The translations under genes and the position numbers were made by a program. Positions 1 to 64,000 of a DNA stretch of 64,000 nt are shown here, piece by piece. The notes below the pieces were generated by a model. The model saw only the letters and a list, made by a program, of their open reading frames with translations, was not told where the DNA came from and searched no databases. This DNA is from Fischerella sp. CENA71 (GTDB lineage: Bacteria; Cyanobacteriota; Cyanobacteriia; Cyanobacteriales; Nostocaceae): assembly GCA_024239075.1 (NCBI GenBank), contig JANBVI010000020.1, forward strand, positions 62,001-126,000, given 5' to 3'. Every line of letters begins with the position of its first letter. Positions within the stretch are counted from its first letter, which is position 1.

Positions 1-531
1 AATTGTTTTTCCTTGCAAATTGGCAGCCAAGGCACTAATTTGTTTCACTGCTCCAAAATCAATTAAGACTAGCTTATTGTCACTAGTACGTCTCATTAAA
101 TTTGCAGGTTTAATATCTCGATGAATAACATTTTGTTGATGGACATACTTGAGTATATTTAATACATCTTCTAAAAAGCCGATTACCTTTTCTTCACTCC
201 ATTTGCTATCTGTTTTTAGTTCTAAACTAATAACATTACCTTCTATATATTCCTGAACTAAATAAAAATCTTCATTTTCCTGAAAATGAGCCAAAAGCCT
301 GGGTATTTGATCGTGGTTGCCTAATTGGTAAAGAACTTGTGCTTCCTGCTCAAATAAACGTTTAGCCGTTTGTAAAAGAAACGGATCGGTAGATTTGGGT
401 TTGAGCCGCTTGACAACACAATAAGGATTACCTGGTAAATCCTTATCTTTAGCCAGATAAGTCTCAGCAAACCATCCTTTTCCTAATTGTTTGATGATTT
501 CGTAGCGCCCTCGGAGGGTTGTTCCTAACAT
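1..531 (-). CDS. Serine/threonine protein kinase, partial (C-terminus beyond window edge)
   Basis: Translation on the minus strand from ATG at 531 gives 177 residues that run off the left edge of the window. It is a Hanks-type kinase: it opens MLGTTLRGRYEIIKQLGKG (glycine-rich loop), has the VVKRLKP lysine segment, the catalytic loop HRDIKPANL and the metal-binding DFG (LIDFGAVKQ). The activation segment and C-lobe lie outside. It is clearly related to the kinase at 36549-37853: both share the block NHDQIPRLLA and a VQE hinge. Phosphorylation of Ser/Thr is the family activity; the substrate is unknown. Any C-terminal sensory or membrane domain cannot be seen here. Confidence 0.9.
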   Translation of the reverse strand, partial: MLGTTLRGRYEIIKQLGKGWFAETYLAKDKDLPGNPYCVVKRLKPKSTDPFLLQTAKRLFEQEAQVLYQLGNHDQIPRLLAHFQENEDFYLVQEYIEGNVISLELKTDSKWSEEKVIGFLEDVLNILKYVHQQNVIHRDIKPANLMRRTSDNKLVLIDFGAVKQISALAANLQGKTI

Positions 532-1252
532 TCAATTTGATCCAAGGTTATACATTTTCTGGTTTGACAAGAGAAAATTGGGAGCGAAGAAAAGTCATTT
601 TTATGTTTATTTTGGGACTCTCCTGTAAATGACTAGCTTGCCAAAGAGTAGGTTCAGCTTTTACACATGATTATTTGCTAGTTTTGGTAGACAGCGGAGA
701 TGGTAATTTTCTCAACTAGGCAATATTCAAGTTAAATATGCGATCGCTGCTTAATTCTGATATATTACCTAATTTAGCAGAATTTATATAAGTCAAAAAA
801 ATTAGGTGTCATAGTTAACTCAATCTAACACTTATACCAATTCTATGTGAGGCTGTATAGAACTGTAAGACCAGAAGCGGAGAAACTGGAATGTCCTGTC
901 TTGATAGGTTCGGCAGCTATAGAGAAATTGTAGAGCGGCTAAAGCAGGAATTTCATCTAGAAGTCAAATATAAGACAATTAATTTTTCGAGAAAATGTTC
1001 TTGTTTATACATTAATTTTACTAAAGCCATCTTGTATAGAAAGATATCAACGATGTATAGTCATCCATAATCATCTTTCAAACAACATCCTAAATATATC
1101 AAGTTCAAATAATTAGCTGTTACTAACAGGACAGCTATAGCTAGTTAATGGAGATTGAACAACTTCTTAACATTAACTCAGTAGCTCTTGCCTTTTCAAG
1201 AAAGTAAGAGTCAATTTTTGATGACTGTTTTGTAGTGTGAGGATTTAAGACA
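532..1252. other. Intergenic region, 721 bp, between divergent kinase and porin genes
   Basis: No open frame resembling a gene was found. The region is AT-rich and must hold both divergent promoters. A short inverted pair, TTCTAT and ATAGAA, lies at about 841-862 beside a TATACCAATT motif of the type that ends cyanobacterial MITEs, but no matching partner end was found nearby. Nothing else could be supported. Confidence 0.5.
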
Positions 1253-3382
1253 GTGATAGGGAAAAAATATTTACTCGTAAATGGTGCTTCAGCAATTTTG
1301 TTGTTTCTATCAATAACTGCGGCAGAAGCTGTTGAGCAACCAATCCTAAAAAAAGAAATACTACAACTTCCTACTACAAATGTAGCTCAGTTGAGTGAAA
1401 AAGAATTAGTACCATCAAAGAAAAAACCAAAAGAAAATTCCCTTGAATGGCAGGAACAAAATACTACTCTGCAATCAGATTTAAATTTGGATGCAGAACA
1501 ATCAAAAAATCAGGTAAGTGATATTTCCCAGCAAAAAGATGACGAAAATACCTCAAGAAATAGCATTGAGCAAGTGACATCCGTGTCTCAATTATCGGAT
1601 GTGCGACCTACTGATTGGGCTTTTCAAGCATTGCAATCTCTCGTAGAACGGTATGGCGTAATTGCTGGTTATCCAGATGGCACCTTCCGAGGGAATCGTC
1701 CGATGACACGCTACGAATTTGCTGCGGGATTAAATGCAGCCTTGGACAAGATTAATGAACTTGCTGCTGCTGGTACAGAAGATAAAGTTCGTAAAGAGGA
1801 TTTAGTCACACTGCAAAAACTACAAGAAGAGTTTGCTGCTGAATTAACTGCTTTACGAGGTCGTGTTGATAATCTAGAAGCTCGTACAGCAGAAATAGCA
1901 GCTAATCAATTCTCGACAACTACAGTACTCGGAGGAGAAGTAATTTTTGCAGTGGCGAGCGCCTTTGGAGGTAACCCACCAGGGGGATGTAGATTTTTAG
2001 GTGACAATACTCCCCCCTTTAGCGATCGCGATTCAAATCGTGAAGTTGACTGTAGAAATCGAAAAGATCCAGGCAAAAATACAGTTTTGGCTCATTTGAC
2101 TCGCTTGGGATTGGAAACCTCGTTTTCTGGAAAAGATCGCTTGCGAACTTATCTAGTAACAGGCAATTTTGATAACGGTGGTTTTACAAATGCTGAGTCA
2201 TTGAATACCTATATGTCTCGGCTATCTTACCAGGCAGGCTTAGAAAATAAAGTCATACTGGATTTACTGGAATATCGGTTTCCTGCCTTTAATGATCGCG
2301 TTGTCTTTAGTGTTATTCCCTTTGGTTTCAGCCTCAGCAATGTTTTGAGCGCCAACTCTCCTTACTTTGATACAGGAAGAGGTGCAATCTCAAGCTTTGG
2401 AGAAGCAAGCCCCATTTTTAAAATAGGCGGAGTTTTGGATGCTGGTGCAGGCTTTGATTGGTTAATTTCTGATGCAATACGCCTGCAAGTAGCTTATGGT
2501 ACAGGAGGTAGCGGTAACTCAGAGGAAGGATTCTTTGGCGCGGACAGAAGTGTCATCGGCGCACAATTAGTAGTAGCACCCTTTGACAATCTGATTACAG
2601 GAATAACTTATGTAAATGCATATACCAGTAATGGTGTATTGGGTACATTTACAGGTAGTGTGAATGCCGAAACCTCTGGTTTGTGGTCCGGTTCATCCGT
2701 TCCTGCACCCGCAGACAGAGCAAATGGTTCTGGCTTTGATGGCTGCTGTAGATATTTTATCGGGGATCGAGCTGCCAACACTAATGCTGTTGGGGCTACA
2801 TTGCAATGGCGCGTTACCGATAAATTGACCTTTGGAGCTTGGGGAGGATATATGTTTACCCAATTCCGAGATCGACTTCCTGATTTCTCTTCTTCTGGAT
2901 CTGTCGATGGTGATAATATTCCTGATGGAATTGGAACTTCAGCGGGCAAGAAACCTTTTGCCAACGCTGCCACTTTCCTATTTTCTTTGGGTGTTTCTGA
3001 TCCGTTTGGTAGAGAAGGAGATTTATTTGGCTTTCTATTTGGTATGCCGCCCAAATTAGTTGATGCTGGACCTGAAACACAAGGCACACCTGTACCTTTT
3101 TATGAATCCTCAAGAAGAGGTGAACCTGATGTTCCAGTAACTGATAATAATAAAGAACTAGACACTACGGGAATTGCAGTAAACCAAACTGGAGACTCCT
3201 TGCCAAGGAGAATTGGAAAGAAAGATGAAGCGACTTCTCTGCACTTTGAAGTTTTCTACCGCTTTAGGGTAAGTGATAATGTGTGGATTACACCTGGCTT
3301 TTTCGTTGTCACAAATCCAGGGCATATTGCTGATAACGATACGATTTTCGTTGGTACTCTCCGCACTACCTTCCGCTTTTAG
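1253..3382 (+). CDS. SLH-domain outer-membrane porin (iron-uptake porin type)
   Basis: A 709-residue precursor. Residues 1-26 look like a signal peptide ending near AEA-VEQ. A low-complexity linker follows, then an SLH domain at about 112-165 (LSDVRPTDWAFQAL, GYPDGTFRGNRPMTRYEFA), a coiled coil at about 175-215, and a long beta-barrel domain ending in phenylalanine (TTFRF), as outer-membrane proteins do. This layout is that of cyanobacterial SLH/OprB porins, which anchor to peptidoglycan through SLH and pass small solutes, including inorganic iron, through the barrel. The start is GTG; an in-frame TGA lies seven codons or fewer upstream, and GTGAGG at about 1236 is a plausible ribosome site. 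The substrate is inferred from the family, not shown. Confidence 0.9.
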   Translation: MIGKKYLLVNGASAILLFLSITAAEAVEQPILKKEILQLPTTNVAQLSEKELVPSKKKPKENSLEWQEQNTTLQSDLNLDAEQSKNQVSDISQQKDDENTSRNSIEQVTSVSQLSDVRPTDWAFQALQSLVERYGVIAGYPDGTFRGNRPMTRYEFAAGLNAALDKINELAAAGTEDKVRKEDLVTLQKLQEEFAAELTALRGRVDNLEARTAEIAANQFSTTTVLGGEVIFAVASAFGGNPPGGCRFLGDNTPPFSDRDSNREVDCRNRKDPGKNTVLAHLTRLGLETSFSGKDRLRTYLVTGNFDNGGFTNAESLNTYMSRLSYQAGLENKVILDLLEYRFPAFNDRVVFSVIPFGFSLSNVLSANSPYFDTGRGAISSFGEASPIFKIGGVLDAGAGFDWLISDAIRLQVAYGTGGSGNSEEGFFGADRSVIGAQLVVAPFDNLITGITYVNAYTSNGVLGTFTGSVNAETSGLWSGSSVPAPADRANGSGFDGCCRYFIGDRAANTNAVGATLQWRVTDKLTFGAWGGYMFTQFRDRLPDFSSSGSVDGDNIPDGIGTSAGKKPFANAATFLFSLGVSDPFGREGDLFGFLFGMPPKLVDAGPETQGTPVPFYESSRRGEPDVPVTDNNKELDTTGIAVNQTGDSLPRRIGKKDEATSLHFEVFYRFRVSDNVWITPGFFVVTNPGHIADNDTIFVGTLRTTFRF

Positions 3383-3391
3383 AGGGTGTTT

Positions 3392-3432
3392 TTGACATTC
3401 CCACGCGCTTATAGCCGTGGGGTTCTTGCTTC
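3392..3432 (+). repeat. Hairpin element resembling an IS200/IS605 end
   Basis: The sequence reads TTGACATTC, a 6-bp stem (3400-3405 with 3416-3421) and GTTCTTGCTTC. A second copy with the same conserved flanks but a different stem lies inverted at 7988-8032. The conserved flanks around a variable hairpin resemble the ends of cyanobacterial IS200/IS605 (TnpB) elements. No transposase is next to it, so it is a remnant or a solitary end. It may also act as a terminator between the two convergent genes. Confidence 0.5.
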
Positions 3433-3443
3433 ATCCAGCCAAC

Positions 3444-5072
3444 TTATTTTTTGAGATTCTTATATATCAAAATTTGAGTAGGGTCTAGTTGAACACCACT
3501 CATCCCAGTTTGAGCGAAGACATAATCTTTACTTTGCCATAAAGGAATGTAAGGTATATCTCGCGCCAATATATTTTGAATTTCTGCAAATATTTGCTTA
3601 CGTGCTTCAGGGTTTTGTTCTTGTCGTTGTTTGTCAATCAGTTGATTCATCTGAGGATTATAGTAAAAAGAACCCTGAGATTGACTTCCCCCATTTTCAC
3701 ATCCCTTTGCTAGTGAACCTTTGTCACAAGATAAAAATGGTTGAATATAATTATCTGCGTCCAAAAAATCAGGATACCAATCTAGTAAAAATGTTGGATA
3801 TAAACCTTTAGCAATATTTTTAAAAGCGGTAGTAGACTCTACAGTATTTATTTCAAATTGCAGTAGACCATCCATTGTTTTTTTAGCAAGAGCTTTGATT
3901 ACTATTGCTGCTAAACTCCGAGTTGGAGAACCAGAAGGATACCAAAGTTCGACTTTGGCTGGATTATCTTTGGAAAAGCCTGCTTTGATCAGGAATTCTT
4001 TAGCTTTTTGGATATTTCCATCACCATATTGCTCTAGGAAAACAGGCTGATAATCATTGAATCCTTTTGGGATCAAACTATAAAGTGCTTCTGCTTGGTC
4101 GTACAATACTCGTTTATACATTAATGGACGATTCACCATTGCTGCGATCGCACTTCTAACTGCTGGGTTATCCACTGGCTTTTGATTACGGTTGATAGCC
4201 AAATAACTGACTACATTACCTTGATTAGGAATCGCTTGCCAAACCCCTTTTTTTGCACTCGCTTCCAAGCTACGAACTTGGTCTGGGTCCATACTTAAGC
4301 CAGCTACATCCACAGCTTTTTTACGGAAGGCGTTATATAAATTCACACCACTGCTAAAAATTTGGACATTAATACCTTGATTTAAGGGTTTTTCGCCCCA
4401 ATATTTGTCAAATACATCAAACTGTAATGAATCAGGCCCAAATTTTGTCAACTTATAAGGGCCAGTACCAACAAAAATATTCGGGTTAAATTTTCCTTCA
4501 CCAATTTCATAAGCTTTTGGCGATACCGGACAAACACCAGCAAACGCCAGCAAAGACGGAAATGCTGCAAATGGCTTTTTCAGCTTGATTGTTAATTCAT
4601 ATTCGCTTGTAGCTTTGGCTGACTCTACGACATCTCCTAGCAAAAAAGCAGGTTTACCCTTATTTTCAATAAAACGGCGTATGGTGAAAGCCATTGCTTC
4701 CGCATTAAAAGGAGTTCCATCGTGAAATACTACTCCTTGACGTAGAGGGATAGTATAAGTCAAACCATCTGGACTCACTTTCGGGAAAGCGGTAGCTAGC
4801 TGTGGTTTAATTTCCGTGTTTCCTGGTTCATAGGTGTAGAGGCGATCGCTTATGTTGTATACCAATGATAGTGAAGCCAATTCATAAGCATCAGATGGAT
4901 CGAGAGTACGTGGTTTTAGTGTTGTACCAACAGTAATGCGACCATTACCAGATACTAATGTGTTTGTTTGGGAACTATTACCACAACCTACAACTAACAA
5001 TAAACACAGACAAACAACCAGCACTTGTGTTATCTGCACCCATCGTCTAGGAAACAAAAAAGACCAGTTCAT
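3444..5072 (-). CDS. ABC transporter substrate-binding lipoprotein, family 5 (peptide/nickel type)
   Basis: A 542-residue protein. The N-terminus is a lipoprotein signal: a basic start, a hydrophobic stretch and the lipobox VVGC, so the mature protein should be attached to the membrane at Cys30. The rest follows the family 5 extracellular binding protein pattern: the entry TVGTTLKPRTLDPSDAYE, the block PLRQGVVFHDGTPFNAEAMA, and the late segment NPEARKQIFAEIQNILARDIPYIPLW. Such proteins bind oligopeptides, nickel or other solutes in the periplasm and feed an ABC importer. No permease or ATPase gene is adjacent, so the partner must be elsewhere. The ligand cannot be deduced. It is convergent with the porin gene. 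Confidence 0.9.
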   Translation of the reverse strand: MNWSFLFPRRWVQITQVLVVCLCLLLVVGCGNSSQTNTLVSGNGRITVGTTLKPRTLDPSDAYELASLSLVYNISDRLYTYEPGNTEIKPQLATAFPKVSPDGLTYTIPLRQGVVFHDGTPFNAEAMAFTIRRFIENKGKPAFLLGDVVESAKATSEYELTIKLKKPFAAFPSLLAFAGVCPVSPKAYEIGEGKFNPNIFVGTGPYKLTKFGPDSLQFDVFDKYWGEKPLNQGINVQIFSSGVNLYNAFRKKAVDVAGLSMDPDQVRSLEASAKKGVWQAIPNQGNVVSYLAINRNQKPVDNPAVRSAIAAMVNRPLMYKRVLYDQAEALYSLIPKGFNDYQPVFLEQYGDGNIQKAKEFLIKAGFSKDNPAKVELWYPSGSPTRSLAAIVIKALAKKTMDGLLQFEINTVESTTAFKNIAKGLYPTFLLDWYPDFLDADNYIQPFLSCDKGSLAKGCENGGSQSQGSFYYNPQMNQLIDKQRQEQNPEARKQIFAEIQNILARDIPYIPLWQSKDYVFAQTGMSGVQLDPTQILIYKNLKK

Positions 5073-5645
5073 GGCATGGAATTTTGAAATAAGTGGTTTG
5101 TTATTTTACTACATAATGTCCAAAACAGTTTTATTAATAATCGATACTTTGATTTTGAAATCAAAGAGAAAAATTACTCAGTATCTTAAAATTTTTGTCT
5201 GTTTATAAAGTTATGTTTTGAATCCAGTTAATTTTTTTAAATTTATCAAATATACATAAAATTTAATGTTATCCCACAAGTAAAAATGTTTAGTTTAATT
5301 AAAGTTACAAAATAACAGAAGCTGGCCGTAAATTCGGATTTGATAGAAGAAGAGGTTTGTTAGGTTTTAGTAAACAGCTTGATCGTGCATTTTCCAGGTG
5401 TAAAACATTGAGGAGGAAGCAACATACTAAGGAGTACAGAGGAATGGGGACGGAGAACTAACTTTTTTCGATGCTTTATACTTAATGCTTCTCTATTCAT
5501 AAATATTCTGTCTCTCTTTGTAGTCCCACTCTGTTTGTGATCCCATAGCTATAATGTACAAATCTCATTTGATACACAGATAAATGAGGTTTTCACGGTA
5601 CTGCTAGCAATTAATTCTAGAGAATCTAACAGCGAGACTAAAAGT
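5073..5645. other. Intergenic region, 573 bp
   Basis: This AT-rich stretch lies between the divergent solute-binding protein gene and the small gene at 5646. No coding frame, RNA gene or strong hairpin was recognised. It must contain promoters for both neighbours. Confidence 0.4.
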
Positions 5646-5981
5646 GTGAAGTACTTCTTTTTATCTGAAGGATGGACAGTTGGCAGAGTTTGGGCATCTG
5701 AAGGACTTTGGCAAATAACTGCATGGCGACGCCAACCAGATATTCAACGTATGAATATTTGTTTATTAGAACAAGGCGAAGTAATGTGGCTGTACCGAGT
5801 CGAAGATGCCATTATCACCGTAGAAGTGAAGCCAGCTATATCACCACAAACAAGTAGATCTACTCAAGCGATCGGTCAAGTCATACTGAGGCGGTTAATG
5901 AGTGCTGAACAAGTCATAGAGCGCTTGGAGACTGCCTCAGCTAGGTGTCAGCTACAAAATATAGAATCTATCGTGCAGTAG
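5646..5981 (+). CDS. Conserved-type hypothetical protein upstream of psbB
   Basis: A 111-residue soluble protein starting at GTG. It has no signal peptide or membrane segment. It opens MKYFFLSEGWTVGRVWASEG, is tryptophan-rich in the first 50 residues, and ends in a helical region with LRRLMSAEQVIERLE. I recognise no catalytic motif. The codon use fits the neighbouring genes and the frame is free of stops, which supports a real gene. It precedes psbB on the same strand but 359 bp away, so co-transcription is doubtful. The function is unknown. Confidence 0.7.
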   Translation: MKYFFLSEGWTVGRVWASEGLWQITAWRRQPDIQRMNICLLEQGEVMWLYRVEDAIITVEVKPAISPQTSRSTQAIGQVILRRLMSAEQVIERLETASARCQLQNIESIVQ

Positions 5982-6340
5982 AGATTAAGAATTAAAAATC
6001 AGGGGTTGATTGGTTGGTAGTTGGTCGTTGATTTTTTGTAACAAAAACGAAACAAAAGACAACAGCCTACTACTAACCACTATCTACCGATTAGTAACTA
6101 AGCTTAAGTGCCTTAATACCCTTGCAAACAGCTCCATCAATAGTTACACTTTTTTAAACATTCTCATTTTTACTTAGCGATCGCGACCTTGGGGTAACAC
6201 ACCCTGAAAGTGTCGTGTGTCGTTCAAGTAGCCACGCTGTCTGACTTTTAAGACCAAGCTGTGGAAAATTCAAGCTCTGGCAATAAAAAAACACAGAAAA
6301 ATTGTTTTGTAAACAAACTCATCGAGGAGGAGCGTAGTCG
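5982..6340. promoter_or_regulatory. psbB upstream region, 359 bp
   Basis: This is the leader and promoter region of psbB. It holds short direct and inverted GGTTGGTAGTT / CTACTAACC repeats at about 6010-6090 and ends in a strong GAGGAGGAG ribosome site at about 6323-6331, ten bases before the ATG. I could not assign a -10/-35 pair with confidence. Confidence 0.4.
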
Positions 6341-7870
6341 ATGGGACTACCTTGGTACCGAGTACACACAGTCGTTCTGAATGATCCAGGACGACTGATT
6401 TCTGTACACTTGATGCACACAGCGTTGGTGGCTGGCTGGGCTGGTTCAATGGCTTTATACGAACTGGCTATCTATGATCCCAGTGACCCAGTTCTCAACC
6501 CCATGTGGCGTCAAGGTATGTTCGTGCTGCCCTTCATGGCACGCTTGGGTGTTGTAGGCTCTTGGGGTGGTTGGAACGTTACTGGCGCAACCAACTACGA
6601 CCCTGGTTTTTGGTCATTTGAAGGTGTAGCCGCCGCTCATATTGTTCTATCTGGTCTGTTATTCCTAGCTGCCGTTTGGCACTGGGTTTTTTGGGACTTG
6701 GAACTATTCCAAGACCCCCGCACTGGTGAACCTGCTCTTGACTTGCCAAAAATGTTTGGCATTCACTTGTTCTTATCTGGTCTTCTCTGTTTCGGTTTTG
6801 GTGCTTTCCACCTCACCGGACTTTGGGGACCGGGAATGTGGGTGTCTGACGCCTACGGCTTAACTGGTCACATAGCACCAGTCGCACCAGAGTGGGGACC
6901 GGATGGGTTTAACCCATTCAACCCTGGTGGTGTCGTAGCTCACCACATCGCCGCAGGCGTTGTCGGCATTATTGCTGGTTTATTCCACCTGACAGTCAGA
7001 CCACCCGAAAGGCTCTACAAAGCCCTACGGATGGGTAATATTGAAACCGTACTTTCTAGCAGTATTGCTGCTGTATTTTTTGCTGCTTTTGTCGTTGCTG
7101 GTACTATGTGGTACGGTAGCGCCACCACTCCAATCGAATTGTTTGGCCCTACCCGCTATCAGTGGGATCAAAGCTACTTCAAGCAAGAAATTCAGCGTCG
7201 CGTACAGACAAGTATTGCTTCTGGCGAGACTCCTTCGGAAGCTTGGTCGCAAATTCCTGAAAAATTGGCATTCTACGATTATGTCGGCAATAGCCCCGCC
7301 AAAGGCGGTCTATTCCGTACAGGTCCTATGGTGAAAGGTGATGGTATAGCCCAATCTTGGGTTGGTCATCCTGTATTCACAGATGCCGAAGGACGGGAAT
7401 TAGAAGTACGTCGTTTGCCCAACTTCTTTGAAACCTTCCCTGTAATTCTGACCGACAAAGATGGTATTGTCCGTGCTGACATTCCTTTCCGTCGTGCAGA
7501 ATCTCAAAATAGCTTTGAGCAAAGTGGTGTGAAAGTTGCCTTCTATGGTGGTGACTTAAATGGTCAAAGCTTTACAGACCCCGCAGACGTGAAGAAGTGG
7601 GCGCGTAAAGCTCAAGGTGGTGAAGTATTTGACTTCGATAGGGAAACTTTAAACTCTGATGGTGTATTCCGCACCAGTCCTAGAGGTTGGTTTACCTTTG
7701 GACACGCCTGCTTTGCATTATTGTTCTTCTTCGGTCATATATGGCATGGTTCTCGGACAATTTACCGAGACGTGTTTGCTGGTGTTGACCCAGACTTGGA
7801 AGAACAGGTCGAGTTTGGTGTATTTGCGAAAGTGGGTGACTTGTCCACTCGTAAGAAGGAAGCTGTTTAA
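6341..7870 (+). CDS. psbB: Photosystem II CP47 chlorophyll apoprotein
   Basis: A 509-residue protein that opens [18 protein letters not shown], the signature start of CP47. CP47 is the inner antenna of photosystem II: six membrane helices bind about 16 chlorophyll a and pass excitation to the D1/D2 reaction centre, and a large lumenal loop sits between helices five and six (here about residues 260-450). Histidines that ligate chlorophyll are visible in the membrane segments ([52 protein letters not shown]). The length is normal. psbT follows on the same strand, the usual cyanobacterial order. Confidence 0.99.
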
Positions 7871-7883
7871 AGACTAAAAGATT

Positions 7884-7909
7884 AGGGATTAGGTTATTTC
7901 CTAATCCCT
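7884..7909. terminator. Hairpin after psbB
   Basis: A perfect 10-bp stem (AGGGATTAGG with CCTAATCCCT) and a 6-base loop lie 14 bp after the psbB stop. There is no run of T after it, so it may be a processing or mRNA-stability hairpin between psbB and psbT and not a full terminator. Confidence 0.5.
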
Positions 7910-7987
7910 GAACTTGGTATAATACAGTTACTGCCGTGGGACACACGGTGGCTGCTTGCAGAGGGTAAAGTCAATTAGACTCCCAGT

Positions 7988-8032
7988 GAAGCAAGAATCT
8001 CATTCAAGCGTAATGCTTAGTGAGAATGTCAA
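7988..8032 (-). repeat. Second IS200/IS605-end-like hairpin, between psbB and psbT
   Basis: Read on the minus strand it has the same flanks as the element at 3392-3432: TTGACATTC at one end and TTCTTGCTTC at the other. The stem between them differs in sequence (CTCA..AAGC with GCTT..TGAG), which is the compensatory pattern expected of a structured end. It lies 28 bp before the psbT start and may affect psbT expression. Confidence 0.5.
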
Positions 8033-8059
8033 AATTTCAGATATGCAGGGGCTTGTGAT

Positions 8060-8164
8060 ATGGAAAGCGTGGCATATATCTTGATTTTGACTTTGGCAAT
8101 TGGAACTCTTTTCTTTGCGATCGCATTCCGCGAACCTCCTCGCATTGAGAAGAAAGAAGATTAA
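8060..8164 (+). CDS. psbT: Photosystem II reaction centre protein T
   Basis: A 34-residue protein, [18 protein letters not shown] then [16 protein letters not shown]. It is the typical PsbT: a single membrane helix (residues about 5-24) followed by the short REPPRI tail on the stromal/cytoplasmic side. PsbT sits at the dimer interface of photosystem II near D1 and CP47 and helps repair of the acceptor side. The gene follows psbB by 189 bp on the same strand, the conserved cyanobacterial and chloroplast order. It is too short to be found by usual ORF length cut-offs. Confidence 0.98.
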
Positions 8165-8200
8165 TTTTGTGTTGCCAAAATTTTGATATTGTTCCTTAGA

Positions 8201-8246
8201 AATAAATAGCCGCAGTTTACATATTCAGTAACTGCGGCTATTTATT
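8201..8246 (+). terminator. Strong hairpin terminator after psbT
   Basis: A 17-bp perfect stem (8201-8217 with 8230-8246; core TAGCCGCAGTT / AACTGCGGCTA) with a 12-base loop lies 36 bp after psbT. The stem ends in TATTTATT. It most likely ends the psbB-psbT transcript. Confidence 0.8.
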
Positions 8247-8310
8247 GCAAAAGTTAGGGTTAAAAGTATAAAAAGATTGACACTCCTTATAATAAAAAAG
8301 ATTGAATTTT

Positions 8311-8319
8311 TGATATAAT
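8311..8319 (+). promoter_or_regulatory. Possible extended -10 promoter for rpsA
   Basis: TGATATAAT matches an extended -10 element (TGnTATAAT), 150 bp before the rpsA ATG and downstream of the psbT terminator. No matching -35 was found at the right distance, which extended -10 promoters can lack. The leader that follows has a 6-bp hairpin, GGATGT with ACATCC, at 8377-8396. Confidence 0.35.
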
Positions 8320-8469
8320 TTACTATCTGTGAACTAATGTGCGCGAAGTCCGCTTTTGTGCGCTAGGATGATTTAGGGATGTAGGTGTAGACATCCTGTG
8401 TCACGCTTGCACATACATCGCGCTTGTGGCAAAACCATTACGGAGACGAACAACCAGGAAACAATCAGC

Positions 8470-9492
8470 ATGGTCAATCAGAAAACAACTGCTATTACCG
8501 AGATTGGGTTTACTCACGAAGAATTCGCTGCTTTACTGGACAAATACGATTATCATTTTAGCCCTGGTGATATTGTACCCGGTACGGTTTTCAGTATAGA
8601 GCCACGCGGCGCTCTGATTGACATAGGTGCTAAAACCGCGGCATACATACCGATACAAGAAATGTCTATCAACCGGGTAGACAGCCCGGAGGAAGTTTTA
8701 CAATCAAACGAAACACGAGAATTTTATATACTTAGTGATGAAAATGAAGAGGGGCAATTAACTCTTTCTATTCGTCGTATAGAGTATATGCGAGCCTGGG
8801 AGCGAGTACGCCAGTTGCAAGCAGAAGACGCTACTGTTCGTTCTGGTGTATTTGCTACTAACCGAGGTGGGGCTTTAGTAAGAATCGAAGGACTACGAGG
8901 ATTTATTCCTGGTTCTCATATCAGCACTCGCAAACCGAAAGAAGATTTAGTGGGTGAAGAATTACCACTGAAGTTTCTAGAGGTAGACGAAGAACGTAAC
9001 CGCTTGGTTCTATCTCATCGTCGAGCTTTGGTTGAGCGTAAGATGAACCGCCTCGAAGTCGGTGAGGTAGTAATTGGTACTGTGCGCGGTATTAAGCCTT
9101 ATGGTGCCTTTATTGATATTGGTGGCGTCAGCGGCCTATTGCATATTTCTGAAATCTCCCACGAACATATTGATACACCACATAGTGTATTCAATGTCAA
9201 TGATGAAGTGAAAGTGATGATCATTGACTTGGATGCAGAACGGGGCCGGATATCCTTGTCTACAAAGCAACTGGAACCCGAACCAGGTGATATGATTAAG
9301 AATCGCGATTTAGTTTACGATAAAGCAGAAGAAATGGCTGCTAAATATCGTGAACAATTATTAGCTAAACAGCAAGGTGGTGCTGTTGCGGCTGCTGAAG
9401 CAAGCGAAACTGCGGTAGCTGTAGTTGAAGAAGAAATACCATCTGCAACTGAAGAAATTGAAGAAGAAATACCAGTAGCTATTGAAGAGTAA
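8470..9492 (+). CDS. rpsA: 30S ribosomal protein S1
   Basis: A 340-residue protein with three S1 (OB-fold) RNA-binding domains: about 33-105 (PGDIVPGTVFSIEPRGALIDIG), about 120-185 (TVRSGVFATNRGGALVRIEG) and about 200-270 (GEVVIGTVRGIKPYGAFIDIG). This three-domain form, shorter than the six-domain enterobacterial S1, is standard in cyanobacteria; it binds mRNA during initiation. An acidic tail rich in EEE follows. The ATG at 8470 (MVNQKTTA) is chosen because homologues start there; a frame open 24 codons further upstream has no ribosome site. The location after psbB-psbT is common in Nostocales. Confidence 0.96.
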   Translation: MVNQKTTAITEIGFTHEEFAALLDKYDYHFSPGDIVPGTVFSIEPRGALIDIGAKTAAYIPIQEMSINRVDSPEEVLQSNETREFYILSDENEEGQLTLSIRRIEYMRAWERVRQLQAEDATVRSGVFATNRGGALVRIEGLRGFIPGSHISTRKPKEDLVGEELPLKFLEVDEERNRLVLSHRRALVERKMNRLEVGEVVIGTVRGIKPYGAFIDIGGVSGLLHISEISHEHIDTPHSVFNVNDEVKVMIIDLDAERGRISLSTKQLEPEPGDMIKNRDLVYDKAEEMAAKYREQLLAKQQGGAVAAAEASETAVAVVEEEIPSATEEIEEEIPVAIEE

Positions 9493-9550
9493 TTTATTTC
9501 TCGTTGCAGTTATTGGCAACTATTTATAAAGATAAGATTTTACGAGCAAG

Positions 9551-9577
9551 GAGGGATTAATGTTCCCTCTTTTTTTG
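9551..9577 (+). terminator. Intrinsic terminator after rpsA
   Basis: GAGGGA pairs with TCCCTC across a 7-base loop and is followed directly by a run of eight T. It lies 58 bp after the rpsA stop and is a classical rho-independent terminator. Confidence 0.85.
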
Positions 9578-9665
9578 TATTAGTCATACCAATTTGAAAA
9601 ATTAGTGGTTGCTTGTTCCGAACAAAAAATAACAAACAAGCAAAACAATAATAAGGAGGAGTCTC

Positions 9666-10394
9666 TTGATAACAATTAAGTGTAGAGATGTGATATTTTC
9701 CAATATCCAAGCTATTTTATTTGATAAAAATGGCACTCTTGAAGACTCAGAAATATTTTTGCGATCGCTCGCTCAAAAAGCAGCCAGAATCGTAGACGCA
9801 CAAATTCCTGGAATCGGGGAACCATTGTTAATGGCGTTTGGCGTCAACGGTGATGTTCTTGATCCAGCAGGATTGGTATCAGTAGCTAGTCGTCGAGAAA
9901 CAGAAATAGCCACCGCTGCTTATATCGCCGAAACTGGACGCGGGTGGTTTGAATCATTAAAAATCGCACGCCAAGCATTAGCAGACGCCGAAAAATACGT
10001 TGGTGAAACTCCCTCACCTTTATTTGTTGGTAGTTTAGAAATTCTGAAGAACTTATCAGAAGCAGGATTAAAACTTGGTATTCTCTCAGCTGCAACAACT
10101 GCTGAAGTCCAAGAATTTGTCAAAACTCATCAATTAAGTAATTATATCCAGTTAGAAATGGGAGTAGATGAAGGACCAAGTAAACCAGATCCAGTGTTAT
10201 TTTTACAAGCTTGTGCAGAATTGGGAGTTGAACCGAGTTCTACACTGATGGTGGGAGATTCTGCGGGTGATATGCAAATGGCGCGTAACGCTAAAGCTGC
10301 TGGTTGCATCGGTATAACTTGGATTAATAAACCAGAAAATGTTCCAGGTGCAGATGTAGTAATTAATCAACTTGATGAAATTCAAGTTGTATAA
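9666..10394 (+). CDS. HAD-superfamily hydrolase-like protein with altered motif I
   Basis: A 242-residue protein of the haloacid dehalogenase fold. Motif I reads FDKNGT at residues 19-24, motif II is the SAATT serine at about 140, motif III is the KPDP lysine at about 173, and motif IV is GDSAGD at about 198. In phosphatases of this superfamily motif I is DxDxT; here the second Asp, which acts as acid/base, is Asn22, while the nucleophile Asp20 is kept. Activity may be altered. The start is TTG with a strong AAGGAGGA six bases before it. The substrate is unknown. It follows the rpsA terminator, so it has its own promoter, and is convergent with the next gene. Confidence 0.85.
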   Translation: MITIKCRDVIFSNIQAILFDKNGTLEDSEIFLRSLAQKAARIVDAQIPGIGEPLLMAFGVNGDVLDPAGLVSVASRRETEIATAAYIAETGRGWFESLKIARQALADAEKYVGETPSPLFVGSLEILKNLSEAGLKLGILSAATTAEVQEFVKTHQLSNYIQLEMGVDEGPSKPDPVLFLQACAELGVEPSSTLMVGDSAGDMQMARNAKAAGCIGITWINKPENVPGADVVINQLDEIQVV

Positions 10395-10415
10395 ACAATT
10401 CCCAACCACAAACAA

Positions 10416-11678
10416 CTAACAGCTTTCATCACTTTTAACTAACTTTGCTGCTAATTTGATCGCTTGTTGAGGTGTAGTAAGTTGATTTTCAATTTGGGCG
10501 ATCGCTATTTCTGTAAGTAATTTACCTATTAGTGGCGAAGGAGGAATATTTAGTGCTAGCATGATGTCCTTCCCACTCACTAACGGAGTCGGATGAGCAA
10601 CCAGATCATTAGGGTTAAGATAGCGATTCATCAAAGGTGCGATCGCTTCCACTGACTGACCGTGTACTACGGACAAGACTGCTGTAGATATAAATACAGA
10701 CCCCGCTTCCTGAAAGAAAAAATACTGTTCTCGCAAAGACATCAGGGGAGCTTGTAACTGTGGGAACAGCTTCAGGGCGGTGGTAACAGCTTTAATTTCG
10801 GCGCGACTGTAAGTCAGTTCTTGCAGTTCTACTTCTGCTATTTCTGGATTTGGATTAACTAAGCAAGCAAGTTTCGCAATACCCAGCCAGGTAGTTTTAA
10901 CCGTATCACGCACAAAATTTTGTAGTTCTTCACCTAGTTGTGGCCAAAAATGAGTGAGTTGAGTCGCTGCTGTGTCAACCGTCGATAGTTTCTGAAAGTT
11001 TTCCTGTTGAGCATTTTTGAAAAAAGGCGTCAGTAAACCATCTTCCCCAGCGCTAATTAACCAAGCACTACCCTGAGAACTTGGCAACATATAGCTCAAT
11101 TCTACCCGGACTCGTTCGGCGGCAACTCTGGTGATTTGGGATGCAAAAGCACGAATAGTTGTTTGTGTTTCTGATTCTATAGTGAAGTTAAGTTGAGAAG
11201 CTTGACGATAAGCTCGTAGTAACCGTAGGGGATCGTCTTCGAGGTTGCTTGGTGATACCATTTTTAACAAATGCTTTTCTATATCTGCACAACCTTGTAA
11301 AGGATCAATAATTTCTTGGGTGTGGGGATTGTAGGCGATCGCATTAATTGTAAAATCTCGCCTGTGTAAATCAACTTCCAGACTTACTCCTTCTTGTTGG
11401 GCAAAGTCAGCAGTAGCATGAGGAAATACCACACGAGCAATTTGTCTTTCTGGATCGAGTAGCACAAAGCCAGCTTGATAATGCTTGGCGATTTTGTGAG
11501 CGACTGTCACAGCATTTGTTGGTAAAACAAAATCTAAATCCAAATATTCGCGAGTTCTTCCCAAAATAGCATCTCTGACAGCACCACCCACCATATATGC
11601 TGGTTGCGGTAAAAATTCTATGCTAAAAGGCCAATTTTGGGGAGCTAAGGTTGAAAGTTGAGAACTATTTATTGTCAT
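10416..11678 (-). CDS. CCA tRNA nucleotidyltransferase / poly(A) polymerase family protein
   Basis: A 420-residue class II nucleotidyltransferase. The head carries YMVGGAVRDAILGR (flexible GG motif) and EYLDLDFVLP with the metal-binding DxD, followed by HRRDFTINAIAYN and the DPLRLLRAYR motif that selects the nucleotide. These enzymes add CCA, or only CC or A, to tRNA 3' ends. Some cyanobacteria split CC- and A-adding activities between two proteins, so which part this one does cannot be told by eye. It ends 22 bp from the convergent HAD gene and is divergent from ycf34 with 84 bp between. Confidence 0.9.
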   Translation of the reverse strand: MTINSSQLSTLAPQNWPFSIEFLPQPAYMVGGAVRDAILGRTREYLDLDFVLPTNAVTVAHKIAKHYQAGFVLLDPERQIARVVFPHATADFAQQEGVSLEVDLHRRDFTINAIAYNPHTQEIIDPLQGCADIEKHLLKMVSPSNLEDDPLRLLRAYRQASQLNFTIESETQTTIRAFASQITRVAAERVRVELSYMLPSSQGSAWLISAGEDGLLTPFFKNAQQENFQKLSTVDTAATQLTHFWPQLGEELQNFVRDTVKTTWLGIAKLACLVNPNPEIAEVELQELTYSRAEIKAVTTALKLFPQLQAPLMSLREQYFFFQEAGSVFISTAVLSVVHGQSVEAIAPLMNRYLNPNDLVAHPTPLVSGKDIMLALNIPPSPLIGKLLTEIAIAQIENQLTTPQQAIKLAAKLVKSDESC

Positions 11679-11762
11679 GTAATAAAAATAAACCCAGAAG
11701 CTAATGAATAACGTTCTAGCTTAAGCTAGATTAACTATAAAGGCTCTGGAGTAGGTTGTATT

Positions 11763-12011
11763 ATGTGCGTTTGTGTCAATTGCCATTATGTAGACCGTTG
11801 TGTCACCTACCACGCGGTAGAAAGCCAGCACCAACAGCCCCATTTGACTGAAACACCAGATTTTGAGCCAAATGAACCATCTATCAACGTTAACATCCGT
11901 CCCAGAGGCGATGTGATTGAAATGGAATGGGATGTGGTAGGATGTCTCAGTTTTAAACGAGAACAGGGTAAGTGGTCGAAGTTGCGTCCTGGCGAGTTAG
12001 TACCAACTTGA
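11763..12011 (+). CDS. ycf34: Ycf34 family iron-sulfur protein
   Basis: An 82-residue protein opening MCVCVNCHYVDRCVTYHAVE. Four cysteines in the first 13 residues and one at about 61 match Ycf34, a small protein conserved in cyanobacteria and red-lineage plastids. In Synechocystis it was reported to bind an Fe-S cluster and to matter for photosynthetic electron transport. The C-terminus has the family block DVIEMEWDVVGCLSF. The length is normal. Divergent from the CCA gene. Confidence 0.93.
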   Translation: MCVCVNCHYVDRCVTYHAVESQHQQPHLTETPDFEPNEPSINVNIRPRGDVIEMEWDVVGCLSFKREQGKWSKLRPGELVPT

Positions 12012-12326
12012 TCCGTTATAGTATCTATAATTCAAAAATAAAAAAGGGGAAAGGGAAAGGTAATTTAGAAAAATGCTTTTTCTCTTTTCCCTTTCCCCTT
12101 TAATTTAAATTTAACCAAACTTTAGCTACCAAAACTCAGGCTCACGTTATGCAAGGCAAGAGTTGGTTAGTGCAAAATTATATTTTAAGTGCAGCATTAA
12201 GTTAGTGCGGCTTGCCTAATATCTCTAAATACTCACCGGATGCGTAACATAGTGGCAGTAGTTATAACAAAATAATTAGCGCACCACCAGAGGTGAGGTA
12301 CAGTTCTATTTTTAAGGTGAATAAAC
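12012..12326. terminator. Intergenic region with a purine-rich hairpin after ycf34
   Basis: At 12043-12101 the block AAAGGGGAAAGGGAAAGG is mirrored by CTTTTCCCTTTCCCCTTT, a 17 of 18 pair stem with a long loop. It probably ends ycf34 transcription and resembles the GGGAAAGG-type repeats common between Nostocales genes. The remaining 220 bp show no gene and should hold the promoter of the next one. Confidence 0.55.
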
Positions 12327-15300
12327 GTGACTTCCCGCACAACTGAGATCCAAACACTAATAGCAGACATTGACAGTTTACTTTCCAACAAGCGCTTTTC
12401 CCGTTTTCTTGCTAGTGATAAGGAGCAACCAAGACAGGTATTAGAAAGGATGCGTAACTTTCTGGTTAGCTGTGCAGAAGCGGAGGTAAACACCACTCCA
12501 TACCAGCAACAGCCAAAACCGCAGTCGTCACCTTTATTGACAAAATTTATTCATCAAAATAATTATTCCGTTGATCCACAGTCAAATCAATCCAGCCAAG
12601 ATGAAAGCACTGAGTCTAATCCACTATCTTCGCTATTAGCACCATTGCAAGCAGAATTACAAACACTTTTGCAAGAACGAGCAAATCTTGTTCAGGAAAT
12701 TAAAGAGTTAGAGCAAAGGCGACTACAAAACTTTTCTCTAGCCCAGCAGTTAGCAAATCAAGAACAGCTAATAGCAGATTTTTTGCAAGTGCTGACTAAT
12801 CGCTTAGGGGGGAATGTAGAATCAAAAATCCCCACAAATGTCATCAAACCAACACAAGACACTCCACTCGCGCTTAATGTAGCTGGTTCTTCTATTACTA
12901 CTGGTAATGACAACACACAACAACTTGCTTTTGCTGCTTCACCTTTGTTAGAACCACAGGATCAGTTGGAGCGATTAACACGTCTTGCTAGTGAATTAGA
13001 TCAAAAGTTACTCGCACTCGATGGAACTGTTAATGTAGTTTTTGAAGCTTTACAACGTAATATTCATACATATCATGAGTCTCTTTCTCAAGCTCTGGCA
13101 AGAATGTATAGCCAAGGTTTGCAAGGAGAACAATTATTTGGCAATTTAATTAATAGTTTGGCACAGCAGGCACAACTACAACCTGCTTCTAAAGAACCAT
13201 TTACTATTGATGTTAAGAATGAAATACAATCCACTCACTCGAAAACTCTACAATCCAGTAATAAAATAGGCGAATTAGAAAATGATGCTCAAACCGTAAA
13301 AAATGATACAATTATTGCCCAAACTCAAGATCAGACAAACTCTCTAGATACTACTAATGATTCCATCACTGATGAATTACAGCAAGATAGTTCTGTATCA
13401 ATTCGTGACGAGGTAGATCAACTTTACGCTAGTTTATTTGGAAGTGATAATTTCATCACAACTAATCCGGAATTTTTTGATCAGTCTACCAATTTTGCAA
13501 TCATAGATCCAACAGATAATTTACCTGTAGTAGAGACAACAACTAGTCAAGAGCAGTCAGAAATAAGCGCTACAGACTTAACAGAATCATTATTTGTTGA
13601 CGAGGTAGAAAATATTAATCAAGAAGATACAGGATTAATTTTTCAAGATAACTTTTTTGAAATTGCAAATCCGACAGAATTAATAATTGATAACAACACA
13701 AATTCTGTTCAAGAAGAAGCAGATTTAATTTTCCAAGATGTCTTTTTTGAAGTAGCAGATTCCACAAATTTGCTGATTGATGATGAGGCCGTAACACTTC
13801 TTCAAGAAGAAGATTTGACTCTCCAAGATATCATTTTTGAAGCAGCAGAACAGAATGACGAATTATCTTTCTACGAAGAAGTAATCACAAATCAACAAGA
13901 AGAAGATGAATTTTCCCAAAACATCATTTTTGAAGCAGCAGAACAGAATGACGAATTAGCTTTCTACGAAGAAGTAATCACAAATCAACAAGAAGAAGAT
14001 GAATTTGCCCAAGACATCATTTTTGAAGCCGTAGAACAGAATGAAGAAATAATCGCAAATCAAGAAGAATTAGAGTTAATTCTACAAGAAGTAATGTTTG
14101 AATTTGCAGATTCCACAGAAGAATTACTTGTGGATGATGATGCTGCTGCCTTATCTAATGGAATTAACATAGATTCTTCCTCTATACCTGTAAATGAATT
14201 ACAACTAGTAGAGTTCCCAGTTTCTGCATCCGATCCTTGGTTTGATGAACCAGATGCAGGTCTTTTAGAAATTAGCAATATCCAGATAGAAGACACAAAA
14301 GCTACTACTGAAAATATCCGCAGACAATTATTAGAATTATGGAATAAAATCACATATACGGAAGAAGATAATGAAACTTCCTCTTTATCTGTTGATAAAC
14401 CAATTGCTGCTGAGACTATTACAAGCTTAAATAACTTATTATTTTCCACCGATACAGATGTTGAGCGCCAAGTTGTAAAAGAACAGTCTGTTGAAGAACC
14501 TATAATTAACACAACATCAACCCCAAATCAAATAGAAGAAATCAGTGTCGATCGCATCAATGACTCTTCAGAACAATATGTCCCTGCTTCCGCCAAAGAA
14601 AATTTGTTATTAGAAGTAGAAAAACAGAATGTAGCTATACCAGAAATTGCATTGGATGCAGAGCAATTGCTGCAATTAGATGAAGATTTGGCTAACTTTG
14701 GTGAACAGAATAATGCTCAATTGAAGTCGCCTACTATTGCTCCAGAAAATCCAGACTCTGCTCAGGTTATATCACCAAGTACTTCTGATAACGAGCAATT
14801 AGCTGAGACTGAAACTAAGGAAGCCACAACCAATTCTTTAGAACTATTTTTGCCTTCCGATTCTGGAATAGGAGACGATACAGAAATTAGAGCCAATATC
14901 GGAGACTACATTTGGTATTTAGGGATTGATTTAGGGACAACAGGAATTTCTGCAACTTTATTCAATCGCTCGACAACTGAAGTTTACCCTCTCTATTGGT
15001 CAACAGAAAATCAACAACAAGCCGCATCGAAAACAAGAACATTCCGTTTGCCAGCAGAAGTTTATTTACCATCTACACAAGAACAAAATCCTACAAATTC
15101 AAATCTTTTCTCAGCCCAACTCAAACCTTATTTGCAAATAGCACTTCCTTACAAAAATGAACAGCAAAAATGGGAGCCAATTTTGCAATTTAATGAAGTT
15201 GCGACGGTTCCTCTGGTTTGGGTTGTGCGATCGCTCTCCAAGTTACTATTGACATTAAGATCAGATCGTAGTAGCACTACTTTAGGTTTAACTGCGGCGG

Positions 15301-16736
15301 GAGTTGGTTTAGATCAACAAATTTTTCACAGCGCCATCAACAATCTTGCTGGTGTAATCTGTACCTGTCCATCTCACTGGTCAGAACAATATCGCTTTAA
15401 TATCCGCGAAGCTTTGCTGTTGAGCAAAATTATTCAGCATCCCCAACAAGTATATTTTGTCGAAGAAGCGATCGCTAGTTTAATTTCAGAACTTGATGGT
15501 GCTAGTGGTGAGATTATTCAATTTGGCAATAGCCAACATTCTCATTCTGCCAAAACCAGTGAGCATCCCTTAGAGGGTAACACCCTTGTGATTAATATCG
15601 GTGCAGCCGCAACGGAAATGGCGCTGGTCGATTTACCAGAAAGTCTGGAAGAATTAACTCACAGCGATTTTATGCTCCACAATTTTGCTTATGCTGGTAA
15701 GGGAATTGAGCAAGATATTATTTGCCAGTTACTACTACCACCTAAATGGCGCAAACTACGTAATTATTCCCAAGAAGGGAATAATACTATTACCAGCAGT
15801 CCTTTACAATGGCAGCCAACAATTGCTGGTATCGAGCAGATGAGTTTTGCAAGTTTGGGGTTAGAAGAATTAAAATTACCACGACCGGGAGAACCAGACA
15901 CGAGCGATCGCATCAAATTACAGCAACGCTTAGAAAGTTCTGTGTTGGGTAAAGCAATTCTGGATGCAGCAGTAGCCCTCAAGTTAATTTTGCAACACCA
16001 AGAATCTTTTACTTTGGAATTAGCGGATCAGTGTTGGGTCTTGCAAAGACGAGATTTAGAAAGCCAAGTATTTGTTCCATTTGTGCGGCGTCTTAACCGT
16101 GAACTCAACAAGTTATTGGTAGCAAAAGGCATACCGACAGAAGCAATCAATCAAGCGATCCTGACTGGTGGTACATCCAGTTTAGGCGCTGTTTCTCGTT
16201 GGCTACGACAAAAACTCCCCAGTGCAAAGATCATTCAGGATTTGTATTTAAATGAAAATGGTACTCCTAGTTGTAGTCGTGTAGCCTACGGTTTAGCTAT
16301 GCTACCCTTGCATCCCCAAGTATTAGAAGTACCCAGACAACAGTATACTGATTATTTCCTGTTTACAGAATTGCTGCGACTCATCCCAGATCGAGCTTTA
16401 TCTTTTAATGAAGTGATTCAATTATTCGAGGCGCGTGGTATTAACACCCGTAGTTGTCAGCAACGCCTATTAGCTTTCTTAGAAGGTGAACTACCTCCCG
16501 GTTTGCTTCCCAATCATGTTGACTTTTCCTGGCTGACTCTTGCTTCCAGAGAAAATTTTGATTATAAGGCGATCGCCAATGCACCTTTGTTTGAGAAGCA
16601 AGGTAGTCTCACATATCGCGCCAATCCTTCACAATTACAATCTCTACGTCGTCATCTGAATGCCATCAAGAATAGTACTCAACAATCATTAGAGGAACCC
16701 TACACAGTAAATTTTGTTGTGGGAGTCGTAAATTAA
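12327..16736 (+). CDS. Giant Hsp70-like protein with acidic repeats and coiled coil
   Basis: A 1,469-residue protein starting at GTG, with AAGGTG nine bases before it. Residues about 110-150 form a coiled coil (LQTLLQERANLVQEIKELEQ). Residues about 430-600 are very acidic and hold tandem repeats. From about 865 to 1,360 lies an actin/Hsp70-type ATPase: phosphate-1 motif GIDLGTTG, phosphate-2 LVINIGAAATEMALVD, adenosine motif ILTGGTSSLGAV. No classical Hsp70 peptide-binding domain follows; the last 110 residues are unlike it. The ATPase location at the C-terminal end is unusual for Hsp70. A function in protein folding or envelope assembly is guesswork. A J-domain protein is encoded just downstream on the opposite strand. 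Confidence 0.85.
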   Translation: MTSRTTEIQTLIADIDSLLSNKRFSRFLASDKEQPRQVLERMRNFLVSCAEAEVNTTPYQQQPKPQSSPLLTKFIHQNNYSVDPQSNQSSQDESTESNPLSSLLAPLQAELQTLLQERANLVQEIKELEQRRLQNFSLAQQLANQEQLIADFLQVLTNRLGGNVESKIPTNVIKPTQDTPLALNVAGSSITTGNDNTQQLAFAASPLLEPQDQLERLTRLASELDQKLLALDGTVNVVFEALQRNIHTYHESLSQALARMYSQGLQGEQLFGNLINSLAQQAQLQPASKEPFTIDVKNEIQSTHSKTLQSSNKIGELENDAQTVKNDTIIAQTQDQTNSLDTTNDSITDELQQDSSVSIRDEVDQLYASLFGSDNFITTNPEFFDQSTNFAIIDPTDNLPVVETTTSQEQSEISATDLTESLFVDEVENINQEDTGLIFQDNFFEIANPTELIIDNNTNSVQEEADLIFQDVFFEVADSTNLLIDDEAVTLLQEEDLTLQDIIFEAAEQNDELSFYEEVITNQQEEDEFSQNIIFEAAEQNDELAFYEEVITNQQEEDEFAQDIIFEAVEQNEEIIANQEELELILQEVMFEFADSTEELLVDDDAAALSNGINIDSSSIPVNELQLVEFPVSASDPWFDEPDAGLLEISNIQIEDTKATTENIRRQLLELWNKITYTEEDNETSSLSVDKPIAAETITSLNNLLFSTDTDVERQVVKEQSVEEPIINTTSTPNQIEEISVDRINDSSEQYVPASAKENLLLEVEKQNVAIPEIALDAEQLLQLDEDLANFGEQNNAQLKSPTIAPENPDSAQVISPSTSDNEQLAETETKEATTNSLELFLPSDSGIGDDTEIRANIGDYIWYLGIDLGTTGISATLFNRSTTEVYPLYWSTENQQQAASKTRTFRLPAEVYLPSTQEQNPTNSNLFSAQLKPYLQIALPYKNEQQKWEPILQFNEVATVPLVWVVRSLSKLLLTLRSDRSSTTLGLTAAGVGLDQQIFHSAINNLAGVICTCPSHWSEQYRFNIREALLLSKIIQHPQQVYFVEEAIASLISELDGASGEIIQFGNSQHSHSAKTSEHPLEGNTLVINIGAAATEMALVDLPESLEELTHSDFMLHNFAYAGKGIEQDIICQLLLPPKWRKLRNYSQEGNNTITSSPLQWQPTIAGIEQMSFASLGLEELKLPRPGEPDTSDRIKLQQRLESSVLGKAILDAAVALKLILQHQESFTLELADQCWVLQRRDLESQVFVPFVRRLNRELNKLLVAKGIPTEAINQAILTGGTSSLGAVSRWLRQKLPSAKIIQDLYLNENGTPSCSRVAYGLAMLPLHPQVLEVPRQQYTDYFLFTELLRLIPDRALSFNEVIQLFEARGINTRSCQQRLLAFLEGELPPGLLPNHVDFSWLTLASRENFDYKAIANAPLFEKQGSLTYRANPSQLQSLRRHLNAIKNSTQQSLEEPYTVNFVVGVVN
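13830..14090 (+). repeat. 93-bp in-frame tandem repeat inside the Hsp70-like gene
   Basis: Copies begin at 13830, 13923 and 14016, exactly 93 bp (31 codons) apart. The first two are nearly identical (only a few base differences) and encode IIFEAAEQNDEL, then FYEEVITNQQEEDEF. The third decays after about 10 residues, and older copies with LIFQD..FFE are visible from about 13635. The near identity shows recent duplication. Confidence 0.9.
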
Positions 16737-16752
16737 AAAGAAGCTTAGAAAT

Positions 16753-16780
16753 GTAGAGACGCGCCATGGCGCGTCTCTAC
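16753..16780. repeat. 28-bp perfect palindrome
   Basis: GTAGAGACGCGCCA is followed by its exact complement to make a perfect 28-bp palindrome, between the convergent Hsp70-like and J-domain genes. The GTAGAGACGCG half also occurs inside the MITE-like element at 42672. It is a dispersed palindromic element and could serve as a two-way terminator. A second hairpin, GAAAGCCC with GGGCTTTC, lies at about 16824-16841. Confidence 0.7.
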
Positions 16781-16858
16781 AAAGATTTTGGGTTGGTCAA
16801 TTTTCTTAACCGAGTAGTATTGAAAGCCCAGGGGCTTTCAGCATATTTTCTTGTAAAT

Positions 16859-17476
16859 TCAAAAAATTTGCTCTAATTTTTGAAAGTCACGCTGTACCTC
16901 ATCCCACAAAGCTTTATTGTGGGGATCTGTTTTTAAGGCTTTTTTTAGATATATTTTGGCTTTGGGTAACTGGTTTTGTTTGATCAGTACTCGTCCCCAA
17001 ATTTGATAAGCGATCGCTTGCCATTGACGTACTTCTGGATCTTGTGGTAGACGTGCTGCTAAAGCTTCCGCTAGTGCGATCGCCTGGGGAAACCTTCTTT
17101 GTTTCAAAAATATTTGCAATTGTTCGTAAGTTTGCCACTTCAATTGCTGTTCTACTTCCGACATTTGAGGCGGTTGAGGCGGTTGTGGTGTCGGCTTCGT
17201 TTTGAGTGTTGTTGTCGGCGTTTCTGTAACAGTAGGTTCTGGATGAGTTACAGTTACTGTCTGAGTTGGTTGTGAAGCTATTTCTTGTGGGGCTACCACT
17301 TGTAATAGCAACCTGTATGCCTCAGTTAAGGCAATAAACTTATCTTTGGCTTTGTTGTCATCTGGATTGATATCGGGATGATATTGCTGCGCTAGGCGTC
17401 GATAAGACGCTTTAACATCAGCAAAGGAAGCACCCGACCTTAAACCCAATAAACGGTAGCAGTCTCCAAGATCCAT
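16859..17476 (-). CDS. J-domain (DnaJ-like) protein with TPR-like C-terminus
   Basis: A 205-residue protein. The J domain covers about residues 5-65 (CYRLLGLRSGASFADVKASYRRLA) with the HPD tripeptide in QYHPDINPDD that triggers Hsp70 ATPase. A Pro/Thr-rich linker follows (about 65-105), then a TPR-like helical part at about 115-200 (AEALAARLPQDPEVRQWQAIA; YLKKALKTDPHNKALWDEV). There is no zinc-finger or DnaJ C-terminal domain, so it is a type III J-protein, a targeted co-chaperone. It faces the Hsp70-like gene tail to tail. Confidence 0.93.
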   Translation of the reverse strand: MDLGDCYRLLGLRSGASFADVKASYRRLAQQYHPDINPDDNKAKDKFIALTEAYRLLLQVVAPQEIASQPTQTVTVTHPEPTVTETPTTTLKTKPTPQPPQPPQMSEVEQQLKWQTYEQLQIFLKQRRFPQAIALAEALAARLPQDPEVRQWQAIAYQIWGRVLIKQNQLPKAKIYLKKALKTDPHNKALWDEVQRDFQKLEQIF

Positions 17477-17612
17477 CGTGATCTACAAGAAGCATTAATA
17501 TCAGCTATCAGCATATAGCTTAATGCTTAAACTACCCAATCATAAAGACCAAATTGCCATTTTTGGGGAACGGGAGAAGACGCGGTGACGCTGGGACGCG
17601 GGAAGTGGGAAA

Positions 17613-17645
17613 CGCGGTGACACGGAGAGTATTTCATCTGTATTC
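17613..17645 (+). repeat. Dispersed repeat shared with 45380-45412
   Basis: 33 bases, containing GAGAGTATTTCATCTGTATT, match the complement of 45380-45412 at 32 of 33 positions. Both sit in GC-rich, low-complexity intergenic DNA of the GACGCGGTGACG type. They are members of a repeat family that is not coding. Confidence 0.75.
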
Positions 17646-17708
17646 TCTACGTCCCTGCATCCCCGCGTCTCGGTGTCCCCGTGTCCCCGTGTCCTCCTTT
17701 CCCGATTC

Positions 17709-18311
17709 CTAATTCGGCCGTTCTTCAATTACTTTGTCAATCAAGCCATATTCTTTTGCTTCCGCAGCAGACATAAAAAAGTCTCTTTCGGAGTCTTTTT
17801 CAATTCTCTCTAGCGATTGACCAGTATTTTGGGCGTAGATTTCGTTCATCTGGTGGCGAATACGCAGAATTTCTCTAGCTTCGATTTCAATATCGCTTGC
17901 TTGTCCGCGCATACCACCAGGAAGCAAGGGTTGGTGAATCATAATCCGGGAGTGGGGTAAAGCTAGGCGTTTGCCTTTTGTACCACCCGCGAGGAGGAAA
18001 GAACCCATTGAAGCGGCTAAACCGACGCAAATTGTCACTACATCAGATTTAATGTGTTGCATGGTGTCATAAACCGCCAAGCCAGAGTCGATCGCACCAC
18101 CAGGAGAATTTATATACAAATAAATATCTTTGCCTGGATCTTCAGAGTCCAGATATAACATGATGGCGATAATCTCGTTGGCGAGTTTATCATCAATTTC
18201 TTCCCCTAAAAAGATGATGCGATCGCGCGCCAGACGACTGTAAATATGAATCCACTGAGTGAATTGTTCCCCTGGTAATCTGTAGGGAACGCTAGGATAG
18301 CCGATAGGCAT
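17709..18311 (-). CDS. clpP3: ATP-dependent Clp protease proteolytic subunit ClpP3
   Basis: A 200-residue serine protease subunit. The catalytic triad is visible: Ser101 in LAASMGSF, His126 in MIHQPLL and Asp173 in [10 protein letters not shown]. The [10 protein letters not shown] strand that binds substrate is present. In cyanobacteria ClpP3 and the inactive ClpR form one mixed ring core that works with the chaperone ClpC and is essential. This gene follows clpR by 100 bp on the same strand, the usual operon, which supports the ClpP3 assignment over ClpP1 or ClpP2. Confidence 0.93.
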
Positions 18312-18337
18312 AGTTTACTCCGTTTGTCAATGATTAT

Positions 18338-18370
18338 TGGTCATTAGTCAATGGTCAATGGTCAATGGTA
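18338..18370. repeat. Short tandem heptamer repeat between clpR and clpP3
   Basis: Several copies of GGTCAAT-type heptamers in tandem. Such heptamer repeats (STRRs) are typical of heterocystous cyanobacteria. Here they sit inside the clpR-clpP3 spacer. Confidence 0.75.
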
Positions 18371-18411
18371 GTAACAAAACAAAGGACAATTGACACTTGA
18401 CATTTGACTAT

Positions 18412-19086
18412 TTAGAGAATTCCTGCTGCTGCTGGGGTGGTAGTGATTTCAGATTTTTCAAAGACTCGGTCTATCAAACCGTATTCCACAGCTTGCTGGG
18501 GAGTCATGTAAAAGTGACGATCCATATCCTTCACGATTTTTTCTGGGGATTGTCCTGTGGTACGTGAAAGGATATCTACCATCGCCGTTTTATTGTTGAG
18601 TACCTCTTTGGCTTGGATCTGAATATCCGTTGCTTGTCCTTGAGCAAAACTTCTGGGTTGGTGTAAGACAATGCTGGAATGAGACAAGCTCGCACGACAA
18701 CCTTTAGTACCAGCACTGAGAAGTATTGCAGCCATACCTACTGCTTTACCGATGCAGATAGTATGGATGGGGGGTTTTATGTACTTCATCGTGTCGTAGA
18801 TGGCGAAAGCTTCGGTTTCAAAACCAAATAGTCGTCCCATCTGACCGGAACTACCATCAGAAGTACCTGTAGAGTTAATGTAAATTTTGATTGGTTTATC
18901 TGGATCATCAGACTGCAAATACAGCAGTTCAGCAATGATGAGTTTTGTCACCTCTGCAAATAGGGGAGTTCCCAGATAGACAATTCGCTCTTTTAATAAT
19001 AGAGAAGGCAAATCTGGTGGTGGTGTGCGGTAGAAGTTATCGCCGTAGTAAGGGGCTTGCACAGCCTTGATGGGAGAAACGTCCAT
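18412..19086 (-). CDS. clpR: ClpR, inactive ClpP-like subunit
   Basis: A 224-residue ClpP homologue. The nucleophile Ser is replaced: where ClpP has ASMG, this protein has AVGM, so Gly117 stands in the Ser position, while His142 and Asp187 remain. An insertion at about 71-94 (STGTSDGSSGQ and on) marks the ClpR type. ClpR cannot cleave peptides but is needed to form the mixed ClpP3/R core. It is the first gene of the clpR-clpP3 pair. The short N-terminal extension before LKERIVYLG is normal for the family. Confidence 0.94.
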   Translation of the reverse strand: MDVSPIKAVQAPYYGDNFYRTPPPDLPSLLLKERIVYLGTPLFAEVTKLIIAELLYLQSDDPDKPIKIYINSTGTSDGSSGQMGRLFGFETEAFAIYDTMKYIKPPIHTICIGKAVGMAAILLSAGTKGCRASLSHSSIVLHQPRSFAQGQATDIQIQAKEVLNNKTAMVDILSRTTGQSPEKIVKDMDRHFYMTPQQAVEYGLIDRVFEKSEITTTPAAAGIL

Positions 19087-19210
19087 AGGAACTGTTGCTT
19101 GAAATAATGCCGTTAACTGTAATACATCCTAACGCGATGCTAGCGTTGTTGGAGGTGTGGATTACTCGCTAAGTTAGTTAATGGTCAATTGTCCAGAGTC
19201 AAGAGTTTTT

Positions 19211-19238
19211 TGACCATTGACCATTGACCATTGACCAT
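19211..19238. repeat. Four tandem TGACCAT heptamers
   Basis: Four exact tandem copies of TGACCAT followed by a degenerate fifth. It lies in the divergent spacer between clpR and the VWA gene, beside an inverted ATGGTCAATTG at about 19180, so a hairpin can form. STRR type. Confidence 0.85.
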
Positions 19239-19331
19239 TGACTACTTTTAATAAATATCTTTTCCGTAGAGGGGATCTTAGCGCCTGAAGTTATTTATAA
19301 ATATGTATATCCTGCATGGAAGCCTGAGATT

Positions 19332-20576
19332 ATGAAGGTTAGTTTGCTGCCTACGCTCAATGATGGCAATTTGGATGCCAATCAAATGAACAGTCAACGT
19401 CAGTTGGCTATTTCTCTGTCTGCGATCGCACAAGTTAGTGATCGTAATGTACCACTAAATTTATGTTTAATTCTGGATCATAGTGGTTCGATGAGTGGGC
19501 GACCCCTAGAAACTGTCAAGAAAGCCGCTAACCAAATTGTTGATAGACTCAAGGAAGGCGATCGCCTGAGTGTGGTTGTTTTTGATCACCGCGCTAAAGT
19601 ATTAGTACCTAATCAAATTGTTAACGACAAAGAGGCTATTAAGCAGAAAATAAATCGTCTGGCTGCTGATGGTGGGACTGCGATTGATGAAGGATTACGT
19701 TTGGGTATTGAGGAACTAGCAAAAGGTAAAAAAGAAACTGTTTCTCAAGCCTTTTTATTAACTGATGGTGAAAATGAACACGGCGACAACAAACGTTGTT
19801 TGAAATTTGCTCAGTTAGCTGCTGGTTACAATTTAACTTTGAATACTTTGGGATTTGGTGATAATTGGAACCAAGATATTCTGGAAAAAATTGCCGATGC
19901 TGGTGGTGGAACTTTATCTTATATTCAACGACCAGAACAGGCTGTAGATGAGTTTGCTCGTCTTTTTAATCGTGTACAAGCTGTGGCATTAACTAATGCT
20001 TATTTGCTATTTTCTTTCATGCCAAAAGTACGGTTAGCAGAACTAAAACCTGTAGCCCAAGTTTCTCCAGATACGATTGAATTACCAGTACAGCAAGAAG
20101 CTGATGGACGTTTTGCTGTGCGTCTGGGAGACTTGATGAAGGATACAGAAAGAGTAGTTTTAGCAAACATTTATTTGGGACAATTTGCTGCTGGCAAACA
20201 TATAATTGCTAATGTACAAGTACGCTATGATGATCCAGCCCAAAATCAAACTGGGTTACTTTCAGAAAATATGTCTGTGGAGGTGAATGTGGTTCCAGCT
20301 TACCAAGGTGAGCCTAATCCAGAGGTACAACAGCATATTTTGGCATTAGCGAAGTATCGGCAAACCCAACTAGCTGAGGCAAAATTACAACAAGGCGATC
20401 GCGCTGGTGCTGCAACGATGTTGCAAACTGCTGCTAAAACGGCTTTGCAAATGGGAGATTTGGGTGCAGCAACGGTGTTACAAACTTCTGCTACAAGATT
20501 GCAATCTGGGGAAGAGTTATCCCAGAGCGATCGCAAGAAAACCAGGATTGTCTCGAAGACGGTTTTGCAGGATTAG
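19332..20576 (+). CDS. von Willebrand factor A (VWA) domain protein
   Basis: A 414-residue protein. The VWA domain at about 40-220 has a complete metal-ion-dependent adhesion site: DHSGSMSG (DxSxS), a Thr in GGTAIDEG and the Asp in LLTDGENE. A beta-rich domain follows (about 225-330) and a helical C-terminus with alanine-rich repeats (GAATMLQTAAKTALQ, GAATVLQTSATRLQ). No signal peptide or membrane segment is seen, so it is probably cytoplasmic. VWA proteins make metal-dependent protein contacts; the partner is unknown. No MoxR-type ATPase is adjacent. Confidence 0.88.
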   Translation: MKVSLLPTLNDGNLDANQMNSQRQLAISLSAIAQVSDRNVPLNLCLILDHSGSMSGRPLETVKKAANQIVDRLKEGDRLSVVVFDHRAKVLVPNQIVNDKEAIKQKINRLAADGGTAIDEGLRLGIEELAKGKKETVSQAFLLTDGENEHGDNKRCLKFAQLAAGYNLTLNTLGFGDNWNQDILEKIADAGGGTLSYIQRPEQAVDEFARLFNRVQAVALTNAYLLFSFMPKVRLAELKPVAQVSPDTIELPVQQEADGRFAVRLGDLMKDTERVVLANIYLGQFAAGKHIIANVQVRYDDPAQNQTGLLSENMSVEVNVVPAYQGEPNPEVQQHILALAKYRQTQLAEAKLQQGDRAGAATMLQTAAKTALQMGDLGAATVLQTSATRLQSGEELSQSDRKKTRIVSKTVLQD

Positions 20577-20658
20577 TTGTTTATGAGGGTGGGCTTTTTG
20601 CCTACCCTATATGATAAAAAATGAACCGCCAAGACGCAGAGGAAGCCAAGAGAAGATA

Positions 20659-21045
20659 ATGAAAACTACGGGGTTTGATCATGTAGCGATTATTTGTTCT
20701 GATTATGAGTGTTCTAAGAGGTTTTATACGGAAGTTTTAGGTTTTTCTATTATTAATGAAACTTTTAGAAAAGAGAGAAATTCTTATAAGTTAGATTTAC
20801 GGGTGGGAGAGAATCACCAAATTGAGTTATTTTCTTTTCCAAATCCTCCACAAAGAGTTAGTAGTCCTGAAGCTTGTGGTTTAAGACATTTAGCTTTTCA
20901 GGTGGAGAATGTTGAGGAAGTGGTGAGTGAGTTAAAGGCTAAGGGTGTTGAGGTTGAAGCTATTAGAGTTGATGAGATTACAGGAAAGAAGTTTACGTTT
21001 TTTAAAGACCCGGATGCTTTACCTTTAGAGATATATGAACTGTAG
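20659..21045 (+). CDS. VOC-family (glyoxalase I-like) protein, YaeR type
   Basis: A 128-residue protein of the vicinal oxygen chelate fold: FDHVAIICSDYECSKRFYTEVLGF at the start and GLRHLAFQVENVEEVV in the middle. The metal ligands expected in the family are His6 or 8, the Glu in QIELF, the His in LRHLAF and the Glu in LEIYEL. The overall pattern is that of the YaeR/SMU.1112c group of uncharacterised metalloenzymes. ATG at 20659 is chosen; the 16 codons open before it come from an intergenic repeat of the CGCAGAGG type. Confidence 0.88.
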   Translation: MKTTGFDHVAIICSDYECSKRFYTEVLGFSIINETFRKERNSYKLDLRVGENHQIELFSFPNPPQRVSSPEACGLRHLAFQVENVEEVVSELKAKGVEVEAIRVDEITGKKFTFFKDPDALPLEIYEL

Positions 21046-21052
21046 ATATTTA

Positions 21053-21238
21053 CTACCGTTTTTTATTGGCTTTCCACGTGCCACCATAAACATAAAACGG
21101 GTTATTTTCACTTACTGAAGACCAACATTGAGGACAAACAAATATCCATTCCCCATCTTGTTCGTGCTTGACACGATAAAGCACTGATGAGGGTTGATTG
21201 CATTGGGAACATGGTTTGACTCTATGCGATCGCGCCAT
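21053..21238 (-). CDS. Small zinc-ribbon protein, conserved hypothetical type
   Basis: A 61-residue protein with CSQC (residues 10-13) and CPQC (about 35-38), which should bind one zinc ion. It ends in a basic YGGTWKANKKR. No function is known to me. It ends 7 bp from the stop of the convergent VOC gene. The paired CxxC motifs and lack of other ORFs there support a real gene. Confidence 0.7.
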   Translation of the reverse strand: MARSHRVKPCSQCNQPSSVLYRVKHEQDGEWIFVCPQCWSSVSENNPFYVYGGTWKANKKR

Positions 21239-21289
21239 TTTTTAGAAACTAAAAATTAGAGATTAGGTCTAAAGTCATGATAACTGTTA

Positions 21290-21317
21290 GTAGGGGTGCA
21301 AGGCTTTGCGCCCCTAC
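21290..21317. repeat. 28-bp imperfect palindrome (GTAGGGG type)
   Basis: GTAGGGGTGCAAGG faces CTTTGCGCCCCTAC, pairing at all but two G-T positions. It is a dispersed palindrome of the same size class as 16753-16780, located just before the glycosyltransferase gene. Confidence 0.65.
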
Positions 21318-21350
21318 AGATTGATTACCAACAGTCACTAGTCAACAAGA

Positions 21351-23423
21351 ATGAAATCTTCCCTGTTGTTGTTTGCGATTTTCCTAATCTCGCTGGTGTC
21401 ACGTACTTTAGCAATTACTGCTTCCCTTAATACTGATGAGGGGTTGTGGATTTATCGTGGTAGCCAGTTTATCAAACGTTTGCTTGAGGGAGATTTAACT
21501 CATACAATTCTCAAGCATCATCCAGGGGTTCCCAATATGTGGCTAAGTGGTGGTGGGATGTTGCTGAATTGTTGGTTAAATAAGCTTTTCGGTGGTTTTC
21601 TGGGTGTAGATTTACCTCCAGAGATCAGCGCTTGTTTGAATTTAAAAGGATTTGCGATTAATTTATATATTCTTCCCCGTCTGGTGCAAGCAGTGGTGAC
21701 TTCTGCTTGTATGGTGTGTATATATTTACTCACAAAGCGATTATTAGGACAAGCGATCGCTCTCTGTACTATTATTCTTTTGTTATTAGAACCATTTTTT
21801 TTGGCATATCAGCGTTTTATTACTACTGATGCGCTACAAGCTGATTTTGCTATTTTGGCTGTGCTGTCACTTTTACTTTATTTGCGAAAAGATGGGGAAC
21901 GCAAGTTTATTTTAGTTTCAGGGATATTTCTTGGACTAGCAACGGCGGCGAAAATCACAGCTTTGTTTTTATTACCTGCGATTGTAATTATTATCGGATT
22001 GGTTGAGTTAGGAGTTTGGCAAGAAAGTTTTCCTAAAAGAGGGTGGAAGCAGCAGTTGCGAAGTTTTCAACTTTGGCTAGGGACGATTCTAGTTACATTT
22101 ATCGTCATATTCCCAGCAACGTGGGTTTCACCAGGATATGTTCTCAACAGAATCCGTGATGGTGTTTTGCAAGAATCAGATCGGGGATTTTTGTTTTTCT
22201 TGGGACAACTCACCCATTCCCCTGGAATTCTATTTTATCCCTTAGTACTGATATATCGTCTCTCACCAATATTGCAAGTGGGTTTAGTCGCTACAAGTAT
22301 AGTGTTGCTGATTCCCAAGCTACGACATCGGCTAAAAAATAGCAGTGCGATCGCTGCGATCGCTCTAACTGCTGTCTGTGTGATCCTGATATTATCAGCG
22401 AGTGACAACAAAATCGACCGTTATATTAATCTGTGTTTGCCAATGTTGGCAATACTTGCAGCTATTGGTTGGTTAGAAATGATTGCTGGGGTGAGACTTG
22501 GGGTTAACAAACTTTCTTCGCAACTGAAAATTAGTAACGAGTGGGGTTGTCTAATTATCTTTGCGTTGCAACTAGTTTTCCTTATCCCATACCATCCCTA
22601 CTACCTGACTTACTATAATCCTTTATTTGGTGGTGCAGTCGCAGCCCAAAATATATTTATGATTGGTCAAGGAGAAGGTTTGGAAAAAGTTGCTCAATGG
22701 TTGAACCAGTCGCCGAATGTCAAGGAAACTAAAGTAGCAAGTTGGTATAGTCGTTATTTTTCCAGTTACTTCCACGGTCAAGTTTTACCAATAGACAAGC
22801 GTATTCCAGCTGGTATTCAACCTTGGACGCAGGCTCATCGATTAGTATTCTACAAGAATCAATTGCAGCGTCAATTACCAGAACCCAAGATGTTAGCTTA
22901 CTTTACCAAGCAACAACCTTTATATACAGTACAGTTGCAAAATATTGACTATGCATGGGTTTATCCTGGGCCATTGGCTTTACCTGAAGATTTAAAGCGT
23001 ATCCAATTTCCCTTATCCTTGGCTTTTGGCGAAAAAGTCCGTTTGTTAGGTTACGACTTGAATAAAACTAAGATATCTAGCAATGAAGATTTGATAGTCA
23101 CATTCTACTGGGAATTTCTTGCACCATTGTCAGGAGATGTTTCGATTAAAATAAACTTGCGCGATCGCCAAAATAATCCCCAAAATAATCAAAATAAGAT
23201 CGCCAGTTTTTCTAGTACATCCCTAGTAGATGGCTACATATTTCCAGAACAGATCACCGCAGGTACAGTAATACGAGATGTCCACAAGCTAAAAATTTCC
23301 CCAACTACACCACCGCAGCGTTATCAGCTAGAGGTAGAGGGATTCTCAAATCAAGGACAAGTTATTGGCGAAGTGGAAGTGGTAAAGATTGGGGATCGGG
23401 GACAAAAGAGATGGGGAGAATAA
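21351..23423 (+). CDS. GT39-like (GT-C fold) membrane glycosyltransferase
   Basis: A 690-residue integral membrane protein. It opens with a signal-anchor helix and then has NTDEGLWIYRG, in which the acidic pair matches the catalytic DE of the first external loop in GT39/ArnT enzymes. A second conserved region follows (RFITTDALQADF). About 10-12 hydrophobic helices fill residues 1-430; the last 250 residues are a soluble domain with beta strands. Such enzymes move a sugar from a polyprenyl-phosphate donor to lipid, glycan or protein on the outer face of the plasma membrane. The acceptor is unknown. It is the first of three GT-C proteins in this region. Confidence 0.82.
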   Translation: MKSSLLLFAIFLISLVSRTLAITASLNTDEGLWIYRGSQFIKRLLEGDLTHTILKHHPGVPNMWLSGGGMLLNCWLNKLFGGFLGVDLPPEISACLNLKGFAINLYILPRLVQAVVTSACMVCIYLLTKRLLGQAIALCTIILLLLEPFFLAYQRFITTDALQADFAILAVLSLLLYLRKDGERKFILVSGIFLGLATAAKITALFLLPAIVIIIGLVELGVWQESFPKRGWKQQLRSFQLWLGTILVTFIVIFPATWVSPGYVLNRIRDGVLQESDRGFLFFLGQLTHSPGILFYPLVLIYRLSPILQVGLVATSIVLLIPKLRHRLKNSSAIAAIALTAVCVILILSASDNKIDRYINLCLPMLAILAAIGWLEMIAGVRLGVNKLSSQLKISNEWGCLIIFALQLVFLIPYHPYYLTYYNPLFGGAVAAQNIFMIGQGEGLEKVAQWLNQSPNVKETKVASWYSRYFSSYFHGQVLPIDKRIPAGIQPWTQAHRLVFYKNQLQRQLPEPKMLAYFTKQQPLYTVQLQNIDYAWVYPGPLALPEDLKRIQFPLSLAFGEKVRLLGYDLNKTKISSNEDLIVTFYWEFLAPLSGDVSIKINLRDRQNNPQNNQNKIASFSSTSLVDGYIFPEQITAGTVIRDVHKLKISPTTPPQRYQLEVEGFSNQGQVIGEVEVVKIGDRGQKRWGE

Positions 23424-23482
23424 CTATTGACTATTAACACTGTTAATAATTTTCCACCAAAGAGCGAACGTTTAAAATTTCA

Positions 23483-24982
23483 TTATTTCTCAGTATTGAC
23501 TATTTTTTCCCAATCCGTAAATGATAAGCGATAAATTGTCGTGACAACTCTTCCATAATTAGAAAAAGTTTTTACAGGTTTATGTCGTTTTTCCCAAAAA
23601 CTTTGGTCTTTATCTAATATTTTTTTCTTTCCATTTTGCGGATTTTGTATATATATTATATAGATGTCACCAGAGGCTTGAGCATCATACGGATGTAATT
23701 CTAAATTTTTATAAGTTGCTGGAAGATAAAATCTTGTAATACTTTGCTTTTCATTAGTAATAAAGTAACCATTTCTACCTGTATTTCTCAAATATGCTCC
23801 TACTTTTTCCCAATGTCTGTAATAAGGAAATCCAAATAGACTTTGTCTACTTTGTCTTTTAAGTTCCCAAGCCAAAAATCTTTTATTTTCCCAAGGATAT
23901 TCTGTTTGATTATCGATAAATAATAAATGAGATAATAAAAACGACGATATATATATCAAACTCAAGCAAAAATAATTAATGTATTGAAACTTTGCTGGAA
24001 ATCTATTAAATATGATTTTTTGACAAACTTCTAGACCAAACGCCATTAAAACAGAAAAAGGCAAAATATAAGTATAAATATGCGTACCAGGATTACCAAC
24101 AAAAGTTTCCAACGCTAAAAGAGGAAACAAAAACCACAGCAAGACTGAAAAATTTTCTTTAATTCTCAATATACCCAATAAACCCAAAGCAGCATACAAA
24201 TATATAATAAACAAGGGATTATAAGTTATAAATGTTCTTGTAGAACTAACCGACTGCTTACTTATTCTTTCTGTCCAATAAGCCTTAGTTGATTCTGATA
24301 CTGAGAAAAAGAAAGGTAAATAAAATATAGATATTAATACTAAAAAAACTGTCCCTGCAAAAAATAAATGCTGGACTTGCTTATTTTTCTGGGAAGATTC
24401 GCTATTAATATACCATCTGTAAACTAAGTAAATTACAAATGGTGTAATGAATATACCATCATAATGGGCAAGAATGGAAATTGACCAGCAAAATACACCT
24501 AAATATAAACCATAAACTCTCCATTTTTCAAATTTTGTAGATAAACTGATCAGATATAAAGCCAAAACAGAAAATAAGATTACAAATGATTGGTACTGAA
24601 CAATTCTTGTTAAGGCTACAAACAAACCATTAATTGCAATAAACAAAGATGAATAAATAGCTATTTTCTTACCAAATTCTAGTTTGATAAATTTATAAAA
24701 AAAATAAATAGCTAATATACCCAATATAGTAAAAGGAAGCCTGAGTAACAATTCATTATCATACCCAGGATTCAAAAAACTCATAAAATATGTCATCAAA
24801 AATTGAATTGGGCCCTTTCGTTGATTGAGCAAAAAATCAATCATACCTTGGTCTGCTTGAGGTCTATATAGTGCTTTAATTTCATCACCTTGATAATTGG
24901 AATAACCTAAATTAATTAACCTTAACCATAGACTCACAAAAATTAAAAATAGTACTGGAATAATATTTTTGATTTGTTTCAT
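23483..24982 (-). CDS. GT39-like membrane glycosyltransferase
   Basis: A 499-residue membrane protein with about ten hydrophobic helices. It has the GT-C entry NYQGDEIKALYRPQADQGMI after helix one (DE pair) and a QRKGPIQFLMTYF segment typical of dolichyl-phosphate-sugar users. A soluble C-terminal tail of about 120 residues follows (YYRHWEKVGAYLRNTGRNGY). The gene is more AT-rich than its neighbours, with codon choice to match, which might mean horizontal origin. It is convergent with the previous glycosyltransferase. Confidence 0.82.
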   Translation of the reverse strand: MKQIKNIIPVLFLIFVSLWLRLINLGYSNYQGDEIKALYRPQADQGMIDFLLNQRKGPIQFLMTYFMSFLNPGYDNELLLRLPFTILGILAIYFFYKFIKLEFGKKIAIYSSLFIAINGLFVALTRIVQYQSFVILFSVLALYLISLSTKFEKWRVYGLYLGVFCWSISILAHYDGIFITPFVIYLVYRWYINSESSQKNKQVQHLFFAGTVFLVLISIFYLPFFFSVSESTKAYWTERISKQSVSSTRTFITYNPLFIIYLYAALGLLGILRIKENFSVLLWFLFPLLALETFVGNPGTHIYTYILPFSVLMAFGLEVCQKIIFNRFPAKFQYINYFCLSLIYISSFLLSHLLFIDNQTEYPWENKRFLAWELKRQSRQSLFGFPYYRHWEKVGAYLRNTGRNGYFITNEKQSITRFYLPATYKNLELHPYDAQASGDIYIIYIQNPQNGKKKILDKDQSFWEKRHKPVKTFSNYGRVVTTIYRLSFTDWEKIVNTEK

Positions 24983-25033
24983 TTGTCTAAACCCGAAACT
25001 TTAAAACTTGCATGATTATGACATAACTCCAAA

Positions 25034-25078
25034 AACTCTGCGTTACTCCGCGCTTACCTTCGCGTTCCTCTGCGTTAA
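25034..25078. repeat. Dispersed CTCTGCGTT-type repeat
   Basis: The stretch repeats variants of CTCTGCGTT / CGCGTTCCTCTGCGTT. Its complement contains AACGCAGAGG, and a related ACGCAGAGGAAGCC block stands at about 20634 ahead of the VOC gene. It is a common non-coding low-complexity repeat. Confidence 0.5.
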
Positions 25079-25169
25079 AAAAATATTGTTATGTGTTGCG
25101 ATCGCACCAATTCGACAAAAAAAGTAAAAAGAAGAAAATTCCTCTTTTTACTCTCAAATAAAAAAATTT

Positions 25170-26744
25170 TTAAATACCCCTTTCTTCCTCATTATCAGCC
25201 GTATTTCTGGTAGAATTCTGAGGACGGCTACCTGCATTACGCACATTCACAATTTTACTTAGCAAATCAAACCAAAATGGCGCACCCATTGCAATAGCAA
25301 TACCACTTAGTATCCAGCCAGGAATCAAAGCTAAAATTTTAAAATAGGGGAAAATTTGTTTGGATTGGCTTGTCCATTTTATTTGCTGTTGTAAATTAGC
25401 ATCACTCCAACCAATAGGTAAAGAAATATTTGTTAAAGCTTCATCTGCTTCTTGTCTGATTTGCTCTAGATTAACATTACGATTTCGTAGTACTACTTCT
25501 CCCGCACTATTGGTAATAGTATCTCGCAAAGCAGAATCTTTTGATAGTCTTCTCACCATATGAATTGCATCTGCATTGGCGGTAATAGCGATCGCCAAAC
25601 CTATGATAATAGCTGCACCTTTAGCATTGCGTTTGTAGACTCCAGAAGCTCTTTCCATGGAACTATTAAAAGTATTTTCTATTTCTAAACGCAATGCATT
25701 CATTCCTTCTTCTGTTGTTTTAACTCTTGCTTGAGCGCGTTTTGCTAAAACACTAAGATTTTCTACCACAGAGGGCGGTAAATTTTCAATAGCTGTAGTT
25801 TCAATTGTTTGATATCCTTTTTGAATTCCCTGGTATGCTTCGCTATCTTTGTCTTGAATAGCTGCTTTAATTTCTTGATAAATTTCGCTATCTTTCTTGA
25901 TTGTTTGTACAACTTCATTAATATTCGGTTGCAATCCTCCTAGCAAGATTGCTTGTTCAATATCATCAAAAATGTCTTTCTTTAAAAACTTTAATTTCCG
26001 TAAATATTTGTTAGACAATTCATCTTCAGGCATTTCTGAGTTGAAAGATTCTATATATCTATCGAAACTTTCTCCCATGCGACTTAGGCTTGTTTTTAAA
26101 CTGGCTTTCTTTTGATGAAAGTTCCAACAAATTTTTTCAAATTCTGCACTGAGTTCTGAAAATTCCTTATAGATATTACTAAAAAACTCCGTAAATCTAT
26201 AATCATCACTTGCTTGTTCTTGTAATTTAATAATGATTTCTTGTATCTCAGCTAATCTTTCTTCTTTAAATTTATTTAGTCTTAATTCTGTTAATTTTTG
26301 CACCAATGCAGGAATTTGTAGTGTTTCAACCAGAGTTGTAGCAAAAACATCAGCAGGTATATAAGAAGGACCAGTATGTTTTTTATCTCCAAAAATACTT
26401 GTATTTTTATCTGTACCTGGTCTAGGTTTTTTCAACATGCGATAAAGTGAACCAATTGCCCAAGTAATCTTACGAGGTATGGTGACAAATAATCCCTTTG
26501 CCTCTTGATTAATATTTTTCACTAAGGGATTATCATAAATATTATTTGCGAGTTTGATAACTTGAGCTTCTTCTGCATTCTGCACATCACCAGCTAATAA
26601 AATTTCTATCGATTTTTTTAAGTGTTCAGCACGCCATTGAAAAACAGTAGCAATTAGTTCCTGTATTTCGGAAGCTAATAAACTCAAGATTAAATAAATA
26701 AAAATTAAACCGATCGCTACATCTAGAATAAAAGGTAGATTCAT
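25170..26744 (-). CDS. Uncharacterised membrane protein with long helical domain
   Basis: A 524-residue protein. A membrane helix lies at about residues 5-27 (ILDVAIGLIFIYLILSLLAS). A long, mostly helical, charged region fills about 45-370, a second hydrophobic segment lies near 375-395 (AAIIIGLAIAITANADAI), and a third near 470-495 (ILALIPGWILSGIAIAMG). I recognise no domain. The ATG at 26744 is preferred because GGAGA stands six bases upstream; the frame is open five codons further to a TTG. Its neighbours are GT39-like enzymes, but it is separated from both by more than 180 bp. Confidence 0.78.
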   Translation of the reverse strand: MNLPFILDVAIGLIFIYLILSLLASEIQELIATVFQWRAEHLKKSIEILLAGDVQNAEEAQVIKLANNIYDNPLVKNINQEAKGLFVTIPRKITWAIGSLYRMLKKPRPGTDKNTSIFGDKKHTGPSYIPADVFATTLVETLQIPALVQKLTELRLNKFKEERLAEIQEIIIKLQEQASDDYRFTEFFSNIYKEFSELSAEFEKICWNFHQKKASLKTSLSRMGESFDRYIESFNSEMPEDELSNKYLRKLKFLKKDIFDDIEQAILLGGLQPNINEVVQTIKKDSEIYQEIKAAIQDKDSEAYQGIQKGYQTIETTAIENLPPSVVENLSVLAKRAQARVKTTEEGMNALRLEIENTFNSSMERASGVYKRNAKGAAIIIGLAIAITANADAIHMVRRLSKDSALRDTITNSAGEVVLRNRNVNLEQIRQEADEALTNISLPIGWSDANLQQQIKWTSQSKQIFPYFKILALIPGWILSGIAIAMGAPFWFDLLSKIVNVRNAGSRPQNSTRNTADNEEERGI

Positions 26745-27004
26745 TGATTTTCTCCACAATATCTAAAATTAAAATTGAGAGTAAGTATTTTTCGTGTCGA
26801 TTTTACCAATAAATGCTCGTTAAATAGATTTAAGAGTAATGTCAGAAACATTGTCAAAAAATATTATGATTAATTAGCAAAAATTGAGTTAATTTAAAAA
26901 CTAGGACGAACTTCAGACAATGGTTGTTGCTAAACAGCAACAGATGAAGATTCGCAAACGTCTGTTTGTACTCGAACCAGCAAGCAAAATTATTATCCTA
27001 AAAT

Positions 27005-28627
27005 ATGCAAGAAGGAAGCTTTACTTGGGGTCGTCTCGAAAAGCAGTATCGATCTCTCGACAAATGGATTGATTGGACATGGATAATAGTGCTGTTGGTA
27101 GCAGCTGTGTTACTTTTTACCATAGATTTAGGGCGATTACCGCTACGAGATTGGGATGAAGGAACCGTAGCACAGGTTGCAAAAGAGATTTTACACGCCC
27201 CTGCTAATGCAATGAGCTGGCTTCACCCAACTTTGGGAGGCGAACCGTACCATAACAAACCACCGTTGATGCATTTGCTCATCGCTTGGGCTTATTCTTT
27301 GGGCGGTGTTAATGAGTGGACGGCTCGCTTACCAGGATCAATTTTAACGGCAATGTCAGTACCATTGCTGTATTGTGTTGGTAGAGAAATATTTCGTCAG
27401 CGTTTTTGTGCTATCTATAGTGCTTTAGTTTACTTGACAATGCTGCCAGTTGTGCGCCACGGGCGTTTAGCCATGTTGGATGGGGCAGTGATATGTTTTT
27501 TTATATTGATGATTTTGTGTGTGTTGCGATCGCGTCGTGATTTACGTTATTGCCTGGGTGTCGGCATCGCTTTTGGCTTAATATGTTTAACCAAAGGTAT
27601 GCTAGGCGTATTACTAGCTGCTGTCGCAGTCGCATTTCTATTGTGGGATACACCACGACTACTGACTAGTGGTTATATGTGGATGGGAATGTTCATAGGT
27701 AGTATACCTGTGGCTTTATGGTATGTAGTTCAATGGTGGGAATATGGTCGCACCTTTACCAATGTTGGTATGTTTAGTCAATCTCTCAATCGCATTTGGT
27801 CATCAGTTGAAAACCATTCCGGACCACCTTGGTACTATGTGTTGGAAATACTTAAATATACTTGGCCGTGGTTGATTTTTTTACCATCAAGCTTGCAACT
27901 AGCCAAGGAAAACCATAACCTCAGTTGGGCAAAACTAGTACTGGTGTGGATGGGAGTTTATTTAGTTGCTATTTCTGTGATGGGAACAAAACTTCCCTGG
28001 TATGTGTTTCCTATTTATCCGAGCCTAGCCTTATTGATTGGAGCGAAACTAGGAGAAGTCGAAGATTCACCTCTGCTATCATCTTATCCACGATTTTGGA
28101 TAGCAACTTTAACGTTTTTAGCTTTGGTAGCAACAGCTGGTAGTATCTATTTCAGTTTCGTCCCCACAGCAAAATCTGATTTACAGCTACAACTGATTTT
28201 TGCAGCGGTAGCAATGACAATGGCCTTAGCAGCAATTTTGGCAGAACGAGGCGATCGCCAATTTCTTAAAGTTTTATTTTGGGGATCTTATGTTTCGTTA
28301 CTCTTATTTATGAAATCAAATTACTGGGTTTGGGAATTGGCAGAACGTTATCCAGTCCAACCACTTGCGACTATAATCCGAGAGGGGACACCATCAGGTA
28401 CAAAGATTTATACATCCAGCCCTGAACACCGCCCTTCATTAATTTTTTATAGCGATCGTAATATTATTCCTGCTTCTTTTAAACAACTGCAAGACCATTG
28501 GCACAATCACAAACAACCTTACTTATTGCTTGATAATTCTGCTGTTCATATACTCCAACTTGATTCACTCAAGGTTATTGATCAAGCAGAAGGCTGGAAA
28601 CTGGTTACAAAAGAAGGGAACTCTTAA
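27005..28627 (+). CDS. ArnT-like glycosyltransferase (GT39 family)
   Basis: A 540-residue membrane protein. After a first helix it has LPLRDWDEGTVAQVAKE, the acidic motif of ArnT/PMT enzymes, followed by HNKPPLMHLLIAWAYSLGG and WTARLPGSILTAMSVPLLY, all characteristic of the family. About 11-12 helices follow, then a short soluble C-terminus of about 110 residues with YTSSPEHRPSLIFY. It should transfer a glycosyl group from a polyprenyl phosphate to a surface acceptor; the nature of the acceptor in cyanobacteria is open. It is divergent from the unknown membrane protein, with 260 bp between. Confidence 0.9.
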   Translation: MQEGSFTWGRLEKQYRSLDKWIDWTWIIVLLVAAVLLFTIDLGRLPLRDWDEGTVAQVAKEILHAPANAMSWLHPTLGGEPYHNKPPLMHLLIAWAYSLGGVNEWTARLPGSILTAMSVPLLYCVGREIFRQRFCAIYSALVYLTMLPVVRHGRLAMLDGAVICFFILMILCVLRSRRDLRYCLGVGIAFGLICLTKGMLGVLLAAVAVAFLLWDTPRLLTSGYMWMGMFIGSIPVALWYVVQWWEYGRTFTNVGMFSQSLNRIWSSVENHSGPPWYYVLEILKYTWPWLIFLPSSLQLAKENHNLSWAKLVLVWMGVYLVAISVMGTKLPWYVFPIYPSLALLIGAKLGEVEDSPLLSSYPRFWIATLTFLALVATAGSIYFSFVPTAKSDLQLQLIFAAVAMTMALAAILAERGDRQFLKVLFWGSYVSLLLFMKSNYWVWELAERYPVQPLATIIREGTPSGTKIYTSSPEHRPSLIFYSDRNIIPASFKQLQDHWHNHKQPYLLLDNSAVHILQLDSLKVIDQAEGWKLVTKEGNS

Positions 28628-28681
28628 CCGCGAACTCCTGACAGAGGGTTAAGAATTCCTTCTGAAAAAATATATTAGTTA

Positions 28682-28715
28682 GTGGTTGGTAGTTGGTAGT
28701 TAGTAGTTAGTAGTA
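28682..28715. repeat. GTAGTTG/GTAGTTA heptamer repeat
   Basis: About four to five tandem heptamers of the form GTAGTTG or GTAGTTA. A complementary AACTACTAACT lies at about 28782. STRR-type DNA after the ArnT-like gene; a separate TCTTAACC / GGTTAAGA hairpin at 28622-28655 may be its terminator. Confidence 0.75.
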
Positions 28716-28850
28716 AAAACTCTTACTAACTATTCTAAGAACGTACAAATGTTTGTCTCTATAAATAACCAATAACTACTAACTCCAGTATTGTTTGATA
28801 TACTAAATACTGAAAGTTGTGGGGGAGGATATTACTCCTAGGAGCATTCC

Positions 28851-29231
28851 TCACTGGGATTTTCTTCCCTCCTCGATAGTTTTTTCTATTTGTGGTGACG
28901 AGGTATCGCTGTTACGATTTTGCTGATATATTGCAATCATACCAAAAACAATAGCGCTTCCTACCACTACAGCAAGTAAAGGATTTTTAAAGACAAAAAA
29001 ATCCCGAATAATTCTGGCTAAAGGTCGGCTTTGGCGGCGTAGTGCCGATGAAATCATAATCTGTCTTAAGGTAAAAGGATCACGGACATAGTGGCCGCTT
29101 TTACAAACCACTAGCTTCTGATGACAATACGGACAGGTAAACAATCCAACATAACTGCTAACTGCTGTGGGCGTAGAATTTTGGCAAATGGGGCAAGTCA
29201 AATAATGATTATCAAAAGTATGTGTATTCAT
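28851..29231 (-). CDS. Zinc-ribbon membrane protein, conserved hypothetical type
   Basis: A 126-residue protein with CPIC (about 18-21) and CPYC (about 34-37), one zinc-binding ribbon facing the cytoplasm, then a basic region (LRRQSRPLARIIRDFF) and a single membrane helix at about 88-107 (LLAVVVGSAIVFGMIAIY). A short polar tail follows. I know no function. Its plan, ribbon plus C-terminal helix, resembles the protein at 57083. Confidence 0.75.
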   Translation of the reverse strand: MNTHTFDNHYLTCPICQNSTPTAVSSYVGLFTCPYCHQKLVVCKSGHYVRDPFTLRQIMISSALRRQSRPLARIIRDFFVFKNPLLAVVVGSAIVFGMIAIYQQNRNSDTSSPQIEKTIEEGRKSQ

Positions 29232-29577
29232 CTACCTCGTCCGTTTAGTCCACTTACTTGGTTCATAACAAGAGCTATATTGAATTCCTGCTGAAAATGC
29301 GTGTAGATTTCCCCGACCATAATTCTCTCCATTTAAGCATTATCGCCACATAAATGTTCCACAATAAAAATTTTTTAACCAAAGCTTTGTAAATTACACA
29401 AAGATATGTAGATTTTTTGCCCAAATTGGCTTTCTACAGTCATAGGCTAAAGGTTAAAAAGATTATTTCGACTTTTCTCTTTTCCCTTTGCTATCTTGTC
29501 TGGTTGCTAAATGATCACTCACAATTAAAAGTAAGATATAAAAATTTAAATTTTTTCTTAGATTTACTCCTCACTCC
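29232..29577. other. Intergenic region, 346 bp
   Basis: This AT-rich divergent spacer should contain promoters for the zinc-ribbon and ClC genes. No gene, repeat or clear hairpin was seen in it. Confidence 0.4.
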
Positions 29578-31482
29578 ATGACTCTCCTACCTCCCACAGA
29601 AATTAGGAAGGTGACTGAACAACCTACCTTTGATTCTCCTTCCTTCCGTTTAACCTATTTGCTTAACCGTTTTCAACCATCTCCAGAAACAGTAGTGTTA
29701 TTTTTAGCATTGCTAATTGGCAGTGGTAGTGGTATGGGTGTGGTGACATTTCATTATTTAATCCAGCTGATCCATCATTTGATGCTGGAAAATTTAATGA
29801 GTGTGATCGGTACTTGGGGTGCTTGGACTTTAGCTTGTGTTCCTATCCTGGGTGGATTAATTGTTGGTTTGATGCGCTGGCGGACACAAGATTTTGGTCC
29901 TGGACTTTCATCATTGATCGCTGCTTCCCAAAAGGGAGAGATCAAAAGACAATTACGACCAGTAACCAAAATGTTAGCAGCAGCTGTTTCCCTCGGAAGT
30001 GGTGCTTCTCTAGGTCCAGAAGGACCTAGTGTAGAAATTGGTGCTAATTTTGGGATGCTAGTGTCTGTGGTGTTACAGGTATCACAAGAACGCCAGCGTT
30101 TACTACTGGGTGCTGGTGCTGCTGCTGGTTTAGCTGCTGGTTTTAATGCTCCCATCGCAGGTGTTTTTTTTGCTTTAGAAGTAGTATTAGGAGCAACATC
30201 ATTTGCTACTTCTGCGGTAAGTGTAGTGTTATTAGCAGCAGTAGTTGCAGCGTTCATTGCTCATATTGGTTTAGGAGGACAACCAGCCTTTGCCTTACCT
30301 GTTTACCAAGTCCGTAGTCCGTTAGAATTACCACTCTATCTTGGCTTGGGTTTATGGGCAAGTGTCGTTTCTTTGACTTATACACAATTAATTCGCCTAG
30401 CAAAAGCTTGCTTTGCAGGTAAAGTCCCCGGTTTTTCTATTTTTGGAAAAATACCATTACCTATTCATCCGATTATTGGTGGGCTCATTATTGGTCTTAC
30501 AGCTTTATACTTACCACAAATCTTAGGTATTGGTTATGAAACAGTAGAAGCGATGCTGCAAGATGTGGAGTTTTCACTACAATTGTTAATTTTGCTGTTG
30601 GTAGTGAAATTAGCAATGACAGCAATCAGTGCTGGGAGTGGATTTGTTGGTGGTGTCTTTGCACCAGCTATGTTTTTGGGTGCTTCTTTAGGTTCTGCCT
30701 ATGCCAAAATCTTAGCCAATGTAGCACCTGCAATGAATGGTTTTATGGCAGCTCCCCCTGCTTATGCGATGGTAGGAATGGCTGCTGTACTTGCTGCTAG
30801 TGTGAGAGCGCCATTAACAGCAATTTTATTATTGTTTGAGTTAACGCGAGACTACCGCATTGTTTTACCGTTAATGGCAGCAGTCGGTTTAAGTGTTTGG
30901 TTAGTGGAGCGGATAAAGCCCAATTCAAACTCCAACTCCAATCTTCAACAAATAGGTCTTTCGGAATTAAAAGACGAACAAGCAGAAATTTTACAGCAAA
31001 TTCTTGTCGAAGAAGCTATGCATCCTTGTCCAAAAAAACTGCCAACAACCATGTCAGTGATCGAGGCAGCTTTGGAAATGACACGCGATCGCACCCGCAC
31101 TGCTTTAGTAGTTAATGAATTAGGACAATTAGTTGGTATTCTCTCTTTAAAAGATATTAACCGTACTCTTTCTGCTTGGCAAAATTACCCAGATTCCTCA
31201 ACTACAAATCAGGGTGATCTGTCCAATCAAACCCTAATTGATATTTGTACCACTGATATTCTCTACGCTTGGCAAGATGAACCCTTATCTGAAGCCTTAG
31301 ATCGCATGTCTGTTCGCGGTTTGCATCAGTTACCAGTGGTAGCATCAGATAACCCCGAACAAATTTTGGGATTACTAGAACGGGAACAAATTACTTTAAG
31401 TTGTAATGTAGCACTCACACGTAAAGCTCTTTGCCACTATCTACCATCGGTAACAAAAACAGATGTGGTTACTAGTCATTAG
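29578..31482 (+). CDS. ClC-family chloride channel/antiporter with two CBS domains
   Basis: A 634-residue protein. The ClC core spans about residues 30-440 and shows all three anion-site signatures: GSGASLGPEGPSVEIG (with the gating Glu), the NAPIAGVFFALEV block and GSGFVGGVFAPAMFLGASLG. A second acidic residue where proton-coupled ClCs have the internal Glu is present in FALEV, so it may be a chloride/proton antiporter. Two CBS domains follow at about 480-540 (EEAMHPCPKKLPTTMSVIEA) and 555-615, which usually sense adenine nucleotides. It acts in the plasma or thylakoid membrane. Confidence 0.95.
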   Translation: MTLLPPTEIRKVTEQPTFDSPSFRLTYLLNRFQPSPETVVLFLALLIGSGSGMGVVTFHYLIQLIHHLMLENLMSVIGTWGAWTLACVPILGGLIVGLMRWRTQDFGPGLSSLIAASQKGEIKRQLRPVTKMLAAAVSLGSGASLGPEGPSVEIGANFGMLVSVVLQVSQERQRLLLGAGAAAGLAAGFNAPIAGVFFALEVVLGATSFATSAVSVVLLAAVVAAFIAHIGLGGQPAFALPVYQVRSPLELPLYLGLGLWASVVSLTYTQLIRLAKACFAGKVPGFSIFGKIPLPIHPIIGGLIIGLTALYLPQILGIGYETVEAMLQDVEFSLQLLILLLVVKLAMTAISAGSGFVGGVFAPAMFLGASLGSAYAKILANVAPAMNGFMAAPPAYAMVGMAAVLAASVRAPLTAILLLFELTRDYRIVLPLMAAVGLSVWLVERIKPNSNSNSNLQQIGLSELKDEQAEILQQILVEEAMHPCPKKLPTTMSVIEAALEMTRDRTRTALVVNELGQLVGILSLKDINRTLSAWQNYPDSSTTNQGDLSNQTLIDICTTDILYAWQDEPLSEALDRMSVRGLHQLPVVASDNPEQILGLLEREQITLSCNVALTRKALCHYLPSVTKTDVVTSH

Positions 31483-31519
31483 TTATTAGTCATGAGTCAT
31501 GAGTCATAAGTCATTAGCT
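31476..31519. repeat. TTAGTCA/GAGTCAT heptamer repeat
   Basis: About five tandem degenerate heptamers (TTAGTCA, TGAGTCA, TAAGTCA) lie right after and slightly over the ClC stop. STRR type. Confidence 0.75.
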
Positions 31520-31558
31520 TTGCACAAAGGACAAATGACGAATGACAAATGACTATAA

Positions 31559-31972
31559 TTATGCTGTTGCTTCTAGAACTTCGACATCTTCTCTTTCATC
31601 TGAGTCTATTTGTCTCAGACGAATGTGTTTTTTACCCAAAGTGATGATAAACTCATCTCCAGGCTTCAGATTCATCTGTTTTGTGTAAGCAGAACCTATT
31701 AGTAAGTTACCGTTAGACTGCACACTAATTCTGTAGCTAGCACTGCGTCCCCCACGACCATTTGCGCTAGGAGCGCTATCTAACTGAATGCCTTCAGCAT
31801 CAATTAAGGCGTTCAAGAATTTCATCATGTTGACGCGCTCTATACCATTTTTGGTCACAGTATAGTAGCCGCATTGTTTAGCTTTTTCTTCTTTGCTCAG
31901 ATTTTCTAGCTCTTTAACTTTCTTGAGCAACTCTTCACCGGTTAGGGGTTCAATTTTTTTCTGTTTAGCCAT
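31559..31972 (-). CDS. calA: AbrB-like transcriptional regulator (cyAbrB, CalA type)
   Basis: A 137-residue DNA-binding protein. It opens MAKQKKIEPLTGEELLKKVK and has the cyanobacterial AbrB-like pattern: GYYTVTKNGIERVNMMKFLNAL in the middle and an AbrB swapped-hairpin domain at the C-terminus (NGNLLIGSAYTKQMNLKPGD). Nostocales have two such proteins; the sequence KKIEPLTGEE with VNMMKFLNALIDAEG favours cyAbrB1, called CalA in Anabaena, a broad regulator linked to heterocyst genes. The assignment to paralogue 1 is from memory. ATG at 31972 was chosen over a TTG one codon earlier. Confidence 0.9.
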   Translation of the reverse strand: MAKQKKIEPLTGEELLKKVKELENLSKEEKAKQCGYYTVTKNGIERVNMMKFLNALIDAEGIQLDSAPSANGRGGRSASYRISVQSNGNLLIGSAYTKQMNLKPGDEFIITLGKKHIRLRQIDSDEREDVEVLEATA

Positions 31973-32447
31973 CAACTTAGAGCGAAAATAAACGAACGAT
32001 TGAGTGAGTTGAATCGATTTTATTTTAGCTGAGATTGAGGAAGTGATAACACAATCCTTTTATTTTTATATCAGCTACCGCAAAGTATATTACACAAATC
32101 AGCAAATTTTTGCATGTCTATTAATATTTAGTTTGAAAATTAATTTAAAAAAATAAGGCTGAAGCTGATAACTATGCTCTAGTTTATGAAAGACTGCTAC
32201 ACTGTAATCTATATTTGTTTAAGTTTCCTAAAGCATTGCTAAAAAAGCAGTTTACTTACACTTGGTTGATAATTAACACAGAGAACGATAAGTAAAACTG
32301 ATCCTTAGTCATAGTCATTAGTCATTAGTCATTAGTCATTGGTGAAGACTAATCTTAATGACAAAGGGCAAAGGACATAGACGCGCAAGCGGCTACCTTT
32401 GGAAGCCACTCCGTATCTACCCGCAGGATAGGACAAAGGACAAATAA
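31973..32447. other. Intergenic region, 475 bp, between cyAbrB and the Rrf2 gene
   Basis: The first 330 bp are AT-rich and should contain both divergent promoters. At 32306-32342 there are five tandem TTAGTCA heptamers (STRR). At about 32379-32427 lies a CGCGCAAGCGGCTACC / CCGCAGGA block of the sort repeated between many cyanobacterial genes. No gene was recognised. Confidence 0.5.
32306..32342. repeat. TTAGTCA heptamer array
   Basis: Five tandem heptamers, TTAGTCA with one shortened copy. It belongs to the same family as the arrays at 31476 and 32890, so three arrays flank two regulator genes within 1.5 kb. Confidence 0.85.
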
Positions 32448-32891
32448 ATGAAACTAACTACCAAAGGACATTACAGTGTCAAAGCATTGCTAGATTTGAG
32501 TTTGCAAGCTGGTTATGGGCCTGTTTCTACTAAAGCGATCGCCTCTCGTCAGGATATCCCAGCTCCTTACCTAGAAAAACTCCTAATAGAAATGCGTCGT
32601 GCTGGGTTAGTAAAATCTGTTCGCGGTAGCATCGGTGGATACCAACTGGCAAAGAAACCTGCACAAATATCTTTAGGAGAAATTTTAGAAGCTGTTGGTG
32701 AAACAATAGAACCTTTACCCCATCATCAAGCTTCCCCAGGACAAACAGAAGATTGGGTAACATTTACTCTTTGGCAAAGGCTGCACCAAAAATTGAAAGA
32801 AGCTTTGTACAGTATTACTCTGGCAGACCTTTATTACGATGCCCGTAGCTGGCAAGCATCTCTTGGTGAAGAAGCCAGTTTTATTGTTTAG
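32448..32891 (+). CDS. Rrf2-family transcriptional regulator without cysteines
   Basis: A 147-residue winged-helix regulator: MKLTTKGHYSVKALLDLSLQ and IPAPYLEKLLIEMRRAGLVKSVRGSIGGYQLAK are the DNA-binding Rrf2 signatures. IscR and NsrR use three cysteines to bind an Fe-S cluster; this protein has no cysteine at all, so it must sense something else or act constitutively, like CymR. Its position ahead of cobD does not reveal a target. The C-terminal 50 residues (WVTFTLWQRLHQKLKEALYSI) are helical and probably dimerise. Confidence 0.92.
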   Translation: MKLTTKGHYSVKALLDLSLQAGYGPVSTKAIASRQDIPAPYLEKLLIEMRRAGLVKSVRGSIGGYQLAKKPAQISLGEILEAVGETIEPLPHHQASPGQTEDWVTFTLWQRLHQKLKEALYSITLADLYYDARSWQASLGEEASFIV

Positions 32892-32937
32892 TCATTTGTC
32901 ATTGGTCATTGGTCATTGGTCATTGGTCATTAGTTAT
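32890..32937. repeat. GTCATTG heptamer array
   Basis: About six tandem heptamers of GTCATTG form directly after the Rrf2 stop, of the same STRR family. A complementary AATGACAAATGAC tract follows at about 32990. Confidence 0.85.
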
Positions 32938-33023
32938 TAGCTTTGCACAAATAATGAATCACAAAGCAACAAACAATAAAAGACAAAAGACAAATGACAA
33001 ATGACAAATAACAAATAACTTTT

Positions 33024-33980
33024 ATGATTGTTTTAATCCTTGCAGCTTATTTAGACTACATTATTGGCGATCCTTGGGGCTGGCCTCATCCCGTGCGAGT
33101 AATGGGGTGGATAATTTCTCGTTTCAGCAAATTTGCTTTCATATATTGTCAAAATTCTCTCACACAAAGACTAGCAGGAATATTTTTAGGCATTTCTCTG
33201 ATCATTGCTAGTGGAATAGTTGGTTATTTAATAATACAAATTGTTAAATCCCTACATCCATTACTGGGAATTGCTGTAGAAATAATTCTCCTAGCGAGTT
33301 GTTTTGCAGGCAAAAGTTTACGAGTTGCAGCTCAAACAGTTTTACAACCTTTAACATTAGGAAAAATCCAGGATGCTCGTTCTACTCTGAGTAATTATGT
33401 TGGTCGAGATACAGAAAATCTCACAGAATCAGAGATTTTGCGAGCAATTATGGAAACAGTCACAGAAAATGCAGTTGATGGAGTCATGGCTCCTCTTTTT
33501 TATGCAATAGTTGGCGCATTTATGCCATTTATCGGCCCAGTTCCCTTGGCTTTAGCATACAAAGCCAGCAGTACACTCGATTCCATGGTGGGTTATCGAC
33601 AAGCACCTTATACTGATTTGGGCTGGTTTAGTGCGCGCTTAGAAGATGGTTTGACTTGGGTTCCTTGTCGGTTAACAGTAATTACTATTGCGCTGCTGTC
33701 GAGTAAACCTTTGTATGTCATCCGAATTTGTCAGCGCGATGCACCCAATGATCCTAGTCCCAATTCTGGTTGGAGTGAGTGTGCATACGCTGCTGCTTTA
33801 AATGTACAGCTTGGAGGTACTAATTGGTATCGTGGCCTGGCTAAACATAAACCCCTGTTGGGAGATGATACTCATCCAATCACTTCAGCTAGCATTGATC
33901 AAGCCTTACAACTAACTCGATATTGCTTTTTGTTATGGTTAGGTGTAACAACTCTGTTGCTATTTGCCATAAACAAGTAA
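33024..33980 (+). CDS. cobD: Adenosylcobinamide-phosphate synthase (CobD/CbiB)
   Basis: A 318-residue membrane protein. It joins aminopropanol (phosphate) to adenosylcobyric acid late in cobalamin (pseudocobalamin) synthesis. The family motif at the start is visible, LDYIIGDPWGWPHPVRVMGW, and so are RAIMETVTENAVDGVMAPLFY and YKASSTLDSMVGYR. Five to six hydrophobic segments place it in the plasma membrane. The length is normal. It stands alone, with no other cob gene nearby and no cobalamin riboswitch seen upstream, where a heptamer repeat lies instead. Confidence 0.95.
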   Translation: MIVLILAAYLDYIIGDPWGWPHPVRVMGWIISRFSKFAFIYCQNSLTQRLAGIFLGISLIIASGIVGYLIIQIVKSLHPLLGIAVEIILLASCFAGKSLRVAAQTVLQPLTLGKIQDARSTLSNYVGRDTENLTESEILRAIMETVTENAVDGVMAPLFYAIVGAFMPFIGPVPLALAYKASSTLDSMVGYRQAPYTDLGWFSARLEDGLTWVPCRLTVITIALLSSKPLYVIRICQRDAPNDPSPNSGWSECAYAAALNVQLGGTNWYRGLAKHKPLLGDDTHPITSASIDQALQLTRYCFLLWLGVTTLLLFAINK

Positions 33981-34102
33981 TCATGAAAATAGGGAATTAG
34001 TAATCGGTAATCGGTTATTTATATTTTTCTTGCTCATCATCTGTTACTGATTCCTTATGACTCGGCTTTTTAGTATAAATTTTGACAGGGGGATACTGGT
34101 AT

Positions 34103-34660
34103 ATGACTATTTCTACCACTTCTACTAAAGCTAAAGTGGTTGAGATTCTCTCATCCGAAGAACTCCGTCGTACCGTCACTCGTCTTGCTTCCCAAATTAT
34201 CGAAAAGACTCGTGATTTATCCCAGTTAGTGCTGCTTGGTATTCATACTAGAGGAGTACCTTTAGCAGAATTATTAGCACGCCAAATTGAAGTGTTAGAA
34301 GGTGTATCTGTGCCAGTAGGAGCCTTAGATATTACATTCTATCGCGATGACCTCGACCAAATAGGGCTACGAACTCCAGCCAAGAGCGAAATATCTTTTG
34401 ATTTGACAGATAAAATTGTCGTACTTGTAGATGATGTGATATTTAAAGGACGAACAGTTCGTGCTGCTTTAAATGCTGTCAACGAGTATGGTAGACCAGA
34501 GGTAATTCGTTTAGCTGTGCTGGTGGATAGAGGTCATCGCGAGGTACCAATACATCCAGATTTTGTTGGTAAGCAGCTACCCACTGCTAAAGAAGAGATT
34601 GTCAAGGTTTATTTACAAGATGTAGATGGAAGAGATGCAGTTGAATTAATTGCAGATTAG
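34103..34660 (+). CDS. pyrR: Bifunctional pyr operon regulator / uracil phosphoribosyltransferase PyrR
   Basis: A 185-residue phosphoribosyltransferase-fold protein. The PRPP-binding loop is [18 protein letters not shown] at about residue 112-130. The [13 protein letters not shown] and [10 protein letters not shown] blocks are typical of PyrR. In Bacillus it binds pyr mRNA to cause attenuation and has weak uracil phosphoribosyltransferase activity; in cyanobacteria the regulatory role is not established. ATG at 34103 is chosen: GGGGGA stands 11 bases upstream and homologues begin near it; seven in-frame codons lie before it. Confidence 0.93.
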
Positions 34661-34675
34661 TTTATAAAAAATAAG

Positions 34676-34704
34676 ATCCCCGACTTTTTTAAAAAGTCGG
34701 AGAT
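34676..34704. terminator. Two-way terminator after pyrR
   Basis: CCGAC, a T-run, an A-run and GTCGG form a strong hairpin with T and A tracts on its two arms at 34676-34704, 16 bp after the pyrR stop and between convergent genes. It can terminate both transcripts. Confidence 0.75.
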
Positions 34705-34740
34705 TCTGTAATTTTCATTTTCACAAATCAAATAGAATTG

Positions 34741-36243
34741 CTATAGCTGCCTTTGACTTGCTAAATCTGGTTGTAGTTGTGAAAATAATTTTTGCCACTC
34801 AATATAACTAGCACGATTTTCTCCCTCTTTAACTTCAAAAGTCATGTTACACGCTTGTGGCTCTTTTAGCGCTTGTAAACAAATTTCTGCCACATCTTCG
34901 CGACTAATTTTTCCTCTAATATTGTCGCCTTGCTCAAATATTAGAGATTTGCCACCGGCTTCTTCTGTCAATGCACATGGTCTAATAATTGTGTAGGGAA
35001 TTCCACTGGCTCTGACACTGTCTTCACCCTTCAATTTCCAAGTTAGAATCCCTCCCAATTGATCGTTTAATCTCACTGCTGGTGGTTCTTCCTCCAAATT
35101 AATTCCTGGACGTCCTGGACGAGTCACTCCTGCGGAACTAACAAGAATAAATTGTGGTAGACTTTTTCCTCCATAGGCTTTAATTGATTCTAATTGCAAG
35201 GCAAAACCACCAGGGGAAAATTGTGGATTTAGTTCTCCATCATATTCAAACTTGCTCAACATTAATTGGAATGAGGAAATTTGATGAGTGTCAATTGATC
35301 GAGAATCTTGCAAAGTTTTAGCCCTAAATACAGGAGTTAAATCCGCAAAGGGAATCCGAACATTGATCCAAGTATTGGCTATTGTGTCAAAAGAATAGCT
35401 ATAACCAACTCCATCCCATCTTGTATCTGTACGGAGAAAGAATTTATAACGCTTTCCATCTCCCTTGACGCGCAATTCTATACCTTCATAGCCAGATAAA
35501 TTAAAAGCAGGAGAGAAATTTTTGGTTCTGACAGAAGCAAAGCCACCGGAGTTAGCAGTGGAAACATTACCAGCAAATAAAGCTGTATTTTCTACTAATT
35601 GAATATTACTTTCACTGACTCCACCCATAACTACATCATCTACTGCACCCCAGATATTTTTTATTTCTGTGGATGGGTTGGTGAAATCAAATAATATTTT
35701 GTCTTCAGAAGCAGGTAAATATTTTGCAGCAGCTTCTACCAAGTTTTTTACGCCTCGATACTCCACATTTTCTGGAGTGTCGCCGACTATTTCTGGCTGA
35801 TAAAATTTCACACCTTGATAGTATTTTTCTCGTTCTGGAGTATCTCCTTCTTTTGGCTGTACACGTACTGCGGTACAACAAATTATGGCTTGAATATTAG
35901 CCATAACTAAGGGTGTCAAAGTTTCTGGCTGAGTAATATCTGCAACTACTAAGTCAACCTGATCACCAAGAATTGTTCTGGCTTTTTCGATGTCACGTAC
36001 AAGCGATCGCACTCGATAACCCCGTTCAAGTAGTCGCCGTACCACTCGCTTCCCAACACCACCCGTCGCCCCTGCTACTAGTATTACACCCACCTGTTTT
36101 GCTCCACTTGGTTGATTTTGATTCTCTTTGGTACGACCTTGAAATAAATCTTGTATCCAGTTAATCAAAGGTACAACTTCAAAATAACTAAGGGTTTGGA
36201 CAAATCGGGCTAAGTCCCATTGAGAGCGATTTTGATCAGTCAT
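34741..36243 (-). CDS. SDR/NAD(P)-binding protein with inserted CIA30 domain
   Basis: A 500-residue protein. The NAD(P)-binding glycine loop VAGATGGVGKRVVRRLL lies at about 57-75. After about 130 residues of that fold a CIA30 (complex I intermediate-associated 30) domain begins: ILFDFTNPSTEIKNIWGAVDD, VMGGVSESNIQL and FASVRTKNFSP to the KAYGG end. The second half of the SDR-like fold then resumes (FILVSSAGVTRPG, YTIIRPCALTEEAGG). ATG at 36243 has AAGGAT seven bases upstream. It is the third gene of a minus-strand operon with 10 bp to the Ycf66-like gene. Related plant and cyanobacterial proteins are linked to NDH-1 or photosystem assembly; this is inference. Confidence 0.88.
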   Translation of the reverse strand: MTDQNRSQWDLARFVQTLSYFEVVPLINWIQDLFQGRTKENQNQPSGAKQVGVILVAGATGGVGKRVVRRLLERGYRVRSLVRDIEKARTILGDQVDLVVADITQPETLTPLVMANIQAIICCTAVRVQPKEGDTPEREKYYQGVKFYQPEIVGDTPENVEYRGVKNLVEAAAKYLPASEDKILFDFTNPSTEIKNIWGAVDDVVMGGVSESNIQLVENTALFAGNVSTANSGGFASVRTKNFSPAFNLSGYEGIELRVKGDGKRYKFFLRTDTRWDGVGYSYSFDTIANTWINVRIPFADLTPVFRAKTLQDSRSIDTHQISSFQLMLSKFEYDGELNPQFSPGGFALQLESIKAYGGKSLPQFILVSSAGVTRPGRPGINLEEEPPAVRLNDQLGGILTWKLKGEDSVRASGIPYTIIRPCALTEEAGGKSLIFEQGDNIRGKISREDVAEICLQALKEPQACNMTFEVKEGENRASYIEWQKLFSQLQPDLASQRQL

Positions 36244-36253
36244 AATCGTATCC

Positions 36254-36523
36254 TTACTGTTGTGGATTTTTACTTCGTAATCGGATACTTTCAATAGTGT
36301 AAAAAATAGCAGATATGGTTAAAAGAATTAAATTAAATTGTATTAGTTCTTTCCCATACCATCTGTTATTAAAAAATAGAATAAAACCAGCAATAAAAAA
36401 AACTACTATTAATACTATATCTTGCCGACGGAATAAGTTCGGGCGTACAAAAGGTAAAGCTAATAAAGCAAGGGCTGCAATAATTAAAATCGCACCAATG
36501 AGATTAAGTGGGTTGTTAAACAT
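36254..36523 (-). CDS. Ycf66-like small membrane protein
   Basis: An 89-residue protein with three predicted hydrophobic helices (NLIGAILIIAALALLALPF; IVLIVVFFIAGFILFF; FNLILLTISAIFYTIESIRLR). The pattern RPNLFRRQDIVLIVVFF then GFILFFNNRWYGKELIQFNLILL and ESIRLR matches the Ycf66 family of cyanobacteria and plastids, of unknown function. The kinase upstream ends in a related domain. 25 bp separate the two genes and 10 bp separate this gene from the next, so they form an operon. Confidence 0.8.
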   Translation of the reverse strand: MFNNPLNLIGAILIIAALALLALPFVRPNLFRRQDIVLIVVFFIAGFILFFNNRWYGKELIQFNLILLTISAIFYTIESIRLRSKNPQQ

Positions 36524-36548
36524 TTATCTATTGATTAGTGGTTAGTGC

Positions 36549-37853
36549 TTATTTCTTCATTCCACGTAAACGAATACATTCCGCAGCAGAAAAGATACCT
36601 GCTCCTGCTAGCAAAAACTGGCTGATTGGTATTTCTTGATTGCCATAGGATTGATATTCTTGAAATAGCAACAGTATGCCAGACAAACAGAATACTACAG
36701 CGAAAACCGCATCGTAATCTTTTGCTAGCCTTGGATAGGAAGAACGAAGGAAAAATAAACCGACTCCAAAAGTTGCTAAACCAATACCTAGCAGAATAAT
36801 CCAGGTGGGTGCTTTAAATAAAAATAATCCTGCCGCACCAACAAAAGGTAAGAATCTAGCCACAGAGAGAGTTTTGTCTATCCAAGCTGGTGGTGCAACT
36901 TGAGAAGCAGGAGTGGAGTAGTCCGTGACACCAGAAGGAGGTACTGATGTTTGTGGGTACATATTCATCATCTGCGGCATAGTTGATTGGGCGTTGACAG
37001 ATGAGATTTGTGCTTGCGTCGGTGGTATTGGATATTGTAATTGCTGAAGATCCTGCAATACTTCTGTTGCAGATTGATAGCGATCGCGATAGTGGTAGCG
37101 CACCATTTTTTGTAAAATTGCTACTAGTCTAGGGGATGCCTGCGCTTGATTTGGCCAAACAATTTCCCCAGTTTCGGGATTATCTTGTAACTGAGTTGGT
37201 AATATCCCCGTTAGTGCTTGAATAGCAATGATCCCCACAGCATAAATATCACTATTTGGGCGTGGTCTCCCTTGGGCCTGTTCTGCCGGCATATAACCAG
37301 GAGTGCCGATCGCAACAGTTGCAGCCATTTGACTAGGAGAAGCTGCGAGTTGCGATCGCATTTGTTTCACAGCACCAAAATCAATTAAAACTAATTTGCC
37401 ATCCGAGTCACGTCTAATTAAATTATCCGGCTTGATATCACGATGAATTACGCTGTAACCGTGAACAAACTCCAACACTCCCAAAACATCCTGTAACATT
37501 TGGATAATTTGGCTTTCAGTCCAAGGTTGACCACCCCGCATTTCTGCACTGAGTGGGTGTCCCACAATCAACTCTTGCACTAAACAAAATTCTTCATTTG
37601 CTTCAAAATAAGCCAATAGACGGGGGATTTGGTCGTGATTTCCCAATTGTTCGAGTATTTCTGCCTCATTATTAAATAAACGTCTGGCAGTCTGTAAATA
37701 ATAAGGTTCCGAACTCGCAGGCTTCAGCAACTTGAGAACACATTTAGGGTTGCCCGGTCGTCGGGTATCTTCAGTAATATAGGTTTCACCAAATCCTCCA
37801 GCACTCAGGACTTGGATAACTTTGTAACGGCCGTCTAGTAGCTTTCCTAACAT
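36549..37853 (-). CDS. Serine/threonine protein kinase with C-terminal Ycf66-like membrane domain
   Basis: A 434-residue protein. The kinase domain is at about 1-275: glycine loop LSAGGFGETY, Lys in VLKLLKP, HRDIKPDNL, LIDFGAVKQ, GTPGYMPAEQ and DIYAVGIIAIQ. A 50-residue Pro/Gln/Ser linker follows. The last 100 residues have three hydrophobic segments and end VGLFFLRSSYPRLAKDYDAV, AVVFCLSGILLLFQEYQ, LLAGAGIFSAAECIRLRG, which aligns by eye with Ycf66. So a Hanks kinase is tied to a membrane through a Ycf66-like module. It is the first gene of a three-gene minus-strand operon with the free Ycf66-like protein and the CIA30 protein. Confidence 0.9.
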   Translation of the reverse strand: MLGKLLDGRYKVIQVLSAGGFGETYITEDTRRPGNPKCVLKLLKPASSEPYYLQTARRLFNNEAEILEQLGNHDQIPRLLAYFEANEEFCLVQELIVGHPLSAEMRGGQPWTESQIIQMLQDVLGVLEFVHGYSVIHRDIKPDNLIRRDSDGKLVLIDFGAVKQMRSQLAASPSQMAATVAIGTPGYMPAEQAQGRPRPNSDIYAVGIIAIQALTGILPTQLQDNPETGEIVWPNQAQASPRLVAILQKMVRYHYRDRYQSATEVLQDLQQLQYPIPPTQAQISSVNAQSTMPQMMNMYPQTSVPPSGVTDYSTPASQVAPPAWIDKTLSVARFLPFVGAAGLFLFKAPTWIILLGIGLATFGVGLFFLRSSYPRLAKDYDAVFAVVFCLSGILLLFQEYQSYGNQEIPISQFLLAGAGIFSAAECIRLRGMKK

Positions 37854-38063
37854 GGTGGGCTAGTGCGAGTGTTTTTATTCATCTTGCCACACGATGACAA
37901 AATGTTTACTAGCAAAAACAAGAAGGAAAAAGCGAGAATGGAAAAGATAAAAGCTAGTAAATAGAGAATGCTTGATTCTAGAGAATACCAACGACAAGTG
38001 ACCAATGACCCATGAGCGATAATTTCTCAATGGTACAAGTTCCGAAATTTATCTTTGGGGTCA

Positions 38064-38152
38064 ATCCAAAATCGTTCGACTGACTTGTACTGAGCCTTGT
38101 CGAAGTAGCGCTCACGACGAAGTCCAAAATCCAAAATCCAAAATCCAAAATC
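38064..38152. repeat. Dispersed repeat with GTTCGACTGA core plus CCAAAAT heptamers
   Basis: The complement of this stretch contains GACTTCGTCGTGAGCGCT and CAGTCGAACGATT, both found in the tandem pair at 55165-55309, but here an extra 25 or so bases (ACTTCGACAAGGCTCAGTAC) lie between them. Four tandem CCAAAAT heptamers follow at about 38122-38150, right before the hydrolase gene. Confidence 0.7.
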
Positions 38153-38160
38153 GGTTGACC

Positions 38161-39045
38161 ATGCTTCAGTTTCAACCTCCAGGCTTCGGGCATAAAATCA
38201 TCCACACCTCTTTTGGGTCAATGGTTTACTATACCCAAATTGCAGCACCTTGGTATAATGCCGATACTGAAGATTTAACACCATTAATATTTCTTCACTG
38301 TTTTGGTGGTGGATCTTCTGCTTATGAATGGTCGAAAGTTTATCCTGCTTTTGCGACTTCTCACCGCATACTCGCACCAGACTTAATTGGTTGGGGAGAT
38401 TCTGCTCATCCAGTACGAGATTATCAGATTAATGATTATCTCACAATCATTACAGAGTTGATCAGACACACTTGTCGTCCACCTGTAAAAGTAGTTGCAT
38501 CTTCCCTAACTGCTGCTTTGATAATTCGACTGGCTATTGCTCAACCTTTTTTATTCCAAGCGCTATATTTAGTCTGTCCTTCTGGTTTTGATGACTTTGG
38601 GCAAGGTTCTGGGCGCAGACTTCCGCTTCAGGTGATCAATACTCCACTATTAGATAATTTAATTTATGCTTTGGGTGCTGAAAATGAATTCGCGGTAAAT
38701 AACTTTTTACAAAGTTTTTTGTTTGCCAAACCAGAGCGAGTTTCGCCAGAAATAGTAGAGGCATATTTATTTTCTGCTCAACAGCCAAATGCTAAATTTG
38801 CAGCATTGGCATTTTTGCGGGGTGATCTTTATTTTGATTTAAGTTTATATATTGAACAGCTAAATATTCCCACAGTAATTTTTTGGGGGAAAGAAGCACA
38901 ATTTACAAGTGTAAAATTAGGACAACGATTAGCAAAGTTGAATTCAAGAGCAATTCAAGACTTTCATGTGATTCCGGAGACAGGAATACTGCCACATCTG
39001 GAACAGCCAGAAATGATAATTGGGTTATTACAGCGATATTTATAA
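38161..39045 (+). CDS. Alpha/beta-hydrolase fold protein
   Basis: A 294-residue protein. The oxyanion region is LIFLHCFGGGSSAYEW, and the nucleophile elbow is VVASSLTAALI, where the usual GxSxG is ASSLT. A conserved His is in GILPHLEQPE near the end. The acid expected after strand six would be in FWGKEAQFT, where a Glu replaces the common Asp. Family members are esterases, lipases or C-C hydrolases; the substrate is unknown. ATG at 38161 is chosen over a TTG two codons earlier. Upstream DNA is repeat, so promoter position is unclear. Confidence 0.85.
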   Translation: MLQFQPPGFGHKIIHTSFGSMVYYTQIAAPWYNADTEDLTPLIFLHCFGGGSSAYEWSKVYPAFATSHRILAPDLIGWGDSAHPVRDYQINDYLTIITELIRHTCRPPVKVVASSLTAALIIRLAIAQPFLFQALYLVCPSGFDDFGQGSGRRLPLQVINTPLLDNLIYALGAENEFAVNNFLQSFLFAKPERVSPEIVEAYLFSAQQPNAKFAALAFLRGDLYFDLSLYIEQLNIPTVIFWGKEAQFTSVKLGQRLAKLNSRAIQDFHVIPETGILPHLEQPEMIIGLLQRYL

Positions 39046-39105
39046 ATATATTGGGACACTGAAACTACTAGCGAAGGTAGCCATTGCGGACTCTTTTTAT
39101 GTTAC

Positions 39106-39267
39106 CTAATTATAAATATGGAGTGCGATCGCATTACTTTTGGTTAGCATAAACTGCTCCAAGTCATGATACTTTCCCTTCCAAAAGCCATGCTGCTTCA
39201 GCACACCCTGACTTTGAAACCCTAACTTTTTCAAAAGTTTCTTGACGCAAAAAGAGGCGTTTTGTCT
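39106..39267 (-). pseudogene. C-terminal remnant of a GNAT acetyltransferase
   Basis: Minus-strand translation between two stops (54 codons) reads RQNASFCV, then LLKKLGFQSQGVLKQHGFW, then KGKYHDLEQFMLTKSN. This is the end of a RimJ/RimL-type GNAT: the NxAS..V.KKLGF motif, GVL and the YHDL..F.L strand. A tandem KKL looks like a small insertion. A stop sits just before the N of the motif and no start codon is present, so only the last fifth of the gene survives. The other 180 bp of this 338-bp spacer hold nothing recognisable. Confidence 0.65.
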
Positions 39268-39383
39268 CTAGGCTTGGGAAAGAAGTCAATAGGAAATCTG
39301 TGTCCATTTTAGATTTCGCTCTCTTTGTTTTAACTTCAAGGATAACGCCCTATCAATAAAACAAAAAGCAAGGATTGAAAGAT

Positions 39384-39989
39384 TTAAATTTTTTCTAAAA
39401 TACTAAATAATGCTTTGGGTAAAGGGTCGAGAGTACCTTGATAAACCGTCTCATGAATAGAGATGACATTGAAGCGATCGCCAAAATTTTTCTTGATTTC
39501 TTCAGGTGTAAATCGATAAGGGCCTTCTTCCCTTGTTTCCAAATAACTAAAGCATTTCAGAAACAAATAACCTTTGGACTTAATCAAACTATGGACAATG
39601 CGAACATAATCCTGTCTTAAATTAGGATGAAATCCATGAAAACAGCCCCGATCAAACACAAAACCAAACTCTTGATTTAAATAACTATTAAAAATATCAT
39701 CTTGTCTAAATGTTATATTTAAATTTTCTTCTTTAGCTTTACTCTCAGCCTGAATGATCGCAGCTTCAGAAATATCAGTCCCGGTAACTCGAAAACCTTT
39801 TTTTGCTAATGCGATCGCTTGTGTCCCTGGCCCAGTTCCTAAATCTAACACTTTACCAGAGTTAATCTTCAGCTTAGTTAAAGCTTGCTCCAGATCAGCA
39901 TCCAAATCTGGATTGTACCAAGCCATCGTTTCAACTTGGCGTTCTTGATATAAATTATTCCAATTAAGGAATTGCCGTTGTTGAGTCAT
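39384..39989 (-). CDS. Class I SAM-dependent methyltransferase
   Basis: A 201-residue Rossmann-fold methyltransferase. The SAM-binding motif I is VLDLGTGPGTQAIAL at about 46-60, motif II is TGTDISEAAI, and the acidic DDIFN follows. Motif post I and IV blocks are FGFVFDRGCFHGF and GYLFLKCFS. The pattern resembles thiopurine/tellurite-resistance-like methyltransferases; the substrate cannot be told. It lies alone on the minus strand between two AT-rich spacers. Confidence 0.88.
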   Translation of the reverse strand: MTQQRQFLNWNNLYQERQVETMAWYNPDLDADLEQALTKLKINSGKVLDLGTGPGTQAIALAKKGFRVTGTDISEAAIIQAESKAKEENLNITFRQDDIFNSYLNQEFGFVFDRGCFHGFHPNLRQDYVRIVHSLIKSKGYLFLKCFSYLETREEGPYRFTPEEIKKNFGDRFNVISIHETVYQGTLDPLPKALFSILEKI

Positions 39990-40030
39990 GATCCGTGTTC
40001 ATCCGTGTGTATCGATATTCGAGCAAAAAA

Positions 40031-40378
40031 TCATTTTTGAATATTCTCAACTCGCTGATTTAATTCTCGAACTTGCCGATTTAATTCTATTTGCCGTTTG
40101 ATTAAAACATCAAAATCTGATTTCGTTGCTAAATTTGCCCGATTGGGAATCAGTTCTTCCACCTGATTTAAACAACTATTCATTCCCGCAGCAAATTCGT
40201 AGCGGGTGACTGGTTGAGAACCCCGATATGTCCCATCCGGGTATCCAGATAAACAACCTGTCTGGGTAGTATTACCACCATTTTGAGTGGGAGTTTGTGC
40301 CACTGTTCTAGATGGGTGTGAAATAATTGTTGCTATTGCTAAAGTCGTCACTAAAGCAGTTGGAGTAATTTTAGACAT
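40031..40378 (-). CDS. Small secreted SLH-domain and coiled-coil protein without porin barrel
   Basis: A 115-residue precursor. Residues 1-28 are a signal peptide ending SRTVAQ. Then comes a partial SLH motif, LSGYPDGTYRGSQPVTRYEFA, that matches residues 138-158 of the porin at 1253, and a coiled coil (IKRQIELNRQVRELNQRVENIQ). The barrel is missing. ATG at 40378 has a strong GGAGGT nine bases upstream, so it is probably expressed. It may be a stand-alone periplasmic SLH protein or a gene derived from a porin by loss of the barrel. Confidence 0.8.
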   Translation of the reverse strand: MSKITPTALVTTLAIATIISHPSRTVAQTPTQNGGNTTQTGCLSGYPDGTYRGSQPVTRYEFAAGMNSCLNQVEELIPNRANLATKSDFDVLIKRQIELNRQVRELNQRVENIQK

Positions 40379-40584
40379 TGTTTCTACCTCCAAGCCATTG
40401 AGCAGAAAAGCAGAGGGTAGAAGTGATGAGTCAATACGTCCTTTTTAAAATCCCTTAATTTGAATTATGGGGATTCCCCTATTGCCTATTGCCTTTTAAA
40501 TACTACAACACACAAAGAACCAGAGAAGAGAAATAACAGATAATATAAAAAGCGCTTCATAGTTCTTAAAATTTTTCTAACACA

Positions 40585-42093
40585 ATGGCAAGAGACTTAA
40601 GGGAATTTATCAAACTTCTGGAACAAAAGGGACAACTACAGCGAATTACAGCGCCAGTAGATCCAGATTTAGAAATTGCGGAAATTGCCAACCGAATGCT
40701 GCAAAAGGGCGGCCCAGCGTTATTGTTTGAAAACGTCAAAGGTTCATCTGTACCAGTGGCGATCAACCTGATGGGAACGGTAGAAAGAATATGCTGGGCG
40801 ATGAATATGCAGCATCCCCAGGAATTGGAAGAACTGGGGAAAAAGCTGGCGATGCTACAACAACCCAAACCGCCGAAAAAGATTTCCCAAGCGATCGATT
40901 TTGGTAAAGTGCTATTTGATGTACTCAAGGCGAAACCTGGACGAGATTTTTTCCCTGCTTGTCAACAAGTGGTAATTAAAGGGGAAGATTTGGATTTAAA
41001 CAAGTTACCTTTGATACGTCCTTATCCTGGCGATGGTGGCAAGATTATCACCATGGGGCTGGTAATTACCAAGGATTGTGAGACAGGTACACCAAATGTT
41101 GGTGTGTATCGCTTGCAACTACAATCTCAGAATACAATGACCGTGCATTGGTTATCAGTGCGGGGTGGGGCGAGACATTTACGCAAAGCAGCTGAACGTG
41201 GCAAAAAATTAGAAGTTGCGATCGCTCTGGGTGTTGATCCTTTAATTATTATGGCAGCAGCCACACCGATTCCCGTAGATTTATCTGAATGGTTGTTTGC
41301 TGGATTGTATGGTGGTTCTGGTGTACTGTTGGCAAAGTGTAAAACTGTAGATTTGGAAGTTCCTGCTGATTCTGAAATTGTTCTTGAAGGAACAATTACA
41401 CCGGGCGAAATTTTACCAGATGGGCCTTTTGGTGATCACATGGGTTATTACGGTGGTGTGGAAGATTCACCCCTGATTCGCTTCCAGTGCATGACACAGC
41501 GCAAAGACCCGATTTATTTAACCACATTTAGCGGTCGTCCACCCAAAGAAGAAGCGATGATGGCGATCGCTCTCAATCGGATTTATACTCCCATACTACG
41601 CCAACAAGTTTCGGAAATCGTCGATTTCTTCTTACCAATGGAAGCTTTAAGCTATAAAGCAGCCATCATATCTATAGATAAAGCCTATCCTGGACAAGCG
41701 CGACGGGCAGCATTGGCGTTTTGGAGTGCGCTACCACAATTTACCTACACCAAATTCGTGATTGTGGTGGATAAAGACATCAATATTAGAGATCCGCGTC
41801 AAGTTGTGTGGGCAATTAGTTCTAAAGTAGATCCCACACGAGATGTATTTATTCTGCCGAATACGCCTTTTGATAGCTTAGATTTTGCCAGTGAAAAAAT
41901 TGGTTTAGGTGGACGCATGGGTATTGATGCAACTACAAAGATTCCACCAGAAACCGAACACGAATGGGGCGCACCTTTAGAGTCAGATCCAGAAATAGCA
42001 GCGATGGTAGAAAGGCGTTGGGCGGAGTATGGTTTAGCAGATTTGCAACTCACAGAAGTAGATCCGAATTTGTTTGGCTACGATTTGAGGTAA
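40585..42093 (+). CDS. ubiD: UbiD-family decarboxylase
   Basis: A 502-residue protein covering the full UbiD length. It has LREFIKLLEQKGQLQRI at the start, NVGVYRLQLQ (prenyl-FMN and metal site), EIVLEGTITPGEILPDGPFGDHMGYYGG with the catalytic Glu-Arg-Glu region, and the late KVDPTRDVFILP. UbiD uses prenylated FMN, made by UbiX, to decarboxylate 4-hydroxy-3-polyprenylbenzoate. In cyanobacteria a homologue takes part in plastoquinone synthesis. The next gene follows after 4 bp. Confidence 0.95.
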   Translation: MARDLREFIKLLEQKGQLQRITAPVDPDLEIAEIANRMLQKGGPALLFENVKGSSVPVAINLMGTVERICWAMNMQHPQELEELGKKLAMLQQPKPPKKISQAIDFGKVLFDVLKAKPGRDFFPACQQVVIKGEDLDLNKLPLIRPYPGDGGKIITMGLVITKDCETGTPNVGVYRLQLQSQNTMTVHWLSVRGGARHLRKAAERGKKLEVAIALGVDPLIIMAAATPIPVDLSEWLFAGLYGGSGVLLAKCKTVDLEVPADSEIVLEGTITPGEILPDGPFGDHMGYYGGVEDSPLIRFQCMTQRKDPIYLTTFSGRPPKEEAMMAIALNRIYTPILRQQVSEIVDFFLPMEALSYKAAIISIDKAYPGQARRAALAFWSALPQFTYTKFVIVVDKDINIRDPRQVVWAISSKVDPTRDVFILPNTPFDSLDFASEKIGLGGRMGIDATTKIPPETEHEWGAPLESDPEIAAMVERRWAEYGLADLQLTEVDPNLFGYDLR

Positions 42094-42097
42094 AAAT

Positions 42098-42670
42098 ATG
42101 ACATCAGCGATCTTGCTGGTGTCTAAAAATCGGAGAAAACAAGTGAACAATCAAGTTTTTCAGCAAGCGATCGCCTTAGCGTTTTGTAGTATGAGCGTGT
42201 TTATTAATACTGGTATTGCCAATCAAAGTGTCCTAGCACAATCACCTAAACAACAAAAGTGTGATATTTCTGCCTACGTCATCACCAAAAATCCACAAGG
42301 TTTAAACGTGCGGAGTGGTGCAAGTCCTACTCAGAGAATTTTGGGGAAAATAGCTACAAATGAAACAGTCAAGATAATTGCAGCTTCGGGAAAATGGGTA
42401 AAAATAACCGATATTACTGGTGATTTTAAAGGAACTGGCTGGGTGTATTTAGAAATGTTAGGTATATCCTCGCGCGGTTATGGTACTGACGGCGTCAATC
42501 TTTACAGCAATGCAGATCAAAAAAGTCACAAAATTGGCAAAGTTCCCCCCAGCACGAATGTCAAATTATTAGCCTGTCAAGGAGAATGGGCGCAGGTTGA
42601 ATATCAAGGTATCAAAGGTTGGTTAGCAAGTGAAGATCAATGTGGTGCGGCGCTGACTAGTTGTTCGTGA
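42098..42670 (+). CDS. Secreted protein with two SH3-like domains
   Basis: A 190-residue protein. An N-terminal hydrophobic segment (AIALAFCSMSVFINTGIA) with ANQSVLAQ after it is a likely signal peptide. Two bacterial SH3 domains follow, about 58-115 (NPQGLNVRSGASPTQRILGK) and 118-185 (DGVNLYSNADQKSHKIGK). Such domains bind peptidoglycan or other ligands in the periplasm. It starts 4 bp after the ubiD stop, so both are likely co-transcribed, though no functional tie is obvious. Confidence 0.85.
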   Translation: MTSAILLVSKNRRKQVNNQVFQQAIALAFCSMSVFINTGIANQSVLAQSPKQQKCDISAYVITKNPQGLNVRSGASPTQRILGKIATNETVKIIAASGKWVKITDITGDFKGTGWVYLEMLGISSRGYGTDGVNLYSNADQKSHKIGKVPPSTNVKLLACQGEWAQVEYQGIKGWLASEDQCGAALTSCS

Positions 42671-42671
42671 A

Positions 42672-42814
42672 CTAATACCAATTAGAAAAAAGAATGTGAC
42701 AGACCATATTGTAGAGACGCGTAGACGCTCGTAAGAGCGGCTTCAAGGTAAGAGTATCATCGCGTCTTGAACCAAGGATGTGTTGCAATTATTAATTAAT
42801 TGAATTGGTATTAG
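42672..42814. mobile_element. MITE-like element with 12-bp terminal inverted repeats
   Basis: CTAATACCAATT at 42672-42683 is matched by AATTGGTATTAG at 42803-42814, a perfect 12-bp terminal inverted pair. The 143 bp between the outer ends have no ORF and contain a GTAGAGACGCG block like that of the palindrome at 16753. It is non-autonomous. Lies between the SH3 gene and rimM. Confidence 0.65.
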
Positions 42815-42877
42815 ACAGAATTTATTACACAGATTGTTTAATAGGAATTGGGGAGACAAGAGAAGGTGAAGAAAAAT

Positions 42878-43543
42878 ATGAAACAAAAGGAGACAGGGAG
42901 ACAAGGAGACAAGGAGAAAAAGAGAAAAGAAGATCGAAAAAAATCCAACTCTTCATCTTCCAATCCTTCCATCTCTACTTCTGTCACTCCTCAATTAGAA
43001 GATTGGATGGAAATTGGTACGATTGTCGCACCTCAAGGTTTACACGGTGAAATGCGGGTGTATCCTGACTCGGATTTTCCGGAGCGGTTTGAGGTTCCGG
43101 GAAAGCGTTGGTTATTGCGTACAGGAGAAATGAAACCGCAGCCAGTAGAATTACTTTCGGGTCGTTATATTGAGGGTAAAAATATTTACGTAATTAAGCT
43201 GGCTGGTGTGGATGATCGCAATCAAGCTGAGGAATTGCGCGGTTGTAAGTTAATGGTTCCTGAAAGCGATCGCCCCCAGTTAGGAGAGGATGAATATCAT
43301 GTCCTTGATTTAATTGGCTTGCAAGTTTTTATGCAGGAGTCTGGCGAACTTGTTGGTACTGTGGTAGATGTGATTGCTGCTGGTAATGATTTATTAGAAG
43401 TCAAGTTACACCAACCATCGACTAGCAACAACCAACAAAAAACTGTTTTGATTCCTTTTGTAAAGGCGATCGCGCCAGTGGTAAATTTAGAAACTGGCAG
43501 GATTGAAATTACCCCACCAGTTGGTTTACTACAAATTAACTAA
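42878..43543 (+). CDS. rimM: Ribosome maturation factor RimM
   Basis: A 221-residue protein from ATG 42878. The RimM core starts at WMEIGTIVAPQGLHGEMRVYP and continues with the PRC-barrel part (YHVLDLIGLQVFMQESGELVG; VLIPFVKAIAPVV). RimM binds S19 and helps 30S assembly. The first 43 residues are a Lys/Arg/Ser-rich extension coded by GGAGACAAGGAG-type repeats, absent from RimM of most bacteria, so the true start may be the ATG at 43007 (178 residues). Neither start has a clear ribosome site. Confidence 0.92.
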   Translation: MKQKETGRQGDKEKKRKEDRKKSNSSSSNPSISTSVTPQLEDWMEIGTIVAPQGLHGEMRVYPDSDFPERFEVPGKRWLLRTGEMKPQPVELLSGRYIEGKNIYVIKLAGVDDRNQAEELRGCKLMVPESDRPQLGEDEYHVLDLIGLQVFMQESGELVGTVVDVIAAGNDLLEVKLHQPSTSNNQQKTVLIPFVKAIAPVVNLETGRIEITPPVGLLQIN

Positions 43544-43577
43544 TTAGAATTTTTACAGAAAAAGGCTGAATCCTTTG

Positions 43578-43693
43578 CCGGCGTTGCATAATTGCGGGAT
43601 GATTTTGGAATTTGCATAAAAAATAATCACCGTGTCATCGCATCTCCCCGTCTCCGTGTCAGCCTAAATCATCCCCTTATTCAGCAACGCCGG
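43578..43693. mobile_element. 116-bp MITE-like element inserted at the flavodoxin start
   Basis: The left end CCGGCGTTGC (43578-43587) and right end GCAACGCCGG (43684-43693) are exact complements, and a second matching block, GGGATGATTT and AAATCATCCC, lies further inside each end, giving imperfect terminal repeats of 28 bp. Between them is a CGTGTCATCGC / CCGTCTCCGTGTC low-complexity core. The right end abuts codon 6 or so of the flavodoxin gene. Similar ends are known to me from cyanobacterial insertion sequences, but I cannot assign a family. Confidence 0.8.
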
Positions 43694-44189
43694 TCTTTTT
43701 TATGGTACTCAAACTGGTAATACTGAATCTGTAGCTGAAATGATTCAGGATGAATTCGGTAACGATTTAGTAAATTTACACGATATTTCTCAAGCAGATG
43801 TCAGTGATTTTGACAAATATGACTATTTCATTATTGGTTGTTCAACTTGGAATATAGGTGAACTTCAGAGTGATTGGGATGGCTTTTTCCCTGAACTTGA
43901 CGAAATTGATTTTTCTAACAAGTTAGTTGCTTATTTTGGCACTGGGGATCAGATTGGCTATGCTGATAATTTTCAGGATGCAATTGGTATTCTAGAAGAA
44001 AAGATTTCAGAACTTGGTGGTAAAACAGTGGTTTATTGGCCAAAATCTGGCTATGATTTCAACGATTCTAAAGCATTAAGAAATGGTAAGTTTGTTGGGC
44101 TTGCAATTGACGAAGATAATCAATCTGAATTAACGGCAGAACGAGTAAAAACGTGGGTTAATCATTTACAGAAAGAATTCAAGCTATAA
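43692..44189 (+). pseudogene. isiB: Flavodoxin gene with start codon replaced by a MITE
   Basis: The frame reads GLFYGTQTGNTESVAEMIQ and continues to KEFKL, matching cyanobacterial flavodoxin (IsiB) from about residue 6 to the end, with the FMN phosphate loop TQTGNT, the ring-stacking blocks CSTWNIGELQSDW and FGTGDQIGYADNFQDA. Flavodoxin replaces ferredoxin in electron transfer under iron limitation. The normal start (MSKKIGLF type) is gone: upstream of GLF the frame reads IIPLFSNA, then a stop at 43665, with no ATG, GTG or TTG. The first ATG, at 43740, would remove the FMN loop. So the gene is probably dead unless ATC is used. Confidence 0.85.
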
Positions 44190-44585
44190 ATGCTTTTTTT
44201 GCCGACTGATTCCTCTCAAAGCACCAAATGCATATCTGTACCAAAGTTTAAATTTTAAGTAAGAAAATCAAAATTCAGTTATTTAAGACTTTAGAATATT
44301 ATTAAATACTGAATTCTGAGTTTTAGTTAGGTATCTTAGTTGAATTCAGAATCACTGACTCCCAAGACAGAATTGTCTGTCTGTGCTAATCAGTTGGAAG
44401 ATAGAGGAGACAAAAATATACTTTCGTTATTTTCACATTATCATCTGAGTAATAAAGCCAAAAAATTTTGATGATGAATACCTAATAACTAAATAATCTA
44501 GCAGTCAAATAAAGATTTGAAATACGCATTTTTTCACTAAGAAATCAAAAATTATAAGTCCTAATCTTACGCCTAATAGGTATGT
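44190..44585. other. Intergenic region, 396 bp
   Basis: AT-rich with no gene recognised. A short inverted pair AGACA..TGTCT lies at about 44374-44390. It must hold the promoter of the hydrolase gene at 44586. Confidence 0.4.
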
Positions 44586-45341
44586 ATGTCTGATTTATTT
44601 GATGTTCTTTGGTTAAATGTTAGCCCAAGTTTGAAGGGTTTAGACAAACCATTACTTCAATACTTATCTAAGCATATTTCGGTGGCGCGATGGGAATATT
44701 TGCAAACAAAAGATGAAGCTTGTTCCCTAGATACAGCAGTGGCGTTGCTGTATGATTTTTTAAAATCATATGATCGCCCGGTGCATTTGGCAGGTCATGG
44801 TATAAGTGGTGCGATCGCTTTATTATTTGCTCGTCAATATCCACAAAAAGTGCGATCGCTAGCATTATTAGCTGTAGCATCTCAACCGACAAATACTTGG
44901 CAAATGCACTATTACCAGCAACGCCTTTTCTTTCCTCTCAGCCATGAGCAAATATTAGTTAACAGCGTTCGGACTTTATTTGGTAATCAATCTCCCGCAA
45001 ATACCAAAAAGTTAATGACTGCGCTCACCAGAGATTTAGATGAATCCCCCACACCCCATTCTCTATTTCGATTGGTTCACTTACCCAAAGGTGGGGTTTC
45101 CATGCCAATGTTTGTATGTGGTAGCAAAAATGATCCAGTTGTTACTCCATCAGACTTACAAGACTGGCAAAGCTACTTGAAACCAGAAGATACTCTCTGG
45201 GAATGTGCTAAAGGGTATCATTTCTTTCACTACTTCTATCCTCAACAAGTAGGAAAGCAAATGTTGAGTTTTTGGCAACCCTTCACTCACAACGCAGAAC
45301 TAATTCCAAATTCCAAACTCAGTTTGTCTTGTGAAGGTTGA
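44586..45341 (+). CDS. Alpha/beta hydrolase
   Basis: A 251-residue protein. The nucleophile elbow is GHGISGAIALL (Ser in GxSxG form), the acid is the Asp in GSKNDPVVTP and the base is one of the His in AKGYHFFHYFYP. The cap region is short. Without a match to a known group I can only call it a serine hydrolase of the cytoplasm. It lies alone between two spacers; nothing nearby hints at a substrate. Confidence 0.85.
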   Translation: MSDLFDVLWLNVSPSLKGLDKPLLQYLSKHISVARWEYLQTKDEACSLDTAVALLYDFLKSYDRPVHLAGHGISGAIALLFARQYPQKVRSLALLAVASQPTNTWQMHYYQQRLFFPLSHEQILVNSVRTLFGNQSPANTKKLMTALTRDLDESPTPHSLFRLVHLPKGGVSMPMFVCGSKNDPVVTPSDLQDWQSYLKPEDTLWECAKGYHFFHYFYPQQVGKQMLSFWQPFTHNAELIPNSKLSLSCEG

Positions 45342-45379
45342 AGGGGAACACAGAGGACACCGAGACACGGGGACAGGGG

Positions 45380-45412
45380 GAATACAGATGAAATACTCTC
45401 CGCGTCACCGCG
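45380..45412 (-). repeat. Dispersed repeat, inverted copy of 17613-17645
   Basis: 33 bases that match the complement of 17613-17645 with one mismatch, in the GC-rich GACACGGGGACAGG tract between the hydrolase and gap1. Confidence 0.75.
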
Positions 45413-45519
45413 TCTTCCACTCTCCGCATCTCCCAGTTCCCCAGACTAAACCTTAAAAGATGCCAAGTAAATGGGCGATCGCCAAATCAGACTGTCAGGA
45501 TCGAAAAAGCAAACAGTAA

Positions 45520-46623
<1,104 letters not shown>

Positions 46624-46629
46624 GCAGGG

Positions 46630-46663
46630 ATAGGGAATTGATTATTTTCAATTCCCTATTTTG
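46630..46663 (+). terminator. Terminator after gap1
   Basis: ATAGGGAATTG pairs perfectly with CAATTCCCTAT over an 8-base loop, followed by TTTTG. It starts 6 bp after the gap1 stop. Confidence 0.8.
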
Positions 46664-47176
46664 TAGAAATGTAAATGTTTGTGCGATCGCACATCTGAAG
46701 AATCTTAAATCGTACAAATATAAATAATATTTTTAAGTGTATTAACAATCATTAAATTATATAAAATCTCTTGTGATTAAACTAAAATTTAGTCTAATTT
46801 CCAGTGCCAATACTGAAAAAAAGCTGAAGAATTTGTGATGTAAATACTCAGTTATACAAGTATTACAATAGCCAAAATTTGTTCAAATGTTGATGGTAAC
46901 TAGGATTGTAAATATCCCTTCATGACGAAAAATGCAAAATGATTTAAAAAAACTGCATACAATCACACAATCAATCTTGGCAAAACTTTCCTAGAATAGG
47001 GCTGGAGGGTATTGATTCAGGACTTTTGCGAAATTCTTTCGGTGTAATTGGTAATAAGTAATCAAAGGATATATTAATTTCTCATTACCAATTAGCCATT
47101 ACCATAAACTCAGCTATCAAGACCACTACAACCCAATCATATAAGTCCTGGAAAAACAAAATTCAAGAGGTAAACC
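46664..47176. promoter_or_regulatory. Long AT-rich leader of tal, 513 bp
   Basis: No gene is seen. A TAGAAT box at about 46992 could be a -10 element, but no good -35 precedes it. The tal ribosome site is AGAGGT at about 47165. Confidence 0.35.
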
Positions 47177-48181
47177 ATGTCAAAGAATTTACTAGAACAA
47201 TTGCGAGAAATGACCGTTGTGGTCGCAGATACTGGAGACATTCAAGCAATTGAAAAATTCAAGCCGCAAGATGCGACTACCAACCCTTCCTTGATTACAG
47301 CCGCAGCCCAAATGACGGAATATCAAGAAATAGTTGATCAAACTTTACTGCAAGCAAAAAAAGACCTTGGTTCTGGTGCATCTCAAGCTCAAGTAGTTTC
47401 TTTGGCATTTGACCGTTTAGCGGTGTCCTTTGGATTGAAGATTCTGCAAATTATCCCTGGTCGAGTGTCTACAGAAGTGGATGCGCGCCTATCCTACGAT
47501 ACAGAAGCTACTGTCACCAAAGCACGAGAGTTGATTGCTCAATACGAAGCAGCTGGAGTTTCTCGCCAACGTATTTTGATTAAAATTGCTTCCACTTGGG
47601 AAGGTATTCGTGCAGCTGAAATTTTGGAAAAAGAAGGAATTCACTGCAATCTCACCTTATTGTTTGGTGTTCATCAAGCGATCGCCTGTGCAGAAGCAGG
47701 TGTGACTCTGATTTCTCCTTTCGTCGGACGGATTCTCGACTGGTACAAAAAAGAAACCGGACGAGATAGTTACCCCTCAGCCGAAGATCCAGGCGTATTG
47801 TCTGTCACCACAATCTACAACTACTACAAAAAATTTGGTTATAAAACCGAAGTTATGGGAGCTAGCTTCCGTAACATTGGTGAAATTACTGAATTGGCAG
47901 GTTGTGATTTGCTGACCATTTCTCCGGCGCTATTAGGTGAATTGCAAGCCACCATTGGAGAATTACCTCGTAAACTTGATGCTACCAAAGCAGCAGGAAT
48001 GGCAATTGACAAGATTTCCATAGATAAAGCTGCTTTTGATAAGATGCACACTGCTGATCGTATGTCATCAGAAAAGCTAGATGAAGGTATCAAAGGTTTC
48101 ACAAAAGCATTAGAAACCTTAGAAAAACTTCTCGCAGAAAGACTGGCTAAACTGGAAACTGAGACTAAAATTCCTGTATAG
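47177..48181 (+). CDS. tal: Transaldolase
   Basis: A 334-residue TalA/TalB-type transaldolase of the pentose phosphate pathway. It has the opening [33 protein letters not shown], the Schiff-base lysine in [12 protein letters not shown] (about 135), and the end block [16 protein letters not shown]. It exchanges a dihydroxyacetone unit between sedoheptulose-7-P and glyceraldehyde-3-P. Gap1 lies next to it on the same strand, so two carbon-catabolism genes, useful at night or in heterocysts, are neighbours, though a terminator separates them. Confidence 0.97.
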
Positions 48182-48282
48182 AAGTCTCCGCCAAAGCAAC
48201 TTTACGGTGTTTGTAGGCAGTACTAAAGGACTCAATTAAGCACTAAACTACTTATCAGTTACCATAAATTCAGCATAATTTT

Positions 48283-48313
48283 AACCCGATTTCTTTTATG
48301 AAATCGGGTTTCT
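48283..48313 (+). terminator. Terminator after tal
   Basis: AACCCGATTTC pairs perfectly with GAAATCGGGTT over a 6-base loop and is followed by TTCTCATTG. It ends 29 bp before the anmK start. Confidence 0.8.
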
Positions 48314-48341
48314 CATTGTTATCAAGGTTCCACCTATATTT

Positions 48342-49490
48342 ATGACTCACGTCATCGGTTTAATCAGTGGCACATCTGTAGATGGTATAGATGCTGCTTT
48401 AGTAGATATTTCTGGTACAGGCTTTGATTTAGAAGTAGAATTGATAGCCGCAGCAACATATCCCTACCAAGATGATCTCAGAGAACGTATTTTGGCGATT
48501 TGTGCTGGTGAAGCCATCTCAATGGCAGAATTGGCAGAATTAGATGATGCGATCGCCATTGCTTTTGCTCAAGCCGCACAAAATATTCAGAGCATTCAGA
48601 GCGATCGCCAACCAGCTAGCTTAATTGGCTCTCACGGTCAAACAGTTTACCATCGACCCCCCCACAGTCAAAGTCTTGGTTATACTCTCCAACTTGGTCG
48701 CGGCGCTGTCATTGCTCAATTAACAAGCATCACAACTGTGAGTAACTTTCGTGTAGCAGATATTGCTGTTGGTGGTCAAGGTGCGCCGCTTGTACCACCT
48801 GTAGATGCGGCTTTATTTAGTCATCCCCAAGAAGCACGTTGTATCCAAAATATAGGGGGAATTGGTAACCTTACTTATCTACCTCCTCGACGAGACAACT
48901 GGTTAGAAAAAATTCGTGGTTGGGATACAGGCCCAGGAAATAGCCTACTAGATTTGGCAGTAAACTATTTAACAAATGGTACGAAAACCTATGATGAAAA
49001 TGGCTCTTGGGCTGCTAGTGGTACTCCTTGCCATGCCCTAGTAGAACATTGGATGCAACAAGAGTACTTTCATTTGCCACCACCAAAGTCAACAGGTCGA
49101 GAATTATTTGGTGTCGATTATCTGCAAGAATGTATAAAAGATGCAGAACCATACCAACTTAATTCAGCAGATTTACTAGCAACCCTCACAGAACTAACAG
49201 CTGCTTCCATTGTTCACAATTACCGCACTTTTTTGCCTGAAATGCCACAAAAAGTATTTTTATGCGGTGGCGGTAGTCGCAATCTCTATTTAAAAAATCG
49301 CTTACAGCAGCTTTTAGAAACAGTACCAGTTATGACTACAGATGAAGTGGGATTCAGTGCAGATTTTAAAGAAGCGATCGCCTTTGCTGTCTTAGCCTAC
49401 TGGCGACAACTAGACTTCCCCGGTAACTTACCAAGCGTCACCGGAGCAAGCCAACGAGTGCTGTTAGGAGAAATAAATTTTAGTCAATAG
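48342..49490 (+). CDS. anmK: Anhydro-N-acetylmuramic acid kinase
   Basis: A 382-residue ASKHA-fold kinase. It opens [17 protein letters not shown] (phosphate-1), has [10 protein letters not shown] in the middle, [19 protein letters not shown] (the substrate site) and [12 protein letters not shown] near the end. AnmK cleaves and phosphorylates 1,6-anhydroMurNAc from cell-wall turnover to MurNAc-6-P for recycling. The length is normal. It follows the tal terminator by under 30 bp, so its promoter may overlap that hairpin. Confidence 0.96.
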
Positions 49491-49713
49491 TCTATTGGTC
49501 ATTTGTTACTATCTACTCTCCTCACACTCCCCGCGTCTTTAAAGAGTGCTAGTCTTAAGACCAACCGTATTGGGCTTTGTCTCTAATTCTTGCATCCAAA
49601 GTTAGTGAACTGAGTCAAAAGTGGGCAGACTAGGAATATAAAACAAAGTAAAGAATAATACTTTACCAATTTTTCATAGTTACCTACTTTTGAATATTGG
49701 AGTCAAATTTTGT

Positions 49714-51273
49714 ATGTCAGACCCCAACATTGGTCGTTTACTCAGCAACCGCTATGAGCTTAAAGAGTTAATTGGAAGCGGAGCAATGGGTCGGGTTTAT
49801 AGCGCTAATGACGTTCTGTTGGGGGGTGTACCTGTCGCTGTAAAGTTTCTGGCTTTGTCAGTTCAAAATAAAAAAATGCGATTGCAACAGCGCTTTGAAC
49901 GAGAAGCAAAAACTTGTGCTTTATTGGGACAAAAAAGTATTCATATTGTTCGGGTGATGGACTACGGCGTAGACGAGCATGATACTCCGTTCTACGTGAT
50001 GGAATATTTACAAGGTAAAAGTCTAAACCATGTAATTCATAAGCAAGATTCTTCTTTACCCAGATTCTTGAGCTTGGCACGTCAAATTAGTTTAGGGTTA
50101 CAGTGCGCTCATAATGGTATTCCTATTGATGGCAAAATCTACCCGATTATCCATCGTGATATTAAGCCCAGCAATATATTAGTCGTTCAAGACGCTAGTT
50201 TTGGAGAATTAGTTAAAATATTGGATTTTGGTATTGCTAAATTATTACAGGCAGATAGCAATAGTACAAACTACTATTTGGGAACACTAGCTTATTCTTC
50301 ACCTGAGCAAATGGAGGGTAAAAATCTAGACAACCGCTCTGATATTTATAGTTTGGGTATAATGATGTTTGAAATGCTCACAGGAAAAATGCCTTTATTC
50401 GCGCCAACGCATTCTTTTGGAGCATGGTACAAGGCACACCAAACCCAAGCACCACGGACTTTTGCTGAAGTTGCCCCTACATTAAAGTTACCAAAGCAAC
50501 TAGAAAATTTGGTAATTAGTTGTTTGGCTAAGTCACCAAGCGATCGCCCTCAAAATATCGGTGAAATTCTCAAAGTTTTAACATCTCTTGAACAGCTTGA
50601 TTTTACACCCACTCAAGAAAAAAGTACTAATTTACCTGCTATTGTCAATCATCAACCTGCAAAAGCTCCGGTTGATCACAAACTTGGTAATGATTCGTGT
50701 GTATCTTCATTAAATAGTGAAATTTCACAACAAGCTTTCTGGCCTAAAAACAAACCTATTGCTAATATTGTTTTTCCTCAGTCTATTTGTCTAAATGGAG
50801 AACTCAAACCTGCTTTGTGGGTAATGCTACCCCAAGCAGAAATTCACAAGCGTTTAGTCTGTACTCGTTATAACCAGTTTCTTTTCATCCCTTTCCCTCA
50901 TCCTATGCTGTTGTGGATTACTGTCCTCTATAACCACAAGCATGGTTCTAAATGGCTACCTTGTTACGTTGATCTCAAAACAAATGTCGCTCAAGAAACG
51001 ATTCGTTTCTTAGCACAAAATGGTTACTATCGTCTACTCTTATTTGCAATAGAACCACCAAATCATTGCGATAACATCATAATCTCGACTGTTGCTTCAG
51101 CTCAACGTCAAAGGCTCCAAGAGTGGCTAACAATGAGCCAATCATTAGCATCATCCAATGATCCCCAACTTAGTAAAAATTTACTTAAATTAGAGTACGA
51201 AAAGATTAAGCCCCAAATCTTAACAAAATTACAAGCTATTGATAAAGATTTAACCTTCGATCTGTCGGGCTAA
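49714..51273 (+). CDS. Serine/threonine protein kinase with unknown C-terminal domain
   Basis: A 519-residue protein. The kinase domain at about 1-290 is complete: LIGSGAMGRVYSANDV, Lys in VAVKFLAL, HRDIKPSNIL, LDFGIAKLL, GTLAYSSPEQ and NRSDIYSLGIMMFEML. After a low-complexity linker (to about 350) a 165-residue soluble domain follows (NGELKPALWVMLPQAEIHKR; KWLPCYVDLKTNVAQETIRF) that I do not recognise, with no membrane segment. ATG at 49714 is chosen (MSDPNIG); GGAG lies 12 bases before it. It differs in type from the other two kinases in the window. Confidence 0.92.
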   Translation: MSDPNIGRLLSNRYELKELIGSGAMGRVYSANDVLLGGVPVAVKFLALSVQNKKMRLQQRFEREAKTCALLGQKSIHIVRVMDYGVDEHDTPFYVMEYLQGKSLNHVIHKQDSSLPRFLSLARQISLGLQCAHNGIPIDGKIYPIIHRDIKPSNILVVQDASFGELVKILDFGIAKLLQADSNSTNYYLGTLAYSSPEQMEGKNLDNRSDIYSLGIMMFEMLTGKMPLFAPTHSFGAWYKAHQTQAPRTFAEVAPTLKLPKQLENLVISCLAKSPSDRPQNIGEILKVLTSLEQLDFTPTQEKSTNLPAIVNHQPAKAPVDHKLGNDSCVSSLNSEISQQAFWPKNKPIANIVFPQSICLNGELKPALWVMLPQAEIHKRLVCTRYNQFLFIPFPHPMLLWITVLYNHKHGSKWLPCYVDLKTNVAQETIRFLAQNGYYRLLLFAIEPPNHCDNIIISTVASAQRQRLQEWLTMSQSLASSNDPQLSKNLLKLEYEKIKPQILTKLQAIDKDLTFDLSG

Positions 51274-51885
51274 TCTGAACAGAAGGAAGAAACTGGAAAG
51301 ATTTGACTTGTATCTATCTAATTGCTGTATAAAACGAAATAATATTAATTATTGTTAAGGAAAATTGTTTAGGAGTTGCAAAATGCGCTTATAAGAAATA
51401 TAAATAATAAAGATATAAACTAAAAAAATTAAGTTGCTTAGGGACTGTATTGATGATCATCTATGTGCATGTAGTGTTTTAAGGCAGTCATGTACGTAGA
51501 AACTAAGAACATGTTTCTTAGGTGAGGGTTTTCACTACTACACAGACCCAGTTGACTTTTAATATCATTCAATTGGTGCTATCGCAAATTAAAAACTAAC
51601 AACGTGTGCTTATAAATGAGCATTTTGTTGTCATGTCGCGGATATATGTCACGCAAGATTAGTACAAAGTAAGCTAATAATTCTTTGTATGGTTTTTGTT
51701 TGTGAGCTTTTATTCTCGATATTTGGAGTTGAGCCGTTGAAAACTTTGATTTGACTACTAATCTTGTAGTTGTTACACTTTCTAAGTTAGTATTATTCAT
51801 CGAAGTTGACGCCCCGACATCCCCAGCTCTTTTCCCTTGGTGGAACCTAGCAAGAGAAGGAGGTCGCCTACCGCGACTCAGGTTT
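51274..51885. other. Intergenic region, 612 bp
   Basis: No convincing gene. A 73-codon open frame on the minus strand (51579-51800) has no ribosome site or recognisable features. CTAAGAA..TTCTTAG forms a hairpin at 51503-51521, and GTCGC..GCGAC at 51863-51877 forms another just after nblA, which may end that gene. Confidence 0.45.
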
Positions 51886-52086
51886 CTATGCTGCCCAACT
51901 AGAGCCTGAATCTAAACCCCACTGGTGTTTGAGCAATTCTTTATAAGTTGCCTCCCTTACAACCATTTGTTCGTAGAGCTTGACTAAAAAGTCTTTTGCT
52001 TGGTCATGGCTCATGTTTTGCACTTGAGTAGCAAAAGAGCGGATGCTAAATTGCTGTTCTAAAGTCAACTCAATAGGCTTATCCAT
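51886..52086 (-). CDS. nblA: Phycobilisome degradation protein NblA
   Basis: A 66-residue protein, MDKPIELTLEQQFSIRSFAT then QVQNMSHDQAKDFLVKLYEQ, ending in KHQWGLDSGSSWAA. It is the NblA of filamentous cyanobacteria almost word for word. NblA is a small helical dimer that binds phycobiliproteins and brings them to a Clp protease under nitrogen or sulfur starvation. AGGAG stands eight bases before the ATG. Its regulator gene nblS is 5.4 kb away in this window. I saw no exact GTA-N8-TAC NtcA site upstream. Confidence 0.98.
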   Translation of the reverse strand: MDKPIELTLEQQFSIRSFATQVQNMSHDQAKDFLVKLYEQMVVREATYKELLKHQWGLDSGSSWAA

Positions 52087-52689
52087 ACTTGGCTCCTGAA
52101 ATTAAGTACAAAGTTAAGTTAGGTCAATGACAGAGGCTCCGAAGAGTCAATTAAGCTAGTCTGCTATACCTTGCACTTGTTTGTCTATCTATATTAAGAA
52201 AGATAACAAGTGTTTGGCAGTTTGCCCATATTCTTTTATGGGTATTTTTTGACTAACCTAAATCTTTAATTTTCATCCTACTGATATAAACCTCAAGTCT
52301 ACCGAAGCTAATTCCGGTAAAAAGAAGGCTTTCCAGAAACGCTCTGGTGGACGAAATTCCCTTTTACTTTTGGTAATGGATAAATAAGGGGTGTAAAAGA
52401 GAATTATATTCGTCATATCCTATAAAGCGCAAGGTGTCAATTAACTAAATAATTAAAATTCAGCCTCTGTAGACTAAGTTTCTTCAGAGGTTAAATTTAT
52501 ATGTATCAAGTTGTAAATGAGAAAAATGCTCAGGTTGAACAAAATAATGAGTATATTTACCAAATAGGGGATTAGAGATCGGGGATCAAGGATTGGGGAC
52601 AAGGAGGAAAAGGAAGGAATTTTTCTCCCTATTTTTTTGTGTTTCCCTACTCTCCTTTGCCTAATCCCTAATGTCCTACTTATTCCCAA
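52087..52689. promoter_or_regulatory. nblA upstream region, 603 bp
   Basis: This is AT-rich and should hold the nblA promoter and the end of the phosphatase gene. At about 52566-52680 it contains a GGGGATCAAGGATTGGGGA / CTACTCTCCTTTGCCTAATCCC repeat tract of the intergenic type. No perfect NtcA palindrome was found and no gene was recognised. Confidence 0.4.
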
Positions 52690-53415
52690 TTATTCAAAAG
52701 AAACTATGACAACAGTGATGTTATCGTGTCCACCTTCTTTTTTGGCTGCTTCAACCAGAGCGATGGCAGTTTTTTCTACAAACAGACTTTCTTGAAGATA
52801 GGAAGCGATATTCTGATCAGCTAGTTCTTCTGTGAGTCCATCGCTGCATAATAGCAAGCGATCGCCACTTTTAACATCCAGTTGTTGCACATCTATCTGA
52901 TGTAAATCTTCACGCCCTAAACAGCGAGACAAGACGTGACGGAAAGGATGAACCCGCGCTTCTTCTGGTGTAATATCGCCTGTTTTGATGGCGCGTGCGA
53001 TCCAAGTGTGATCTTCGGTGATTTGCTGTAATTGTGCATCTCGGAAGCGATATAGTCTAGAGTCACCAACATGAGCAGACCAAGGGGGTTCTCCATTGCG
53101 GAAAATCACCACTACAGCCGTTGTTCCCATATCAGATCGTTCTGGGTGGTTCTGTTGATCTTGTAAGATAGCTTGATTCGCCTGCCAGAGAGCATCTTCT
53201 AACAACTGTGCTGAGGTTTTAGAACAATCCCAATGGTCAAGCAAATACTTTTTCACTTCTTGAGCAGCTATTTGACTTGCTTGTTCACCTCCTGCATGAC
53301 CACCCATGCCATCAGCAACTATAAAAAAGCGCCCTTCTGGGTCAATATAGTAAGCATCTTGATTATTAGAACGAATAAGTCCCGGATCACTAATACCGGT
53401 AAAACGAAGTTTCAT
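52690..53415 (-). CDS. PP2C-type protein phosphatase
   Basis: A 241-residue metal-dependent Ser/Thr phosphatase of the PPM/PP2C family. All main motifs are present: [17 protein letters not shown] (Asp/Asn for metal), [47 protein letters not shown] and [12 protein letters not shown]. The length matches small bacterial PP2C enzymes such as PphA, which in Synechocystis dephosphorylates PII. It is the second gene of a minus-strand pair, 20 bp after the ABC1-type kinase gene, so both are co-transcribed. Confidence 0.96.
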
Positions 53416-53435
53416 ATATTTCTTTTCTGCAAAAA

Positions 53436-55121
53436 TTAATACATACGGTCATAGCGGTCAAGACGCATTAGCAGTCTAATTAGCAACCATAATACTGCGG
53501 TTGCGATCAAACCAATAAAAAGAGCCTGCCAAAAATAATTATTTACAAACAAAATTGTTGCTGAAAGTGTAAAAGCACTTATTATTAACGCATAGGCTAT
53601 GCCAAGTTGAATATTGCTTTGCCGACGTAGTAGACGCTCTGTTTCCAAAGACCGGACACGGAGACGCACGTCTCCACGCTCTAGTTTTTCTAGTGTATCT
53701 TCCAATCTACGGGGAAGTCCAAGGGCCGTACTACTCACTTGGGCAGCTTGCCGACTTAATTCATTTAAAAAGCTATTGCCGTCAGAACCATTCATATTCG
53801 TCATAAGCTGGATTGCATATGGTTGTGCAACTTCCATAAAGTTAAATTCTGGGTCTAAACCTTTGCCTACACCCTCTAAAGTTGAGAAGGCGCGCATCAC
53901 AAATGTGAATGTAGCAGGAAACCTAAAAGGTTGATCATAGGCTATCTCATACAAATCGTCACTAATTGCTGCTACAGACTGATTTTCAAAAGGCTTGTCC
54001 ATAAAATTATCCAGCATATACTGGACAGAACGCCGTACAGGACCCATATCTTCTACGGGTGCTAATGCGCCCAAATTGATCAAAGACTGCACAACGCGAT
54101 CGCCATCTTTGGAAGCAATACCAAATAGTGTTTCCATCAGTCCTTCTCGCACGTTGGACTTGATGCGTCCCATCATACCGAAATCATAGAAAATTAAGGC
54201 ACCATCGGGACTAACAGCGATATTGCCAGGGTGTGGATCAGCATGAAAGAAACCATTGTCGAGTAACTGAAGTAGATAAGCTTGAGCGCCTTGACGAGCA
54301 ATTTGCTTGCGATCTAAACCCGCAGCTTCTATAGCTTCGTATTGACTAATTTTGATACCAGGAGCGTACTCTAAAGTCAAAACTCGTGAGGAAGTATAGC
54401 GCCAGTAAACACGTGGTACTTTCACCCATTCGTAAGTGCGAAAATTGCGACGGAAAGTATCAGCGTTGCGTCCTTCGCTCAGATAATCAATCTCTTCCCA
54501 AAGAATGCGACAACACTCTTCATAAATTCCAATCCAATCCCTTCCTCGTCCCCACTCCGGATGACTTTGGAAGTAACGAGCTATACCTTTGAGAATTCTT
54601 AAATCAATTTCAAATAACTTTTTTAAACCCGGACGTTGCACTTTCACAACGACAGCTTCACCTGAACGCAAAACAGCTTTGTGTACCTGTCCCAAGCTGG
54701 CCGCAGCTAGAGGAATTGGTTCAAAACTAGCAAAGAGTTCGGGAATATTCTTACCCAACTCTTGCTCAATAATCGTTTCTACTTGTTGGTAGCTAAAAGC
54801 AGGTACTTTGTCTTGTAATTTTGACAACTCTTCTACATATTCACTCGGAAATATATCCGCGCGCGTAGAAAAGAGCTGTCCAACCTTAATAAAGGTCGGA
54901 CCTAAATCCAGCAGGGTGTTACGAATCCAGACAGCTAAAACTTTGCGTCTGGCAGCTTGCTTGGCCTCAGTAACTCCGCCTGCATAACTCCAAGATTTGT
55001 TGTAAAGCCAAAGTCTAAACAATAAGGTCAACACAAATGACCAAATGTCCACAAACCGCCGTCTACTCGAGTAGTTTTCGCGATTCCAACGGTATGCCTT
55101 ATCTGTATAACCCTTTTCCAT
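53436..55121 (-). CDS. ABC1/AarF (UbiB) family atypical kinase
   Basis: A 561-residue protein. The family marker KxGQ is in [19 protein letters not shown] at about 75-92, the AAAS nucleotide loop is in [13 protein letters not shown], the Lys in VVVKVQRPG, and the catalytic [10 protein letters not shown] and YDFGMMGR follow. Two hydrophobic segments lie at the C-terminus (about 510-550). UbiB proteins are ATPases that help quinone synthesis, and plastid relatives act on plastoquinone and tocopherol metabolism. It shares an operon with the PP2C gene. The specific role is unknown. Confidence 0.94.
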
Positions 55122-55164
55122 ATGCTTTGCTTACCGCTGGTTTTGAACTATGTCAAACAATTTT

Positions 55165-55309
55165 GGATTTTAGACTTCGTCGTGAGCGCTCAGTCGAACG
55201 ATTTTTGATTGACCCTACAGATAAATCCAAGGGCTTGAGGATGGGTGGATTTTAGACTTCGTCGTGAGCGCTCAGTCGAACGATTGTGGATTAGTCCACG
55301 GATAAATCC
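55165..55309. repeat. Tandem pair of dispersed repeats
   Basis: Copies 55165-55228 and 55247-55309 share an identical first 39 bases (GGATTTTAGACTTCG and on to GAACGATT) and a common GATAAATCC end. A longer relative lies inverted at about 38064. Sits upstream of the ABC1 kinase gene. Confidence 0.85.
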
Positions 55310-55377
55310 GCTTTCTTGTACCATCTAAAGAAGTTTTAGTCACTAGTTGATTTTCCTAAACAAAAAACTACTAACCA

Positions 55378-55707
55378 CTAACTACTTCTACTGCTGCGAT
55401 AACGTTGTAACTCTGTTCGTAAAAAGGCAATTTCTGCCCGCAGTTCATCGATCATGGCTTGTAAATCAACAGAATTAGTACCTGTATTACTAAATCCTGT
55501 GGTGCTTTCACCTGTACCAGCAGCATCAGCTGCTCGATTGGCTCGCTCTATCACTTCGTCTGTGAACTGACGCAAATTTTCTCTTAGTTCCGCATCTAAT
55601 TTGCCTACTTCGCTCAAAGCATCAGTGAAAGCGTTTTCTAGGCGTTCTGTCATGACTTCAGCGACTGCTCTACCGACAAAAAAAGCTTGTACAAGGGGGT
55701 TGCTCAT
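55378..55707 (-). CDS. Conserved-type small helical protein (DUF6825-like)
   Basis: A 109-residue protein without a signal peptide or membrane segment. Residues 1-65 are helical (VQAFFVGRAVAEVMTERLEN; LRENLRQFTDEVIERANRAA), a Gly/Thr/Ser linker follows, and residues 80-105 form a coiled coil (LQAMIDELRAEIAFLRTELQ). I recall similar proteins in all cyanobacteria and some in chloroplasts, of unknown function. It stands alone on the minus strand upstream of the repeat pair and divergent from the LysR gene. Confidence 0.78.
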   Translation of the reverse strand: MSNPLVQAFFVGRAVAEVMTERLENAFTDALSEVGKLDAELRENLRQFTDEVIERANRAADAAGTGESTTGFSNTGTNSVDLQAMIDELRAEIAFLRTELQRYRSSRSS

Positions 55708-56035
55708 AAATTTTTGTTACGTTCGTCCGCACAAAAATTATAACTTGCCCGCTTGCTTTACTGCTTCTACTTCAAGGCTTGTACTTTGTTATTTGTCCTT
55801 TGTCTTTGGTCATTGGTAAGGGCTTCAATGATCTTTCGTTTTCGTAACTTGCGCTATGTGTATTTCCGCCGACTTACTTACCAAAAATCAATCAAACAAC
55901 AAATTTTGGGAGATTTTTACTTAAACAACTTTAATGTTGTTAAAGTAATGTATATTAAAACTAAACAAAAATTAAGCAACGTTTTGTCTTGCTTAATTTT
56001 TTTATTTTTTAATTAAGAAACACTCACATAGTTCT
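55708..56035. other. Intergenic region, 328 bp, with repeat copy
   Basis: The divergent spacer contains copy A of a 72-bp repeat at 55808-55879 (see copy B at 57485). Near 55927-55945 an ACTTTAA / TTAAAGT inverted pair with AACAAC / GTTGTT may be an operator for the LysR gene that follows. At 55977-56002 TAAGCAA..TTGCTTA forms a hairpin before the start codon. Confidence 0.5.
55808..55879 (+). repeat. 72-bp dispersed repeat, copy A
   Basis: Starts GGTCATTGGTAAGGG and ends CCGCCGACTTACTT. It agrees with copy B (57485-57556) at 60 of 72 positions without gaps. Confidence 0.85.
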
Positions 56036-57022
56036 ATGAAAAATTCTCTGGCAGAAATTAGACAAAAAGATAGCCTCTCAAAGTCGGTTACTCTCGATCA
56101 GTTGCATGTATTTGAAGCAGCAGCGAGACATTGTAGTTTCACTCGTGCTGCTGAAGAGTTGTTTGTCACTCAGCCAACAGTCTCAATGCAGGTTAAGCAT
56201 CTTGCACAGGCTGTTGGTATGCCTTTATTTGAACAAGTGGGTAAGCGTGTTTACTTGACACAAGCAGGTCAGGAAGTTTTGCATACTTGTCGAGAAATAT
56301 TGCAGTGTCTAGATCGCCTAGAGACAACTATTTTTGACTTGAAGGGTATGAAACAGGGACGACTGCGATTAGCCGCAGTGACTACGACCAAATATTTTCT
56401 TCCCAAGCTACTCAAGCCTTTTTGTCAACTCTATCCCGGCGTCAAATTCTCTTTAGAATTTACCAATCATGATGCACTATTAGCACGAATGCATGAAAAC
56501 CTTGATGATTTGTATATCATGAGTTGTCCACCAAACAGAGAAGATATAGAGGTACAACCATTTTTGGCTAATCCGCTTGTGGCGATCGCTCCTGCAAATC
56601 ACCCTTTTGCCAAAGAGCGCAATTTATCCCTAAAAGCTTTTGCTGGGGAACCCTTAATTATGCGGGAAGAAGGTTCGGGAACCCGCAAGATAGTAGAACA
56701 GTTTTTTAAACAGCATGATATAGACTTGCAAATTAATATAGAACTGGGCAGTAATGAAGCAATCCAACAAGCTGTAATTGATGGATTGGGAGTTTCAATC
56801 ATTTCCATGCATACTCTTAATTGTTCAGAAGTCAGAAAACAGCTAGCAATATTAGATATTGAAACTTTTCCGATTTATCATCAGTGGCAGGTAATTTTTC
56901 CTAAGAAAAAGCAGCTACCGATCACTGCTAGCACTTTTTTGGAGTATTTGCTCAAAGAAAGTCAAACTCTGTCTGCAAATAAAGAAAATCCTACGCAGGT
57001 AGTCGAAGCTTTGTGGTTTTAG
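56036..57022 (+). CDS. LysR-family transcriptional regulator (CmpR/CcmR-like)
   Basis: A 328-residue LysR protein. The winged helix at about 20-80 reads LDQLHVFEAAARHCSFTRAA and TQPTVSMQVKHLAQAVGMPLF, which is close to the CmpR/CcmR(NdhR) group that controls low-CO2 and bicarbonate-uptake genes in cyanobacteria. The effector domain at about 105-310 has the usual two subdomains (GRLRLAAVTTTKYFLPKLL; MREEGSGTRKIVEQFF). There is a 17-residue N-terminal extension before the helix. No ccm, cmp or ndh gene is adjacent, so a target cannot be named. Confidence 0.9.
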   Translation: MKNSLAEIRQKDSLSKSVTLDQLHVFEAAARHCSFTRAAEELFVTQPTVSMQVKHLAQAVGMPLFEQVGKRVYLTQAGQEVLHTCREILQCLDRLETTIFDLKGMKQGRLRLAAVTTTKYFLPKLLKPFCQLYPGVKFSLEFTNHDALLARMHENLDDLYIMSCPPNREDIEVQPFLANPLVAIAPANHPFAKERNLSLKAFAGEPLIMREEGSGTRKIVEQFFKQHDIDLQINIELGSNEAIQQAVIDGLGVSIISMHTLNCSEVRKQLAILDIETFPIYHQWQVIFPKKKQLPITASTFLEYLLKESQTLSANKENPTQVVEALWF

Positions 57023-57082
57023 TATTTGGAATCGGATTGGGAGTAGTTAAGATTAAAGTATTTACTCACTGACACTCAGGCT

Positions 57083-57460
57083 GTGGACATTACTAAAACT
57101 ACCTGCCCTCGTTGTCATCAACCTGTAGACAAACAAGCTATTACTTGTCCCCATTGTCGCCTTCAACTCAAAGCTTACGGTCATCCTGGTATTCCTTTAC
57201 ACAGAGCAACTGGAGATCAATATCTCTGTGACACTTGTATCTACCATGCTGACGATAGCTGTAATTTTCCCCAGCGTCCTTATGCCAAAGAATGTACGCT
57301 GTACCAAAATATCCAAGAAAGGGAACTGGAGTTACAGCAGTTACGAGAAGCAAACAGCTTTAGCAATACCATTAAAAATTGGATTAGACGCAATCAGCCT
57401 TTACTTTTGCTGTTAGCTTTGTTACTAGTATGTCTAATCATTACGATATTGCAATTGTAA
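57083..57460 (+). CDS. Zinc-ribbon protein with C-terminal membrane helix
   Basis: A 125-residue protein starting at GTG. CPRC (8-11) and CPHC (22-25) form a zinc ribbon; CDTC with further Cys at DDSC and KEC may form a second metal site. A coiled coil (about 75-95) and a membrane helix at about 104-124 (LLLLLALLLVCLIITI) follow, so the zinc part faces the cytoplasm, anchored by its tail. The function is unknown. It follows the LysR gene by 60 bp on the same strand and may be co-transcribed. Confidence 0.82.
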   Translation: MDITKTTCPRCHQPVDKQAITCPHCRLQLKAYGHPGIPLHRATGDQYLCDTCIYHADDSCNFPQRPYAKECTLYQNIQERELELQQLREANSFSNTIKNWIRRNQPLLLLLALLLVCLIITILQL

Positions 57461-57484
57461 TTCCGAATTTATGCATTTGTCATT

Positions 57485-57556
57485 GGTCATTGGTAAGGGT
57501 TTCAAATATATTTACTTTTTGTAACTCCCGCTATATTTATTCCCGCCGACTTACTT
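57485..57556 (+). repeat. 72-bp dispersed repeat, copy B, overlapping the nblS 3' end
   Basis: The last 20 bases (57537-57556) lie inside nblS and encode, on the minus strand, its last residues VSRRE and its stop codon. The matching copy A stands 1.7 kb away. Confidence 0.85.
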
Positions 57557-59477
57557 CATTAACTTCAACAGAGGGTAATGCAGGTTCTTCAAATACTGCT
57601 AGATCAAACCAAAAGGTTGTACCAACACCAACTTCGCTCACCAAATGAACCTTACTGTGATGCTTTTCTTCGATAATATTTCTGACAATTGATAATCCTA
57701 AACCTGTACCTTCTAGAGTGTGGACACGATTTTCTACTCTAAAGAAGCGATCAAAAATTGCTTGTTGGTCTTCTGGACCAATACCAATACCAGTATCAGC
57801 AATTTCCACTCGCACTTGAGGAGGGCGATCGCCATCATGGGAATATGGTTCTAGTTGATAGGCACGAATCATCACTTTACCACCAGCTTTTGTGAATTTC
57901 AGCGCATTACCTAATAAATTCGCCAGCACTTGCAGTAACAAATCATAATGACCTACTACTAAAGGTAATTTGGGTTCAACTTCTTGATGTATTTCAATAC
58001 CTTTATCTCTGGCATTTAACTGGTATGTACGCATTGTCTGTTCTATGGCTTGCGCCAGATCCACCCCGTCTAGGTTGTAACTGCGACCAGATTCTAGTCT
58101 GGATAAATCCAAAACATCATTTACTAAACGCGTCAAGCGATCGGTTTCATGATTGACAGTTAACAAAAAATCCTGTCTTTGTTCCGAACTTAGTTCTTCG
58201 CCATATTCGTGCAAAGTTTCAATAAAAGATTTGATGTTAAATAAGGGAGTGCGTAATTCGTGGGAGACATTACTGATAAATTGACTTTTTGCTTCGTTTA
58301 GTTCTACTTCTCTGGTGATATCTTGTACGGTAATAGCGATTCCTTTGACACTCTCCCTTTGTTGGTCAACTACAGTAGTTAAAAGAATACGGATAGTCCG
58401 TTTACTTGGTTGAATGAAAGGAATGCGGAATTCGGCGCTTTCACATTCCCCTGCTGCCATTTCGTATAAACTACGAGTGATTTCTACTTGTACTGCTGAA
58501 GGCAAGAAATTTAGAACACTTTCACCCACAACATCAACACCTTCCCAACCAAAAATGCGTCGCGCTGTAGGGTTGACTAAAATCACCTGCATATGGTCGT
58601 CTATCAAAACCGCACCATCAGCAATGGTGGAAACTAAAGTTTCTAACTTAGCTTTTTCGGCAGTAAGTTCTTCAATATTCTGTTCTTCGTAGCGTTCTAG
58701 ACGCTCTGCCATTTCATTAAAGCTGAAAATTAGCTCTTTGAGTTCACCTCCAAATGGTAAATCAATACGCTGCTTAAAATTGCCCGCAGCTATTTGCTTG
58801 ACTCCCAGTAATAGCTCTTTAATTGGTTTGGTGATAGTCAAAGCATTAATTACCCCTCCTAAAATCACCATTACCCAAATTGAAATAAATACAGCAATGG
58901 TGACATCGCGGGTGAAGTTTGTAGAAATAACCGCATTCGGGTTGGGGTTTATGCCGATCGCCAAAACACCCAAATATTTCTTTTCCACTGTCAGAGGCAC
59001 AAATACATCTGTAACTACACCATCCGGTGACATATGTTGCCGCACCATTGGTTTTTCTGCATCAGCAGCATAATCCTCTGGGAGTTGGATACGTCGTTCA
59101 ATCGTTAATGAGGTTTCAACTTCTGGTTCCCAAAAGGGAATACCAAAATAAATTTTGCCCGTCTCATCAGCGTAAAGCATGTAACGCACGCTGGAAGTAC
59201 TACTGTAAAAGCGTTGAGAAAATTGTGCTACCTCAGTCAGATTTTGATCAGAAATTAAGGGAGCAACGTTAGCAGCAAGCAGTAATCCTAAATCACGACC
59301 AAAACGAGTGTCATTTAAACGGGCATCCTGCTGAATGGTATTGATCGCCCAAAAGGTCAGACCACTCATCACCAAAGAAACCACCAAAGTAACAGCAGCC
59401 AAAAGCTTAGTCTGGAGAGTAAACTCTGACCACCAATTCGCGATCGCTTCTTGGATATTTTTTAAAAGAGCTAGCAT
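57537..59477 (-). CDS. nblS: Sensor histidine kinase NblS (DspA/Hik33)
   Basis: A 646-residue membrane kinase. Helix one lies at about 25-47 and helix two at about 200-222, with an external sensory loop between. A HAMP linker (ITKPIKELLLGVKQIAAGNF), a PAS domain at about 280-390 (LVSTIADGAVLIDDHMQVIL) and the HisKA domain follow, with the phosphorylated His in FISNVSHELRTPL. The ATP domain has NLLGNALKFT, ADTGIGIG and GTGLGLSIV. NblS works with RpaB/SrrA-type regulators in high-light, nutrient-stress and phycobilisome-degradation responses. purD lies upstream on the same strand, an order I recall from Nostocales. Its last five residues come from a repeat. Confidence 0.95.
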   Translation of the reverse strand: MLALLKNIQEAIANWWSEFTLQTKLLAAVTLVVSLVMSGLTFWAINTIQQDARLNDTRFGRDLGLLLAANVAPLISDQNLTEVAQFSQRFYSSTSSVRYMLYADETGKIYFGIPFWEPEVETSLTIERRIQLPEDYAADAEKPMVRQHMSPDGVVTDVFVPLTVEKKYLGVLAIGINPNPNAVISTNFTRDVTIAVFISIWVMVILGGVINALTITKPIKELLLGVKQIAAGNFKQRIDLPFGGELKELIFSFNEMAERLERYEEQNIEELTAEKAKLETLVSTIADGAVLIDDHMQVILVNPTARRIFGWEGVDVVGESVLNFLPSAVQVEITRSLYEMAAGECESAEFRIPFIQPSKRTIRILLTTVVDQQRESVKGIAITVQDITREVELNEAKSQFISNVSHELRTPLFNIKSFIETLHEYGEELSSEQRQDFLLTVNHETDRLTRLVNDVLDLSRLESGRSYNLDGVDLAQAIEQTMRTYQLNARDKGIEIHQEVEPKLPLVVGHYDLLLQVLANLLGNALKFTKAGGKVMIRAYQLEPYSHDGDRPPQVRVEIADTGIGIGPEDQQAIFDRFFRVENRVHTLEGTGLGLSIVRNIIEEKHHSKVHLVSEVGVGTTFWFDLAVFEEPALPSVEVNEVSRRE

Positions 59478-59554
59478 CTTAAAAATAAAAATTTGTTATG
59501 TCTGTGGTTATTACCATTTAAAAACGTCGTTTGTTGCTTGAAGCAGCAACTATC

Positions 59555-59725
59555 GGGTGTAAGGGTATAAGGGTGTAGGGGGATTGGGATGTCTGACAAG
59601 TGTAGGTTTTTAATCAAGCAATGAATGATGACTGTAAAACTAAGGGAATAATCATCGTTTCATAAACTCTTATACCCTTACACCCCTATTCCCCTATACC
59701 CCTATTCCCCTATTCCCCCAAACCC
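59555..59725. repeat. Inverted GGGTGTAAGGG / CCCTTACACCC repeat tract
   Basis: GGTGTAAGGGTATAAGGGTG at about 59557 is mirrored by CTTATACCCTTACACCCC at about 59670, followed by several CTATTCCCC units. It lies between purD and nblS and can form a long hairpin; it may separate their transcripts. Confidence 0.65.
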
Positions 59726-59731
59726 ATACCC

Positions 59732-61009
59732 TCACACCCCCTTGAGTCTATGACCAATGTCTCGCCGATAATAGATTCCTTCAAAGTTAATACATTTGAT
59801 AGCAGCATAAGCCTGTGCTAGTGCTTGCTCAAAATTTTCTCCTGTGCCAGTAACATTTAATACTCGACCTCCATCTGTTAACAATTGCTGATCCTGTAGT
59901 TTAGTACCAGCATGAAATATTATTGCTCCTTGTGCTTCAGCTTCGGCAATTGAGGCGATCGCTTTGCCTTTTTCATAAGTTCCAGGATAACCACCAGCAG
60001 CAGCAACAACTGTCGCTGCTGCACCTTGTTTCCAAGCAATTGGCGGCATTTGTGCCAAACGCTGCTCAATGCAAGCAAGCATTAATTCTTCTAGAGGTGT
60101 TTCCAAAAGCGGCAGAATCACTTGTGTTTCTGGATCGCCGAAGCGACAATTAAATTCTAAAACCTGAAAATTGCCATCCGGAGTAATCATCAATCCAGCG
60201 TAGAGTACACCTCGATAGTCAATGTTTCTAGCTCTAAAAGCTGCGATCGCTTTTTCTAATACTTCTGTTTGAACTCGTGCCATTAACTCTGGGGTTGCAA
60301 TGGGCGCTGGGGCATAAGCCCCCATACCACCTGTATTTTCTCCTGTATCACCCTCACCAATACGTTTGTGATCTTGAGCTGGCAATAATGGCCGAATTGT
60401 CAAGCCATCTGTTAAAGCTAAAACCGAAACTTCTTGACCAGTTAAACATTCTTCGATCACGACAAATTTTCCAGCACTGCCAAACTGTCCTTGAAAAATG
60501 GACTCGATCGCTGCGATCGCTTGCTCAAGTGTTTGAGCAACTGTCACACCTTTTCCGGCCGCCAAGCCATCAGCTTTGACAACGATGGGTACACCATGAT
60601 CTTTGACATAAGATTTCGCAGCAGCGGCTTGCGTAAATACCGCACTACGTGCAGTCGGAATTCCTACTTCCTGCATTAAGGCTTTTGCCCAAGCTTTGCT
60701 TGCTTCTATTTGCGCTCCGGCTCTGGTGGGGCCAAAAACCCTCAAGCCTTGAGAGTGGAGATAATCTGAGATACCCATGGCCAAAGGCACTTCTGGCCCG
60801 ACTACAACCAAAGAAATTCCCTCTTTTTGGGCAAACTGGTTTATACCCTCAAAGTCATCTATTGCTAAAGGCAAGTTTCGACAATGTGGCATACTGGCTG
60901 TACCGCCGTTTCCTGGCACACATACAATTTGCTCAATTTGCTTTGATTGCAACAGTTTCCAAGCGAGGGCGTGTTCGCGCCCTCCATTACCTACAACTAA
61001 AACTTTCAC
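59732..61009 (-). CDS. purD: Phosphoribosylamine-glycine ligase
   Basis: A 425-residue ATP-grasp enzyme, second step of purine synthesis: phosphoribosylamine plus glycine plus ATP to GAR. It opens MKVLVVGNGGREHALAWKL, has VVVGPEVPLAMGISDYL, the ATP-grasp parts VVKADGLAAGKGVTVAQ and EECLTGQEVSVLAL, HKRIGEGDTGENTGGMGAYAP and EFNCRFGDPETQVILPLL. All are standard. It precedes nblS on the minus strand with 254 bp between. Confidence 0.98.
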   Translation of the reverse strand: MKVLVVGNGGREHALAWKLLQSKQIEQIVCVPGNGGTASMPHCRNLPLAIDDFEGINQFAQKEGISLVVVGPEVPLAMGISDYLHSQGLRVFGPTRAGAQIEASKAWAKALMQEVGIPTARSAVFTQAAAAKSYVKDHGVPIVVKADGLAAGKGVTVAQTLEQAIAAIESIFQGQFGSAGKFVVIEECLTGQEVSVLALTDGLTIRPLLPAQDHKRIGEGDTGENTGGMGAYAPAPIATPELMARVQTEVLEKAIAAFRARNIDYRGVLYAGLMITPDGNFQVLEFNCRFGDPETQVILPLLETPLEELMLACIEQRLAQMPPIAWKQGAAATVVAAAGGYPGTYEKGKAIASIAEAEAQGAIIFHAGTKLQDQQLLTDGGRVLNVTGTGENFEQALAQAYAAIKCINFEGIYYRRDIGHRLKGV

Positions 61010-61355
61010 TGACTTCCTCTTGCGTCCCTTGCAAGCGAGAATGCCCTATGGCTACTCGCGGTTCAATTTTTTCACCAATTCTAGTATTTATGCAAGTTAA
61101 TAAATAGGGGTGTAGGGGTATGGGAATAAGGGTTGAAGGAAGTTAGATTAATTTAAATTGGTATATTTAATTTAATTTTCATGTTAAATACTGAATTTTT
61201 AACAATCACTGAATACAATTTTCCGTAAAAATAACTATTCATTTCCGCAAAATTATCAGACTTTTAAAAATACTTAGAAAGTAATGGCAGTTATTAGCTT
61301 CTAAGGATTAACCTGTGAATATCGATTTGCAAAAATATCAAAGTCACAAAATACT
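61010..61355. other. Intergenic region, 346 bp
   Basis: A divergent AT-rich spacer between purD and the epimerase gene. Near 61107-61135 there is a GGGGTGTAGGGGTATGGG stretch like that at 59555. No gene was seen. Confidence 0.4.
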
Positions 61356-62342
61356 ATGGCTAAGAGTTTAGTTACCGGATCTGCTGGTTTTATTGGCTCT
61401 CATCTTGTAGACGCATTATTGAAACAGGGAGAAGAAGTCATTGGTATAGATGAATTCAATGACTACTACGATCCTGTGATCAAACGTCAGAACATTGCAC
61501 ATTTACAAAACAATCCAGCGTTCACATTAATAGAGGGAAATATTCAAACTTTAGACTGGCACACACTTCTCAAAGATGTCGATGTCATCTATCATCAAGC
61601 AGCACAAGCAGGAGTGAGAGCCAGTTGGGGTCAAGGTTTTCGTGCTTACACCGAACGCAATATTAACAGTACTCAAGTTTTGTTGGAAGCAGCAAAAGAT
61701 ACTCCCACTCTCAAAAGGTTGGTATTTGCCTCTACTTCCAGTGTGTATGGTGATGCTGAAACTCTACCAACCCATGAAGAAATTTGTCCCAAACCTGTTT
61801 CACCTTACGGGATTACCAAGCTAGCAACCGAGCGTTTATGTGGACTTTATCAGAAAAATTTTGGTGTACCATTTGTATCTTTGCGCTATTTTACTGTGTA
61901 TGGGCCAAGGCAACGCCCTGATATGGCGTTTCATAAGTTTTTTAAAGCAGTTTTAACAGATGAAGCTATTCCAATTTATGGCGATGGACAGCAAACTCGA
62001 GACTTTACCTTTGTCAGTGATGCTGTAGCGGCGAATTTAGCCGCCGCTACCGTACCAGAAGCTATAGGGGAAATATTTAATATTGGCGGTGGTAGTAGAG
62101 TCGTTTTAGCAGAAGTTTTGAAGACAATGGAAGAAATTGTTGGGCATTCAATCAAAAAGAACTACATAGAAAGAGCTATGGGAGATGCTCGTCACACCGC
62201 AGCAGATGTGTCAAAAGCACGAAGTATTTTAGGATATCAGCCACAAGTTTCCCTCTATGAAGGATTAAGCCAACAATGGCAGTGGATACAATCATTTTAT
62301 TTACAGAAAGTCGGCGGCAAAGAATTCCTTCGAGATCGGTAA
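61356..62342 (+). CDS. NAD-dependent sugar-nucleotide epimerase/dehydratase
   Basis: A 328-residue extended SDR. The NAD loop is VTGSAGFIGSHLVDALL, the acidic NAD-ribose contact is in IGIDEFNDYYD, the catalytic Ser/Thr is in FASTSSVYGD and the YxxxK pair in SPYGITK. The DYYDP block and HQAAQAGVRASWG fit the UDP-glucuronate 4-epimerase group, but UDP-glucose 4-epimerases or dTDP-glucose dehydratases are near relatives. It should supply a sugar nucleotide for surface polysaccharide. It stands alone, with repeat DNA downstream. Confidence 0.9.
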   Translation: MAKSLVTGSAGFIGSHLVDALLKQGEEVIGIDEFNDYYDPVIKRQNIAHLQNNPAFTLIEGNIQTLDWHTLLKDVDVIYHQAAQAGVRASWGQGFRAYTERNINSTQVLLEAAKDTPTLKRLVFASTSSVYGDAETLPTHEEICPKPVSPYGITKLATERLCGLYQKNFGVPFVSLRYFTVYGPRQRPDMAFHKFFKAVLTDEAIPIYGDGQQTRDFTFVSDAVAANLAAATVPEAIGEIFNIGGGSRVVLAEVLKTMEEIVGHSIKKNYIERAMGDARHTAADVSKARSILGYQPQVSLYEGLSQQWQWIQSFYLQKVGGKEFLRDR

Positions 62343-62344
62343 TT

Positions 62345-62397
62345 CGTAATTGGTAATTGGTAATTGGTGATTCTTACCCATTGCCCATTACCCATTG
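62345..62397. repeat. GGTAATT heptamers and CCCATTG/CCCATTA heptamers
   Basis: Three to four tandem TGGTAATT-type heptamers are followed by about three CCCATTG or CCCATTA heptamers. STRR-type DNA after the epimerase gene; it marks the region before the mobile element begins. Confidence 0.75.
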
Positions 62398-62632
62398 CAT
62401 AACCACATTCTGAGTCCCCTTGTGGACAAGGAATATTAAATCGATTGTTCAAAAAAACATTAAATTTTTATAAAAAACGCAATTTATCTTCTCCAACTGC
62501 AAAAGAGTACGATATCCTGTATAACAATTTGATAAACATGGTAGATGTTTCAATCCTGTCAAATTTGCTATTACTCAAGAATCTACCACTAAGCCCTTGT
62601 TTAAATGGGTAAGTTAAATAATGCACACATGT

Positions 62633-62840
62633 TAGTCAATAACCCTGCCCTAAAGAGGGACGGGGCTTGTAAGAGGCAAATCTTACGTGTTTGACTAGCC
62701 CATTGAGACACTGACTGACACGTACTGCCGGATGCTTCCCCAGTCCGGTTTATCTACAAACTGTTTTGCCGACAGTGTTGGGTAAAGCCAAGCCATTTTG
62801 TCAGTGTTGGGCGAGGGGACTTACAACTCTACTCGGAGGT
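62633..62840 (+). ncRNA. Putative omega-RNA (guide RNA scaffold) of the IsrB element
   Basis: The 200 bases before isrB have no ORF but many stems: TAGTCAA (62633-62639) with TTGACTA (62691-62697) closes a branch that holds CCCT/AGGG and a perfect GTAAGA/TCTTAC hairpin; CCGGA/TCCGG follows at about 62728-62748; then two copies of a CAGTGTTGGG block. In IscB and IsrB loci the guide RNA is encoded just upstream of the ORF, with the guide at its 5' end. The guide would thus lie just before 62633, where the AT-rich flank begins. Ends are estimates. Confidence 0.6.
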
Positions 62841-62848
62841 TTATCACC

Positions 62849-63967
62849 ATGTTACGAGTAAGCGTTCTATCACCACTAGGCAAACCCCTGATGCCAACAA
62901 AAGCCAGTCGTGCTAGACGTTGGTTGAAAGAGGGCAAAGCAAAGGTTGTACACAACGACCTTGGTATATTTCAGATTAAACTGATTTCGCATCCCAAATC
63001 TCAAAACACACAGGCAATTGCTGTAGGGGTTGACCCGGGCAAACATTACACAGATATTGGTGTGCAATCTGCGCGGAGTACCCTGTGGCTAGCTCATCTG
63101 CAACTGCCGTTCAAAACTGTGCGCTCCCGCATGGAACAGCGCCGCATCATGCGGAGAGGGCGCAGAGGTAGAAGAATCAATCGTAAGGTAGCGTTCAGTA
63201 AACGCGCACACCGCCAGAAGCGCTTTGATAACCGTCGCCAGTGCAAAATACCTCCAAGTATTCGAGCTAATCGCCAATTGGAGTTAAGAGTACTTGACGA
63301 ACTATCTTGGATTTACCCCATCACTACAGTGACTTACGAAATTGTTAAAGCGCGTGGTGACAAAGAGTTTAGTCCTGTGATGGTTGGTCAGAATTGGCAG
63401 TTGCAAAACCTGCAAGAATTTGGATTTGAGGAGGTTAAGCAGATTGAGGGCTGGCAGACTATCAATATCAGGCAACAGCTAAAGTTGCACAAACAGAAAC
63501 ACTCCAAAGGTGATGCGATTCCTGCTACTCATGCTGTTGATGGTGTCGCTCTTGCTGCAAGTGCATTTATTCGTTACGGCAGAATTGAGTGCCACTCTCA
63601 AGGGTGGATTGGTGAAATATCAGTAACACCAGCACCATTTACCGTAATTCGTCGTCCTCCCGTGTCGCGTCGTCAACTTCATCTGATGGTTCCCGCTCCT
63701 GGCGGGGTAAGGAGGAAATACGGCGGCACTGTGACGCGGTATGGGTTTAGGAAGGGTGACTACGTTGAAGCCACTCAAGGCGGTAGAACCTATCGTGCTT
63801 GGGTGAGTGGCGACACTGAAAAACAAGTTTCTGTCTCTGACCAAAACTGGAAACGGCTTGGTCAGTTCAGTAAAAACAAAGTCCGGTTGGTACAGCGAAG
63901 CACAGGTTTAATCGTGCTGCCAACTCGGAGATCGTCAAATCTCCTCCCATCGAAGGAGTCGGTTTGA
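62849..63967 (+). CDS. isrB: IsrB-like RNA-guided nickase (RRXRR family, no HNH domain)
   Basis: A 372-residue protein from ATG 62849, with GGAGG nine bases upstream; a TTG start 17 codons earlier is less likely. Parts in order: PLMP domain (GKPLMPTKASRARRWL), RuvC I (VGVDPGKHYTD, Asp62), Arg-rich bridge helix (about 98-130), RuvC II (VTYEIVKARG, Glu164), RuvC III (THAVDGVALA, His228/Asp231), then a C-terminal target-interaction domain (GGTVTRYGFRKGDYVEA; DQNWKRLGQF). Only 63 residues separate Glu164 from His228, so the HNH nuclease of IscB is absent; this is the IsrB plan. Known IsrB nicks DNA guided by an omega-RNA. It is a transposon gene with no transposase in view. Confidence 0.9.
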   Translation: MLRVSVLSPLGKPLMPTKASRARRWLKEGKAKVVHNDLGIFQIKLISHPKSQNTQAIAVGVDPGKHYTDIGVQSARSTLWLAHLQLPFKTVRSRMEQRRIMRRGRRGRRINRKVAFSKRAHRQKRFDNRRQCKIPPSIRANRQLELRVLDELSWIYPITTVTYEIVKARGDKEFSPVMVGQNWQLQNLQEFGFEEVKQIEGWQTINIRQQLKLHKQKHSKGDAIPATHAVDGVALAASAFIRYGRIECHSQGWIGEISVTPAPFTVIRRPPVSRRQLHLMVPAPGGVRRKYGGTVTRYGFRKGDYVEATQGGRTYRAWVSGDTEKQVSVSDQNWKRLGQFSKNKVRLVQRSTGLIVLPTRRSSNLLPSKESV

Positions 63968-64000
63968 CCTGCTATCCCTCCCCGACCTGCTTCGCTGAGG
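63968..64000. mobile_element. Start of the 3' flank of the IsrB element (cut by window end)
   Basis: 33 bases after the isrB stop read GCTATCCCTCCCCGACCTGC and on. It may begin the right end of the element, but the window stops before a boundary can be judged. Confidence 0.35.

Follow-up and report, generated by a model that had tools for sequence, protein, structure and literature searches.

The right-hand end of the window, by which we mean the whole 64,000-nucleotide stretch of Fischerella sp. CENA71 DNA that was analysed, carries a small mobile element that we read, with a probability of roughly 0.85, as a non-autonomous member of the IS200/IS605 superfamily of the OMEGA type, consisting of an omega-RNA together with an IsrB protein predicted to nick DNA. 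The ends of the element, the arrangement of guide and TAM, a covarying omega-RNA, and full-length homology, with a matching fold, to DtIsrB, the IsrB of Desulfovirgula thermocuniculi (PDB 8dmb), can all be read directly from the sequence. To explain how these parts might work together, we propose that transcription runs from the host flank across the scaffold and into the isrB message, and that IsrB would bind the omega-RNA so made and read NTGA through R336 and Q339. The guide would then pair with its target and RuvC would nick the non-target strand. The natural target would be the empty copy of the element's own insertion site, so a nick there would favour repair from the element-bearing copy and the element would be kept or spread; to be mobilised, it would depend on a Y1 transposase supplied in trans.

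Table 1. Features of the IsrB element (window coordinates).
Feature	Position	Strand	Remark
Whole IsrB mobile element	62635-64024, 1,390 bp (62635..64000 in window)	+	Empty sites in 3 of 4 sibling genomes
Putative 20-nt guide (host flank)	62615..62634	+	Base-precise empty site; presumably transcribed as guide
Element left end and omega-RNA scaffold	62635..62848	+	Rfam HEARO match 62635-62824
isrB	62849..63967	+	372 aa and stop; intact ORF, ATG start behind GGAG
IsrB domains, N-terminal half			PLMP 1-~55; RuvC-I with D62; bridge helix 88-109; RuvC-II with E164
IsrB domains, C-terminal half			Short HNH-linker region; RuvC-III with H228/D231; TAM-interacting domain with R336/Q339
Codon 69 (GAT, Asp), RuvC-I	63053..63055	+	Gly in 70 of 71 aligned relatives, Ser in one
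Element right end	63968..64000, on to 64024 beyond window	+	Then ATGA (TAM) at 64025-64028

Element ends, guide and omega-RNA

The sequence flanking the element is common to four sibling genomes. In three of them (G004, G057 and G110) the flanks are joined directly, reading ...GCACACATGTTA or a near copy and then ATGA, with the element absent; in the window genome the element lies exactly between the flanks that meet there. The 22 nt preceding it are identical in G110, where they stand directly before ATGA, and carry one mismatch in G057 and two in G004. Because three of the four siblings lack the insertion, the element is recent or mobile. Another IsrB element, in G110 (1,508 bp, with a protein 78% identical to the window IsrB), has base-precise empty sites of its own in the window genome, G057 and G004, and these also end at ATGA.

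According to PMC9581776, the omega-RNA of IsrB begins with the guide at its 5' end, and the TAM follows the target on its downstream side; ATGA is therefore the TAM to be expected here, and the same text reports that ATGA targets are cut by wild-type DtIsrB. The published DtIsrB nick falls in the non-target strand, some 8-11 nt ahead of the TAM. In the empty sites of both elements, the putative guide match runs straight into ATGA, as an NTG(A) TAM adjoining the target would. Further afield, [AT]TGA was found 10-17 nt past the right-end motif at 24 of 24 loci in which that motif was recognised, out of 47 IsrB loci scanned (23 lack the motif); of 48 control stretches taken from further downstream, 22 (46%) have it. 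Since [AT]TGA is so common in this DNA, the position of the TAM is fixed exactly only by the two empty sites. When 16 nt of the guide plus NTG were searched for in five genus genomes with up to two mismatches, the sole perfect target was the G110 empty site. The window genome holds a copy of the flank that lacks the TAM owing to the insertion, and one other site at two mismatches; a backwards control pattern matched once across the five genomes.

The orthologous site in G089 (L079, 1535-2020) is occupied by a hairpin MITE of about 0.2 kb, after which comes a HEARO RNA that stands alone, with no ORF. Nine further copies of the MITE occur in G089 at 97-100% identity, and the HEARO RNA, which scores 86.7 bits and exceeds the gathering score, has copies of 78-84% identity in G089 and a few in two siblings. 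We do not claim an exact same-site HEARO insertion, as the left junction belongs to the MITE, which starts GTCAA, and the right flank is short by about 20 nt. The G089 site is possibly an insertion hot spot and, given the MITE and the HEARO RNA, could serve several OMEGA-type elements as a common insertion point. Separately, a short repeat stretch running from taattggtaattggt to acccattgcccattaccc at window positions 62339-62398 recurs at several places in this genome and in its siblings.

The leader of isrB scores 46.7 bits (E 5.7e-8) against the Rfam HEARO model (RF02033), whose gathering score of 83 it does not reach. In the Rfam scan none of nine loci, the window's own and those of eight relatives, reached that score, which suggests that a low HEARO score is a trait of IsrB-type RNA rather than a sign of decay. 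Sixteen homologous leaders (alignment A2: 16 of 19 close loci, omitting L006, L013 and L014) support a consensus structure of 49 pairs. In this structure 96.2% of cells are paired (79.0 in shuffles), 31 of the 49 pairs show changes on both sides (19.2 in shuffles) and covariation is 0.552 (0.210 in shuffles); not one of 500 shuffles was as high on any of five measures. When partners were shifted by 1-3 columns, pairing fell to 28-47%, a comparison in which the structure is favoured over its slid versions by having been predicted on the same alignment. The small hairpin at the 3' end of the scaffold contains the likely Shine-Dalgarno sequence GGAG, and what appears from these patterns to be the cognate omega-RNA lies immediately upstream of isrB. 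Besides the element itself, the genome holds no match to the omega-RNA longer than 22 nt. A promoter scan is uninformative, as it returned one site, inside the gene, where 2.2 were expected. The leader of the sibling IsrB element L006 (G110:C8) has an extra stretch of about 75 nt ahead of the 3' part of the scaffold. The initial annotation had described the protein and was silent on the omega-RNA, the element ends, the guide, the TAM and the two substitutions at near-invariant glycines discussed below.

An HNH-less protein and its departures from the family

The reading frame is as the initial annotation gave it: 372 codons and a stop, with zero internal stops. A TTG at 62798 is an alternative start; conservation of the hairpin and Shine-Dalgarno ahead of the ATG in relatives suggests that translation begins at 62849. 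By phmmer, residues 3-354 align with DtIsrB at E 4.1e-46, so the frame is not a chance one, and this homology, with dN/dS of 0.07-0.11 against eight relatives, rules out both a chance ORF and an old pseudogene. A Pfam scan finds RRXRR at E 2.4e-44 which, together with the alignment to DtIsrB, bears out the PLMP domain and bridge helix that had been proposed; the protein is thus a RuvC protein of the ~350-aa class with a PLMP/RRXRR N-terminus and a bridge helix. Domain names are transferred by this alignment from DtIsrB as PMC9581776 describes it. Asp62, Glu164, His228 and Asp231 were numbered correctly and are invariant in 38 of 38 rows of alignment A1, giving a complete RuvC active site, though Asp69 sits in a glycine column; both TAM-reading residues, R336 and Q339, are retained. 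A1 covers 38 of the 47 entries of our locus set (in which L021 and L057, judged by their length, are one contig entered twice), with L010, L011, L021, L057 and L073 omitted for stops or truncation, L072 as a near-copy of L060, and L017, L058 and L059 for no recorded reason.

The protein had been called IsrB-type, with no HNH between RuvC II and III, a claim that was to fall if an HNH profile matched there or if a tree placed it among IscBs. Neither happened. No HNH family matches at E<=1 in a Pfam scan in which the IscB L092, as positive control, gives HNH at 7e-12, and the interval between RuvC-II and RuvC-III aligns with the short linker of DtIsrB, at the place where two IscBs carry their HNH. 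In a 72-row tree the window protein stands together with 40 IsrB-like homologues, two further HNH-less groups (9 and 4 rows) and the characterised DtIsrB, whose own placement is uncertain owing to long branches, the bootstrap being not fully settled; all 17 sampled IscBs are separated from the IsrB side at 100/100. Since IscBs make up 24% of the rows, and any column occupied in less than 30% of them was removed, the HNH insert is not expected to be what drives this split. The tree omits L010, L011, L017, L021, L057 and L073 of the locus set, as well as the PF14239 loci L102, L103, L105, L113, L115 and L116 (no long ORF), L109, L097 and L101 (shortened in trimming) and L117-L120 (IsrBs). IsrB identity and the absence of HNH are well supported.

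Among known systems DtIsrB is like the window protein in having PLMP, RuvC with a bridge helix, no HNH and a TAM-interacting domain with an Arg/Gln pair, and like the window element in an omega-RNA directly upstream that ends in a hairpin with a Shine-Dalgarno sequence. The two proteins are 37% identical in the fold alignment. The window protein differs in its insertions in RECL and after RuvC-III, in a Val aligned with the phosphate-lock Asn265 of DtIsrB, and in D69. The statement that few IsrBs have been tested is fair, with the amendment that, according to PMC9581776, six orthologues yielded TAMs in cleavage assays and nicked DNA when guided by omega-RNA; two are cyanobacterial, with NTG TAMs. 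These two, CwIsrB (Crocosphaera) and DsIsrB (Dolichospermum), form subgroup B2 of Hirano et al. 2022 and are functional with their own omega-RNAs (same source). They are described there as having a beta-hairpin in RuvC and a loop insertion in RECL, both of which the window protein also shows relative to DtIsrB. A Dolichospermum plasmid IsrB is 57% identical to it. IscB/HEARO elements share the upstream HEARO-type RNA, the RRXRR domain and the common RuvC core, whereas IscB carries HNH and differs in its C-terminal region.

Within the same family, a second group of HNH-less RRXRR proteins (L154-L162, mostly 344-365 aa, ~38% identical) retains the RuvC residues as well as the Arg/Gln TAM pair; where RECL has Phe it has Leu, its C-terminus differs, and it joins DtIsrB in the tree, perhaps through long branches; a third (L163-L166, 380-389 aa, ~45% identical) has an extra insertion ahead of the bridge helix. 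In Scytonema NIES-4073 (L003/L052) the closest IsrB homologue (L052 2959-4113), which is 84% identical to the window protein and has Gly at position 69, and an ORF resembling an HNH-bearing IscB (5793-7073) are about 1.7 kb apart.

Could the protein be an IscB that lost its HNH secondarily? The only NCBIfam match at E<=1 is in fact guided_IscB; it covers residues 6-197 and scores 100.8 bits, short of the equivalog cut-off of 175, and the HNH domain that defines an IscB is missing. Against such a loss, the tree joins the protein to DtIsrB and splits off the IscBs, and the match to DtIsrB is full-length, whereas the best stretches against eight IscBs from the PDB search stop between residues 120 and 155. 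Moreover, at the RuvC-III column the protein has His, against Pro, Thr, Ser or a gap in the IscB rows, in which Arg336 and Gln339 are not found either. Profile, fold and tree evidence thus disfavour this origin, which we regard as very improbable.

A recently inactivated IsrB deserves more weight and is still the unlikely reading. Here D69, perhaps with A317, would have reduced or abolished nicking and left a young fossil, single-copy and devoid of an internal transposase. Residue 69 lies seven past catalytic Asp62, within the second RuvC strand of the structural model, and its column is glycine in 40 of 40 IsrB-like rows, in 8 of 9 and 4 of 4 rows of the other HNH-less groups, in all 17 IscBs and in DtIsrB. 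At position 317 the window protein has Ala where 69 of 71 relatives have Gly; in the 38-row alignment both columns are Gly in all 37 other rows, and a two-residue insertion at 193-194 is absent from the same 37. At such near-invariant glycine columns, D69 and A317 might impair RuvC or the TAM domain. On the other side, the catalytic and TAM-reading residues are retained, and the protein departs from columns conserved at 90% or more in five places, within the range of other rows (0 to 7, with three distant ones at 15, 15 and 24). Changes on its own branch are largely synonymous as well (synonymous to nonsynonymous single-step changes 37:4, 42:8, 42:7 and 36:6 with four outgroups), which points to purifying selection on the isrB branch. 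Such selection, together with D69, would also suit an RNA-guided binder that is dead as a nuclease and retained as a regulator, on the model of TnpB-derived repressors; the four catalytic residues are all kept, however, the guide's best match among the siblings is the element's own empty site, and the insertion is missing from most of them, so that this reading seems most unlikely. The initial claim that all key residues are present and the protein may be active therefore stands for the four catalytic and two TAM residues and falls short at the two glycines: D69, A317 and the 193-194 insertion weaken the case for activity and do not refute it.

Mobility and the use of a nick

In the genome (7.47 Mb, 95 contigs) isrB is single-copy, and no other RRXRR match occurs at E<=0.001. 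The element contains no Y1 transposase (TnpA), as the only two Y1_Tnp matches of the genome lie on another contig, C27; it is thus not an autonomous IS200/IS605 insertion sequence. Both Y1 genes adjoin TnpB genes (Pfam OrfB_IS605, Cas12f1-like_TNB; one TnpB ORF has only 178 aa) and their loci share at most 10-11 nt with the element ends, and we rejected them as the cognate transposase. Nor did tblastn with two Y1 queries find a Y1 gene near IsrB in 54 loci with IsrB or a piece of it (flanks mostly 1.5-3 kb). We infer that the element moves in trans. The points against our preferred reading are D69 and A317, the sub-gathering omega-RNA, the single copy, the lack of an own transposase, the position of both Y1 genes beside TnpB and the frequency of [AT]TGA in this DNA.

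IsrB homologues are found on other replicons as well: seven records of Microcystis phages or cyanophages contain relatives 54-55% identical (two of these phages are deposited twice), an uncultured phage has one 33% identical, and others occur on several cyanobacterial plasmids. PMC11237433 describes ORF2067, a Microcystis IsrB homologue in cyanophage Mic1, inserted at ATGA and flanked by 207 bp on its upstream and 59 bp on its downstream side, and so provides a published parallel for the mobility of the window element. These flanks are close to the 214 and 57 bp found here and ATGA is common to both; in Mic1 the host is different and the insertion interrupts a phage gene.

This compact HNH-less relative of Cas9 probably nicks DNA, and we infer that nicking would serve the retention of the element. 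Building on the 22 identical guide-flank nucleotides and ATGA in a sibling species, we tentatively envision a natural nick-based gene drive, a conjecture we would not bet on: the flank-guided IsrB would nick the empty allele, and this single nick, not a double-strand break, would drive copying-in or retention of the transposase-less element. TnpB, another OMEGA nuclease, is reported in PMC11870625 to work on plasmids as a gene drive for the IS to which it belongs. A limited literature search met no test of whether a nick suffices for such a drive, and no answer to why a mobile element keeps a nickase.

The locus is a well-supported further member of the IsrB family, a complete and readable element and not a new kind of system. 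It is otherwise ordinary; D69, a natural variant at a RuvC glycine nearly invariant among 71 IsrB and IscB rows, is one useful caution. Even so, it supplies, from sequence alone, an IsrB protein, its omega-RNA, a native guide, a native target in a sibling genome and a TAM for a clean test, and its pair of filled and empty sites makes it possible to ask experimentally why a mobile element would keep a nickase over a double-strand cutter.
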